A DNA stretch of 64,000 bases, taken from assembly GCF_037392515.1 (NCBI RefSeq), contig NC_090290.1:57982753-58046752 (forward strand), read 5' to 3'. This document shows positions 1-64,000 of the stretch, piece after piece. The stretch's first letter is position 1; each line of letters starts with the position of its first letter. The stretch comes from Haliotis asinina (taxonomy: Eukaryota > Mollusca > Gastropoda > Lepetellida > Haliotidae). A program made the position numbers and the translations under genes. Under the pieces are notes generated by a model. It was given only the letters and a program-made list of their open reading frames with translations, did not search any database and was not told the origin of the DNA.

Positions 1-1482
1 ACGTTTAGTACTTTAAACCTAAGTAAAACTGTCAAAATGAATAAAAACAGTTTGTTTCATGAAATGTATATGCACACAATTCATAGGAATTCTCTTTTTC
101 ATTGAAGTTATCTGTGTTCTTTTATAGACAAAACAATGGCATATAATCTTTTGCCAGGTGTGCATTTGTCACAAATGTTTTGACTATCGTTGTATTTGAT
201 AATTCTGAAAATATCATGAAAATATACAGTCATTATTCACAGCAAATTCACTCCAAGTGATCTGAGTTACAGTGACTTAGTGTTAAGCATGTCATAGTGA
301 TGCCCCTGATCTTTAAAAGCCTATGACCTTTATATAGTCATATGTCGTCATAGAGGAAATTCAATTTTCGACACATATTGCGAGTCATTTTTAAGATTGA
401 GTGTATAACTTTACACAAAAGTACACAAACCAATTAAATGTTTATGATGTTCAGATGTCAGACAGTATTTTCTTTGCTAACACTTTCTGTAAATATGCCA
501 AATTAAATAATACAGCAACACAGTACTGTTATCAGTGCATGATAAACAGCAGAGAAATTTATTGTTTTCAACACATAAAATTCAGGATAACTTGTAGCAG
601 TGTCTAGTTTGGAAACGCCAATGTATTTGCACTTACACTGTGGTATGAGCAATTTCATATTTTACATTTCTGTGTATCTTTAGAGCTTTAGGTAGGTAGA
701 TCCATTGCTGCACCAACGAAATTCTGGCACCACATTAACTTTTCCAAGAAGTTAATGACGCTATAATGATACCCCAGAACCTTCATTAAGTTAATGGCTC
801 GCTAATGAAAACTCTATGTCATTAAAACCTTACACCGTCATTGAACGTTAGTACAACAGAATTTAATGACACATTACTTAATGAATGTTTAATGGCACAG
901 TAATGATTCCTTAAAGTTTGATACAGTCTTGAGCTATATGTACAGGACCACACACCACCACACTTTTTATGCGCAAATAAAACTTGTCTTAGGATTTTAA
1001 GGAGAGGCTGTTGGTAAGGACAGTCCACGCACAGTTTCACCTTCCTTCACATGTCAGTGGAAGAGACAGAGACATGAGCTCAGGCAGGTTACCTGGAGAT
1101 TTTCTCTTGTTACTATGGCTACCAGTTGTCTTTTTCGTTTCTTTTCCCAGTGAGATGTTTTTGTACATATTCTTGCCCAGACACTACCTGCCAGACATAC
1201 AGGTTACCTTTTTATGGTGACATTTTATTCAGTTTAAATCAGTGTCATAAAATATTCCTCATAAAAAATATTATGAAAAATCAAATTTATCTGAGATTTT
1301 AGGTCAGTGGTAAATATTCCACCAACTGTAATTTCACTGAATGCTAAAGTCTCTCAGTCAGTCATGTTTTACAGTTATAAAGTTATTTTTTGTATAATTG
1401 ATCTGAGCTATGTAATCTTTTTGTTCTGTTTTTGTATCTTCTGACTATCAGTATTTAACTGTGATTGTTTGTTTTCTTGAAG
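1..1482. other. AT-rich non-coding stretch, no gene seen
   Basis: Stop codons are frequent in all frames and no domain, RNA gene or long repeat is recognisable. It may be intron or intergenic DNA upstream of the weak exon candidate at 1483. Around 740-910 the motif 'ttaatga' recurs in short imperfect copies, but no clear unit length emerges. Confidence 0.5.
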
Positions 1483-1586
1483 AATGTGGATCCGGCAATG
1501 GTACTTTCCCTGGCAACAGCACTGGAAGTCCTCAACGGTGCTACAGTGACGGCCAAGATGTCTTGAACTACCTCAGCTTCAGTGAG
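1483..1586 (+). CDS. Possible exon of an unrecognised gene (weak)
   Basis: A pyrimidine-rich tract ending in 'tcttgaag' precedes base 1483, and a consensus donor GAG|GTAAGC follows base 1586. One frame reads NVDPAMVLSLATALEVLNGA and closes with TGA at 1564-1566, which would make it a terminal exon. Another frame (CGSGNGTFPGNSTGSPQRCY...) is open throughout, which would make it a 104-nt internal exon. I recognise neither peptide. The strong splice signals are the only support, and a LINE-like tail follows directly, so this could be chance. A transcript would settle it. Confidence 0.25.
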
Positions 1587-1594
1587 GTAAGCAG

Positions 1595-2150
1595 GGTTAA
1601 GGTGTTCTAGTCCTAGGTTTAAATCTGTATGGCAGCTTCTATTTCTGGGACCAATCACCCCAATATGCACCCAGCTATAGTAATCATTTTCAAAATGGTT
1701 TGTTTGATGTTGTAGCCTCATATTGTATAACTGCTTCTGTGGTGTGGTAGGTGGACTGTCTGCCATGAGAGTTAAGCGTTGATGGTTGACACCCAGCTGG
1801 CACATACTAAGACATTCGGAAAGATGGCTCTTCTTGTTGACATGCATCACTCTCTGTATTGGGAGATCAAACAGAGAATGGTTGGTTAGGAGTGAGTATA
1901 CTGCATGTCTGTGTGGGGAGTGCAAACTGGCATGGGCTGGTTTTATTAGCACTGGAACAAAGAGCAATGCAGACGCAAACACCATGTACTTTGATCATGT
2001 GATAATTCATCATTATATTCTAATTAGCTTGATATTGTGTACATGTACTTTAAATTATTTGTTGTCATTTGCTCTGTATTATATTTGCTTTTTGACAAAT
2101 TTCCCTAGCAGGACAATAAAGAATACTTATCTTATACTATCTTATGAACA
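1595..2150 (+). mobile_element. LINE-like 3' tail (tentative)
   Basis: The segment ends in 'gacaatttccc...ggacaataaag' followed by repeats of 'tatctta', the tail style of many L2/CR1-like non-LTR retrotransposons, and runs straight into a simple repeat. The body has no reverse transcriptase motif in any frame, so only a 5'-truncated 3' UTR could be present. The assignment rests on the tail alone. Confidence 0.35.
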
Positions 2151-2425
2151 CAAAGATGCAGATACAGACACACATGCAGATACAGACACACATGCAAATA
2201 CACACACATGCAGATACAGACACACATGCACATACAGACACACATGCACATACAGACACACATGCACATACAGACACACATGCAGATACAGACACACATG
2301 CACATACAGACACACATGCAGATACAGACACACATGCACATACAGACACACATGCAGATACAGACACACATGCAGATACAAACAAATACTGCAATGCAGA
2401 CACAGACACACACATATTGCTACGT
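2151..2425. repeat. 18-bp (ACAGACACACATGCAGAT)n minisatellite
   Basis: About 15 copies of an 18-bp unit alternate 'catgcagata' and 'catgcacata' versions. Because the unit is a multiple of three and lacks stops, several frames on both strands stay open across it; these are artefacts of periodicity. It probably expanded from the simple tail of the preceding LINE-like sequence. Confidence 0.9.
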
Positions 2426-4003
2426 AAGTGCAAGAATTCTTAACATATGAACAAGTTCTCTCCTCCTTGCCTTGTAGGGGATATTGATGACTTTGTCTTC
2501 TTGTTATTTTTGTTGATCTTACATTTCCCTTGATTTTAACCAAACTCATGCAGTGTTGACCTTTGGATTTGTATCCTGATGCTTCTGCTTGTTGTTTAAG
2601 GTCAGCAGGTGCCTAGAACATAAACATGGCTGATTGTACATCATCCTATGCCAGCAGTATTTATCTGTAGCTCATAACGTCAATCACAGGTTTGCCACAC
2701 ACAGACGAGATTACTGACAGACTGCTGCCAAACAGTTTGAATGTAGCATTCTGGGATGTTCAGTGATCAAATAAATATATGAATGTGTGAGTGAAGAGAC
2801 AAACTGAATAAACACATGAATATGGCATGTCATACAGAAGTCTGAGTTATGTTTCAGGACAACGTGATCCTGGATGTCAGTCTGATGTGTGCACTGCTGG
2901 TGGGGTATCGCTTTCTCTCATTCCTTGTCCTCCTTGTCAAGGCACGGAGGTCCAAGTCCTAAACAGATGGAGATTACTCATGGCTTTAAATGAATGCTTC
3001 CCTGGTTACGCACAAGTTCCAGCCAAACAAGTCGTTTGTGGTGCAATTGAGATTTCATAGCGGACCAGAAATGACATACTTCTCCTTCTGCAGGAAAAAC
3101 TTTAAAAATTTGAAAAATTACTTATGCGACTGTGAAAATTGCCAAAGGATTTTGGTTACCATTTTCATGTTTTCTTCCAAAATCTGTCTCAATAAAATCA
3201 CATCTGCTATTCCAGTAGTTGCCATGGTTACAGCTTCATGATTTGGCCTCCTTGGTATGAGTGTAGTATTGAGACCATCATGTCTGATTTCTGTTTTTCA
3301 AAACTGAATTAAACCAACAAGTACCAAATTTCAATAAAGAGGGTTTTGGGGTTTTTTTGCTGGTTTTTTTCAGTGTCATGGCATTGAGCCCCAAACAGAA
3401 AATAGTTGTGTTCTGATAAGGGGTTCAACAGTCTGGCTGCTGAATCTGTGACTGAGCCAATTACATTTCTGCCTTCGTTTCACCCACCCTTTCTACAACC
3501 TTGTAATGAAATTTATTCAGCAGACATAGTTAGGAAGTGTGACATGTCTCAACAATGACTTTCCTCATGAGGTTCTGTAAAGGGAGTTTGGCTCAGTAGT
3601 ATATGGTATATGGTCTCTGGACTCAATAACTGTTGCATACTTCATTCATATTGAGGAGCCAAAGTTTATTCAGGGTTACATGACACAATCTTCTGTGCAA
3701 GTGTCCTCACAACTTAACACAGGGAGGTGTCTTAGCGGAGTAAAATATCAGGTTTTACTGAGGTGGCTTTAGAGGTTGAGACAGTATCTGCTAATACTGC
3801 TACATGGGAAAACTGGGAAGATGATTTGTCTGAAGACTTTGTACAGGATCATTGCAGAACTTCTTCACATTGAAATCCATACCTTTCCCTATGTACGGCC
3901 AGGCCTAACAAACACTGACATTGAATTATTAAATATATTTTCTTTTCATATCTTCTGGCCTAAGACCATCATAGAATTATTATAAGTATTTTCATCTTCT
4001 GGC
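2426..4003. other. Non-coding stretch with one mobile-element terminal motif
   Basis: No gene is seen. At about 2474-2510 the sequence 'aggggatattgatgactttg' with flanking bases matches 27937-27960, downstream of the core-repeat element at 26.1 kb, so it may be an isolated terminus of that family. The remainder is unique AT-rich DNA with several T-runs near 3350. Confidence 0.5.
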
Positions 4004-4198
4004 CTTACAAAGATGTACAGGCAATTTCTTGTGTTTGACTTTTGGCCAGCCTAAGATGTACAGACAATTTCTTGTGTTTGACTTTTGGCCAGCCTAAGAT
4101 GTACAGACAATTTCTTGTGTTTGACTTTTGGCCAGCCTAAGATGTACAGACAATTTCTTGTGTTTGACTTTTGGCCAGCCTAAGATGTACAGACAATT
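4004..4198. repeat. 43-bp tandem repeat, about 4.5 copies
   Basis: The unit begins 'gatgtacagacaatttcttg' and ends 'ggccagcctaa'. Copies are almost identical apart from a first diverged unit, indicating recent amplification. No coding potential. Confidence 0.9.
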
Positions 4199-4784
4199 GT
4201 TACATGGATTTACATCTTTTGGTACCTGACTCTTTTTGAGTAGTATAGAATAAAGTTTTGTTGTGACATTCAGCAAATCAGCGGTGATATATGTTTTTTC
4301 ATGTTTACATGTTTCTTTTTGCAACGGATGCAGAGCCAAATGAAGCAGCTGTATGCTCCAGGCTTGTAATTTTTTTGTAACCGTCTATGACTCTCATTAA
4401 GCGGTTTAATGTTCCGGTACATTTATACAGAGCGTTTCATGATATTTTACAAACTATCTACCTGACAACTATTTGTCAAACATGTTTTATTCTTTGCCAA
4501 AAGATATTTTTGAAAACTGAAAATATATATGTTAAAAAATGTAATTTGGTAATAACAGTCACCCTTGTAATGAGATAGTAATTTTTAAAACATATTCTGT
4601 AATTATCCAAGCTGTAATCAAAGCACTTGTCAACTTGTGTTTTATTGCAGGAGCTGATCCATTCAAGCTTACATATCCTGAATCTTGATTTCTTTCTACT
4701 AATGATTGTGATGTTTATATTGCTGGATATGTGACGTTCTTTGTCCTCCTTATCATGAACATGCCACAGGTGTAAGCAATATCA
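4199..4784. other. AT-rich DNA, nothing recognised
   Basis: I see no gene, no repeat structure and no RNA motif. The only open frames are short and lack sensible start context. Confidence 0.5.
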
Positions 4785-5035
4785 TATGTTTAGTGCTCAG
4801 AGTTCTGGGTTAGAACTGGTCTTCAGGAATCCATGCTTGTCTTAAGAGGTGACTAACTTCATCTGGTGGTCAGGGTCACTGATTTGGTTGACGCATCTTA
4901 TCCCAATTGCATAGATTGATGCTCATGCTGTTGATCACTGGATTGTCTGTTCCAGACTTTATTATTTACAGACCATTGTCATATAGCTGGAATATTGCTG
5001 AGTGAGGCATAAAACTAGACTCACTCACTCACTGA
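4785..5035 (-). mobile_element. SINE-like abalone repeat (minus copy)
   Basis: Read on the minus strand it starts 'gtgagtgagtgagtcta', continues with 'cagcaatattccagctatat' and 'ctgtaaataat', and ends near 'agttctaacccagaactc'. The same series is found at 14765, 61448 and 63298. It is non-coding and diverged. The shared 'agcaatattccagc' core also occurs in the tRNA-derived SINEs of this window, suggesting a CORE-type relationship. Confidence 0.75.
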
Positions 5036-6242
5036 GATGACTTTGCACACTGAATGATTTTCTTGTTGGATGTTGTATTTTGTTTTTTTGTTTACAGGTG
5101 ACTGGAGACAAATATTATGTGTTTTGAATTTTTAAAGAGTATTTCAAAAATATTTTTAGTCATGTATTTTTTATCATGGTTACTATTTCACAGGTTTTCA
5201 TGTAAACTAGACTCCTCCAGTTACTGGAATAACCATGGCTTCATAGCTTATCAATAATAACTTTAGTCTTACTTTGGTCAGCTAATGGATAGTAAAGGAA
5301 TATACTGAAACTGAGAAAGATCATTGATGATGTAGGTGCAATGTAACTGGAATACTGTTCATTTTAAGCCAAGTCACTCACTGTGTTTCTTTGATAATTG
5401 AGCTAAGAACAAAGTTATATATCCTTCTCTTTGTACTGTTGACATTGTGTAGCTTCTGTAATTGAATCTGCTCTCTTTTAGCATTATAAACATTGTAAAT
5501 GTTGGTATTGCTCAACTGATAACTGACATGGTGTTCATGAAAATGGCAATAAAAAGATTAAGTTCTACATTGTGCTCAGTGATGTTTGTTTTTGATGAAG
5601 ACATGAGTGCTGTTGTATTCGAAGAATAATGTTGAAAACACATTTCTTTGAGATGAATTCCACGTGTAATCAGTGTCAGGACATCTCCCAAGCACACAAT
5701 GCTGGCCAGAAGAGGCAACTCAGTTACTTGTGGGCGGTTAGGTGACTTGATTGACTTCAAGTTTCTGCATTGTCTGGTCCAGACTTGATCATTTTCTGAC
5801 TACTGTCCTGATGTTGAAATATTGATGTTTTAGGCATTTAGCAAACACACAGAAAGGAACGCAAACACTTGACATCGTTTTAGATATGTCAGAAAAACGG
5901 ACATGCCTATTCTCAGCTGAGAATATAAGTAAACCCTTGTTGAGTGGAGTAAAATTCTTATATATTTATATACATGTGATTCTGGGAAATATTATTTTGA
6001 GATTGCTTATGGATTTCCTGTAGAAAAACAGTAGAATGGACTCTGGAGATTTGAGTGGCAAGAGCGTTTACACATCACAAATATGTTAATATGCTTACAG
6101 TTGGCAGTTTTATGAGTAAAGCATATTTGTAAGGAATAACATTTTGCATGAAAATAAAGAGTGACAAAAGCCACAGTTTTCATTTTATAGGTTTAAAATA
6201 GGTTTGTGATATTTATGGCCGGAGATGACATTTAATGGAATT
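5036..6242. other. Non-coding stretch with a SINE-core fragment
   Basis: No gene is recognised. Bases about 5740-5830 resemble the minus-strand SINE-like repeat ('ttgtctggtccagacttgat') but are too diverged to bound. Otherwise AT-rich unique DNA. Confidence 0.5.
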
Positions 6243-6805
6243 TCTAGGCTGAAATGCAGACCCTATGTTGAATAGAGATTGATGATGTTGGGCATAGCCA
6301 AAAAGGCTTGTAACAGATCATAGGGATCAGAGATTAATGATGGTGGCCTATGGTCAAAACAGGTATTTAACAGATCAGAGGGAACATAGATTTATGATGT
6401 TGGTTGTGGTCAAAAAAGGCATTTAACAGATCAGAGGGAACAGAGATTGATGATGGTGGGTGTGGCGAAAAGAGGCATTTAACAGATCGAGGGGAATAGA
6501 AATTAAATTTGGTGGGTGTGGCCAAAGGCCTGTAACAAATCGGGGTGGAATAGAGACCGATGTTGGTAGGTGTGCCCAAAAGGCCTGAAACAGATCAGGA
6601 TGGAATACAGACTGATGTTGGTGTGGATGTGCCCACAGAGGGCTGTAACAGTTCAGGGTGGTATACAGACTTATGTAGGTGGGAGTGGCCTAGGGCTGTA
6701 ACAGATCAGGGTGGAATAGAGACAGATGTTGGTGGGTGTGGCCAAGGGCTGCAACAGATCAGGGTGGTGTACAGACTGATGTTGGTGAGAGTGGCCCAGG
6801 GCTCT
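6243..6805. repeat. About 53-bp tandem repeat, about 10 diverged copies
   Basis: Each unit contains 'aacagatcagggtggaatag' followed by 'gatgttggtgggtgtggcc'. Copies differ by substitutions and small indels, so the array is older than the 43-bp one. Open frames through it are by-products of the period. Confidence 0.85.
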
Positions 6806-6989
6806 CATTTCCCAACAATATCTGTGTTAAGTTTTGGTCAGTTAGATATTCACACACAGGAACATAAACAGTCCCTCCAGACCAAATGTTTTTTACCAAC
6901 CAATATTATCCACTCCATGCTGATCTGTGTTCAGGATAAAATAACTAAACCTATGGTTATGCCTTTTGTTATTTATTTGATTGACTGAT

Positions 6990-7560
6990 TGATTGATTGA
7001 TTTTGGTTTTCCATGAAACGTTTGGGTCTTAGTGTAATGTGAGGGATGGGCTTCATTTCTGGAGTATAACTCAAGAACCATGCAATTTTCTTTTTCTGCA
7101 AAACTTGGTAGACATATCAATCAGAACCTAAAGTGGTGCCTTTTGCTATCTTCAGCTTTGTATGGTGTAATTTTTTCTCCGTTTCCATGGAAACATTTCA
7201 GACTTTCCTTTGAAAAGGGAGGAATGGGCTTCGTTTCCCCAGCAAAATTTGACAGATATGTGAGGCAGACCCCAAAGTGCACATGTGGTGCCTCTTTTTG
7301 TTTACAGATTTTTGTCATTTTTTTCCGGTTTCCATGGAAATGATTCGGACTGGGGATGGGCTTCGTTTCCGGAGCACAACTCGAAAACTTCATCTTATCT
7401 TTCAGTAGAGCTTGGTAGCTATGTGAGACAGGTCTTGAAGTGGTGCCGTTTGCTGTTTAAAGATTTTTGTCAGTTTTACTTTTCTCGGTTTCCCTGAAAA
7501 CGATTCTGACTTAGTCTCAATAGGGAGGGATGGACTTCGTTTCTGGAGCACAGCGCTTAA
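6990..7560 (+). mobile_element. Core-repeat element fragment (about 180-bp units)
   Basis: About three units each contain 'gggcttcgtttccggagcac', 'aaaacttggtagata', 'aagtggtgccttttgct' and 'ggtttccatggaaa'. The same unit recurs at 26.1-27.8 kb and 38.9-39.9 kb. This copy lacks the conserved head and tail present at the other loci, so it is a fragment. The head, internal tandem core and tail architecture resembles the pearl-type non-autonomous elements of molluscs, which are thought to be Helitron-related. The family name is inference. Confidence 0.75.
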
Positions 7561-8084
7561 CTGTGGCATGGTATGTCAGCGAGTCAGCACTATAACACCA
7601 GCTTAAATCTTGGCTAGAGCACGCAGCCACACATACACACGATTTGTATGCTGTATACCAACATTTTGGGGTTTCACTAACGTGTTACTTATCCACTGTT
7701 AGGGCGTTTACCTAACTCCCCAACTTATCATTCAGCAAGTAGACCTTCCCAAGCTTTAACCAAATGCTGTCGAAATCCTCTCAATCAAACGGAGCCAATC
7801 GAGGAGTAAGCAGGTCGGCCTAAGAGTGACTGAAATAATCAGTTAACACGCCAGGCATTGACGGATGAAAACCGGATACGCCACCCACATCACTGTTTCC
7901 AGATACTGTATATGTAGCCTACTCCCTCAACCACGTCGTTTCATGACTTACATTCAGATGCAAACACCCCATTTTCAAAATCCCGGATCAGCACTTTAAA
8001 AAATGTCTCCTGATATGGTTAAGGTGATAAAACGAGTATCGCTTCACAATGAACAATGTTCTAGTTACATCACGCCGGGATACA
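7561..8084. other. Unique non-coding DNA
   Basis: No gene or repeat unit is evident in this stretch. Confidence 0.5.
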
Positions 8085-8180
8085 CCAGCAATGAGCTTCA
8101 AACACTGTACCCATGTGGGGAATAGAACCCGAGACTGCGGCGAACGCTTTAACCAGTATGCTACCCCGCCACCCACAAGA
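8085..8180 (-). mobile_element. tRNA-derived SINE, minus copy (partial)
   Basis: On the minus strand it reads 'ggtggcggggtagcatactg', then a 'gggttctattccccacatgg' B-box region and 'tacagtgtttgaagctcatt'. It matches the head of the better copy at 8476. The downstream core is missing. Confidence 0.75.
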
Positions 8181-8334
8181 TGAAAAGAATGTAAAACTGT
8201 TTAAAATGAAGTCATTTTGGAACACAGAGGACACGAAAGCGAAGATCCATTGCCTCGCTTACCTGTGATAGAGAACAACAACAAACCAAATCGTGTTCAC
8301 TGTTATGGGGCCATGTGGTCAAGGCAAAGAATTT

Positions 8335-8425
8335 AGGGGTCATTAATATTTTGGGGAATATTTTTATGAAATTGTGTGCTCAGTCATTACTACTAAATAT
8401 ATTCCCCAAAACATTCATGATCCCT
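8335..8425. repeat. Short hairpin: imperfect 27-bp inverted repeat
   Basis: Bases 8335-8361 ('aggggtcattaatattttgg' then 'ggaatat') pair with 8399-8425 at about 23 of 27 positions, around a 37-base loop. It could be a small foldback element. No target duplication was identified. Confidence 0.6.
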
Positions 8426-8475
8426 AGCATCTTGTGAAACATATGTCCAAATATCAATTAACAGTCCAGCTTTGA

Positions 8476-8640
8476 CGGGGGCGGTGCGGTAGCCCAGTGG
8501 TTAAAGCGTTTGCTCGTCACGCCGAAAACCCGGGTTCGATTGCCCACATAGGTACAATGTGTGAAGCGCATTTCTGGTGTCTCCTGCCCTGATATTATTG
8601 GAATATTGCTAATGGCTGCTTCAAACTCAATGAATCTCTT
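8476..8640 (+). mobile_element. tRNA-derived SINE with A and B boxes
   Basis: The head looks like a tRNA gene: an A-box-like TAGCCCAGTGG at 8490-8500 and a B-box GGTTCGATTGC at 8533-8543, as needed for RNA polymerase III. It is followed by 'gtgtgaagcgcatttctggt' and a core with 'tattggaatattgcta'. There is no CCA end and no full tRNA fold, so it is a SINE rather than a tRNA gene. This is the best-preserved copy of the family in the window. Confidence 0.85.
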
Positions 8641-8879
8641 GAAGTGGCCTTGAAAAAAATGGTTTTGCTTTGAGATTCTGTTAATGGTTTTGTAGCTTGG
8701 GACAACTTGGTATCGGGAAGGCTTATCTTATCTACAAACGACACTGATCACTATACAGAGGTAGATCTACCTTACTGTAGGGCCACATATAGTCATGTGA
8801 TCATTGTGTACGTAACCCATGCTGAATGACAAGCTGGGTTCCCACCTGGGTCCCACTCCGCGGTATCACCATATCCACC
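8641..8879. other. Unique spacer before the 48-bp minisatellite
   Basis: Nothing recognisable; a short non-coding spacer. Confidence 0.5.
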
Positions 8880-10920
8880 CCACCCACCCCATCTTCCACT
8901 CGGCCGTATCACCCCTTGCACACTTTCCAACCCCTCCCCTTCCCATCTTCCACCCTCCCTATCTCCATATCCACCCTTGCACACTTTCCAACCCCTCCCC
9001 TTCCCATCTTCCACCCTCCCTATCTCTCACCCTTCCGTCTTCTACCTCTCCCCATCTTCCACCCTCCCTATCTCTCACCCTTCCATCTTCTACCCCTCCC
9101 CATCTTCCACCCTCCCTATCTCCCACCCTTCCATCTTCTACCTCTCCCCATCTTCCGCCCCTCACCATCTCTCACCCTTCCATCTTCTACCCCTCCCCAT
9201 CTTCTACCCTCCCTACCTCTCACCCTTCCATCTTCTACCCCTCCCCATCTTCCACCCTCCCTATCTCTCACCCTTCCGTCTTCTACCTCTCCCCATCTTC
9301 CACCCTCCCTATCTCTCACCCTTCCGTCTTCTACCTCTCCCCATCTTCCACCCTCCCTATCTCTCACCCTTCCATCTTCTACCCCTCCCCATCTTCCACC
9401 CTCCCTATCTCTCACCCTTCCATCTTCTACCCCTCCCCATCTTCCACCCTCGCTATCTCTCACCCTTCCGTCTTCTACCCCTCCCCATCTTCCACCCTCC
9501 CTATCTCTCACCCTTCCGTCTTCTACCTCTCCCCATCTTCCACCCTCCCTATCTCTCACCCTTCCATCTTCTACCCCTCCCCATCTTCCACCCTCCCTAT
9601 CTCTCACCCTTCCATCTTCTACCCCTCCCCATCTTCTACCCTCCCTACCTCTCACCCTTCCGTCTTCTACCCCTCCCCATCTTCCACCCTCCCTATCTCT
9701 CACCCTTCCGTCTTCTACCTCTCCCCATCTTCCACCCTCCCTATCTCTCACCCTTCCGTCTTCTACCTCTCCCCATCTTCCACCCTCCCTATCTCTCACC
9801 CTTCCATCTTCTACCCCTCCCCATCTTCCACCCTCCCTATCTCCCACCCTTCCATCTTCTACCTCTCCCCATCTTCCACCCTCCCTATCTCCCACCCTTC
9901 CATCTTCTACCCCTCCCCATCTTCCACCCTCCCTATCTCCCACCCTTCCATCTTCTACCCCTCCCCATCTTCTACCCTCCCTACCTTTCACCCTTCCATC
10001 TTCTACCCCTCCCCATCTTCCACCCTCCCTATCTCCCACCCTTCCATCTTCTACCTCTCCCCATCTTCCACCCTCCCTATCTCTCACCCTTCCATCTTCT
10101 ACCCCTCCCCATCTTCCACCCTCCCTATCTCCCACCCTTCCATCTTCTACCCCTCCCCATCTTCTACCCTCCCTACCTTTCACCCTTCCATCTTCTACCT
10201 CTCCCCATCTTCCACCCTCCCTATCTCTCACCCTTCCATCTTCTACCCCTCCCCATCTTCCACCCTCCCTATCTTCCACCCTTCCATCTTCTACCTCTCC
10301 CCATCTTCCACCCTCCCTATCTCTCACCCTTCCATCTTCTACCTCTCCCCCATCTTCCACCCTCCCTATCTCTCACCCTTCCATCTTCTACCCCTCCCCA
10401 TCTTCCACCCTCCCTATCTCCCACCCTTCCATCTTCTACCCCTCCCCATCTTCTACCCTCCCTACCTTTCACCCTTCCATCTTCTACCTCTCCCCATCTT
10501 CCACCCCTCACCATCTCTCACCCTTCCATCTTCTACCTCTCCCCCATCTTCCACCCCTCACCATCTCCCACCCTTCCATCTTCTACCTCTCCCCCATCTT
10601 CCACCCCTCACCATCTCCCACCCTTCCATCTTCTACCTCTCCTCCATCTTCCACCCCTCACCATCTCTCACCCTTCCATCTTCTACCTCTCCCCATCTTC
10701 CACCCCTCACCATCTCTCACCCTTCCATCTTCTACCTCTCCCCCATCTTCCACCCCTCACCATCTCCCACCCTTCCATCTTCTACCTCTCCCCATCTTCC
10801 ACCCCTCACCAACTCTCACCCTTCCATCTTCTACCTCTCCCCCATCTTCCACCCCTCACCATCTCCCACCCTTCCATCTTCTACCTCTCCCCATCTTCCG
10901 CCCCTCACCCCTCCCCACGT
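8880..10920. repeat. 48-bp homopyrimidine minisatellite, about 40 copies
   Basis: The dominant unit is 48 bp and contains 'cacccttccatcttctaccc' and 'ctccccatcttccaccctcc'. Variant positions (cct/cca in 'accctcc', ccg/cca in 'ttccgtc', ctc/ccc) alternate in blocks. From about 10,500 a shorter related unit with 'cacccctcaccatct' takes over. The plus strand is almost purely C/T. The unit is a multiple of three without stops, so several frames stay open for 700 or more codons. The repetitive Pro/Ser/Leu/His peptides differ by frame, which argues against coding. Confidence 0.95.
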
Positions 10921-12059
10921 TTCACATGGCACCTTACTTGCACTCGTCGCACCCGAATTCTGCCCACTCAATTGTCCATCCATCCAAACAACGACACATC
11001 AAAGGACCGCACACCCCTGCAAACACCCTAATGGTTGCGTGGGTAGACTGGCAACCCCAATAAATCAAGATGTCAGTAGAAGTGACGATTCACCCTATTT
11101 TAAGATATTCTACCCGGGATGACGCAGCAGTTCACAGCGTAACAAACCCTATTAAGTCTTCCGATGATTGTGTTAGTCAGCAGGACATTTTCTTGTCATA
11201 TACGACTTTAGGTGCAATGACTTCTTCCCTTCAATACTGACAAAGCACCCGGATACGATCAGATTACAGATAACATTTTTTGTATTAAACGGACACAGTC
11301 AAGAATGCATCTCTAGTTGATGTCGGCCACTGTTGGAACCTGAAATGCGGTGTCGTCAGTACATTTCAGTTCTTACCCTACACATATTTAATAAATCACA
11401 TACTTGTATAATTTCAAAGATGACATAGCAATCATTTTTAATCGACTAACAGGATATATTTTTGTAACAGTCCAAAGCTAGAGAAACTTTACCTCGTTGG
11501 CGGGTGAAGTAATTATATAGTTTATTTGAATGATATCCTTAATGCATGTTATAGAGGAGGAATACTACATGAGTTGGTTTATATAGCAAAACCCTGTTTA
11601 ACCAGTTATTACTTTCCCCGGCAATGGTGCAGGTCACGAATGTACGGATTAACAAGTCTCTCTATCGATTAGCGATGAAACACCTTGTCCCATAGGCCAG
11701 TGAGGTTGATCCCTTGGGTTAATAATGAGTTCAATTAAATATATTTATTTCTATGAGAAACAAACTTTTGCTGGCATTCAAGAGGCTGGTTAGTAAATGG
11801 GACAGCTTACAACGTAATGAAAACAGCTGCAAACTGCGATGTTTCGATGCAAATTCTTACACTGTTGCCCAGCTGAACAACGGCGTTTGAAAAGTCTACC
11901 GAAAATAAAGTTGAGCCTGTCTTCGCATTGCAAATATTTCAGTCTGTCTTTGCGCTGTAAACATTTCATCTTTATGTGTATATTTTCAAGACTGATTAAT
12001 TTGACCTCAGACTGATTTGTTTCCCGTGGGATGATCGCTCCTAAAAAATGTTGTTTCGA
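10921..12059. other. Unique non-coding DNA
   Basis: No gene, SINE or tandem repeat is seen. Open frames are short and unsupported. Confidence 0.5.
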
Positions 12060-12540
12060 ACGCGTCATATCACCCTCCCCCTCTCTCTTCCCTCTCCCTC
12101 ACTCTTTCTCTCTCCTCTCTCTTCCCCTGTCTCTCTCCTTATCTTCCTCCCTCTCCTTCCCACTGTCAATCCCTCATCCTATCTCTCCCGCCCTGTCTCT
12201 CCCTCTCCCCGCCCCCTTTATCTTTCTCCCTCTTTCCCTCCCTCCTCTTTCTTCCTATATTTCTCTCCTTCCCTTCTTCCCTCCCCTCTCTCCGCGTACT
12301 CTTAATCCCTCACTCTGTATCTCTCTCCCCCAGCCTCTCCTTCTCACTCTTAATCGGTCACTCTATCTCTCCCTCCCTCTCTCTCTCCCTCCCTCCTCCC
12401 TCTCTCAATCTTTCACTCTCTCCTTCCCAGTCTCTCTCACTCTCTATCTCGCCCTCCGTCTCTCCCCTCTCTCTCACTCTCGTGCTCCCCCTTTCTTCTT
12501 CCCACTCAGTCCCTTCCTCTGTCTCTCCCTCTTTAGCTCG
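12060..12540. repeat. CT-rich low-complexity tract
   Basis: About 480 bases of irregular 'ctctccctc' sequence, more than 90% C+T on the plus strand. It has no fixed unit, unlike the 48-bp array. Open frames through it encode Ser/Pro/Leu low-complexity peptide and are not credible. Confidence 0.9.
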
Positions 12541-14441
12541 TGACAAACCAAAATTATTTTACGAGGGACATAAACTTGATATGAAAGGGGAACGAGTTTT
12601 GTATCCTATTTATTACCCACGTTCTAAAAAGTGAAAAAAATCGTTAAAATAAAGCAATGTTTTGCATAGAAACATGTAACACGGATTAATACATCATATT
12701 GGTGATTGGAATGTCAACCGCTTCACTCCAGGAAAACGTACGCAGCGTAGAGGCAATGTATTTCCTGTACGGCGTCTAATCACATGAAAATAAACAGATT
12801 AAGACAGAATCAAGTAGTAATCAAAATTTAATTTTTTTCAGTTGAGGATTTGTATTCAAAAGCAATAATATAATTCATCAAAACACTTGCGAAGTGTAAA
12901 TATTTTGAACTTGACTACGTGACCTAAATCGTGCCTGAACGTCAGTCGGCCATCACTGTCGGGCTAGTCGTCATGTTGAGAAGTGTTCACAAAGAAGGTT
13001 ATAGGGACCATTCAATTACGAGCGACAAACTCAACAGCAAAGATGAATGTGAATAACAGGGAACTGTATGTCTCAAATAGTTGGGCTTAATGTTCTTTAT
13101 CAGAGGACGAGTTACTGTAAATAATTCCGTGACGCTTTGCGCAGGATGCCAGTGACGCCTTCTCACCTCGGCTTGGAGTTCCCACTTGTCGACATTCGAT
13201 GTTTATGTTGAAGACTCCACCGAAAATTGAGTCTGAAAACACAGCCTACAACCTCGAACGAAGACGATTTCAAGCCTATTGTGTTCAGATTCTGGGAAGT
13301 GCTTTTGACCCCTACATAACAAACCACGGGAGGAATGGCAATGGTGACAATATGTTTGTTCGGGAGGGCGCGAATGGATGCGGCTGACAGTGGCAGTGAT
13401 AGAGACACAAGAGCGCCGCTCGTCTCTTGATGTTGTGTGTTACTGTGCAGTACTGACAACATACACGCAGAAGGTATTCAATCTCTTGATAACATTCACA
13501 ACTCTTCCAACCAATTGTCCCTCAATTTTGACGAAATCAATAACTTTTACGGGCGACGTCATATTTATTTACACTCATGAGAGACCTACTAGACTTATTT
13601 GTTTACGTATTTTTATAGATTGTTTTATTTTCGTTTTTATTACAGAATCTTGAGTTATCATAGAATTGAAAGTAATGCTAGTAACCACACTAAATGAAAT
13701 AAATTTTATCTAATTCCATAGAAGTGTTTTCGTTTTACATGGTCTCAGGTGTGAAAACTTGAATGAAACTTATGAATGGAATGAGTGATGAAAGTAGTAC
13801 CAGTAATGTCAAAGTTCACGTATTAGCCAATCAAATCACTCGAAGGTGTTATGACACATATGTGTCATAACACTTTGTTATGAAACACCTTTACGAAGTA
13901 CCACGTGGGTAATAAATGTAAATATCTCCCATGTGTTGACTGGGAGCAACTATCGCGTATACAGGTGCCCTTAGGACAAGGGAATGAGCTTTTTTTACAA
14001 GAACACTGAGTATCTAAGTGACCGTTCTATATTTATGGTGTGATGATGATTTTATGGAAGCACGTAGAATGTGAGAGCCTTTCTCTCCCCAACCCCTACA
14101 CCAACAAAATCAGTTGTCCCCGCCCCTCCCCCTCATATTTTAAAGCATAATTTACAAAACAAAAAAATAAAAAACAACAAAAAGACAGAGTCATCAATAT
14201 CCCCCGGATTACCTCCAACGCATTTGAATACCCCCGCGAAACGCTATGCGGGGGGTAATGAAAATTGCTCTGCCTTGTAGTACAGACAGGCAGACAGACA
14301 AACTGACAGACAGACATCTCACCAACGACCACATAACAATACACTGTGTAAGTACAATAAAACTGTGAGAACCACATGAGAACCACATCCACATACAAGT
14401 TATTACTAAATAACTAGGAAACTCCCCAGTAAGGTATCATA
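12541..14441. other. Non-coding stretch, no gene recognised
   Basis: Short open frames near 13.2-13.6 kb have no domain I recognise and no convincing splice context. The main feature is the palindrome at 13846-13873. A/T-rich and GC-rich patches alternate near 14.1 kb. Confidence 0.45.
13846..13873. repeat. Perfect 28-bp palindrome
   Basis: The core GTTATGACACAT is followed immediately by its exact complement, and two further bases pair on each side. It contains TGACACATATGTGTCA, a symmetric double half-site. The half-element 'gttatgaaacacctt' follows at 13878. It could be a dimeric transcription-factor site or a fold-back remnant; no gene lies close enough to choose. Confidence 0.75.
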
Positions 14442-14452
14442 AAACACGCGCG

Positions 14453-14483
<31 letters not shown>

Positions 14484-14583
14484 TACACACACACCACACA
14501 CACACACACACACACCACACACACACACACCCCCCCACACACACACCACACACACACTACACACACACCACACACACACACAC
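14442..14583. repeat. (CA)n microsatellite with CG-rich edge
   Basis: A 'cgcgcgcacgcgcgcgc' run leads into interrupted (CA)n with 'ctacac' and 'ccccc' interruptions. Alternating purine-pyrimidine sequence of this kind can adopt Z-DNA. Confidence 0.95.
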
Positions 14584-14764
14584 TGTAAAACTGTTACCTA
14601 TTACCATGTAAAACTTGTTTCCGCTTCTGAAGTAAAAGTTTGCAGATTTTGGCAGTCAAGAAACAATGTTCGGAATGGCTGTGATGAAACAAGTTTGTTT
14701 ATCATGAAAAGTACACTTGTCTATACGTCTACAATCAGTCTTCTCTCCACAGTTATGTTGATTG

Positions 14765-15005
14765 TTTGGTTATTTCGTTTGTCTGGCACTGAGCAATATT
14801 CCAGCTATCTGACGACGAATCTGTAAATAATCGAGTTTGGACCAGACAGTACAGTGATCAACAGCATGACCTTCGAGCTGTACAGTTGGGATACCACGAG
14901 ATATGTCAACCAAGTCAGCGAGCCTGACCACCCGATCCGTAGTCTCCGCTTACAAGCTTGTGTTACTGAAGACCAGTTCTAACCCGGATCTTCACGGTTT
15001 CCACA
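14765..15005 (+). mobile_element. SINE-like abalone repeat (plus copy)
   Basis: It contains 'gagcaatattccagctat', 'ctgtaaataatcgagtttgg', 'accagacag', 'gtgatcaacagcatgacc', 'gtcaaccaagtcagcgagcc' and 'gaccacccgatcc' in the family order. It ends in 'gaagaccagttctaacccgg'. This is the fullest copy of that family here. It is non-coding and about 500 bases upstream of the CRE/TATA promoter candidate. Confidence 0.8.
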
Positions 15006-15533
15006 TTTAAGCCATATGCACACATATAATAATTCCAAGTCATAAAAAGTTACTTAGGACAAGGCTTTGCGAGCATACACGATGTAAAGTACCGAGACAC
15101 TGTAAACTACTGTTGCCACGAACTGGAACGGTTGTTCGTTATAACCGTAGTTTATTGTACATCTTTCGACTATCAAATGGAGACAATGACCTAAGAGAAG
15201 AAGAGGAAGAAGGAGACGAAGAAGAACAACAACAGCAGCAAAAACAAACAAACAAAACAAGCCCAGCCTAGTTTGTCTCCACTATATCTAAACTTTCTCC
15301 GTTTTCATTAAACATATAACTATAACAGGCATATGTTCCACGTTCATATTCCAATCTTTACCTGACCTGGCTACTTCATAAAGTAGACATATGTCACATT
15401 TGAAACATTTGATGAAAAATAATTTTTGTACAAATTTTATTGCGAAGTAAGATACTCTGTCGTGACTGGGATCCAGTGGAGGAACTAATAGTGGTAACGA
15501 TTACCTCCCTTTGTCATTTGGAACACATTGGAC
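15006..15533. other. Spacer upstream of the Spaetzle-like gene
   Basis: No gene is seen. A purine tract ('agaagaagaggaagaaggag') and an A-rich run lie at 15195-15260. Confidence 0.5.
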
Positions 15534-15584
15534 TGACGTCACCAGAGGTTACTGAGGCTGAATCCGGGTTTCCGTTGATAAAAG
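15534..15584 (+). promoter_or_regulatory. CRE plus TATA-like core promoter (candidate)
   Basis: A perfect cAMP-response element TGACGTCA lies at 15534-15541, and a TATA-like ATAAAAG at 15578-15584. That spacing would put transcription start near 15,610, just ahead of an exon candidate with a consensus donor at 15,661. It is assigned to the Spaetzle-like gene because that exon joins the coding exon in frame. CREB/ATF control would follow if the site is used. Confidence 0.45.
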
Positions 15585-15615
15585 GGCGGTTGACACACGG
15601 ATCAGAGCAGAGTCG

Positions 15616-15660
15616 ATGTCTGATCCAAGACAAGGTAGAATGTCGCTGCACTGTGTCCAG
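15616..15660 (+). CDS. Spaetzle-like gene, candidate first coding exon
   Basis: It reads MSDPRQGRMSLHCVQ and ends at a consensus donor CAG|GTAAGC. It is 45 nt, phase 0, so it joins exon 2 in frame. If used, the second methionine at 15640 gives a more typical signal peptide than the first. The alternative is a non-coding exon with translation starting at 17192. Confidence 0.45.
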
Positions 15661-18600
15661 GTAAGCTACGCTTCTTGTTTGTGCGCATGTTCCTCCTAAC
15701 AGACCATTTGCTAAAGAGATACATTTTGTAAATACTTCCGAAAATACTGCGCTTACCCAATATGGTTTCATATGTTTTCAAATGTTCAAACATGTGCTTA
15801 ATATACAATCATGGTAAGCATATCGTAAGTGTAAAATCACAACAAACGGTCGAGCGGTACATCTTTTTTGCAGTTTGCTTTGGCATAATGTTTACTAATG
15901 TTTTCGTAGCAGTTTATGAAAGATTCTCATCGAACTGTTCCTTACTGGTTTACTGTACAACGTACAAAGTATTGAAGGACACGAAAGAAACAATGGCGAA
16001 AACATATATACCCAAGTTTGATGATGTCAGTAGTGAAACATACAAGAAGTATTTCGTTCGTTAGGAATGGGCATCAGAGCTGGGGTTTGCTCCACGAGAG
16101 TGCTTAGTAACGTTTTGATGACATAAGTGTATTCTTAGGTTTGTGAGTGTACATGTATATTTCCTGTTTACTAACAACTGGTCACGTGCCATGTCAGCTG
16201 ACAGCTTTTACTTGTTCGTACCATTTTCTTTTCGAATTAAGGCATGTGCGTTTCGAAGCAGTGTCTGAAAGCTTCCACAGTCCATAGCATAATATGTAAG
16301 CCAAACATCTCCAACACACTGCTGATTTTATAGACAAGGGTACAGAGTTCCACAGTAGAGGGTCAGAAAACAAAGGATTTCCTTCCAAATCTTTCAAGTT
16401 TATAGCGAGGTACAGAGTGCAAGTTAAATATATGTCAATATCAACTGAATCTTTGGACATATAAGGATACTTGTCACATCCTCTTTGTACAAGTACATAT
16501 TACATCATTTGAGGAGGGTGAGCTTTCGTACCGGCAGTTGGTATCAAGTGTTATTCCCCTCCATTCTATTGTGATAATTCAAATACGGTGGACCCATATT
16601 TCACTTTAGCTTGTATTCTTTCTTTATATAAATATGTACCAAACATTTGCATTTGAGATTCATGAAATATTTCACTCTGAATCTGAAGCCATTAAGTTGC
16701 ACTTAAAATTCATCTCGATCTATTTGGCCCTGAAACGGATTAGCACTTGAATGAAATTTATCGATATGTCCTCGTGAAATCATTTTACGATCCACCACTG
16801 ACAATGATAGACAATGTGCTGATTGCTTTATCCTGCGGCGATACGGACCATGACTTTCTTATTTGCAAGTCTACTGGTATTGTACTCAATATTAAGTCAT
16901 GAAAGAGGGATTTGTTTGGCATTTAGTTAGGAGATATTTTGACTCGTTTTGCAACGCTCAAGAACAAAACACTGAATAGCTCGTTCACCACTGTGTAATC
17001 GGGTCACATATATACTACAGGTATTTGAAATACATATTGAAAATATATGTTTCCTCGTAGCCTGATAGCTCGATCCCGTCATTCAACTTTAACCAAAATT
17101 ATATGTTCCAGATAACGACTAGTTCATGTTATTATCTTTTTTTCATCCCATGCAAGAATAACTTGCTTTGGTGCTGAATAATTTGCTTCAGATGCTCAGC
17201 TTGCTATTTGTTCTCACGTGGATGTCCGTGCCAGCACGTGCCAGCTATGGTCCCTTTCAGCGTTACTATACAAGGTCTTACGGACATTCCGAATACCCTT
17301 CCTACAGAAATTACTACAACCCTTTATCCAACTGTTTGAAGATGGTGTACGGCAAAGACATTTTCTATGACCGTCCTTTTCCCTCCATCTCTCCGATGAA
17401 AACCTTGGACGACTCGAATGCCCAGGACAACATTAAAAGAAGCTACGGCAACATGTTTATGACCCTCGATGAACTGAAAACGTCTTTGGGAATCCCCGCT
17501 TCTACTCACGTCAATTGGGACGGCGGAGTTCACTCCCCGGAAAACAAGCCAGCAACTAGCGCCAGCACCATTGGTTCAGGCACGCTGCAGTTTGACTCTG
17601 ATGTGTGCTGTTCCACGTAAGTAGTGTATGGGGACTGACTGACGTTTTATCAATATCACAGCCATATAGCTACAAGTACATTCGTGATCGGTTTCCGTTT
17701 GTTGTCATTACACCTTTCCCAAAGCTAGCACAGTTGGTTCACACTGTTCCAGATCCGCTCTCAAGTATGTTGTTCTGACGTATGTTGTGCGTTGAATGTT
17801 GTGCATTGTGACCACTGCCACTACTATTATTGATACTGTTGTACTTTGTATTGCTTGTATTTATGTTGTTCCTTCTGTTGCTACAAGTTCTGATACTGCT
17901 ACTACACCACTACCTCCTCCTCCTCCTCCAACTATTACTATTGCTGCTGCAGCTGCTGCTATGCTAAACAAGACATGTGCAAAGCTTGCTACTTTCCTGC
18001 TACATACAAAAACATCATACTCCAAAAGTTTTATTCTTATCGTGGTTACAGTGCTTGAAACAAGTTCCTGATGTCCCTTTAGTGAAAAGGTGTTTTCCTG
18101 GTGTTCCTGGAAAACTTGCTAAATGATGTATACTTCTTACTCCCCAAGAAAGCGACATTTGCTGAGCCTTCTGGTGTAGTATATTCGGCTTTAATGCATT
18201 AAGACGTGTTTCAAATGAAACAAACATTTTCTCATGGTGCTTCTAGGGACGAGTTGTTCTTCGTCAACGAAACTTTGGTAGATGTGGAAAACATCCCAAG
18301 GAAGATAGCTCAGCTGACCAAGATTGGGGCATACCAGTTTATACGCCATGGATTTTGCGCGTGAGTGTCCCCCGTTATTTTAAAGCGGTCATCGAGTGAG
18401 AGAGCATTAACATAATGAAATCTCGACAGGCTGTCTTCTTCTTTTATAAACACACAAAACGTTTGTATAGACACTTGTTCTCAAACAGTAATTGTCAGGA
18501 AGATGGGGTTCCCAGTTAACATGATCCACTCTTTGAAGGTTTCGCCTCGAGATTATCTGTAATGTTTTGACGTTATTCCCCGGTGGCGTCTTTGAGTGGC

Positions 18601-19001
18601 ATTTTGTGGCAAGTGCAGTATAGAACGTTATGGATAACACGTCTTTTATTTCGTTAGTGCTGTGTTTTGTTGCAGTTCCTTGGACCATTTCTGCGTATCA
18701 ACAGGACGAGGGTCTGCATGGAAACGTCGTACTCACGAAATAAATTAATGAAGTTGTCATCCATAGAGTTAGTTCAGTATTAGCCTTTATTGTTCATACA
18801 TTTCCTTGAGGAACTTGTGTACATATAGTCCAAGTGTGCGATGTTTTCTCTTTCAGTGTTAAAGGGGCATGCCCGGGGGAATGTTTACAGCACTACATTA
18901 ATCTACCGCTGGCTGTAGATGAACCTGCGGCCGGTTTGCCAATCACATTTCGGTTTTTCAAGGTACCCGGATATTGTTCCTGTCGTGTAATTGGAATTTG
19001 A
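15616..19001 (+). CDS. Secreted Spaetzle-like cystine-knot protein (spliced, 4 exons)
   Basis: Four exons (15616-15660, 17192-17616, 18247-18360, 18857-19001) join with matching phases to about 242 residues, or 227 if translation starts at the ATG at 17192. A hydrophobic signal peptide (core LSLLFVLTWMSVPARA) is followed by a Tyr-rich pro-region and a dibasic IKR site for furin-type cleavage. The C-terminal region of about 90 residues has seven cysteines: CC, then GFC, GAC, GEC and a closing YCSC. The ending FRFFKVPGYCSCRV and the 'CLQHY' element resemble the Spaetzle fold, in which a secreted cystine-knot dimer activates Toll receptors. NET is a possible N-glycosylation site. IL-17 and neurotrophin-type knots are the alternatives, but their cysteine patterns fit less well. 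AATAAA lies 500 bases downstream. Structure and secretion are well supported; the family is inference. Confidence 0.7.
17192..17616 (+). CDS. Spaetzle-like gene, signal peptide and pro-region exon
   Basis: The acceptor 'tttgcttcag' lies immediately before ATG. The exon encodes the signal sequence, a Tyr/Arg/Ser-rich stretch, the IKR site (residues 81-83 counted from 17192) and the start of the knot (DVCCST). The donor is CAC|GTAAGT at 17617; a reading that ignores splicing stops one codon later. Phase 2 end. Confidence 0.75.
18247..18360 (+). CDS. Spaetzle-like gene, middle knot exon
   Basis: Acceptor 'tgcttctag' and donor GC|GTGAGT; 114 nt, phase 2 on both sides. It encodes DELFFVNETLVDVENIPRKI through AYQFIRHGFC, carrying one knot cysteine and the NET glycosylation motif. 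A symmetric 2-2 exon is consistent with a real coding exon. Confidence 0.75.
18690..18790 (+). mobile_element. Diverged Penelope-type hammerhead end (remnant)
   Basis: GAAACGTCGTACTCACG at 18721 followed by 'aatgaagttgtcatccat' matches the downstream half of the element end at 20,854-20,975. The upstream core (CAGGACGA) departs from the hammerhead consensus CTGANGA and the stem-I partner is not visible, so this copy is unlikely to self-cleave. It sits in intron 3 of the Spaetzle-like gene. Confidence 0.6.
18857..19001 (+). CDS. Spaetzle-like gene, terminal knot exon
   Basis: The acceptor is 'ttctctttcag'. The 145-nt exon completes the phase-2 codon and encodes VKGACPGECLQHYINLPLAV then FRFFKVPGYCSCRVIGI and TGA at 18999-19001. 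It has five cysteines, including the closing CxC typical of cystine-knot ligands. Confidence 0.75.
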
Positions 19002-19501
19002 AACCGACCTTTACCTCTTGCTATGAGTTTCAAAGTTCGCGCTACGAGTGTTATACGTTTTAACCAGTTTTAGCTCTGCGTTGAAATACTAATACCAACG
19101 ACAAATACCTGTATGTACAAATCTTGTGTTCCTTAACTTCATTTGAACAGAATATCACCAGTCGCTATTCATATTTGGGGTTCTCTTGCCCTCTACGCCA
19201 ATAATGCCTTTCTGCACATCCCTCTCTTCCACAACCAACTTTTGAATGACGGAAAGGGTACTAGATACGTGTATCTCTCTCTCTTCTACAACCAACTTAC
19301 CAAAGATCATTGTACAGGAAGAGTGAGAGATACAGATGAACTAGAATTAGTAGCCTAAAATGGTTACAGATGAAAATACTGTATGTCATACCTACAAATA
19401 GGTTTTTACATGGAACTGATATTTAAACAACTGCTTTCTGCACCTTTTGTTCAAAGAACCAGAAACAATGTTTTACCTTTTTAGTGAACCAAAATATGTA
19501 A

Positions 19502-19507
19502 AATAAA
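19502..19507 (+). terminator. Poly(A) signal AATAAA for the Spaetzle-like gene
   Basis: A canonical AATAAA lies 500 bases past the stop codon, giving a normal-length 3' UTR. AT-rich surroundings make chance occurrence possible. Confidence 0.5.
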
Positions 19508-20853
19508 TATGGATTGATTTAACCAGATGACATAAAACAGTGGCGGGAGGCAACATTGAATTCAACTCAGAAAATTGCTTTGATTTAAGAAAAGAAATGG
19601 TAATTCGCTAAACGCCATATGTCTTGTTGTTAAACAAGTTATATACTCCCCAAAGGTAAAAGAAGCAATTCCAAATTTCAAGTATGTCCAAAGGGAGATA
19701 AGCAGATACTATGAAGCAACAAAATATCGTGCCTTAACATGTACGAGCTTTACTCGTTCTGGACATCAGTCCATAAACTGTGGAGAGAACCTAATATTTT
19801 GTAACTTGTACTGGTCCACCTCAATATCCTTTGTTTTCCATGTCGTACAATAGTATAATACTTTCTGAATCTATCACGTCAAGAGAATGAATATGTAAAT
19901 CATGTCATACAGGACAAGATTAGTGTTCACTGATACAAATAATACAATTCGTTATAAAACTTTCTGGTATTTATTAAATAATGCTACACATAAGTCATGG
20001 CGTCTATGTCAACACAGACATACCTTCCATTCTTACAAGTTATACAATCTGGGTAGAATTTATTAAGTTGAGGATGTGTATAGATGTGTATCATTGATGT
20101 AATTAATACAATTATAATACCTCTATTTATGGCATGTATATCAGTATCAATATTCATGGATATTTATCCTCTCGACAACATATGTTAAAAGTTGTATAAA
20201 GAACATGTTTAACGTGAAGTGGAAATTGACGCTTATATTTTGGACGATGTAAGATAACATTTAACATATAACATTGCTGTTTTGTCATGATGTGGAAATT
20301 GTATGTGCATTTGACAATGTATAGGAACATTGTAGAGATAAAATTTTTTTACATGCTTTTTGTCTTTAGACAAAACATGACAATGGATTTACCATTGAAA
20401 AAGTGTCCTGAATATATCAACAATTAGACGGTTTTACAACCTATCGTATTGTGTTCAACACACGCACCTGTCTGGCATCAACTTAGCATAAATGGAAACT
20501 GAGACTCATAAGCATAGACTGGTAAAGAGTAATAAGTGTAATCTTTTAGATTTAGTATTTTCATTTATGCCATAAGACTTGATGACTTTGAACAACAACA
20601 CATCCAATGTGATAAAATGAAAGGAATTGTTCAACTATAAACGAATTATTGTTTCAAAAGAGTGTGTATATTGTGTAATACCATTATGAAAACTGTCTCG
20701 CCTTGCGTGCAAAACATCCCGCTATCGCATGTATTCTCAACTGCATATCTGTACCTGTTCTTCCGAGTATTCAGGCCTGAGCGCATTAAAGTTCAGTTCC
20801 GTTCTGAATAAAAAAAACACAACAAACAAATATTTTCCGTCCGCTTCTTTTAG
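19508..20853. other. AT-rich intergenic DNA
   Basis: No gene, SINE or tandem repeat is recognised; open frames are short. It ends in an A-run just before the hammerhead-bearing hairpin. Confidence 0.5.
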
Positions 20854-20975
20854 TACAAGACACTATTATGGATGACAACTTCTTTAATTCTCCACCTGAC
20901 GAAGGGGCAAGAATTAGCCTTGAAACGTCGTGTTAAAAGAATTAAAGAAGTTGTCATCCATAATAGTGTCTTGTA
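20854..20975 (+). ncRNA. Hammerhead ribozyme in a 38-bp perfect inverted repeat
   Basis: The hammerhead core is complete: CTGACGA at 20896-20902, stem II from AGGG and CCTT (four pairs including one wobble) closing an 11-base loop, and GAAA at 20922-20925 with CGTC after it. CAC at 20893-20895 pairs with GTG at 20930-20932 as the inner stem I. The predicted cut is after C20929. Stem III is only the self-complementary ACGT, as in the minimal hammerheads of Penelope-like retroelements, which may act as dimers. Stem I is extended by a perfect 38-bp inverted repeat (20854-20891 with 20938-20975) after an internal loop. Function in Penelope elements is processing of the element RNA. Type I hammerhead is a firm reading; activity is untested. 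Confidence 0.8.
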
Positions 20976-22440
20976 TTACCTCACCAACTTCTAAATGCCT
21001 TTGAAGAATTTAGCTTCTTTTAGTGTTGACAAGGCGCGGGAGGTAAATCTATTTTGTGACCCTTTAATGTGCCAGGACCCGGTATCGTTTGTACACATTT
21101 TCAACGAAAAAAGGGACACATCGTCGTGGTATACTTTTTCTAAACCGCCGATTCATGTGTCAGATGTGTTGAGGAGGTTCGGCAAACATCCGATACCTAC
21201 ATGTATTCTAACTTCTTAGATTTATATTTGATGGGTGTTTGTCACAATTGTTATGATGGAAACTTGTCCCTATTTGTTATGTTATTTATACTATACTAGG
21301 TATTGTATAAAGAGTATTGTATATTGTATATATAATCCGGGCAGTCGCAGTTGTCAAGTTGCCTGACGCATTACACATATGTATAAACCGTGTCAGTTTG
21401 TATAAACTGCACGTGTCATGGAAGAATAACACATACCGTTTTGCACAAGCATATATATTCTATCTGTGATAATAAATCGTTTTAAACTTGCTTTTTTGAC
21501 GGATTGTGTGTTTTCTTTGGTATATTTGCTCATTGAAGGCCGTGATAGATGTGGCATATTGAGCTCTCTGTAATCTGAGGAGGTTCGCCCAGAGAAGGCA
21601 ATTCGCACAGCGGAGTTCGTCCGTTGAACCAGGGAGTTTATTTAGAGGTTGTAGAGTATCCCTGATTGACAAGCTGCATATCCTACTGCCATATTTTTCG
21701 GTGAATCGTGTGTGCGTGAGTGCGCGCATGCGAGTTAAAGTGTGTGTGATATCGTGATTTCAAGTGAACGGTAAACATCTGAGACCTTCATGGTTTCTGA
21801 ATTTCATCACGAGATGAGATACGGGCCCTTGTGTGCACGCGGCACCTGTGTAATGTCACTGACCTTGACTTTACTCCGCATTCAGCAATATTCCATCGAT
21901 ACATGGTGGGAGACTCCAGGAGACTTCAGCCTCAAGTTTAAAGACTCGTGCCAACTGTCTTCTGACACCTGGCGTAATTTCCATAGACACACGTCATTTC
22001 AGAGTAGCATAAATATGGATCGTTGTCCATTTTGACAGGCAACCATGATATCATCTGTGCTCTGTGCACATAATTCCAGTTCAATTTTCGGACAACTGTT
22101 TAACTAAGGCTGCATAAAAAATTAAATGCTTCTCGGGAATGTTCTTTTTTCAAAAGTGACGAGGGCGGTAGGACTTTGTTTACAAGGCTTTTCGGAAGTT
22201 TTAGCATGTGTTAATGAGTTGTAGATTCAGTCACTCTCGTTCTTACAGACACTCATTCGTATAGTGGACAAATGGATAATCGGGACCTGGCCAAGTCAAA
22301 ATTATTTTTTTCTAAATGACAATAAAAAATTGTTACGCGCACAAATAAGAGTGACGCACCGACGCACGAGAAACGTTTCACTTTTTTATTTAGCGTAATG
22401 ACATTACATTTGTCGGCCTCTTGCCGCGTTATTGTTCCAC
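20976..22440. other. Intergenic DNA after the hammerhead element
   Basis: The first 60 bases ('tcaccaacttctaaatgcct') may be more of the same Penelope-type end. Near 21,860-21,905 there is a short 'cagcaatattcc' SINE-core fragment. No gene is recognised. Confidence 0.5.
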
Positions 22441-24600
22441 AGTGCACAATCCCATAGCTAGGCTGCCATGTTTACAATCCCATAGCTAGGCTGCCATGTT
22501 CACAATCCCATAGCTAGGCTGCCATGTTCACAATCCCATAGCTAGGCCACCATGTTTACAATCCCATAGCTAGGCTGCCATGTTCACAATCCCATAGCTA
22601 GGCTGCCATGTTCACAATCCCATAGCTAGGCTGCCATGTTCACAATCCCATAGCTAGGCTGCCATGTTCACAATCCCATAGCTAGGCCGCCATGTTCACA
22701 ATCCCATAGCTAGGCCACCATGTTTACAATCCCATAGCTAGGCTGCCATGTTTACAATCCCATAGCTAGGCTGCCATGTTTACAATCCCATAGCTAGGCT
22801 GCCATGTTTACAATCCCATAGCTAGGCTGCCATGTTCACAATCCCATAGCTAGGCTGCCATGTTCACAATCCCATAGCTAGGCCGCCATGTTCACAATCC
22901 CATAGCTAGGCCACCATGTTCACAATCCCATAGCTAGGCTGCCATGTTTACAATCCCATAGCTAGGCTGCCATGTTTACAATCCCATAGCTAGGCTGCCA
23001 TGTTTACAATCCCATAGCTAGGCTGCCATGTTTACAATCCCATAGCTAGGCTGCCATGTTTACAATCCCATAGCTAGGCTGCCATGTTTACAATCCCATA
23101 GCTAGGCTGCCATGTTCACAATCCCATAGCTAGGCTGCCATGTTTACAATCCCATAGCTAGGCTGCCATGTTTACAATCCCATAGCTAGGCCACCATGTT
23201 CACAATCCCATAGCTAGGCTGCCATGTTTACAATCCCATAGCTAGGCTGCCATGTTTACAATCCCATAGCTAGGCCGCCATGTTTACAATCCCATAGCTA
23301 GGCCGCCATGTTTACAATCCCATAGCTAGGCCACCATGTTCACAATCCCATAGCTAGGCTGCCATGTTTACAATCCCATAGCTAGGCCGCCATGTTTACA
23401 ATCCCATAGCTAGGCCACCATGTTCACAATCCCATAGCTAGGCTGCCATGTTTACAATCCCATAGCTAGGCTGCCATGTTTACAATCCCATAGCTAGGCC
23501 GCCATGTTTACAATCCCATAGCTAGGCCGCCATGTTTACAATTCCATAGCTAGGCCACCATGTTTACAATTCCATAGCTAGGCCACCATGTTTACAATCC
23601 CATAGCTAGGCCGCCATGTTTACAATCCCATAACTAGGCCACCATGTTCACAATCCCATAGCTAGGCCGCCATGTTTACAATCCCATAGCTAGGCCGTCA
23701 TGTTTACAATCCCATAGCTAGGCCGTCATGTTTACAATCCCATAGCTAGGCTGCCATGTTTACAATCCCATAGCTAGGCTGTCATGTTTACAATCCCATA
23801 GCTAGGCCGCCATGTTTACAATCCCATAGCTAGGCCACCATGTTTACAATCCCATAGCTAGGCCACCATGTTTACAATCCCATAGCTAGGCCACCATGTT
23901 TACAATCCCATAGCTAGGCTGCCATGTTTACAATCCCATAGCTAGGCTGCCATGTTTACAATCCCATAGCTAGGCTGCCATGTTCACAATCCCATAGCTA
24001 GGCTGCCATGTTTACAATCCCATAGCTAGGCTGCCATGTTTACAATCCCATAGCTAGGCTGCCATGTTTACAATCCCATAGCTAGGCTGCCATGTTCACA
24101 ATCCCATAGCTAGGCTGCCATGTTCACAATCCCATAGCTAGGCTGCCATGTTCACAATCCCATAGCTAGACTGCCATGTTTACAATCCCATAGCTAGGCC
24201 ACCATGTTCACAATCCCATAACTAGGCCACCATGTTCACAATCCCATGGCTAGGCCGCCATGTTCACAATCCCATAGCTAGGCTGCCATGTTTACAATCC
24301 CATGGCTAGGCCGCCATGTTTACAATCCCATGGCTAGGCCGCCATGTTCACAATCCCATAGCTAGGCTGCCATGTTTACAATCCCATAGCTAGGCTGCCA
24401 TGTTTACAATCCCATAGCTAGGCCACCATGTTCACAATCCCATAACTAGGCCGCCATGTTCACAATCCCATGGCTAGGCCACCATGTTCACAATCCCATG
24501 GCTAGGCCGCCATGTTCACAATCCCATGGCTAGGCCGCCGTGTTCACAATCCCATATATATAGTTAGGCAGCCCTGTTTACAATCCCAGTCCGCCATGTT
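22441..24600. repeat. 28-bp satellite, about 77 copies
   Basis: The unit contains ACAATCCCATAGCTAGGC followed by TGCCATGTTT. Nearly all copies are exactly 28 bp and differ at a few fixed positions: T/C before ACAATC, and CTGCC, CCGCC, CCACC or CCGTC before ATG. Late copies also have GGC for AGC. Variant types occur in runs, so unequal exchange has shuffled blocks. The last units (24,540-24,600) are degenerate, marking the array edge. There are no unique spacers, so it is not a CRISPR array. Confidence 0.95.
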
Positions 24601-24820
24601 AAAAGAGTTCGCGGCACTGTACATATATGTTGATTAAATGGTTGTCATTTGATAAATATGCAACAGAATATTAAACAGAAATTGTTACTAAGGTAAGATG
24701 ATTCCTCACAAATGTGTAAACTTTGAATTGCGAAATTTAGATTCGTGAACACTTTTTATCCGGCAATGAATTAACATGCAAGTTTATGGAAATTACGTCA
24801 ACTGTCTGAATATTACTGGT

Positions 24821-24927
24821 CCTAGATTTTCGAAGCTCTCTTAGCGCTAATTAAGGTAGTCGTAAGTTTATGTTAATGTATGGCACTTACGACAATCTTA
24901 GGGCCAAGAGAGCTTCGAAATTCTAGG
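24821..24927. mobile_element. Foldback (MITE-like) hairpin, arms about 45 bp
   Basis: Bases 24821-24867 ('cctagattttcgaagctctc...') pair with 24885-24927 ('...gagagcttcgaaattctagg') over most of their length, around a 17-base loop. The termini are CCTAGA...TCTAGG. No protein is encoded and no target duplication was identified. It is likely a small non-autonomous DNA element. Confidence 0.7.
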
Positions 24928-26134
24928 CCCTGGTACAGGTATGTAACTCCTCTCACACCTGTGTCAACTGAGCCAAACACATGGAATTTGAGTCAAATAA
25001 GCGGGTTTATTGTTGCGGCGCAAAACAACATGTCCTTGCAGCAACGCACAGAACAAGTTACATGTCTTAATTAGACACAAGCTCTCAACACCGAAAAGGT
25101 CATGAATAGCGAACCACAGTTTGATACTGGCACAAATAGATTCCGAGTACAGAGGCTCATATTCAGTAATGCCGTTCAACTTATAAGGTATACTTTTAAA
25201 ATCATTGAGCTCGCATTGCCCCTTTTATTACTCGTCTGTTTATATTGTGATCAAATGATCAAAGAAAGAATCTCGTAGTTGTCTCCCTTTCATAATGGCA
25301 CGCGCTGTATTTGTTGTGATGTTGCCATGCTGTGGATCACGACTCGGGTCAGTGAAGAGGGATCTCTCTATGGAAGGTCGCTCGCGGGTTGGTAGCACAC
25401 CTGATGCTTATATTAACCCTCTGTATGTTACTTGACATGACAGCAAATGTGATTGATGATCCAGTTACGTACCGCCACAGACCTACTGATGCGGTGATAT
25501 GTCTCTAACCCTGCTGATCAAACACTGATCTTTGCGTGGACCAAATATATTATCACACGGCAAGAGGTGTGATACTGGACACAGTACACTGGTTGCCCGG
25601 CACGGCATCAAGGACGTCAATCACTGGTACGTTTTTCTTGTTGACTTGAAACTTATCTGTTGACAGGTATGGCGATCTTATATTTAGTTATTTGAAACCT
25701 TACCTGTCAATATGCAAATTTAGGCTTAAAAACTGCATATGCTATAAACAGTGTTATCTATTTATAAAGCCGTATGCTAATAATATTTGCACTTGTTGCT
25801 GAGAAAACATGCCACTGACTTTTTAAATGGGTATCAAATTGTCTATAATGTCTGTAAATGAACGTGTTGCTGAGAAAAAGGCCTTTAAGTTGCCGTTCTA
25901 TGGAACAGTTAACAAAGAGCATGTGTAAGAGTTCTGTACTGTCATATAAAGGAACATTACTTTTGAAGTGAATTGTCTTCCATATGTTTAATCTTATTGA
26001 TGTAACAATTAACTTTTTACATCAGAGTGTATTTATTTCAGTTATTGCAATGGAGACACTTTTTTTATTTTGGTTTTGTGTGTGTGTGTGACAAGTTTGA
26101 CTTCGACTGACATTGGTGTTGGTGCTCTTTTATC
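24928..26134. other. Intergenic DNA, nothing recognised
   Basis: No gene or repeat unit is seen; open frames are short. Confidence 0.45.
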
Positions 26135-27960
26135 CCCTTCGCATGTAATGCAGGGGATATAGTGGACGCCACGTCTGTCCCTCCATCCGTCCGTCCGTCT
26201 GTAATCAATTGTTTCCGGCGCATAACTCAGAAACTGTTCAATATATTTAGACCAAACTTGACAGATATAATGATCTCATCCTATAGTTTTGCCTTTTGCT
26301 ATTTACAGAGTTTTGGCATTTTTATTTTTTTTCCATGGAACATTTTGGTGTTAGTCTAATGGTGGGGTGGGCTTCGTTTCCGGAGCACAACTCAAAAACC
26401 GTTCAATATTTTTCTGCAAAACTTGGTAGATATATCAAGAAGAACCTGAAGTGGTACCTTTTGGTATTTACAGGTTTTTGTGATTTATTATTTTCACGGT
26501 TTCCATGGAAACATTTTGGACATAGTCTGAAAAGTGGGAGGTGTGTTTTGTTTCTGGAGCACATCTCAAAAACTTTGTAATATCTGTCAGCAAAAATGTT
26601 TTGGACTTAGTTTCAAAATGGAGGGAAGGGCTTTGTTTCTGGAGCAGAACTCAAAATCCATTCTTTATTTTTCTGCAAAACTTAACAGATATACCAATCA
26701 GAAGCTACAATGGTGCCTTTTGCTAGTTACAGTTTTTATGATTTTTTAGTTTCTTGGTTTCCATGGAAATGTTTCGGACTGAGTCTCACAATGGAGGTAT
26801 GGATTTCGTTTCCGGAGCACAACTCAAAAACCATTCAATATCTTTCTACAAAACTTGGCAGATATATAGGGGAGACCCTGAGGTGGTGCCTTTTGCTATT
26901 AACAGATTTTTGTGATTTATCATTTTACCAGTTTCCATGGAAATGATTCTGACTTTGTCTCAAAATGGAGGAATAGGCTTCGTTTCCGGAGCACAACTAG
27001 AAAACTATTCAATATCTTACAGCAAAACTTGGCAGATATTTGAGGCAGACCATAAAGTGGTGCCTTTTTCTGTTTACAATGTTTCGGCATGTTTATTTTT
27101 CCCGGTTTCCATTGAAACAATTCTGACTCAGTCTCAAAATGGAGGGATAGGCTTCATTTCCAGGGCACAGCTCGAAAACCATTTCATATCTTTTGACAGA
27201 TGTTGGCAGATACATGAGACAGATCTTGAAGTGGTGCCTTTTGCTGTTTACAGATATATGGCATTTATATTTTTTTTGACTTCCATGGAAACTATTCAAA
27301 CTTAATCTAAGAAAACATCAAGTAACTGTCAGATGATTTATCCTTTCAAATATGTGGGGGCCGGGGGGATATTTCATCTTCTGATGACTCTTGTTTCTGG
27401 AGTAGAACTTTCAAACCGTTCATCAACAACTCTTTGCCAAACTTGTCACATAGATTGGTGTAACTTGGCACAGAAATAGATCTTATGGTGAACTGGTATG
27501 TGTTTTGGTAGTTTTGTAGTTCTTAATAATTTTCCTTTGCATTTCAGTGGCAAACTGACATTGAATGAATTAGGTGGTAACGCTCTATTCTGATGCAGAA
27601 TTTTAAGACCATTCAGTATTTCTTTACCAAATTTGGTACATAGATAACTCTGGCATTGAACTCTTTTCTGATAGTTTCTGAAATTAAAGAATGTTTGCAT
27701 TGCCATGGAAACAGATTTTCCTGAAATTAGTAAAAGTGATGCTTTCCACAGCCGAACATTAAAATCATTCATTGCTCTCTTTCTACTTTGTGAGTGTCCG
27801 AGAACCTAAAGACTTAAATCAACAGTACCACTCTATTTCTAGTATCAGTACTACTGAGGTTCATCAAACTGTACATGTGACATAGTCATAACTAGTTAAC
27901 ATATTCATGAAGAGTATTTTACCGTCGTAGGGGATATTGATGACTTTGTCTTCTTCTTGT
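26135..27960 (+). mobile_element. Head/core-repeat/tail element, fullest copy
   Basis: The head 'ttatccccttcgcatgtaat' with 'gcaggggatatagtggacgc' and a (tccg)n run is followed by about six units of about 180 bp. Each contains 'cttcgtttccggagcacaac', 'aaaacttggcagatata' and 'ggtttccatggaaa'. A tail follows with 'caaatatgtgggggcc' and 'catcttctgatgactcttgt'. More diverged units and a terminal 'aggggatattgatgactttg' extend to 27,960. The head also recurs at 38,943. Open frames here reflect the repeat. The layout is like pearl/Helitron-related non-autonomous elements; no transposase is present. Confidence 0.75.
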
Positions 27961-28979
27961 AACTGTGGATCAGGATGAAAATACAGCCTGTAATGTATTA
28001 CTGACATAAACTCTTATATCTGAAAAATATGTAATTTTGATTATAGATCTTTTTAGTCTTAGATAAACTCTTTGTATCTGAAAATATGTAATTTTGATAA
28101 GTCTTTTTAAATTGAAGATGATACCCAGAGAGATGGGGATTTTGTTTGAACATTCTTGTTACAGATTGTGTGGAAGGAATATGATCTGGTTCAGGTACTG
28201 GGAGGCAGATTACATATTCCGTCCTCAAGTTTGCCTTTAATAAACAGAATTCATAGCTGTTATTGATCATGACTCCATGTTGACAGAATTAAATTAACAT
28301 TACTATGGAGCTAACTTTAATTGGTGTTCATTCTAAATAAACATCTGATGAGTTCAAATAGGCGTGCATAATCATATGACCAGGTATAAAAGATTTGTGA
28401 TTATTAGAGAAAGGGTTTTGAAATGATAAAAATAGACTGCTACTAGAGTAAACAGTTTGGCAATTATCTCAATATTGAAGTGAAATAGGTGTCATTGCAT
28501 GAAAGGGTGTGAATCTGTTGAACTGAAGTAGACAACACAGGGACAGAAGAATATCGGCGAGGATCGATATTGGCAATGCAATGTGCTTGTATCATTGTGT
28601 GGTTGAAGCCATTAAGAACAGGATCTATGACGAAATGGTGTCATCTACAGACTGAGCCAATATGAAAACATCTTTCACAGCTTAGTGAAATCACTTATGA
28701 ATTATATCGAGGTTCATTGAGGACATTTTGTGTTTTTGTCACACTTAAATGAATTCTCCTTGTGCCGTGCTTGACTGAGCATCTGGACATTTAGTTTGTG
28801 TGCTGAGAACCAGCTGAGTTAAATATTGGTTTCTACTGACTTTGAATGTGTTTATATTTTTGTGTGTGAGGAGAAACCCAGTGGTTTCTGGTGTAGTTTA
28901 GAAGACTTCACATGGATTAGTGTAAGGACCATTCATTATTTATGGGTAGGGAAGCATGTACAATGTGAACGACCCCTTC
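27961..28979. other. Upstream region of the calpain gene
   Basis: AT-rich, no gene recognised. The motif 'accattcattatttatgggt' at 28,930 recurs at 30,887 and in both places leads into CA/GT-rich simple sequence, suggesting a small microsatellite-seeding repeat. Confidence 0.45.
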
Positions 28980-29200
28980 CCCCCACCCCTCTCTTACACA
29001 GACACAAACACAGACACAGATGCAAACACAAACACAGACACAGATGCAAACACAGACACAATCACAGGCACAGACAGACACAGGCACAGACACAGACATA
29101 TGCAGATGCAAAGACAAACACAGATGCAAACAGACTCAATCACAGGTACAGACACAGAAACAGTCACAGACACACACAGACACAGACACAGTGCATTTAG
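28980..29200. repeat. Degenerate (ACAGACACAGATGCAAAC)n tract
   Basis: Imperfect CA-rich repeats of 6-18 bp about 350 bases upstream of the calpain start codon. Open frames through it are spurious. Confidence 0.85.
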
Positions 29201-29551
29201 GGTCTCACAGTATATGATCTGTTTATCTGGAGTCAGTCACAAGGGTGAAAACAGTGTACTTTGTGACAAAACTCACAAGAAATTGTGAAATCAAGCAACA
29301 GATTCAGACAATAGTTACACTAGGTTTTGTGTCATTAGGGAAAGTCCAGTTTGTTTACACAAATTGATCAAACAGTTTTGACAATCACCAGCACCTTTGT
29401 TTATTGGTAACCATGTCAAATAATATTATAACAAGCGAAACACTGATCATCCATGTAGAACAAATGTCCAGTACATTGTTGTTGCTTGTGTTCACGCAGT
29501 TTCTGGTAGATGCTCATCACCGGGTGACATTCTCTACAGCTTTGTATCAAC

Positions 29552-30001
29552 ATGGGTTGTGGCTCATCTTCGTCAACATCACCTGAATACCCAAATGATG
29601 ATTATCACGATTACAACGGGTGGCATCACCATGACGACAGATGGGATCACCATGACAACAGACAGGATCACCGTGACATAAATCCACCAAACACAGAAGA
29701 CAATGAAACTGTTGACCCAGAACCGGAACCAAACCCAGAACCGGAACCAAACCCAGAACCAGATAAAGAACCAGATCCGGAACCAGATGTTGATCACGAT
29801 CGTCGCCATAGTGATGTCATAGACAATGATGGTTCTGGGCTCAAGTATACAACCATAGATTGCCGCACATCTAAAAGTCCGAGCTATCACAACAGTGAAC
29901 CGAGTGTTTACAACGGTGAAAGGTGGACAGATGAAGAGTTCCCTCTCCATGTTGCTATACAGGAACACAGACAGAAAAGGCTGGACTGGAAACGGGCATC
30001 T
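29552..30001 (+). CDS. Calpain exon 1: lipidation-like N-terminus and acidic linker
   Basis: The ATG at 29552 opens [20 protein letters not shown]. Gly2 with small residues at 5-6 fits an N-myristoylation signal and Cys3 a palmitoylation site. A His/Asp-rich stretch ([12 protein letters not shown]) and repeats of [16 protein letters not shown] follow. The end (LDWKRAS) is the usual lead-in to the CysPc domain. The donor is TCT|GTGAGT, phase 0. The antisense strand has a long open frame that is a shadow of this composition. Confidence 0.85.
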
Positions 30002-33000
30002 GTGAGTTGTCAGCCTGATTTGTTTACTGTGACAGATCTGTAATTTGCTTTGGGCAACCAGGGAACCTAATGGGGGAAACCAGAAATGGGCTATATGTAA
30101 CAGTTTTAACTTTGTGTATTGCATGATAAGGTTTGTATTCCTTGGCTGTTAGTTCCACAGTTAAAATGAGTGACCACTGGGTGTGTAGGGGTGGTTGGGT
30201 TGATGGGCGAGTGAGACAGTGGGTTTGAGAGGCAAGGGGTTTGTGAGACACTGGGCTGTGAGACGTGTGTGTGTAGGTGAGACAGTGGGTTTGTGAGATA
30301 ATGGGTTGTGAGATGGCCGATGGGGGGTTGTGATACAAGGGGTTGTGAGACGGGTTGTGAGACAGGAGGGTTGTGAGCGTGGCTTGGACCTGCTGGGTGC
30401 TTTGCTTTGTGGGAGTGTGAGTGCATTATGAAGGAAGTGAGTGAGTGAGTGAGTGAAAGAGTGAGATCATACTCTCTGGGAACAAAACACATCAGATGTT
30501 GAACATACTTGTTACTGAATATGTGTGATGTAACTCACTCCAAAACATAAGCTGAGGGTTGTTTGTACTTTCAGGAGCTTGCTGACAACCCTGTCTTGTT
30601 CACGGAAGGAACAACAAGATTTGATATAGGTCAAGGGTCAGCGGGCACATGTTGGTTCCTGTCTATGGTGGCCAACCTGTCTGAACATCCACAACTGCTG
30701 AGAAAGGTATTAATTAAATGATAAAATTTTTTTGTGTGAAATTGAAGAAAGGTTTTTTGAGATGTTTGTTTTCAAACCAACAACCCTTGCAAGAGCTGTG
30801 CATGAGATTACACAACATGTGATGAAACCAAAACCTGCTAAACACAAGAGTTGAGCTATCTTTGAATTACATAAAATATGTTTGGGACCATTCATAATTT
30901 ATGGCTAGTGTGTTCGTGTGTTAGTGTGTTAGTGTTAGTGTGTGTTAGTGTTAGTGTGTGTGTGCGTGTGGTGTGTGTGTGTGCGTGCGTGTGCGTGCCT
31001 GCATACATGTGCAGTGATGACTTTTCGGGAGAAGTATGTAGAATGTGAATGAAGAAATAATTTGAAGAAAATGATCCCCTGTTTTTTCTCTTCCTCATAA
31101 TTTACAGAAGTTGACCTCCATAAAATTTCCCTTTAATACGTGACCTGTCATGGCTGTAGGTTGTTCAAGAAGGGGACTACTCACACCAGAGAGGGGTGTT
31201 TCACTGTCGCTTCTGGAAGTTTGGTGTATGGGAAGACGTGTACATTGATGATCACCTCCCTGTCGTCTATGGCACGCAGATCTGGGGAGCCAGATCATCG
31301 AGTGATGACAATGAGATGTGGGTCTCGCTGCTGGAGAAAAGCTTTGCCAAGTGAGTCCAGTCTGTAAAGCTGCTATACAAATTAAATATATACTTATTGG
31401 AATGCAAAACCAGTACAGAGGTCAGAAGATTGGTGGTTTTGTTCCAGGCTTCACTAAGCGAGGGGCATGAAAATATAGTACTTGTTTTTTCCAGCACTGT
31501 TGCTCAGCATTAAGGGGCTAGACCAATTTTGTCCAGATTTTCAATTTATCTGAACTGACAAACTAGTGACTACATTTTTCCTGATTTCCTGATGTGAGCA
31601 ATGCTGCACAGCCATTGCTTACCAAACCAGCGTTTCAGTTGGAACTAGACAACACACTGCACCTATGTGCTCATTCAGGATTTCTGTACTTATAATTAGC
31701 TTATGCTATCTTCCTGTATTAATTTTTGTGCCTAAGTTACAGTGTTCAAAATTATTGTGATTGACAATTTTGTCCTGATTAGATTACATGGGTCATACAA
31801 TGCTGTGTATGGTGGACAGTCCAGTGATGCCTACTTGGCACTAACCGGAGGAATATCAGAAAGACTGGACTTCGAGGATGACACTATTGATCCTGATAGC
31901 CTGTTCCGTCGAGTCAGGAACTCTCTCTATACAGGAGCATTTGTCACATGTACCGTGCCGGTGAGATGTCCGACTGTTATACTAACAAACTAACCTCCAA
32001 ATAATATGCATCTTTGTATAATATAGTATGTCTATAATTACTCATATCTTACTTTTTTGTAATATACTTAAAATTTGTTGGTCATTGATGCTTTAACAAG
32101 TTTCCGTATCAACCCTCCCAGGAGGTTGACAACTGGATTACCTGCTGCCATGGTAACCACCAAACTCTCCACCGAGAAGCTGCATTGTTAACAATTGTTA
32201 ACACACCATAATATGACGCATGCAGTGTCCAGTGTTTGAAAAACATTTGATAAGCTGTATTTTAGTTCGCTATATAGACATTTATTCACCGACTGTCACT
32301 GCTGTATTTAAACTATTACTTTACACATTCAATAGTTTCCACACTCAACTCAAACATAATTAACCATTTTTATAGTTTTAAGGTTGTCAGAATATGTTTC
32401 ACTGATTTTGAAAATCCAGTTGAGAGGTAGATACCATTTTGTTTACATGTCATATAGTCAGTAGCAATCTTCAAAATAAAATCAAATGATATATTTTTAA
32501 CTTACCTTACCATAGGTCTTATGTATATAACATCAAGCTTCGCTAAACGAGATAAAACAGTTGTTGATTCGCTATTCCCATGAATGGCTACCTCATGTAT
32601 CTACGAATGTATAGGCATGGAGGTGACGTGATATCCATACCCGCGCAAGCCCGGGCCATCCAAAATACACTTTTACTTTTGTGAGTTAAAGTTAGTCACT
32701 TTTTCAAAGGTAGGTATGGTTCTTATTCCCTATTTTCAAGTGTAAAGATAAAGTTTCTTCACTTACCTGGCTACCTTGTGTTCTTTTGATGTGGGTGGTC
32801 CCCATGTCGTTCTTTCTTGATTATACAGGTATTTGGGAAGTTTGCTAGTCTCTTGGCCTTCTTCTCATGGGTATTCCATATTTCAGGCATGTTTTCTTCA
32901 GTATGGCTAGTATATTTTGTTGTTTTTTGGCACGTGTCACTCGCAGTGTGGTGGCAGCCATCTTTGTCTCGCTCAGCTGTTTTGCATAATGGGGCGTGCC

Positions 33001-36000
33001 TATTGTACGTGCAGTTGTGTGTTTTTGCTACACTTTTGTGTAGGGTTTTTTTGTTAACATAATTTCTAAAATTGTGTGTTTTCCCCTTTTTTGCATGTTA
33101 CAGTGTTTGTGCATGACTCGCTAGTTTTGCACCATTTGTAAAGTCCTGAAATCGGCCAAGGACCCGCACCTCTGGTGTCCCGATTGTGCGTAGCTGGATT
33201 GCACCTTGGATCATTGTTGTCTTCTCTGGGCGCCGTTGTCTACCACCGAGTTCAAGACTTTCTTGGCTGTTAAGAGGAAATGCTCCATGCAGCGTCGGTA
33301 CAAAATGTCTTCTCCAGCTTCATCTTTGGGATCACGGTCCTTGTTGATGGATACTCCAGACCAATGCCCTCCTTCTGTGCAGTTGCTCTCCTAATCCCAC
33401 AATTAAGGCTCCTAAATCAAGGAAGGCAGACTACAAAGTGCACAGCCTAGATTTTGCCCGATACTGGTGCTTTGCTGGATGATTCCTTGACACGCTTATC
33501 GGGTTCACCTTAGTCATTCTATCGGGTGCAAGATTTCAAGTTGGTGGCTATTGATACGGAGCTAAAGCAGATGTTAAAACCTATATCAGTCCTTGCTTCA
33601 GGCACGTTATCGGCGGCGTGGGATTTAACAGAAGACAGTGCTTCGAGGACTGAACATTTTTCTGCACTCTTTCAGAGGCAGGGGAAAATGCTTCATGATT
33701 TACTTGCTCATTTACATGCAGTGTTGGCTATGACTTTGACTTTGCTTCGTTCTGGCTTCTTAGAGCCATGTTCCTGGCAGGAAGAATTTAAATGCCAACT
33801 ACTACAAGCTCCATTTGCATCCAGATTCCTGTTTGACGACAAAATCCTGGACCTGTAAAGGCAGCACACAGAGCTCACCAATACTGAAGTGTCTCTCTAC
33901 ACATTTGATGTCTAGGGGTCCGCCTTTCATAGGAAGCCACTGTCTAGAGGTAGGGGCAAACCCTGTTATGTCCCGAGAAGAGAGGCTATTCAGACTTCCT
34001 ATGCCAGAGGCCGTGCATGAGGAAGAAGTGATGCTGATGGTCAGAGGAGACAGCAGGAGACCCTCCTGTGACATCCGGTAGAGGAAGGGGCAAGCGCCCT
34101 TACTCTGGCCACTGAAGTTTTGGACTCCTATGGCTGGGACCTCCTGCCCCCAGTTGTGCCAGTTCGTCCTACACCTGTAGACGGGAGACTGGGGGTCATC
34201 TGGCCCAATTGGGAAATCCTGGAAGACCCCTTTGTTACCAACATCCTGAGGACCGGATACAAGCTGCATCCGGATACACTGTGTCCCCTTCGCTGACGTC
34301 TACGCCCCAGTCAAGCATGTATTCTCATGTACAACATGCTCTGTTAGTAGAAGACATTCAATTACTGTTAACCAAACAGGCAATAGAGACAGTGCGAGAT
34401 CCCCATCAGTCCTCGGGGTTTTACTCACCCATTTTTCTAGTATCCAAGAAAGACTCAGACAAGATGCGCATGATCCACAACATGGCAGCATTAAACAGAC
34501 TTTATCTTCTGGAACTGCCTCATTTCCGAATGATATCACTGGAACAGGTCCGGGCCAAACTAGTACCAGGAGCGTGGCTAGCCAGTCTGGACCCCCGGGA
34601 TGCTTACCTTCATGTGCCAATTTTCCATCGGCACAGGAAGTTCCTGAGATTTGTGTTCGGTGTTCCTCATTACCAATGGAGGGTCCTCCCATTTGGAATT
34701 TCCATGGCCCCATGGCTTTTTACTCGGATTACGTCCCTGATTTCCCTGTTTCTACATATGAAGGGTATAGATTTCGACCCCTACATAGACGATTCCCTCC
34801 TGAACAACCTCAACCATCAGTTGCTATGCAGACAACTGGACTTAGCTGTTCGTCTTCTACAGCAAAAGGGGTGGTTGATCAATGTTGAGAAGTCACATCT
34901 GGTACCATCACAGGTGTGATGTTTACAGGGGGATTTTTTCTGACACACTCCAATCTCGTCAGAATCCCTCAAGGTCAGTGGTCGAAGATTCTCAAGTTTG
35001 CAAGTTGAGGCCTTGCTCATCCCTTGACCCTTCGGGAGTGGCAGTCCCTGCTAGGTCTTCTCACTTCAGCCCAAGACTTACTACGCAGGGTACGTTTGAT
35101 GCTCTGGCAGGTGCAATGGCTTCTACTGCCTCACATTCAAGTGGACAACTTGCAGGTCAGAATCCTTCTGCCTCTGCATCTCCATCCTTATCTCCACTGG
35201 TGGACGGTTGAGTCGAATGTTTGTGTAGGAGTCTCTTTGAGTGACTGTCCGCATGACCATGAGTTATTCGTCAATGCATCTCTTCAAGGCTGGGGTGCCC
35301 ATCTCAGTGGTCAGACCACCTCAGGGCTGTGGTCAGGCATCGAACGAGACTGGCATATAAACAACCTAGAATTCCATGCAGTGATTCTAGCGGTTGAACA
35401 TTAGACTTCCCTTCTGAGGAATTCCACACTGTTGATTTCATCCGACAGTTCCATGGTGGTATGGATGATTCTCAATCATCTCCCTCACCCTTCAGCTTAT
35501 AATCTACATGAGATTAGAGTGTTAGCTTCCACCATGGCTTTACACAGGAATTGTACTGTCCCCGCAATAATGGAAAGCGGCTTTTGGAAGTCGACCACAG
35601 TCTTTGCCAGTCATTACCTGAGGGATTTGGCTGTAGAAGATGTGGAGGGTCTGCAGTCCTTTGGTCCGTTGGTCGTTGCCCAGCAACTTACTCGGCCAGC
35701 CACCCATTAGGTAATTATTGCTTCCTAGTGTTGGTCTTGTGGATAACTTTCACCTCTGAGGTGTCTTCATTGTCCTTGGGGTTCCTTGAGTTACTTGCTG
35801 TCTCATATTTCAGGATGATCCTGAGACTGCTTGTAACTTATTATGGATCAGCATGTGGACGAAGTTTTCTGGGGATGGTCCTTTTTTGGAGCCCGACACC
35901 ACCATCCATCTGTCAAATCCATATGCATAAGACCTTTGGTAAGGTAAGTTAAAATTATTTTTATTTTTATATATTTTATATATTTTAGATATTTAGATAC

Positions 36001-39000
36001 TTACCTTACCAGAGGGCAGTAACTCCCTCCCAAAGCTGGATGCTCCTTCCCACTCTGGGCTCCTAGGACCAAGTTTTCAGTAAAAGTGAATTTTGGATGG
36101 CCCACGCTTGCGCGGGTATGGAGATCAAGTCTCTTCCATGCCTATGCAGTGCTACAAAGATGCGTACATCAGACTGTATTACCTGAGGGAGAAGCATACA
36201 AGTTATGACATAATGTCCTCCATATAGACATGTATCATATCATATATCATATAAATGCATAGTAACTTGGTCTTAAAGGAATTATGAAGTTAGAATGTTT
36301 AGATGAAGCCTTGAGTTTACTTTGCTGAAAGCAGTGGGTGAACATACCCAATAACTTGATGAGTTTGTGATGGAAGAACACCAACTGGTCTAAACATTAA
36401 CTCATTAAGCCCGAGAGCCACTTCACTGCTCAACACCTGGAGCCCCATGCTGATTGCCAGGCTGGCTGTGGCGAGGCTAATTAGGGCTATTCACGCCTGA
36501 TATCCCTGACAGGTTTCGGAGATTACAGGAAACTGTCTCATCAAACGAGCAAGTCCTGATTGTTTAATTGCGTTGTAAAGGTATATGTTGAAAGGAAGCA
36601 GGAGTGATAACATGTCATATATGTAACGTTTTATGTAATTTTATTGCACTTTCTCTTGTAGACTTTTGGTGGCGTGTGCATGTGTGTTTTCTTAACACAT
36701 GTTTGTATTCTTTGTATGTAAGACATACTTAAACAAATTGTCCCTCTCATATCATTGTGTGAGGTTAAATTGTTCAAAACATCTATGTCAATGGCAGTAA
36801 AGAAGAATTTACGTACATGCCTAATAATCTTCTATGAAAGAAGCGTTTTCGCTGATATGTTGCTAGTGTATACTGAATATTGTAAGGTAAGTACTAAGAA
36901 GCTAGTGTGTGACGTACATGGAACAGATTCACAGTTTGTCACTTTGGTTCATCTAGATTTAACGCAGAAAATATACGTTATCACATGAACATACGTGTAT
37001 ACATATTGTATAATGCTATTCCTTGCACATACATAAGACAAAGGGTCATGTGATGGGCATCATCAGAGTTCCCGAATAGGACGTTTTGTATCTCAACTGT
37101 TCAATATACTCCCTGATTTGTTATCTATGACCAATCGTATCATGAGATACCTGTCACATAGGAAATGACAGGTGATGGGGTGTGGGCTAAATTTCTGAAG
37201 AGCACATTCGGTCACTAGACAGCTTGGATACAGATTGACTATTGGTTAGATTGTTGACCAACTGATATGCTAGATTTCGACTTTATCAACTGTAGCTATC
37301 ATGAAAATGTTTGTATATTATGAACATACATAATCGTAAGGATGCCTGAAATGTACATGTAGGACTAACAAGCACTTTGACGAGTTTATTTTTCTTTGAA
37401 GCGCTCAAAGCGCTACAATCCGATTATTTTTACTCCGTATAACCCAAACCAACCATTGAGTAGAGATAGTATTTATTTGCATATACATTTTGCGCACACT
37501 ACTTGTACATAAAAAATAATGGCTTGCTGAACATTTCAATATAATCTGCACATTGTTACGAATAAATATCCTAATTCATGTACTTGAAGTATAGAATTAA
37601 AAAAAGTTACACGATACTGATTTATTGTGATGTATACACTTGTAGTTGAATCTCCCCAAATATTTATGAAGGTGGGCATGCTTATATTTGTTTTGAAAGC
37701 AAACGAGGTTCAGAAGATTGACTATGGGCATGACTCCACAAAACAGGTTGTCCAGTGATGTAACAGCACATTAGTTTGTTTTACACTTGTCACGGGACAA
37801 AACTTTACCTGGACATGCATTTGGCCAGAGGCTGTTATTTTGAGGTTGAAAGAGGTGTTCATATATCTCATTTAGTGTTGTCTGATTGAATGATTAAACG
37901 CATCAATTTCGTAACTGATATATTATCCTCCTTTTATTGACGATGGATCTGATACAAGTGATCATTACACTGGGTAAGATAATTACAGAGATCAAATACA
38001 AATGTTTCTTACACAATGCTTATGTAAATTGCATTGAAAAATCACGTTTCAAATCAGCATGAAACAGCTTGAACAAAATGCCCCAGTTACCTTTGTATGG
38101 TTTATGTGTACTATATATGTATATTATGAGTAGATGCAAGAGTTATCACTTCATATTCGTTTATGTATTATTGTCAACTTTAAAAATCAATAGTCGCAAA
38201 TGAGTTTTGTAACTTGGTTTATTTCAACTATCTACATGAACATGGGTGTAATACAGTATTGCCATTTATGTCTACGATTCATTATATGAACTATTAAAAC
38301 GAATGAATGAATGATTTAATTTAGAAGAAGGTTTTGTAACCTTGTCACCGTTAATTCAATCAATGTGCAAACATAGTATCTTAGTATTCACTCCCAATGA
38401 CGAGTAACAAACACTTACCTCCTGTAACAACATCTCATGTGTTCATTTGCCTGTATAAGCCCCCGACATTGCAAGCAATTGTTATCAAAACACATTAATA
38501 GTTCTTCTGATTAACACAGAAAGTAACCTTTTCGTAAGAAAAGCTATTCTTTGATCAATACTGCTGAAGTGATTGAAATAATAGGTACAGTACGAATTTA
38601 AAATGTAAAACGCATATACGAGTTTCTCGCTGAATGAAAGGTGCTTTTTATTACCCCCAATATGTGGCTCTCACTGAATAAGAGGTGCTTTTTATTACCC
38701 CCAATACGCGGCTCTCGCTGTGAGAAGCTCATTAATTTGCTGCACATACGCGGCTCTCGGCCTTAATGAGTTAAATTAGGTTTTTATGTATCCAGGGAGA
38801 TAGAATAATTCAAAACAGAAAATATGACATAATCACACTTGTCAAATTTGGACAAAATACATTTTTTTTGAAAAAACGAACATGGTAGGTTTGACTTATA
38901 TTATATGTTTTAGTTATAACAGATATAATAATTCAAATGTTATTATCCCCCTGGCATGTAATACTAAAGGATGTAGTCATCCGTCTGTGTCCGTAAGTCC

Positions 39001-42000
39001 ATTTTGTTTTCGGAGCAAAACTCAAAAACCATTAAATATCTTTCAACCAAACTTGATGCATATATCAAACAAAGTGGTGCCTTTTGGAGTTTACTGATTT
39101 TTGTCATTTTTGTTTTGGTCAATATATCAAACATGAAGTGGTGCCTTTTGCTATTTGCAGATTTTTGTCATTTTTATTTTCTTCGTTTCCATGGACTCTC
39201 AAAAAGAGGCCATGGGTTTCATTTCCGGAGTATAACAAAAAACATTCAATATCTTTCAACCAAAATTGGTACTGGTATATATGTCAAACAGGACCTAAAG
39301 TGGTACCTTTTGCTGTTTATTGATTTTGTCATTTCTATTTTCTTGGTTTCCATTGAAACAATTGAACTTAGTTTCAAAGGCAGGCATGACCTTTGTCTCC
39401 GAAGCGCAACTCGAAAACTGTTCAATATCTTTCAACGAAACCTGGTTGATATATGAAACAGAACCCAAAGTGGTGCCCTTTGCTATTTACAGATATTTGT
39501 CATTTTTATTTTTCTCTGTTTCCATGGAAATGATTTGGACTTAGTCTCTAAAGGGAAAGGTGGGTTTCATTTCCAGACCAAAACTTGAAAACTTGTTAAT
39601 ATGTTTATGCAAAACTTGGCAGAAATATACGGCAGATCCCAAAATGGTTATTTGCAGATTTTTGTCATTATTGTTTTTCCCAGTTTCTATGGAAAAGATT
39701 TGGACTTAGTCTCAAATGGGGAGGGGTGGGCTTCATTTCCTGAGCACAGCTTGAAAACCATTCATTATCTTTCAACAGAACTTGGTAGATTTATCAGGCA
39801 GATCTTCAAGTGGTGCCTTTTACAGCTTTTTGGTGTTTATATTTTTCATGATTTCCTTGGAAATGATTTGGAATTTGTCTAAAAAAAAAAGCATCAACCT
39901 AAACTTTAAATAACTCAGAAGATTTGTTCTTTCAAATATGTGGGGGCCTTGGGAATATGCCATCTTCTGACAACTCTTGTTATCCTTGGAAATGTTTAAT
40001 TGATAATTCTAAATTTTCAGGAAAAGCATGATGGAGTTTACGGACTAGTTGGAGCACATGCTTATTCCTTGACAGGAGCACAACAGGTAATGACACAGTG
40101 ATACTTGGACAGTAGGACTTAAATAGTACATAATGACAACAGTGATACTAGGACGGTAGGACAATAATACATAATCAGAACAGTGATACTAGGACAGTAG
40201 GAAAATAGTACGTAATGACAACAGTGATACTAGGACAGCAGGAAAATAGTACATTATGACAACAGTAATACTAGGACAGTAGGAAAATAGTACATAATGA
40301 CAACAGTGATACTAGGACAGTAGGAAAATAGTACATAATGACAACAGTGATACTAGGACGGTAGGAAAATAGTACATAATGACAACAGTGATACTAGGAC
40401 ACTCACTGTAGGAAAACAGTACATGACAACAGTGATACTAGGACAGTAGGACAATAGTACATAATGACAACAGCAATATTAGCACAGTAGGAAAATAGTA
40501 CATAATGACAACAGTGATACTAGGACAGTAGGAAAATAGTACATAATGACAACAGTGATACTAGGACAGTAGGAAAGTAGTCCATAATGACAACAGTAAT
40601 ATTAGCACAGTAGGAAAATAGTACATAATAACAACAGTGATACTAGGACAGTAGGAAAATAGTCCATAATGACAACAGTTTTATTAGCACAGTAGGAAAA
40701 TAGTACATAATGACAACAGTAATATTAGCACAGTAGGAAAATAGTACATAATGACAACAGTGATACTAGGACGGTAGGACAATAGTACGTAATGACAACA
40801 GTGATACTAGGACAGTAGGAAAATAGTACATAATGACAACAGTGATACTAGGACAGTAGGAAAATAGTCCATAATGACAACAGTAATATTAGCACAGTAG
40901 GAAAATAGTACATAATAACAACAGTGATACTAGGACAGTAGGAAAATAGTACATAATGACAACAGCAATATTAGGACAGTAGGAAAATAGTCCATAATGA
41001 CAACAGTAATATTAGCACAGTAGGAAAATAGTACATAATGACAACAGTGATACTAGGACAGTAGGAAAATAGTATGTAATGACAACAGTGATACTAGGAC
41101 AGTAGGAAGGTAGTACATAATGACAACAGTGATACTAGGACAGTAGGAAGACAGTACGTAATAACAACAGTGATTCTAGGACAGTAGGAAAATAGTACAT
41201 AATGACAACAGTGATACTAGGACAGTAGGAAAATAGTACATAATGACAACAGTGATACTAGGACAGTAGGAAAATAGTACATAATGACAACAGTGATACT
41301 AGGACAGTAGGAAAATAGTATGTAATGACAACAGTGATACTAGGACAGTAGGAAGGTAGTACATAATGACAACAGTGATACTAGGACAGTAGGAAGACAG
41401 TACGTAATAACAACAGTGATTCTAGGACAGTAGGAAAATAGTACATAATGACAACAGTGATACTAGGACAGTAGGAAAACAGTACATAATGACAACAGTG
41501 ATACTAGGACAGTAGGAAAATAGTACATAATGACAACAGTGATACTAGGACAGTAGGAAAATAGTACATAATGACAACAGTGATACTAGGACAGTAGGAA
41601 AATAGTACATAATGACAACAGTGATACTAGGACGGTAGGAAAATAGTACATAATGACAACAGTGATACTAGGACGGTAGGAAAATAGTAAATAATGACAA
41701 CAGTGATACTAGGACGGTAGGACAACAGTACATAATGACAACAGTGATACTAGGACGGTAGGACAATAGTACATAATGACAACAGTGATACTAGGACGGT
41801 AGGACAACAGTACATAATGACAACAGTGATACTAGGACGGTAGGACAACAGTACATAATGACAACAGTGATACTAGGATGGTAGGACAATAGTACATAAT
41901 GACAACAGTGATGCTAGGACGGTAGGACAACAGTACATAATGACAACAGTGATACTAGGACGGTAGGACAATAGTACATAATGACAACAGTGATACTAGG

Positions 42001-45000
42001 ACAGTAGGAAAATAGTACATAATGACAACAGTGATACTAGGACGGTAGGACAACAGTACATAATGACAACAGTGATACTAGGACGGTAGGAAGACAGTAC
42101 ATGACAACAGTGATACTAGGATGGTAGGACAATAGTACATAATGACAACAGTGATACTAGGACAGTAGGACAACAGTACATAATGACGACAGTGATACTA
42201 GGACAGTAGGAAAACAGTACATAATGACGACAGTGATACTAGGACAGTAGGAAAACAGTACATAATGACGACAGTGATACTAGGACAGTAGGAAAACAGT
42301 ACATAATGACGACAGTGAGTGAGAATAACTAATGGTAATAACAAATAACATAATGACGACAGTGAGTGAGAATAACTAATGGTAATGACAAATAACATAA
42401 TGACGACAGTGAGAATAACTAATGGTAATGACAAATAACATAATGACGACAGTGAGTGAGAATAACTAATGGTAATGACAAATAACATAATGACGACAGT
42501 GAGTGAGAATAACTAATGGTAATGACAAATAACATAATGACGACAGTGAGTGAGAATAACTAATGGTAATGACAAATAACATAATGACGACAGTGAGTGA
42601 GAATAACTAATGGTAATGACAAATAACATAATGACGACAGTGACAAATAACATAAAGACGACAGTGAGTGAGAATAACTAATGGTAATGACAAATAACAT
42701 AATGACGACAGTGAGTGAGAATAACTAATGGTAATGACAAATAACATAATGACGACAGTGAGTGAGAATAACTAATGGTAATGACAAATAACATAATGAC
42801 GACAGTGAGTGAGAATAACAAATGGTAATGACAAATAACATAATGACGACAGTGAGTGAGAATAACTAATGGTAATGACAAATAACATAATGACGACAGT
42901 GAGTGAGAATAACTAATGGTAATGACAAATAACATAATGACGACAGTGAGTGAGAATAACTAATGGTAATGACAAATAACATAATGACGACAGTGAGTGA
43001 GAATAACTAATGGTAATGACAAATAACATAATGACGACAGTGAGTGAGAATAACTAATGGTAATGACAAATAACATAATGACGACAGTGAGTGAGAATAA
43101 CTAATGGTAATGACAAATAACATAAAGACGACAGTGAGTGAGAATAACTAATGGTAATGACAAATAACATAATGCTATCTTCTAGGTGCACCTCAACAGT
43201 GGTGAGAACCTCTGCCTGCTTCGTGTACGCAACCCATGGGGCAACACTGAGTGGAAGGGGCCATGGTCGGATGAGTAAGGAACTACTTTTGTTGCATCTG
43301 TTCATATCAGCCATGATGTTGTCAAAATGATGATAAAGGCAAAAATCATGTATGGGATGACGACGATGATGATGACGATGATTATTATGATTGTTATGAT
43401 AGTAAAGATAGTTAAGTTGTGATGGCTGTGTAGGAGCGACGAGTGGCGTACCATCCCTGCCGGTGCTGTGGAGCGAGTTAATATAGATGATGGAGAGTTC
43501 TGGATATCTCTGTCTGACTTCCTCACATACTTCTCCCAGACTACAATCTGCTCTCTTACACCAGACTTTGACAGTGATGGCTGCTCGGATTCACTCAGTG
43601 AGTACACATGCATTCTTGAAGGTTCAGAAGAAATGAATTCCTAGAAAAAATTTGTTCTTACAGGATTTAATATTATGATTTTAATTATTGCTTCAGATTG
43701 CTTTGTGATTGACACACCCTGATTGTCTTTGTAGATCATGTCCTGAGGATATATGGTCAGTGGCTAGGTGATACGGCAGCTGGTTACTCTGACAGGCTGC
43801 AGAATCCACGTTTTGTCTTCACTGTCCCTGATGAAGGTCTGTAGCACTATGGATAATCAGTCTCACAGTCCCTGAACCACATCATTTCCCCTACCACCCA
43901 ACCCTCCCTGCAAAGTAGTGTGTCTCACAGTCCCTGAACCACATCATTTCCACTACCGCCCAGCCCTCCCTGCAATGTAGTCTGTCTCACAGTCCCTGAA
44001 CCACATCATTTCCCCTACCACCCAACCCTCCCTGCAATGTAGTCTGTCTCACAGTCCCTGAACCACATCATTTCCCCTACCTCCCAACCCTCCCTGCAAT
44101 GTAGTCTGTCTCACAGTCCCTGAACCACATAATTTCCCCTACCACCCAGCCCTCCCTGCAATGTAGTCTGTCTCACAGTCCCTGAACCACATCATTTCCC
44201 CTACCACCCAGCCCTCCCTGCAATGTATTGTGTCTCACAGTCCCTGAACCACATCATTTCCCCTACCACCCAGCCCTCCCTGCAATGTAGTCTGTCTCAC
44301 AGTCCCTGAACCACATTATTTCCCCTACCACCCAGCCCTCCCTTCAATGTAGTGTGTCTCACAGTCCCTGAACCACATCATTTCCCCTACCGCCCAACCC
44401 TCCCTGCAATGTAGTCTGTCTCACAGTCCCTGAACCACATCATTTCCCCTACCACCCAACCCTCCCTGCAATGTAGTCTGTCTCACAGTCCCTGAACCAC
44501 ATCATTTCCCCTACCTCCCAACCCTCCCTGCAATGTAGTCTGTCTCACAGTCCCTGAACCACATCATTTCCCCTACCACCCAGCCCTCCCTGCAATGTAG
44601 TCTGTCTCACAGTCCCTGAACCACATTATTTCCCCTACCACCCAGCCCTCCCTTCAATGTAGTGTGTCTCACAGTCCCTGAACCACATCATTTCCCCTAC
44701 CGCCCAACCCTCCCTGCAATGTAGTCTGTCTCACAGTCCCTGAACCACATAATTTCCCCTACCACCCAACCCTCCCTGCAATGTAGTCTGTCTCACAGTC
44801 CCTGAACCACATCATTTCCCCTACCTCCCAACCCTCCCTGCAATGTAGTCTGTCTCACAGTCCCTGAACCACATCATTTCCCCTACCTCCCAACCCTCCC
44901 TGCAATGTAGTCTGTCTCACAGTCCCTGAACCACATCATTTCCCCTACCTCCCAACCCTCCCTGCAATGTAGTCTGTCTCACAGTCCCTGAACCACATCA

Positions 45001-48000
45001 TTTCCCCTACCTCCCAACCCTCCCTGCAATGTAGTCTGTCTCACAGTCCCTGAACCAACCCTCCCTGCAATGTAGTCTGTCTCACAGTCCCTGAACCACA
45101 TCATTTCTCCCTGCAATGTTACTGAGTCTGTCTCACAGTCCCTGAACCACATCATTTCCCCTACCACCCAGCCCTCCCTGCAATGTAGTCTGTCTCACAG
45201 TCCCTGAACCACATCATTTCCCCTACCTCCCAACCCTCCCTGCAATGTAGTCTGTCTCACAGTCCCTGAACCACATCATTTCCCCTACCACCCAGCCCTC
45301 CCTGCAATGTAGTCTGTCTCACAGTCCCTGAACCACATCATTTCCCCTACCTCCCAACCCTCCCTGCAATGTAGTCTGTCTCACAGTCCCTGAACCACAT
45401 TATTTTTCCTTACAGCCCAGTCCTCCCTGCAATGTAGTCTGTCTCACAGTCCCTGAACCACATTATTTTTCCTTACAGCCCAGTCCTCCCTGCAATGTAG
45501 TCTGTCTCACAGTCCCTGAACCACATTATTTTTCCTTACAGCCCAGTCCTCCCTGCAATGTAGTCTGTCTCACAGTCCCTGAACCACATTATTTCCCCTA
45601 CCGCCCAGCCCTCCCTGCAATGCCAAATTCTAAATGAAGCAAATCTAGATTTCTAGGCATGTTTCATAGAGACAACAGAAATGGGCTTCACACATTTTAC
45701 CCATGTGGGGAATCAAACTGTGGTGTTTGGTGTGAAGAATGAACACTTTAACCAATAGGCTACCCGACTGCTCATTGCTGCTGGGCGCCATTCAGTCTTA
45801 CATATAGACTAACATCTCACTGTGTGTGGGTAATCAATCATGGGTTTACACCAGTTACAGCAATGTTCCACCAATATTGTGGGGGACACCAAACATGAAC
45901 GTGACTCATTGTAGCCATTGTTGGGAGTATAACCCAGGTGTTCACCGTAGTAAGGCCAACTTGAACCACTATGACGTTACCCCTCTACCTCACATATTGA
46001 AATATATTGTGTTGCCATAAAGACCAAAAGCCGCATACAGGTAACAGTATTCAAGTTTCAGATTAAGTGATCTGCACATCCTCAACCCAGAACGATTCTC
46101 AATGTTTTTTGTGTTATTCTAATACTCAAGTTGTACTTTTATCTCCCTTCAGGCATGACAGAAGAGGGTTATGTCCCCTTGATACTGCAACTCATTCAGA
46201 AGACCGAGCACAGAAAGTTTGACATAGTGTCCACGAGATGTGACCTGTACAAGGTGAGTAGCTCATCGTGGTGTCCACGAGATGTGACCTGCACAAGGTG
46301 AGTAGCTCACCATGGTGTCCACAAGAATGCTCACGAATCACTGACTGTGTATATGTAAGGCTGGTTGTTGTGTTGACACACACACACACTTACACTCAGA
46401 GTAAGATGGGAGTTGCGTCATCATTCGGCCTACCTACATCTGTCTGCCTCTTCATCAAGCCTTACCTACATCCAAGATCCCTTGTTGTGAAAGATTTAGT
46501 AGAACTGTTTCTCACTGAAAGCCAAGACTTTGGTGAGTTGATATTATGTTTGTGACCCATTACTTTAGATTTGACTCACCTGCATTGTACTGAAAACCTC
46601 TATTGTGAATCATTGCATCTTGCTCTTTGGTCAATACGTATTATTCAATATTTTAGACTTGTCAGTGTTATAAGGTTCTTGAGCCAAACGATTTTAGATT
46701 ATGGCTTGGGACAGCAAGTAACAGTTGTTGTGATGAGTTCTTTCTGGAGAGTAATGTGTCATGAGGTCTTGAAGGCAGGAAGGTCCTGAGTTATAGAAAG
46801 ACTGATAGGTGAGGCAGAGAATCTTGAAATCAATCCTTTTATGAATACGGAGCCAGTGTAGAGAGTTCAGAATGGGAGAGATGTGACAGCGAGGACTGGT
46901 GAGAGAGATATTGTGTGCAGCTTTGTTCTGGATTTTCTGGAGACGATGGATTTGAGACGAGGAGATGCCACACAGTAAGCTGTTGCACTAACCCAGGTGG
47001 GATAAAATCAATGTCCGCACTAGGGTGGGTGGCAGTGGCATCTTTTGTCAGAACGGATGCTGCCGATGTTCTTCAGATGGTAGTGGCATGTCTTTACTAG
47101 ATGATTTATCTGCTTGTCCCTACTGAGGTTTGAGTCCAAAAGATTTTTTCAAAAGAGGAGAAAAAGGAATCGAAGATTGCCCAATTGAAATATCTGTGAT
47201 GACAAATTTCTTTTGTCTTGAGACTGTGGAGATGACCATTTTTTCTGTTTATCATTGTTAAGTTCAAGCTTGTTAGAAGACATCCAAGATCTTGTGCTGG
47301 CGACGCATGCTTCGAGGTTAGACTTGCACTCTAGCTGACTTTGTTCTGAAGACTTAAAGCTGTCAAACAGTTGGCTGTAATCCGCATAGAAATGATGAAG
47401 CATATGGTAAACAGACATAAGTTTTCCAAGTGGTTGAGTAAACAGGCAGAAAGAACTGATCCCTGGGGAACCCCACAGGTTAGGGTGCTACTGGATGATG
47501 ACGATGTTTTGTGAATGGACTGGATTCTGTCTGAAAGGTAGGATTTTAGCCACTCAAGAACTATACTGGTCAAACCAAATTCTTTCAGCAAAAATTAAAC
47601 TTGGATGACAATTTTATTAAAATGGAAATATTTTAGATATTTAAATACTTACCTTACCATAGGGCTTATGCATATTACCTCAAGCATCACTTAAAAGAGA
47701 TCAGACAGTCGTTGATACGCCATTCTACAGAATGGCCATCTCATGTATCAACGAGTGTATAGGAACGGAAGTCCGAAGATCTCACTATCTGCACATGCGC
47801 GAACGATCCAAAAACTTCATTTTACTGAAAAGAGATAACTCTGAAGAAGTCCAGAGTGGGGAGGAAAACATCCAGCATAGGGTGGTCGTAACCTCCCCAT
47901 GGTAAGGTAAGTATTTAAATATCTAAAATATTTAGATTTTAATAAATTTTAACTTACCTTACCATAGGGCTTATGCATAAGAATTCAGACAGGATGGTGG

Positions 48001-51000
48001 TGTTGGGCTTCGGAGGACCAACCGAGGAGACAAGCTGAAGCTTGGAGAAATGGGTAACTGGAACAAGAGACAGATAATAATCCTGTGTAAAGTCAAACTC
48101 TGAAAGAAATCAGCAAATGAACCAAGTTCACCAGAATCATACACTTCCTTTAAAAGCCCAAGGTAAGAAAACATAATTACCTACTGTGTAGAAGGTCGGG
48201 TGAGTTGTTGGGCCACCACCAACGGGACTGGAAAACCTCCACATCTACAACTGCTACATCCCAATCTAGTTGCTTGCACCGTGGAGGACCGCCAAAAACA
48301 TCCCTCCATAATTGACGGTACAGAGCAGTTTCTGTGCAGAGCCATGGTGGATGCTAAGGCCCAAATCTCATGCAGGTTGCTGGCTGACAGGTGCGTTAAG
48401 TGTTTCGCATCGTAGGCTGCCAAAATAGTCGCACGTAACCATAACACCACGGTTTTTCTGGACACTTCTCCTTTCATCGATGAAGAAAACGGGATGAAAA
48501 GTCTTTTACGAGTCCATCCTCTCAGAGGTGTACAATTTCAATGCCTGCACTGGACAAGGAAGCAGCTCGTCAGAGTCCTGGGGGCCTAGAATGGATGACA
48601 ACGGATAGAGAATAATCTGTCTGGTTGTCCAGGGAGCTGGTTCTTGGCGACGAAATCCCATAGTAGACCTAAACAAACCTGTCCATGATGAGCTTGTTCA
48701 AACTTCACACGGGTTACATCCAGAGCGTGGATCTCACTGACCCTTTCCGCAGTGGCTAACGCCAACAGGAAAACTGTCTTCCTCGAAAGATTCTCAAATG
48801 AAGTCTTCTCCAAAGGTTCATAAGGAGGGCCATGGAGATGATCTAAAACAAAATTCAGATCCCAAGCAGGAGGACAAACTTTTGATCCCCCAGCTTAAAT
48901 GCCTTCAACATGGCAAGGCGATCCGGCACCTTGGTCACCTGCCGGTCACACTTGACTGCTAAGACGGAATTAAGAGCTGATATGTATGTTGCAGTGGTAC
49001 TGCCTCGAAGATGTTTGGACCTTCTCAAGTAGAGGAAAAATTCCGCAAAAAACTGAGGAGATACTGTTGAAGGATTCTGGTTTCTGAGTGCACAAAACTT
49101 CTCAAAAGATGTCCACTTGTTATCATAAAGAGATCTACTAGATACCTGGTGCGCCAGAGCAACAAGTTTTGCCACCTGAGTAGAGTAGCCCTTAGCTCTC
49201 AAGGCTTTCTGCAGATGGTCCAAACGCGTAGAAGAAACCTCGCCGGATTGGGATGCGGAAGATGCCTGTGCTGATGATGTAGGAGCTGTAGCCAATCTGG
49301 TAGTGGTAGTGGGTTGGTGAACCACATTCTGGCCAGCCACCAGGGCGCGACCAAAAGCAGATGAATCTGGCAGGTCTGCTTGATCTTGACCACCACCGCT
49401 GGTAGAAAAACCGGTGGAGGGAATGCAAAGGCATCCAGCCCCTCCCACGACATGGACATGGCGTAGATCGCTCAGGCCTGTGGATCCAGTACGGGAGACA
49501 CGTACAAGGGAAGCTGACTGTTGAGAGGCCGGCCATGTTGTTGACACAGAAAACGGAAAACCTCTGGATACAGCATCCACTCTGTTTGCGATGGTCTGCC
49601 TGGTCTGGAGAGGGCATCTGCCAGTACATTCCTGGCGAACTTGAATTCGAATGTAGCTGTCGTTGAGAATGTTGGACAGCTGAAACATCTGTCCAACAGC
49701 TGCTTGGATCTTGTGGTGCCTTGATTCCGAATCACCCAGATGAGATGAGCGCCCCAACCTTGAAGGGAGGCCTCGACAAAAAGTTTGTGGTCGTGTTTCA
49801 AGTCTGTCAAGGAGATGTCAACATAAACGTTCAACTCTCGAGTCCACCATTGAAGATACTGGTGAAGATGGTCCGGTATAGGGAACCTGACACGTAGATT
49901 GTCAGCCTGTATGTGAGGGAGGAGAAAGCGCTGCAATGGTCGAAGCATCAGATGACCTCTTAGCGCCATGTCCTGAGCGGATGTGAGAAGGCCTAGCAGG
50001 GACTGCCACTCTGTTTGCACTCTGTGTTTGCGTAGTCACTGAAGATCAAGATGATTGAGGAGACAGTCATCTATGTATGGGTCGAAATCCGGAGATGGAG
50101 AAACCAGGTGATGGGCGTTGTGATATGGGTGAATAGCCATGGGGCGGTTGAAAATGTCAAACGTGGGTACCTTCCTTTGGTAGTGACGGTTGTTGAATAC
50201 AAAGCGCAGGAACTTCCTGTGCGGCCGGTAAATTAGAACATGTAGATAGGTGTCCTGCAGGTCTAAACTGGCTAGCCAAGACCTGGGGCCGAGCTTGGCA
50301 TGAAGTTGTCCCAAGGAGACCATGTTGAATGTTATGTTGTTGTGAATAACTCTCATTTTCCCAGAATCCTTCTTGGGCACGAGGAAGATGGGTGAGTAGC
50401 ACCCCGGGGACTGCTGGAGTCTCGCACTGTCTCTAGAGCATTGTTGTCTAGTAGGGTCTGAATGCTGTCGGCTAAGAGCACGCTTTGGGCTGGAGAGTAT
50501 ACACATGACTGGGGCGTCATTGTCAGAGGCGGTGACACGGTAATGGGGAGCTTGTAACCAGTCCGAAGTATGTTTGTACAAATGGATCCCCTAGAAAAAT
50601 CCAGTTTCTCCAGAAGATCCCTAGTCTCCCGTCTACAGGAGTGGGTCGAACTGGGAGGGAGGGAGGTCCCAGTCGCACAAGACCAAATCTTCGAGCTGAG
50701 TAGGGGCGCTTGCCTCTACCCCTGCTCGGTGTGGTAGGAGGCTCCCGTGTGCGCTCAGGTGCACGGCACTGTCCATCATTGTCGGCCCTACCACGGCCGT
50801 GTCCTCTGCCGAACGCTGAACATAGTGATTCTCGTCTTGGGATGTAACAATGCTTCCCTCTTCCTCTTAACGGCCATGAAAAGCAGATCCTAGAGCTTCG
50901 AAAGTTGAAAGCGACACTTCTGTGTTAGTCAACTCCGCGTGCTGTCTATATACCTCAGGAATCATGTCGTTGAAGAGATAACGTGATGAAAAAGGCGCCC

Positions 51001-54000
51001 TAAATAGTTTGCGTTTAAATTCTTCCTGCCAATTACAGGGGTTGAGAATGCCGAACTGCCGTAGTCATAGCTAATGCTGCTCTCAGGTGTGCCAACAAGT
51101 TGTTTAATACTTTTCCCTGCTACTGGAACAGCATCGAGAGTTGATCTGCCCTAGAGGCATTGTCTTCAGTGAGGTCCCAGGCGGCTACCGACGTAGCCGA
51201 AGCTAAAGTTGAGATGGGTTTAAGCATACGCTTTAACTCCGAGTCAATGACCAACATCTTGGAGTCATGGACTCTGTATCAATTCTGTGGAGAACTAGCC
51301 AGGCGTTGAAGGGAATCGTCATGAGCTGTCCCGTTATTGGCGAAATCCAAGCTGTGAATCTTATAGTCGCCTTTCTTGGACTTCGGTGCCTTGATTATGG
51401 AAGAGAGAGAGAGCATCAAGAGAATCAGTCGCATCTGCCACCAACAGATGCAGAGGAATCTGGTGATTCTGGTGAAAAGCGAATAGCTGTCTGATCATCC
51501 GTGCCAGGAGACAGAGAGGGGCATTCTGGGAGCCTATCGGCAATCCAGTCATGCACCGCAGACAGAGGTAGGTAGGTGCCCCCGTCATCTGAGTCCTCAG
51601 GTGCATCCTCGTTGTAATAAGATGAGAAAAACCTTTCCTCCATGTTGTCCCATGATACTGTATGGCTCTGATGTCAATGGCCAGCTGCAGAAGTCGACAT
51701 CCGAGGCTCCACACCAGAACCAAGACGAGCGTCAGGGGAATGCAACTTGAGACACTGTGGCGAATGGCAAGATGGTGGTGTCCGGGAGCATGAACAGCCT
51801 AAGCGTTTGGAGTAAGCCGGCGATCTGGAACGCCTATCCTTGTCCGACGATTGACGAGGAGAAACCGATCTGGATTTTGAATGACTACGACAGCGACGAG
51901 GGCTTCTGAAGTGTCAGCGGGACTTGCGCTTGGGAATTCTGTAAGACCCCATAGGTGCCGGTATAGGTGTAGGCACTGACAATGGAGCGGTGGATGGACA
52001 TGACGATGGCGTTGGTGTCAGAACAGGCATTGCTGCTGTAGAAAAAATAGTGTCCAAAGGTGCAGTCACAGGTGTCGGCGTTGGCGTTGGAAGACTAGAT
52101 GACAGAGTAGAGAGCAACGCCGGTGATGGCGCTGGATCAGCGCTCAGTTGCAAAAGAGTTCTCAAAAGCTTCCGCACCTCAGGGTGAGAGAGAGCGTCCG
52201 GGTGGGAGAGATCGACTGAAGAATTCGAGGAGCGCTGTGGTAAAGGTGTCGACTCTGTAGTAGGTAGAGGAAGCGTGGACGGAGGCGCTTGTCTGGAGTC
52301 CAGGCGAGCGATGACCATGATCCCAGAGATGAAACAGGGGAAGATGTTTTCCTTTTTCTCTGAGTGAATCGTTTCCTTTTTGCAGACAGATAGGCTTGAA
52401 TTCCTGAATATGGAGAGACGAACAATGATGGCATCGATCATCAAAAGTACAATTAACAGTAGCACAGTCTGGACACCAGGGGTGGGGATCCTTTGGAGAC
52501 TTCTGCACCTTGCAGAGTGTGCAAATTTTAACTGCCAGGTCATAACAAAGCTGCAACGCGCAGCAAAACCAACAAACAAATAACTTAAATGAAAGAATGC
52601 CCTAAGGGAATTTGGATTAAATGAAAAAAAACCCTACAGCAGAAAATGGAGTACCACCGTGACAAGACAGCAGAGAGTACACAACCACAATGACTGCCCC
52701 CACTGAATTACGCAGAGTGTAAAAAACTAGCAACAAATGGATATTTAACCAAACTTATGTGCACAACAACACACACTGGTAAAGAAGACGGACTGGGGTG
52801 CAACATTACCAAGCTGTGCAATGGAAAATGGACAAACAACAAGGAAAACTAGGAGATATCTGTCGAAAGGTACGAGGTAGCCAGGTAAGTGAAGATAAAT
52901 TACTGTAAGTTTCACCACCAATAAGGGAAAAACCATATCTACCAGAGCAAGAAACAACTTAAATACAATGCAAGTAGTAAAATAGCGTAATCAAACAAAA
53001 ATCACGTCTGACAGGTAGGATGCTCGAAGTAAAAGTGAAGTTTTGGGATTGTTTGTGCATGCGCGGATAGGGAGATCACGTCACTTCTGTTCCTATAAAC
53101 TCGTCGATACATGAGGTAGCCATTCAGTAGAATGGCGTAGCAACAACTGTTTGATCTCTTTTAAGCGATGCTTGAGGTAATTTGCATAAGCCCTATGGTA
53201 AGGTAAGTTAAAAATTAAAATTTTATTTAGTGGCTCATTTTGGATCTCATCAGTGTCTTGCTGAGAAGTTTTTAACTTTGACCTACTTGTGTCGACAAAA
53301 AGGTGGGATTCTATTTTTCATCCAAAGTCATTCATTTTACTTTGTCTTAGTACATGTACTAAGATTACTTTGCTGAGTGGACCTGGTTCCATGTCCTCTT
53401 AGCACTAATACTGTCGTTAAATATCCTGAAGATAAATTTGTCAAATTCTGATTAGTCAATAGCTAAAGCATATAAAACCATGTATGTGGATTTGCCAGGG
53501 TGTATGAACTATGCACCTCATCAAATCTGTCACGTTAGACACTACACAGGTTGTGCAAATAACCTTGACCTTAGGTTAGATGTGGCTGCTGACTGCATAG
53601 AGTTGGTGTAGACAATTATTAGCATAAACAGAACAATAAATTGTTGCCATAGTTTCTTTATATATGTGTGTCAATAAATATTTCCCAAAAATAAAATGTT
53701 TCTGTATATTCAGTCATTATTGTCATATATAACTAAGGCATGGAACTGGAGTTCTATGGCTAAGGCATCATGAGTCATCTCCCTTTATGACCGTTCCGGA
53801 AATACCATGGTGAAACATTTTGCATCTCTTTATGCCGAAGGTTAGATGTTGTTTTTATGATAAACTAAATTTAAAAATCTTAAGGATAACAGAGGTGCAG
53901 TCGAAGGAAATACAGAATTTACAAGGGTCTTACAGTCTCATACACCCTTTATAAATACTGTGTAACTAATAGCATTTGTCTTAAAACTGGAGAGTTACGA

Positions 54001-57000
54001 TCATCTTCATGGCTTTTCTGAGTGGACTGGGTTCCCCAAGAGAGGTATGAAAGTGTTGAGCCTGGGGTGCATGACCATGTTCCCCAATCCACCTTAGCAC
54101 TAGTACTACTGTATGGCTGTGTTAAACTATGAGAGGTATGAAAGTGCTGAGTGTGGGGTGCATGACCATGTTCCCCAAGCCATCTTAGCACTAGTACTAC
54201 TGTATGTCTGTGTTAAACTATGAGAGGTATCTACGTGCTGAGAGTGGGGTGCGTGACCATGTTCCCCAAGCCATCTTAGCACTAGTACTACTGTATGTCT
54301 GTGTTAAACTATGAGAGGTATCTAAGTGCTGAGCGTGGGGTGCATGACCATGTTCCCCAAGCCATCTTAGCACTAGTACTGCTGTATGGCTGTGTTAAAC
54401 TATGAGAGGTATGAAAGTGCTGAGCGTGGGGTGCATGACCATGTTCCCCAATCCACCTTAGCACTAGTACTGCTGTATGTCTGTGTTAAACTATGAGAGG
54501 TATCTACGTGCTGAGCGTGGGGTGCATGACCATGTTCCCCAAGCCACCTTAGCACTAGTACTACTGTATGTCTGTGTTAAACTATGAGAGGTATCTACGT
54601 GCTGAGTGTGGGGTGCATGACCATGTTCCCCAATCCACCTTAGCACTAGTACTACTGTATGTCTGTGTTAAACTATGAGAGGTATGAAAGTGCTAAACGT
54701 GGAGTGCATGACCATGTTCCCCAATCCACCTTAGCACTAGTACTACTGTATCTCTGTGTTAAACTATGAGAGGTATGAAAGTGTTGAGCGTGGGGTGCAT
54801 GACCATGTTCCCCAAGCCACCTTAGCACTAGTACTACTGTATGTCTGTGTTAAACTATGAGAGGTATGAAAGTGCTAAACGTGGAGTGCATGACCATGTT
54901 CCCCAATCCACCTTAGCACTAGTACTACTGTATGTCTGTGTTAAACTATGAGAGGTATGAAAGTGTTGAGCGTGGGGTGCATGACCATGTTCCCCAAGCC
55001 ATCTTAGCACTAGTACTACTGTATGTCTGTGTTAAACTATGAGAGGTATGAAAGTGTTGAGCGTGGGGTGCATGACCATGTTCCCCAATCCACCTTAGCA
55101 CTAGTACTACTGTATGTCTGTGTTAAACTATGAGAGGTATCTACGTGCTGAGTGTGGGGTGCATGACCATGTTCCCCAATCTACCTTAGCACTAGTACTA
55201 CTGTATGTCTGTGTTAAACTATGAGAGGTATGAAAGTGCTAAACGTGGAGTGCATGACCATGTTCCCCAAGCCACCTTAGCACTAGTACTACTGTATGTC
55301 TGTGTTAAACTATGAGAGGTATGAAAGTTTTGAGCGTGGGATGCATGACCATGTTCCCCAAGCCATCTTAGCACTAGTACTACTGTATGTCTGTGTTAAA
55401 CTATGAGAGGTATGAAAGTGCTAAACGTGGAGTGCATGACCATGTTCCCCAATCCACCTTAGCACTAGTACTACTGTATGTCTGTGTTAAACTATGAGAG
55501 GTATGAAAGTGTTGAGCGTGGGGTGCATGACCATGTTCCCCAATCCACCTTAGCACTAGTACTACTGTATGTCTGTGTTAAACTATGAGAGGTATCTACG
55601 TGCTGAGAGTGGGGTGCGTGACCATGTTCCCCAAGCCATCTTAGCACTAGTACTACTGTATGTCTGTGTTAAACTATGAGAGGTATCTACGTGCTGAGCG
55701 TGGGGTGCATGACCATGTTCCCCAAGCCATCTTAGCACTAGTACTGCTGTATGGCTGTGTTAAACTATGAGAGGTATGAAAGTGCTGAGCGTGGGGTGCA
55801 TGACCATGTTCCCCAATCCACCTTAGCACTAGTACTGCTGTATGTCTGTGTTAAACTATGAGAGGTATCTACGTGCTGAGCGTGGGGTGCATGACCATGT
55901 TCCCCAAGCCACCTTAGCACTAGTACTACTGTATGTCTGTGTTAAACTATGAGAGGTCTCTACGTGCTGAGCGTGGGGTGCATAACCATGTTCCCCAAGC
56001 CACCTTAGCACTAGTACTACTGTATGTCTGTGTTAAACTATGAGAGGTATCTAAGTGCTGAGTGTGGGGTGCATGACCATGTTCCCCAAGCCACCTTAGC
56101 ACTAGTACTACTGTATGTCTGTGTTAAACTATGAGAGGTATCTACGTGCTGAGCGTGGGGTGCATGACCATGTTCCCCAATCCACCTTAGCACTAGTACT
56201 ACTGTATGTCTGTGTTAAACTATGAGAGGTATGAAAGTGTTGAGCCTGGGGTGCATGACCATGTTCCCCAAGCCACCTTAGCACTAGTACTACTGTATGT
56301 CTGTGTTAAACTATGACAGGTATGAAAGTGCTGAGCCTGGGGTGCATGACCATGTTCCCCAAGCCATCTTAGCACTAGTACTGCTGTATGTCTGTGTTAA
56401 ACTATGAGAGGTATGAAAGTGCTGAGCGTGGGGTGCATGACCATGTTCCCCAATCCACCTTAGCACTAGTAGTACTGTATGTCTGTGTTAAACTATGAGA
56501 GGTATCTACGTGCTGAGCGTGGGGTGCGTGACCATGTTCCCCAAGCCACCTTAGCACTAGTACTACTGTATGTCTGTGTTAAACTATGAGAGGTATCTAC
56601 GTGCTGAGTGTGGGGTGCATGACCATGTTCCCCAAGCCACCTTATCACTAGTACTACTGTATGTCTGTGTTAAACTATGAGAGGTATCTACGTGCTGAGC
56701 GTGGGGTGCGTGACCATGTTCCCCAAGCCATCTTAGCACTAGTACTGCTGTATGTCTGTGTTAAACTATGAGAGGTATGAAAGTGCTGAGCGTGGGGTGC
56801 ATGACCATGTTCCCCAATCCACCTTAGCACTAGTACTACTGTATGTCTGTGTTAAACTATGAGAGGTCTCTACGTGCTGAGCGTGGGGTGCATGACCATG
56901 TTCCCCAAGCCACCTTAGCACTAGTACTACTGTATGTCTGTGTTAAACTATGAGAGGTATCTACGTGCTGAGTGTGGGGTGCATGACCATGTTCCCCAAA

Positions 57001-60000
57001 CCACCTTAGCACTAGTACTACTGTATGTCTGTGTTAAACTATGAGAGGTATGAAAGTGTTGAGCCTGGGGTGCATGACCATGTTCCCCAAGCCATCTTAG
57101 CACTAGTAGTACTGTATGTCTGTGTTAAACTATGAGAGGTATGAAAGTGCTGAGCGTGGGGTGCATGACCATGTTCCCCAATCCACCTTAGCACTAGTAC
57201 TACTGTATGTCTGTGTTAAACTATGAGAGGTCTCTACGTGCTGAGCGTGGGGTGCATGACCATGTTCCCCAAGCCACCTTAGCACTAGTACTACTGTATG
57301 TCTGTGTTAAAATATGAGAGGAGATGTATTGTTGCCGGTCAGTGTTTGTCATGATCCAATACAACATAACAGTTCAACCAACAGGTGCTTGGGAGTCATG
57401 TGAGCAGCTGTCCTGCCTATGTGCTGGAAATGTTGGGAACAGAAACAAACGTTTACAGCTCTGCTGTACAGGTCAGCTTCCGCCATCGAGTTGAGCCCGG
57501 CCAGTACATGGTGGTTCCTTCAACCATAGACCCAGGTGTTGAGAAGGAATTCCTTATAAGGATATTTGCTCCTTGCCCCTTACATAACTGCAGGTGAGTT
57601 CATGTCTTGAAATATATTGTTGTAAACTACGTTTATGTTCAACCACTAATTTTAGTCTTTTTATAAATGTATACTAGGCACATAAAGAAACTGTGCATAC
57701 AAAAATTTAAAATCTAAATTTATCAAACTTGTGTAGACACATAAGGTTTTAAACTCAGAGATTAGTCACATGTATCCAACATGTATGCACGTGCCATGTT
57801 CTGTTATGGCAGTGGTTCCGTCCTTGAGACGTGCAATACGTTGTTGCATGTGCATTCTAGGAAAGAGAAACAGAGCGAATGAACGGCACATAATACTGTC
57901 ATTTTTGAAAGCTCAACCCCTGCCCTTGTAATCGTTAAAAAAAATTATCCAGCTATTGAAATGCATAGCATGCCAAGGCTAACATCTGCACAATGTCATG
58001 AGGCCACTGGGATGGTCCATGGGGGAATGTCTTAACGACAAGTGGCTGCACTTTTCTACTGCCACCAGAACACCATTTCTGCACTGGTGAGATGCTACCA
58101 GAACACAAATGACGTCATTGATCTGGACGACCACATGTAACAACACTAAGACATGACAGATCGATAAGGGCGACCGATCTTTGCCACAGGTTTAAGACTG
58201 CTGTGATAACTGCCCGGACCATCCCGGGACTTCGCTATGTTCACCCCAACACACTTTGAAAACGTTTACGTCATCACGGGATCTGACAACGACGCCCTTT
58301 CCTGACACAACGTCATTGACAAGCTCACCGAATGTGGTGCCAAAATAATTTCTGCAGACCCTTGTTTTGGTAGAGAAATGTTGTTTTTACAGATGAGTCC
58401 AGGTTTAACATTTCCCATAGTGATAGATGTCAACGTGCGTATAGACGTGTGGGAGAATGTTTGCACAGACCTGTGTCTTGGAGAAGAATTGCTTTGATGG
58501 TGGTTCCATGATGATTTGGGGTAGAATAACAACATGCCAAAGAAATCCTTTGCTGATTGTTCAGGGCAACTTAACTGGTGTGGGCTACAGGGATCAGATT
58601 CTTCGACCAGTGGCAATTCCTTTTCTGCAATGTCATGGCCCTGGGTTAACAGTCCAAGAGGACAGTGCCCACCCTCACATGGCAAGGGTTGCTATGGATT
58701 TCTTGCAACACCACAACGTTGACTTACTACCTTGGTCTGCAAATTCACAGGATCTCTCCCCAGTAGAGCCTGTTTGCGATGAGATGAACTGATGTCTACA
58801 CCATTTTCCGCATCTGGCATGACATCCCACAAGTCTTCCTTGCTTATTTGATAGACTCCATGCATTGTCGATGCATTGCTGTTCTCAGTGCGATGGTGGA
58901 CATACCCGTTATTGGGTTTGTGGCATGGTCGTTTGACCCCTGTCCCTCTTGTGGACTCGTGACGTCATTGTGATTGACTTTTCAATTGAAATTCTCCTGA
59001 CTTGGTCTCATGATCCCTCCTTTAAAGTTTATATATACCTTTGACATTGTTATTGTGCTTATCAACGGGGGTAATATTTTGACAATGCACGGTTTCCTTA
59101 TGTGGCTAGTATAGTTTGTAACACACACGTTGGCTGAGCTACATAGCAAGTTACCATGACCCAAAACCAGAGCTACATACAGCTGTAGGTGTGTTCGTTA
59201 TAAACAGTTTACTGTGATGAGAAAAGGTTTTAGTTATGAAATAATAATGTTCTGGTGAACCCCTTGTGGAAATGGTTTTATGAATCATGAGATCAGTAGT
59301 ATATAGTTGTCAGTGCAGCTCCTGTAGTGCAGTAACCTCCCAGTGACAAGAAGGCAATTCATGGTGACATTCAGTATAGTATGTGGTCGCTCTGTACAAG
59401 GCAAGAATTCACGTTGACATTCAGTATAGCATGTGGTCCTCTGTACAAGGCTAGAATTCACGTTGACATTCAGTATAGGATGTAGTCCTCTGTACAAGGC
59501 AAGAATTCACGTTGACATTCAGTATAGCATGTGGTCCTCTGTACAAGGCTAGAATTCATGTTGACATTCAGTATAGCATGTGGTCCTCTGTACAAGGCAA
59601 GAATTCATGTTGACATTCAGTATAGCATGTGGTCCTCTGTACAAGGCAAGAATTCACGTTGACATTCAGTATAGCATGTGGTCCTCTGTACAAGGCAAGA
59701 ATTCACGTTGACATTCAGTATAGCATGTGGTCCTCTGTACAAGGCAAGAATTCACGTTGACATTCAGTATAGCATGTGGTCCTCTGTACAAGGCAAGAAT
59801 TCACGATGACATTCAGTATAGCATGTGGTCCTCTGTACAATGCAAGAATTCACGTTGACATTCAGTATAGCATGTGGTCCTCTGTACAAGGCAAGAATTC
59901 ACGTTGACATTCAGTATAGCATGTGGTCCTCTGTACAAGGCTAGAATTCATGTTGACATTCAGTATAGCATGTGGTCCTCAGTACAAGGCTAGAATTCAT

Positions 60001-63000
60001 GTTGACATTCAGTATAGTATATGGTCCTCTGTACAAGGCTAGAATTCACGTTGACATTCAGTATAGCATGTGGTCCTCTGTACAAGGCAAGAATTCACGT
60101 TGACATTCAGTATAGCATGTGGTCCTCTGTACAAGACAAGAATTCATGTTGACATTCAGTATAGCATGTGGTCCTCTGTACAAGACAAGAATTCATGTTG
60201 ACATTCAGTATAGTATGTGGTCCTCAGTACAAGGCAAGAATTCACGTTGACATTCAGTATAGCATGTGGTCCTCTGTACAAGGCTAGAATTCATGTTGAC
60301 ATTCAGTATAGTATGTGGTTCTCTGTACAATGCAAGAATTCATGTTGACATTCAGTATAGCATGTGGTCCTCTGTACAAGGCAAGAATTCATGTTGACAT
60401 TCAGTATAGCATGTGGTCCTCTGTACAAGGCAAGAATTCATGTTGACATTCAGTATAGTATGTGGTCCTCTGTACAAGGCTAGAATTCATGTTGACATTC
60501 AGTATAGGATGTAGTCCTCTGTACAAGGCAAGAATTCATGTTGACATTCAGTATAGCATGTGGTCCTCTGTACAAGGCTAGAATTCACGTTGACATTCAG
60601 TATAGCATGTGGTCCTCTGTACAAGGCAAGAATTCACGTTGACATTCAGTATAGCATGTGGTCCTCTGTACAAGGCAAGAATTCATGTTGACATTCAGTA
60701 TAGTGTGTGGTCCTCTGTACAAGGCAAGAATTCACATTGACATTCAGTATAGCATGTGGTCCTCTGTACAAGGCTAGAATTCATGTTGACATTCAGTATA
60801 GTATGTTGTCCTCTGTACAATGCAAGAATTCATGTTGACATTCAGTATAGCATGTGGTCCTCTGTACAAGGCAAGAATTCATGTTGACATTCAGTATAGC
60901 ATGTGGTCCTCTGTACAAGGCAAGAATTCATGTTGACATTCAGTATAGTATGTGGTCCTCTGTACAAGGCTAGAATTCATGTTGACATTCAGTATAGGAT
61001 GTAGTCCTCTGTACAAGGCAAGAATTCATGTTGACATTCAGTATAGTATGTGGTCCTCAGTACAAGGCAAGAATTCACGTTGACATTCAGTATAGTATGT
61101 GGTCCTCTGTACAAGGCTAGAATTCACGTTGACATTCAGTATAGCATGTAGTCCTCTGAGGTCATTTAAGGAGAGGACTTGGATAGGTGGACATTCTTTT
61201 GCACCTAGACTCCTGAAAGTTTACCTGTTCCTCCTCAATTCCAGGTATTCTGCATGAATCATTTTTTAGTGGAAATGTATTTTCCTTGTCAACGCAGGCA
61301 AGTTTCTTGTTCAAGACACACATCTGTTCACCTAGAAATGTCTGGCACATTTGCCTTTTTAACTTAAGTTATAGTATGTAGTACAGTCATCCCTTGCCCT
61401 AACACTGGGCTTGGGGTCCATCATATAACCCCCTGCATTCTGCAAACATTGATAGAGTGAGTGAGTTTAACTGTATGCCACACTCAGCAATAATCCAGCT
61501 ATGTGGCTGCAGTCTATAAATATTGAAGTCTTGACCAGACAATCCAGTGATCAACAGCATAAGCATCGATCTACTCATTTGGGAACCAATGACATGTCTG
61601 ACCACCAAATCGTGTTAGCCGCCTCTTATGACAAGCGTTGGTTGGATACAGGTCTGGTAATATGATATTTATGTATATCAGGACTATTTTGTGTGTTGTG
61701 ACCAAACAAACAACAGATTTGTTAAATGCTGTTTCCCTTGAACTGATGTAAGTTTTTTGAGCCACTGATTACCCTGCATGTTAACTGAGACCTCAGTATC
61801 GCAGACTGCATGTTAAGGAGGAATGGAAGCATTTCACAGTGCAATACCCGGATTTGTACTAGGAAAACACGTCACATTAATGACATCACTTGTATATGTC
61901 CACCAGTGAAGTTCCCCGGGACACCATGCTGATGTCGTGTGAATCTGAGGATTTACGTGAAGTTGATGGCAGTACAGTCAGACTCAGTAAGTATGTGGTC
62001 CTCGGTATTCTATGATGTGGTAGTGCAAGTGAGTGAGTGAGTTTAGTTTTATTCTGCTTTCAGCAATATTCCAGCAATAACATGGCAGGGGACACCAGAA
62101 ATGGATTTCACACATTGTGCTCATGTGGTGAATTGAACCTGGGTCTTTGTCATGACGAGAAAACACCTTAACCACTGGGCTTCCACCCTGCCCTTGCTGT
62201 GGTAGAACTGTGTGTGATAAGTCATTTAGATGTTTGCAATGTTAATTATATTAAAAATAAGGTAATTTTCAAGCCTTGTATTATTGTTAATCTCAGATAA
62301 AAAGAGATCTGGTTTTGTGACAGGAATGAATTAAGTTTTGCTTATTTTTCCATGGTAGTACGTATCGACCAACTGTTACTGATATCAAGGATGTGGCATG
62401 TGGAAGAATGTACAACGTTTCCCTGTCAACTATCCATCAATAGTAATTCTGGCTGAAAATAAGGCCAGTGGTAATTTGGAATTGTGCAGTTGGTGCTGAA
62501 CTGTTTTGTATATATCAAGGTATGCAAGACTTTGGCATGTAGAGAATCTCACCCAGGTGTCTACTGATATCAGTAATATCAACAAGAGTTGATAAAGTTA
62601 CAAAGATCCAAAGCTTGCTGAGTGTTGATGTAAATTATATCAGTAGACATGAGATTCTATGTATCATCCAAAATCATTCTGCATTAGTTTTCAATGAAAC
62701 ATCTTTCTTTACCATTAGACTTGTAGTGCAGTGATGTCATACCATTATGACGTCATCAAGTTCATGACGTCATAGCATTGTTAGAGCATTGTACAAAATC
62801 TATTGCCAAACCGATATCTCCTAGGAGATACCATTTGATCTCAAACAAGCAATATCTCCTGTGGAGCACAGGTAGGGAGGATAAGTAGTTGGGCTGTTGG
62901 AACTTAGGAAATTGTCTCTGTCATCTTGAGCGCAATTCTGCAGTCTTGTCAGTCATGGACACTGTTTGAATTCTGTGTCACTTATGCAGTCTGATGCTAA

Positions 63001-63182
63001 TGCAATATGTGTTTATAAAAATATTGCAATTTTGAATTATGACCGCCTGTTTGATGTATTTTCAGCTACTTGTGAGGCGAAATTTGGGTCATGGAGGTCG
63101 GGGGTGAATGCAGGAGGTCAGATCTCAAAGAGAGACACTCATCAACTCAATCCCCAATATGTCTTCACCATCCCAGACAGAG
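29552..63182 (+). CDS. Atypical calpain cysteine protease, 12 exons, 3' end outside window
   Basis: Twelve exons with consensus GT/AG borders and matching phases give 626 codons plus one base; the last exon is not reached. Residues 1-150 begin MGCGSSSS, a plausible N-myristoylation/palmitoylation signal, followed by a His/Asp-rich and a Pro-Glu-repeat acidic linker. The CysPc domain (about 145-420) has [11 protein letters not shown] with Cys176, GAHAYS with His330 and RNPWGNTEW with Asn355, the complete calpain triad. Domain III starts at about 428 ([11 protein letters not shown]...NPRFVFTVP) and a second copy at about 593 ([12 protein letters not shown]...NPQYVFTIP). Tandem C2-like domains and no visible EF-hands point to an atypical calpain such as calpain-10 or calpain-7 type, though neither has this N-terminus. 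It is expected to be a cytosolic or membrane-attached regulatory protease. The introns are full of minisatellites and transposons. The calpain call is firm; the subfamily is inference. Confidence 0.92.
30180..30450. repeat. GT-rich short repeat in calpain intron 1
   Basis: Irregular copies of 'gtgggtttgtgagac' and 'gggttgtgagac' fill half of the 573-base intron, then (gagt)n at 30,438-30,462. Non-coding. Confidence 0.8.
30575..30706 (+). CDS. Calpain exon 2: catalytic Cys
   Basis: Acceptor 'actttcag', donor AAG|GTATTA; 132 nt, phase 0-0. It encodes [20 protein letters not shown] and [20 protein letters not shown]. The Cys in GTCWFL is the nucleophile. The preceding Gln (in DIGQG) is the oxyanion-hole residue of the family. 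Confidence 0.95.
30899..31005. repeat. (GT)n/(GTGTTA)n microsatellite in calpain intron 2
   Basis: Interrupted GT repeat with 'gttagtgtgt' and 'gcgtgcgtgtgcgtgc' stretches. It follows the 'gggaccattcataatttatg' motif also seen at 28,930. Confidence 0.9.
31160..31350 (+). CDS. Calpain exon 3
   Basis: Acceptor 'ggctgtag', donor CCAA|GTGAGT; 191 nt, ends in phase 2. It encodes [30 protein letters not shown] and [13 protein letters not shown], the classic calpain core 'FRFW...VDDRLP...WxxLLEKAYAK'. Confidence 0.95.
31783..31960 (+). CDS. Calpain exon 4
   Basis: The acceptor is 'cctgattag' and the donor CCG|GTGAGA; 178 nt, phase 2 to 0. It encodes [26 protein letters not shown] and GAFVTCTVP, matching 'hGSYeaL.gG...ea..dlTGG' of calpains. 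Confidence 0.95.
32497..36200 (+). mobile_element. DIRS-type tyrosine-recombinase retroelement fossil (copy A)
   Basis: A fossil in calpain intron 4, same strand as the gene. The ends are related inverted repeats (about 32,497-32,700 and 35,940-36,200) sharing 'cttaccttacc' and a segment with 'atgcctat'. Inside, in order, are a Cys-rich gag-like segment (from about 33,120), reverse transcriptase (about 34,370-34,920, with the YIDD-type active-site motif), RNase H (about 35,240-35,400) and the end of a tyrosine recombinase (about 35,430-35,700). It is the same family as the minus-strand copy at 47.6-53.2 kb but shorter. It is broken, with several breaks, and is not recent. DIRS elements use a recombinase rather than a DDE integrase. 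Confidence 0.8.
36401..38770. mobile_element. TTAA-flanked piggyBac-like DNA transposon, non-autonomous
   Basis: Nineteen-base terminal inverted repeats, CTCATTAAGCCCGAGAGCC at 36401-36419 and its complement at 38752-38770 (18 of 19), are each flanked by TTAA (36397-36400, 38771-38774), the piggyBac target duplication. Near the right end 'ggtgctttttattaccccca' occurs twice with 'cggctctcgc' motifs. No transposase is recognised in the 2.37-kb interior; the open frame at 36755-36988 has no known domain. Superfamily assignment rests on the TTAA and is inference. Confidence 0.7.
38943..39990 (+). mobile_element. Head/core-repeat/tail element in calpain intron 4
   Basis: The head 'ttatccccctggcatgtaat' is followed by five to six units of the same about 180-bp core as at 26.1 kb ('aagtggtgccttttgctatt', 'gtttccatggaaatgatttg'). 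The tail has 'caaatatgtgggggcc' and 'ccatcttctgacaactcttg'. The tail ends about 35 bases before the exon 5 acceptor, so the insertion lies against the splice site, possibly including the branch region. Confidence 0.75.
40021..40086 (+). CDS. Calpain exon 5: catalytic His
   Basis: Acceptor 'aaattttcag', donor CAG|GTAATG; 66 nt, phase 0-0. It encodes [22 protein letters not shown]; His in GAHAYS corresponds to the GHAY histidine of calpains. Its donor is the first repeat of the minisatellite that follows. Confidence 0.92.
40087..42310. repeat. 41-bp minisatellite, about 54 copies (intron 5)
   Basis: The unit contains GACAGTAGGAAAATAGTACA and TAATGACAACAGTGATACTAG. Variants (gacggtagg, gtccataatg, 'agcaatattagcacag', 'gtacgtaatg') are clustered. 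The first copy starts at the splice donor of exon 5 itself: GTAATGACACAGTGATACTT is an early unit. The array passes without a gap into the 47-bp array. Confidence 0.95.
42311..43172. repeat. 47-bp minisatellite, about 18 copies (intron 5)
   Basis: The unit contains GTGAGTGAGAATAACTAATG and GTAATGACAAATAACATAATGACGACA. It shares 'ACATAATGACGACAGTGA' with the last 41-bp units and so probably arose from them. It ends 13 bases before the exon 6 acceptor AG. Each unit holds ACA|GTGAGT and ATG|GTAATG, which resemble 5' splice sites. Confidence 0.95.
43186..43274 (+). CDS. Calpain exon 6: catalytic Asn
   Basis: Acceptor 'tatcttctag', donor ATGA|GTAAGG; 89 nt, ends phase 2. It encodes [29 protein letters not shown]. 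Asn in RNPWG is the third catalytic residue and Trp follows as usual. Confidence 0.95.
43434..43597 (+). CDS. Calpain exon 7: end of CysPc
   Basis: Acceptor 'gctgtgtag', donor CTCA|GTGAGT; 164 nt, phase 2 to 1. It encodes [20 protein letters not shown] and [19 protein letters not shown], the 'DDGEFWMSFEDFLRYFSxLEIC' block that ends the calpain protease core. Confidence 0.95.
43735..43836 (+). CDS. Calpain exon 8: start of first domain III
   Basis: Acceptor 'gtctttgtag', donor GAAG|GTCTGT; 102 nt, phase 1-1. It encodes [20 protein letters not shown] and [13 protein letters not shown], the W..G.TAGG...NPQ..l.l signature of domain III. Confidence 0.9.
43858..45625. repeat. 62-bp minisatellite, about 28 copies (intron 8)
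   Basis: The unit contains GTCTGTCTCACAGTCCCTGAACC, ACATCATTTCCCCTACC and CCTCCCTGCAATGTA. It starts about 20 bases after the exon 8 donor. Three late units (about 45,400-45,545) carry 'ttatttttccttacagccca', a strong 3'-splice-site look-alike. Array edges have partial units. Confidence 0.95.
45655..46005 (-). mobile_element. Two diverged SINE copies, minus strand (intron 8)
   Basis: Bases 45655-45775 read on the minus strand as a tRNA-like head ('gagcagtcgggtagcctatt', 'gattccccacatgggt', 'gaagcccatttctgttg'). Bases 45838-46005 are a more decayed copy with 'gtaacgtcatagtggttcaa'. Neither keeps a clean B box. Confidence 0.65.
46153..46253 (+). CDS. Calpain exon 9: domain III
   Basis: Acceptor 'tcccttcag', donor AAG|GTGAGT; 101 nt, phase 1 to 0. 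It encodes [33 protein letters not shown], the middle of the C2-like domain. Its last bases and donor are duplicated just downstream. Confidence 0.9.
46268..46320 (+). repeat. Tandem duplicate of exon 9 end with its splice donor
   Basis: A 44-bp unit covering 'tgtccacgagatgtgacctg', 'acaag' and the donor 'gtgagtagctca' recurs once almost perfectly, then partly ('ggtgtccacaagaatg'). The second donor sits at 46298, exactly 44 bases after the real one. Using it would insert 44 nt and shift the frame. Confidence 0.85.
46600..47605 (-). mobile_element. LINE fragment (CR1/L2-like reverse transcriptase)
   Basis: Read on the minus strand it encodes [46 protein letters not shown] and a thumb/connection region with LILSHLGYCNSLLCG and [17 protein letters not shown]. 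These are the order and style of CR1/L2-type non-LTR reverse transcriptases. The catalytic YADD is YADY here, and several frame changes separate the blocks, so it is dead. The 5' part is absent: the DIRS-type copy abuts its upstream edge at about 47,625. Confidence 0.85.
47625..53220 (-). mobile_element. DIRS-type retroelement fossil (copy B, longer)
   Basis: A fossil on the minus strand of calpain intron 9. The ends are inverted repeats sharing 'cttaccttaccatagggctt' and 'aaaagagatca', with an extra inverted unit at the 47.6-47.98 kb end as DIRS elements have. In element order: a gag-like region with a CxxC...CxxC cluster (from about 52,530), reverse transcriptase (about 50,580-50,040), RNase H (about 50,020-49,470), and a tyrosine recombinase core-binding and catalytic region (about 49,250-48,180, with [15 protein letters not shown]). 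It is broken, with several breaks. It is near full structure but not whole, and clearly related to copy A. Confidence 0.85.
53221..53989. other. Intron 9 unique DNA
   Basis: AT-rich, no gene or repeat unit recognised between the DIRS-type fossil and the 91-bp array. Confidence 0.5.
53990..57320. repeat. 91-bp minisatellite, about 36 copies (intron 9)
   Basis: The unit contains TTAAACTATGAGAGGTATGA or GAGAGGTATCTACGTGCTGAG, then GTGGGGTGCATGACCATGTT, CCCCAAGCCACCTTAGCACT and AGTACTACTGTATGTCTGTG. Two main unit types (tgaaagtg and tctacgtg) alternate in higher-order groups; blocks such as 54,121-54,480 and 55,570-55,850 are near-duplicates. It ends 64 bases before exon 10. Confidence 0.95.
57385..57593 (+). 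CDS. Calpain exon 10: end of first domain III
   Basis: Acceptor 'caaccaacag', donor GCAG|GTGAGT; 209 nt, phase 0 to 2. It encodes [20 protein letters not shown] and [20 protein letters not shown] then [15 protein letters not shown]. '[24 protein letters not shown]' is the C-terminal strand block of calpain domain III. Confidence 0.95.
57672..59111 (+). mobile_element. Tc1/mariner transposon, inactivated (intron 10)
   Basis: Imperfect terminal inverted repeats (CTAGGCACATAAAGAAACTG from 57674, with its counterpart ending at 59109) are flanked by TA, giving 1.44 kb with duplication. The transposase reads on the plus strand from about 57,890. TDESRF holds the first catalytic Asp (58392-58394), QEDSAHPH the second (about 58,655), and [11 protein letters not shown] the third acidic region (about 58,765). 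GGGSMMIWG-like and [14 protein letters not shown] blocks match the Tc1 family. Stops and a frame change between TDESRF and the WG block make it inactive. Between exons 10 and 11 it is spliced out. Confidence 0.88.
59300..61155. repeat. 49-bp minisatellite, about 38 copies (intron 10)
   Basis: The unit contains GTACAAGGCAAGAATTCACG and TTGACATTCAGTATAGCATG then TGGTCCTCT. Copies vary at few positions (aaggcta, cacg/catg, gcatg/gtatg). A block of several units (about 60,250-60,540) reappears at about 60,740-61,020, showing segmental duplication. EcoRI-type GAATTC occurs in nearly every unit. Confidence 0.95.
61448..61660 (+). mobile_element. SINE-like abalone repeat (intron 10)
   Basis: It reads 'gagtgagtgagtttaactgt', 'actcagcaataatccagcta', 'ccagacaatccagtgatcaa', 'cagcataagcatcgatctac' and 'gccgcctcttatgacaagc', the family order of the 14,765 copy. 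It is about 250 bases upstream of exon 11. Confidence 0.85.
61907..61986 (+). CDS. Calpain exon 11: linker between domain III copies
   Basis: Acceptor 'gtccaccag', donor CTCA|GTAAGT; 80 nt, phase 2 to 1. It encodes [27 protein letters not shown], acidic, with no named motif. Chosen because both splice sites are consensus and phases match exons 10 and 12. Confidence 0.8.
62028..62195 (-). mobile_element. tRNA-derived SINE, minus copy (intron 11)
   Basis: On the minus strand: 'gggtggaagcccagtggtta' head, 'caggttcaattcaccacatg' B-box region, 'gtgtgaaatccatttctggt' and the core 'ctggaatattgctgaaagc', ending in (ctcactca). Full-length architecture. Confidence 0.85.
62196..63065. other. Intron 11 remainder with a small hairpin
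   Basis: Bases 62543-62570 and 62637-62658 form an imperfect inverted repeat ('agaatctca', 'gtctactgatat'), a possible foldback element. No gene is seen besides the acceptor of exon 12. Confidence 0.5.
63066..63182 (+). CDS. Calpain exon 12: start of second domain III
   Basis: Acceptor 'gtattttcag', donor AGAG|GTAGAG; 117 nt, phase 1-1. It encodes [20 protein letters not shown] and [15 protein letters not shown], a second W..G..AGG...NPQ block that mirrors exon 8, including the phase-1 end at PDRG. The next exon lies beyond the window. Confidence 0.88.
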
Positions 63183-63297
63183 GTAGAGAAGTGACTGTAT
63201 CTTTGAGGTTGTGAGAGAGGAATTTCTTGAAATACAGGGGGAAAAATTGTTTATATCAGGTTTGGAAAAATGTGTTTTTGAAAGAAAGTATATAATG

Positions 63298-63525
63298 TTC
63301 CCGTGAAGATCTGTGTTAGAACTGGTCAACAGCTATCCATGCATGGTAAGGCAGCTGATGGGATCAGGTGGTCAGGCCTGCTGACTTGGTTGACATGTCA
63401 TCATAACCCAGATGTGTAGATCGATGCTCATTATTTCAAACACAGGATTGTCTGGTCCAGACATGATTATTTACAGACCGCCGCTATATGGTGTAATTCT
63501 GTGTGGCATTCAATTCCTAAAATCA
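63298..63525 (-). mobile_element. SINE-like abalone repeat, minus copy (intron 12)
   Basis: Minus-strand order is 'ctgtaaataatcatgtctgg', 'accagacaatcctgtg', 'gagcatcgatctacacatct', 'gtcaaccaagtcagcaggcc' and 'gaccacctgatccc'. A diverged copy of the family at 14,765. Confidence 0.8.
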
Positions 63526-63624
63526 TTTGTAAGTTATACTCTCCCACTATGCCAGTACCTTCAAACATGGTTGCAATGAATTTAGTGTAATCGTTTCTGC
63601 TAAAAGCAATCTTCGTAGTGCGAA

Positions 63625-63778
63625 TGAGTGATTATGATTTTATGCTGCTTATTGCAATATGCTATCAATATCATGATACCAGAAATGGACTTCATGCAAT
63701 GTACCCAGGTAGGGAATCAAACCTTAGACTTCAGTGTGATGATTGAACACTATATCCACTAGACTACCCCACCGCTCC
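63625..63778 (-). mobile_element. tRNA-derived SINE, minus copy (intron 12)
   Basis: On the minus strand: 'gagcggtggggtagtctagt', 'ggtttgattccctacctggg', 'catgaagtccatttctggta', then the 'gcaataagcagcataaaatc' core. Head and core are both kept, with moderate divergence. Confidence 0.8.
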
Positions 63779-63804
63779 AACATTTCACGACAGACTATAT
63801 AATA

Positions 63805-64000
63805 ATGATGTGGGTCATGGTGGGTGAGGTGGCTGAAGTCCCAGGCTATTGATCCAGCAGGTGTGAGGTGATGGGATTGAGCCCACCTGTGACTGGGTGT
63901 GAAAACTTTGCAGACTCTTTCAGTGTTGTCACAACCCCTAGTGTACGGTACACATCCCTGTGCACTTCAAAGAACCCATGAATCTGTTGGTATATGACCA
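63805..64000 (+). mobile_element. Second SINE family, cut by window end
   Basis: A tRNA-like head ('ggtgggtgaggtggctgaag', 'gtgatgggattgagcccacc') is followed by 'tgactgggtgtgaaaacttt', 'tcacaacccctagtgtacgg' and 'gaacccatgaatctgttggt'. It differs from the other SINE family in both head and body. Confidence 0.7.

Follow-up and report, generated by a model that had tools for sequence, protein, structure and literature searches.

A probable diverged Spaetzle-like cystine-knot ligand gene, and its sister elsewhere on that contig, in Haliotis asinina

Introduction

Neurotrophins and Spaetzle belong to one cystine-knot superfamily, and in molluscs the Spaetzle branch is sparsely described. An ecdysozoan survey finds spaetzle in panarthropods only and proposes this group as the origin of Spaetzle-driven activation, with the caution that its own search was strict (PMC7056985). 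Another survey recovered no spaetzle from lophotrochozoans and judged it too early to call the gene absent (PMC2772990). One homologue, from the clam Paphia undulata, is named as the exception (PMC7773633); Yu et al. (2015) are cited as reporting that it responds to bacteria, and its Toll role is putative (PMC7773633, PMC8637286). The gene described here would resemble it as a molluscan spaetzle homologue, a likeness of description.

We analysed a stretch of 64,000 nucleotides of the Haliotis asinina genome (the window), in which a sequence-only reading had proposed a compact, intron-split Spaetzle-like gene between positions 15534 and 19507. Haemocyanin marks the host as a gastropod-like mollusc. 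The remark of the sequence-only reading that such ligands are much less described in molluscs agrees with the literature examined, which names one clam gene. We conclude that the window gene probably encodes a diverged Spaetzle-like secreted cystine-knot ligand, with Toll receptors as its putative targets, and that Spaetzle is, judged from sequence comparisons, the closest named family found for it.

Results

Three plus-strand exons, at 17192-17616, 18247-18360 and 18857-19001, join in phase through consensus splice sites with matching phases, giving a stop-free frame and a model of 234 amino acids. Exon 2 (17192..17616) opens with an ATG right after its acceptor, TTTGCTTCAG, encodes a hydrophobic leader and a pro-region with a KR pair, and ends just past the CC that contains Cys I, at a GTAAGT donor in phase 2. 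Exon 3 (18247..18360), bounded by CTTCTAG and GTGAGT and again in phase 2, encodes an N-glycosylation motif (NET), the middle of the knot and Cys II, and exon 4 (18857..19001), entered through the acceptor CTCTTTCAG and closed by a TGA stop, encodes Cys III to Cys VI (CPGEC ... YCSCRVIGI). Upstream, a 5' exon at 15605..15660 on the plus strand ends at a GTAAGC donor; its start is a guess taken only from the TATA-like box GATAAAAGG, a possible promoter at 15577..15585 (plus strand). This exon carries in-frame ATGs at 15616 and 15640 (MSDPRQGRMSLHCVQ), and part or all of it may be 5' untranslated region. An AATAAA polyadenylation signal lies at 19502..19507 (plus strand), and together with the TATA-like box it is consistent with the gene limits given by the sequence-only reading. 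Leader and knot are spread over several exons, the longest being 425 nt (about 142 codons), much as that reading had described (about 140 codons). A tRNA scan yielded nothing useful.

The proposal that these exons form one gene is borne out by a second locus with the same layout. This sister gene lies on the minus strand of the same contig (C11:44983991-44986759) and was found through exon 4. Exon starts, phases and cysteine order are identical in the two genes, with 28% identity over 147 aligned columns. The likeness is carried by exons 4 and 2, and exon 3 of the sister was fitted from splice sites and phase. When exon 4, the exon used for finding the sister, was excluded, the score was reached in 13 of 2000 shuffles; the exon 2 pair alone was matched in 8 of 2000, and the exon 3 pair alone was not significant (561 of 2000). 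The two gene bodies compared as nucleotides gave no likeness at E 0.01, and the exon agreement is thus at the protein level only. At the level of sequence, the sister gene is the best proof that the window gene is real. A Pfam search with the sister matched no family, and it showed no significant likeness to Spaetzle.

The predicted precursor begins with a hydrophobic N-terminal leader, MLSLLFVLTWMSVPARA, and a hydrophobic N terminus is present in the sister too; both were read by eye, and it is in this form that the proposed signal peptide stands. The putative dibasic cleavage site of the sequence-only reading is present as one KR pair at residues 89-90, but it lies about 56 residues ahead of the first knot cysteine and is not conserved in the sister. 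The seven knot-type cysteines were described correctly: they occupy residues 146, 147, 186, 192, 196, 227 and 229, so that six stand in the knot order with a terminal C-x-C, plus a seventh, and the protein ends YCSCRVIGI*. AlphaFold2, given exon 4 alone, returned a long two-strand hairpin (pLDDT 69.4, pTM 0.36), and a Foldseek search and re-alignment with that hairpin gave nothing useful.

The CxGxC ring motif is that of TGF-beta and glycoprotein hormones, and CPGEC and CFGNC both match it. We nevertheless set aside an eight-membered ring of this type on cysteine order, since the part of the window gene that follows such a ring holds no cysteine ahead of the terminal C-x-C to form the usual I-IV bond. 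The Spaetzle order is preferred to it because it uses six of the seven cysteines.

Among the Spaetzle, IL-17 and NGF families named by the sequence-only reading, Spaetzle scored best and the other two were unmatched at an E limit of 10. Spaetzle (PF16077) was the one Pfam family that the full-length protein matched (E 0.026, 15.6 bits) and the higher of two matches of the knot alone (E 0.0026, 18.7 bits), the other being tRNA-synt_1c_C2 (E 0.22); neither Spaetzle score reaches the curated cut-off of 27 bits. None of ten shuffles with cysteines held fixed matched Spaetzle. As pairwise references we used fly Spaetzle C-106 (PDB 3e07) and mosquito AAEL013433 (PDB 7b1c). Against the fly protein the score was 60, with a shuffle mean of 25 and none of 2000 shuffles reaching it; with cysteines masked in both sequences it was 37, with a shuffle mean of 22 and 9 of 2000 reaching it. 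Likeness to mosquito Spaetzle was not significant. Searches of solved structures with phmmer and with a profile, and a search of the genome with fly Spaetzle protein, produced nothing useful.

Between CLQHY and CSC (CKQHY..CCKC in the fly), a run of 34 residues that includes the C-x-QHY after Cys IV, the alignment with fly Spaetzle is gapless; F-x-(V/I)-P ahead of the terminal C-x-C is likewise shared with Spaetzle. Resemblance extends to the putative secreted-type pro-protein, the seven knot cysteines and two of the spacings: Cys I-II is 38 residues in the window gene and 36 in both fly and mosquito Spaetzle, and Cys IV-V is 30 in the window gene, 30 in the fly and 29 in the mosquito. Cys V-VI is 1 in all three, and Cys II-III is 5 in the window gene, 6 in the fly and 8 in the mosquito. 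Unlike Spaetzle, however, the window gene has a Cys III-IV loop shortened to 3 residues and a spare cysteine that adjoins Cys I rather than Cys V, and its match, below the family cut-off, is limited mainly to the last third of the protein. The proposed Spaetzle-like Toll ligand is thus retained as a candidate secreted gene of the Spaetzle/NGF knot kind with Spaetzle closest, while family membership by cut-off, and any Pfam match in the sister, were not obtained.

Several other loci were considered and not accepted as relatives. One on C11 at 55.13 Mb (L010) gave a Spaetzle profile E of 0.96 (19.8 bits), with two internal stops and the end FILPNCCKC, and appears to be at chance level or decayed. 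A locus on C13 (L007, E 0.19) is about 40% alike over 35 residues, lacks the C-x3-C and the final C-x-C and has two other cysteines. Two more (L009, E 9.4; L012, E 3.3) were likewise set aside. Apart from these, the locus L019 has an NGF profile match at E 0.72, and C7 carries a decayed PTTH-like stretch interrupted by stops.

Discussion

One competitor is a Trunk/PTTH (Noggin-group) hormone acting through a Torso-type receptor kinase, an assignment we consider unlikely. Bombyx PTTH has the identical cysteine order (a cysteine pair, then C, C, C and CxC) and shares the short Cys III-IV gap. Precursors of this type, with a signal peptide and a cysteine-rich C terminus, are known in molluscs. 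Trunk is reported from the phylum (PMC6660194) and four PTTH/Trunk precursors from an oyster (PMC8398477). By hand count, however, the Cys I-II gap is 38 in the window gene and 22 in PTTH, and sequence likeness to Bombyx PTTH, the member compared, is missing: 872 of 1000 shuffles reach the pairwise score. Pfam places that PTTH near Noggin (E 0.0086, below cut-off) and the window knot near Spaetzle with no Noggin match, the profile P is 0.5 for PTTH versus 0.053 for Spaetzle, and a genome search with PTTH led to a stop-broken place on C7, not to the window gene. It is also highly improbable that the gene is a molluscan neurotrophin (NGF/BDNF type, a Trk ligand) or belongs to another cystine-knot family such as IL-17. 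Although Spaetzle and neurotrophins have a fold in common, Pfam at an E limit of 10, with filters that drop most matches above 0.1, matched neither NGF (PF00243) nor IL-17 (PF06083). A neurotrophin-like knot is reported from Lottia (PMC2772990), but in Haliotis asinina a separate neurotrophin-like exon, with the end SSCNCAI, lies on C6 and scores 25.7 bits with the NGF profile (E 0.0092), against a cut-off of 27.

A mollusc-only family of secreted cystine-knot-like proteins, unrelated to Spaetzle and resembling it through convergence at the C terminus, would account for the sister gene's lack of Spaetzle likeness, for family scores that all fall below cut-off and for the non-significant mosquito comparison. 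We judge it distinctly unlikely, given the gapless 34-residue match, the Cys I-II and IV-V spacings and the failure of all ten cysteine-fixed shuffles to match Spaetzle. That the locus is no working gene, being either open frames joined by chance or a pseudogene, is very improbable indeed. Frame length by itself is at chance level, with 152 codons reached in 92 of 2000 simulated stretches, but the joined frame is free of stops, the sister shares layout, phases and cysteine order, and G+C is 0.465-0.487 in exons 2-4 versus 0.368-0.403 in the three introns, rising to 0.557 at third codon positions.

Returning to the Spaetzle-like reading, the product would be a secreted precursor with a leader, a pro-region and, at the C terminus, a domain of some 90 residues whose likeliest fold is a cystine knot of the NGF/Spaetzle type. 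Its disulfides would pair I-IV, II-V and III-VI, and the one cysteine left over, in the N-terminal CC, would be available to join two chains. A protease may release the C-terminal domain from the pro-region, and the dimer could then bind a Toll-family receptor with leucine-rich repeats, in a role like Spaetzle's in immunity or development. The genome holds 124 TIR matches, of which 91 have open frames of 600 amino acids or more, and the single one checked combines LRR and TIR. A more tentative proposal, which we regard as rather doubtful, is that both genes represent an old molluscan Spaetzle-type branch, with a shortened loop and the dimer cysteine moved to the N-terminal CC, supplying host-made ligands for part of a greatly enlarged Toll receptor set.

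These observations bear on how Toll receptors work outside arthropods, whether through a host-made protein ligand or by direct microbe binding. Two diverged, intron-split genes below the family cut-off illustrate one way such ligands may be overlooked, and they provide exact candidates to set against the many Toll-type receptors of this genome. If the old-branch proposal is true, ligand-driven Toll signalling would have been present in the common protostome ancestor, and not in panarthropods alone.

Gene structure and encoded protein

The window spans C11:57982753-58046752. The candidate gene for a Spaetzle-like secreted ligand lies on the forward strand at 15534-19507 of the window, limits proposed by the sequence-only reading, with which a TATA-like box and an AATAAA signal agree. 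The exons that this reading had joined by eye are borne out by consensus GT-AG borders and in-phase joins (2 and 2). Exon 2 (17192-17616) has consensus borders, starts with ATG and joins exon 3 (18247-18360, consensus borders) in phase 2; exon 3 in turn joins exon 4 (18857-19001, consensus acceptor), the last exon of the joined frame, in phase 2. Upstream, a 5' exon with in-frame ATGs at 15616 and 15640 and its end at 15660 joins exon 2 in phase 0, giving a protein of 234 residues if translation starts at 15640, or 227 from exon 2 alone.

The N terminus reads by eye as a hydrophobic leader, the pro-region holds a single KR pair, and there is one N-glycosylation motif. The last 90 residues, which form the candidate knot, contain seven cysteines with the spacing CC-38-C-5-C-3-C-30-C-1-C. 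The length of the longest frame is not significant, as 152 codons were reached in 92 of 2,000 simulated stretches.

Elsewhere in the window, long open frames at 33514-35949 and 48184-52633 carry, by eye, retrotransposon-protein-like pieces on both strands, and those at 8816-11119 consist of repeats rich in P, S, T and L in several registers and are not gene-like. Contig C2 of this genome carries 16 haemocyanin beta-sandwich units in two tandem genes of eight units each (C2:96255865-96271559 and C2:96301794-96318095). The tandem eight-unit layout is the molluscan haemocyanin arrangement, and a pair of such genes is reminiscent of gastropods.

A diverged sister gene

Exon 4, searched against the whole genome (1.14 Gb in 159 contigs), matched besides itself one place on the contig that holds the window (C11:44984000-44984128, minus strand; E 0.11, 2 candidates scored). 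As reciprocal query this place returned the window gene (E 0.06) and a stretch at C13:31564778-31564879, minus strand (E 0.19). That stretch, some 40% alike with exon 4 of the sister gene across 35 residues and lacking the final C-x-C, is either a chance match or a remnant. An exon 2-like stretch lies upstream of the sister exon 4 (E 0.48, search within 20 kb), and exon 3 was picked among the open GT-AG stretches between them by phase, a GTAAGT donor and a cysteine. The three exons (C11:44983991-44986759, minus strand) join into 193 residues in the layout of the window gene: an ATG follows the acceptor at once, both junctions are in phase 2, and CC stands just ahead of the first of them. The 3' part has C-5-C-3-C and VPGYCSC followed by a stop; the knot region has one extra cysteine.

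The two proteins share 41 identities in 147 aligned columns (E 4e-12, two-sequence comparison), most of the likeness coming from exon 4. Without exon 4 the score was reached by 13 of 2,000 shuffles, and for the exon 2 pair alone by 8 of 2,000; the exon 3 pair alone was not significant (561 of 2,000). With exon 2 of either gene as whole-genome query, the other gene was not among the matches listed. At E 0.01 the gene bodies showed no likeness as nucleotides; comparing the 20-kb region around the sister gene with the window gave 51 matches, all of them outside 15534-19507. Thus, the exons are alike as protein and the introns are not, and the two look like coding genes that were duplicated long ago.

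Spaetzle and rival families

With Pfam matches listed up to E 10, the full window protein (E 0.026, 15.6 bits) and its last 51 residues (E 0.0027) each matched Spaetzle as their only family; for the knot alone, Spaetzle (E 0.0026, 18.7 bits) was joined by one family that looks like a chance match (E 0.22). Neither protein nor knot reached the family cut-off of 27 bits. None of ten cysteine-fixed shuffles matched Spaetzle, but two of them hit other, unrelated families (E 0.029 and 0.13), so the full-length value alone means little; the knot value, ten times lower, therefore carries the argument. Against fly Spaetzle the window protein scored 60 (shuffle mean 25), reached by 0 of 2,000 shuffles, or by 9 of 2,000 with cysteines masked in both. 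The last 34 knot residues align with the fly protein without gaps, CLQHY...FFKVPGYCSC on CKQHY...SFKIPSCCKC. Mosquito Spaetzle gave no significant score (170 of 2,000), nor did the sister protein against fly (248 of 2,000) or mosquito (1,171 of 2,000). When the Spaetzle family was used to scan the whole genome, nothing matched at E 0.001, and the window gene was absent from the matches listed (4 candidates scored); the sole place listed by the profile, C11:55130192-55130425, is at chance level (E 0.96), has two internal stops and ends in FILPNCCKC. Searches of solved structures found no relative.

A rival reading is that the gene encodes a Trunk/PTTH-type ligand, a group with the cysteine order of the window protein. 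Two papers treat such ligands as known in molluscs (PMC6660194, PMC8398477). However, profile-profile comparison gave P 0.053 for Spaetzle and P 0.5 for PTTH, and Bombyx PTTH resembled the window protein no better than shuffled sequences did (872 of 1,000 reached the score), pointed to Noggin in Pfam, and led elsewhere in the genome. That place (C7:62440979-62441128, E 0.028) is a PTTH/Trunk-like C-terminal stretch in decay, interrupted by two stops and 36% identical to Bombyx PTTH over 50 residues. The gene is also unlikely to be the neurotrophin, since the NGF profile finds a separate neurotrophin-like C-terminal exon at C6:69514988-69515110, minus strand (E 0.0092, 25.7 bits, cut-off 27). 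This exon ends in SSCNCAI and is immediately preceded by a simple repeat read as HTHTHT. For IL-17, no Pfam match was listed with the full protein, the knot or the last 51 residues.

Discussion

A 2009 survey did not recover Spz genes from lophotrochozoans, considered it premature to declare them absent, and noted a neurotrophin-like knot in Lottia (PMC2772990); a 2020 ecdysozoan survey, calling its own search strict, has spaetzle in panarthropods only (PMC7056985). Outside arthropods, a 2020 mussel paper names only the homologue of the clam Paphia undulata, whose part in Toll signalling it describes as not shown (PMC7773633; also PMC8637286). Among the published open-access titles and abstract starts listed for unaccented spellings of the name, we found no report of a gastropod spaetzle gene; one may be in print.

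At least 124 TIR matches occur in the genome (150 of 171 candidates scored), 91 of them in open frames of 600 codons or more, and the one place examined (L014) combines LRR and TIR domains. Many are clustered, for example at C6:43.5-43.7 Mb and C16:22.7-22.8 Mb. The genome thus carries a large set of Toll-type receptors.

The window gene is a real gene that, on the best evidence, belongs to the Spaetzle kind as a divergent member, and we infer its function as follows. The protein would be secreted, with the six knot cysteines probably bonded I-IV, II-V and III-VI and one cysteine of the CC pair joining two chains. The mature domain would be freed from the pro-region; since the sister gene does not conserve the KR site, a serine protease and furin are equally likely to release it. 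The ligand may bind a Toll-type receptor, and such receptors are plentiful in this abalone.
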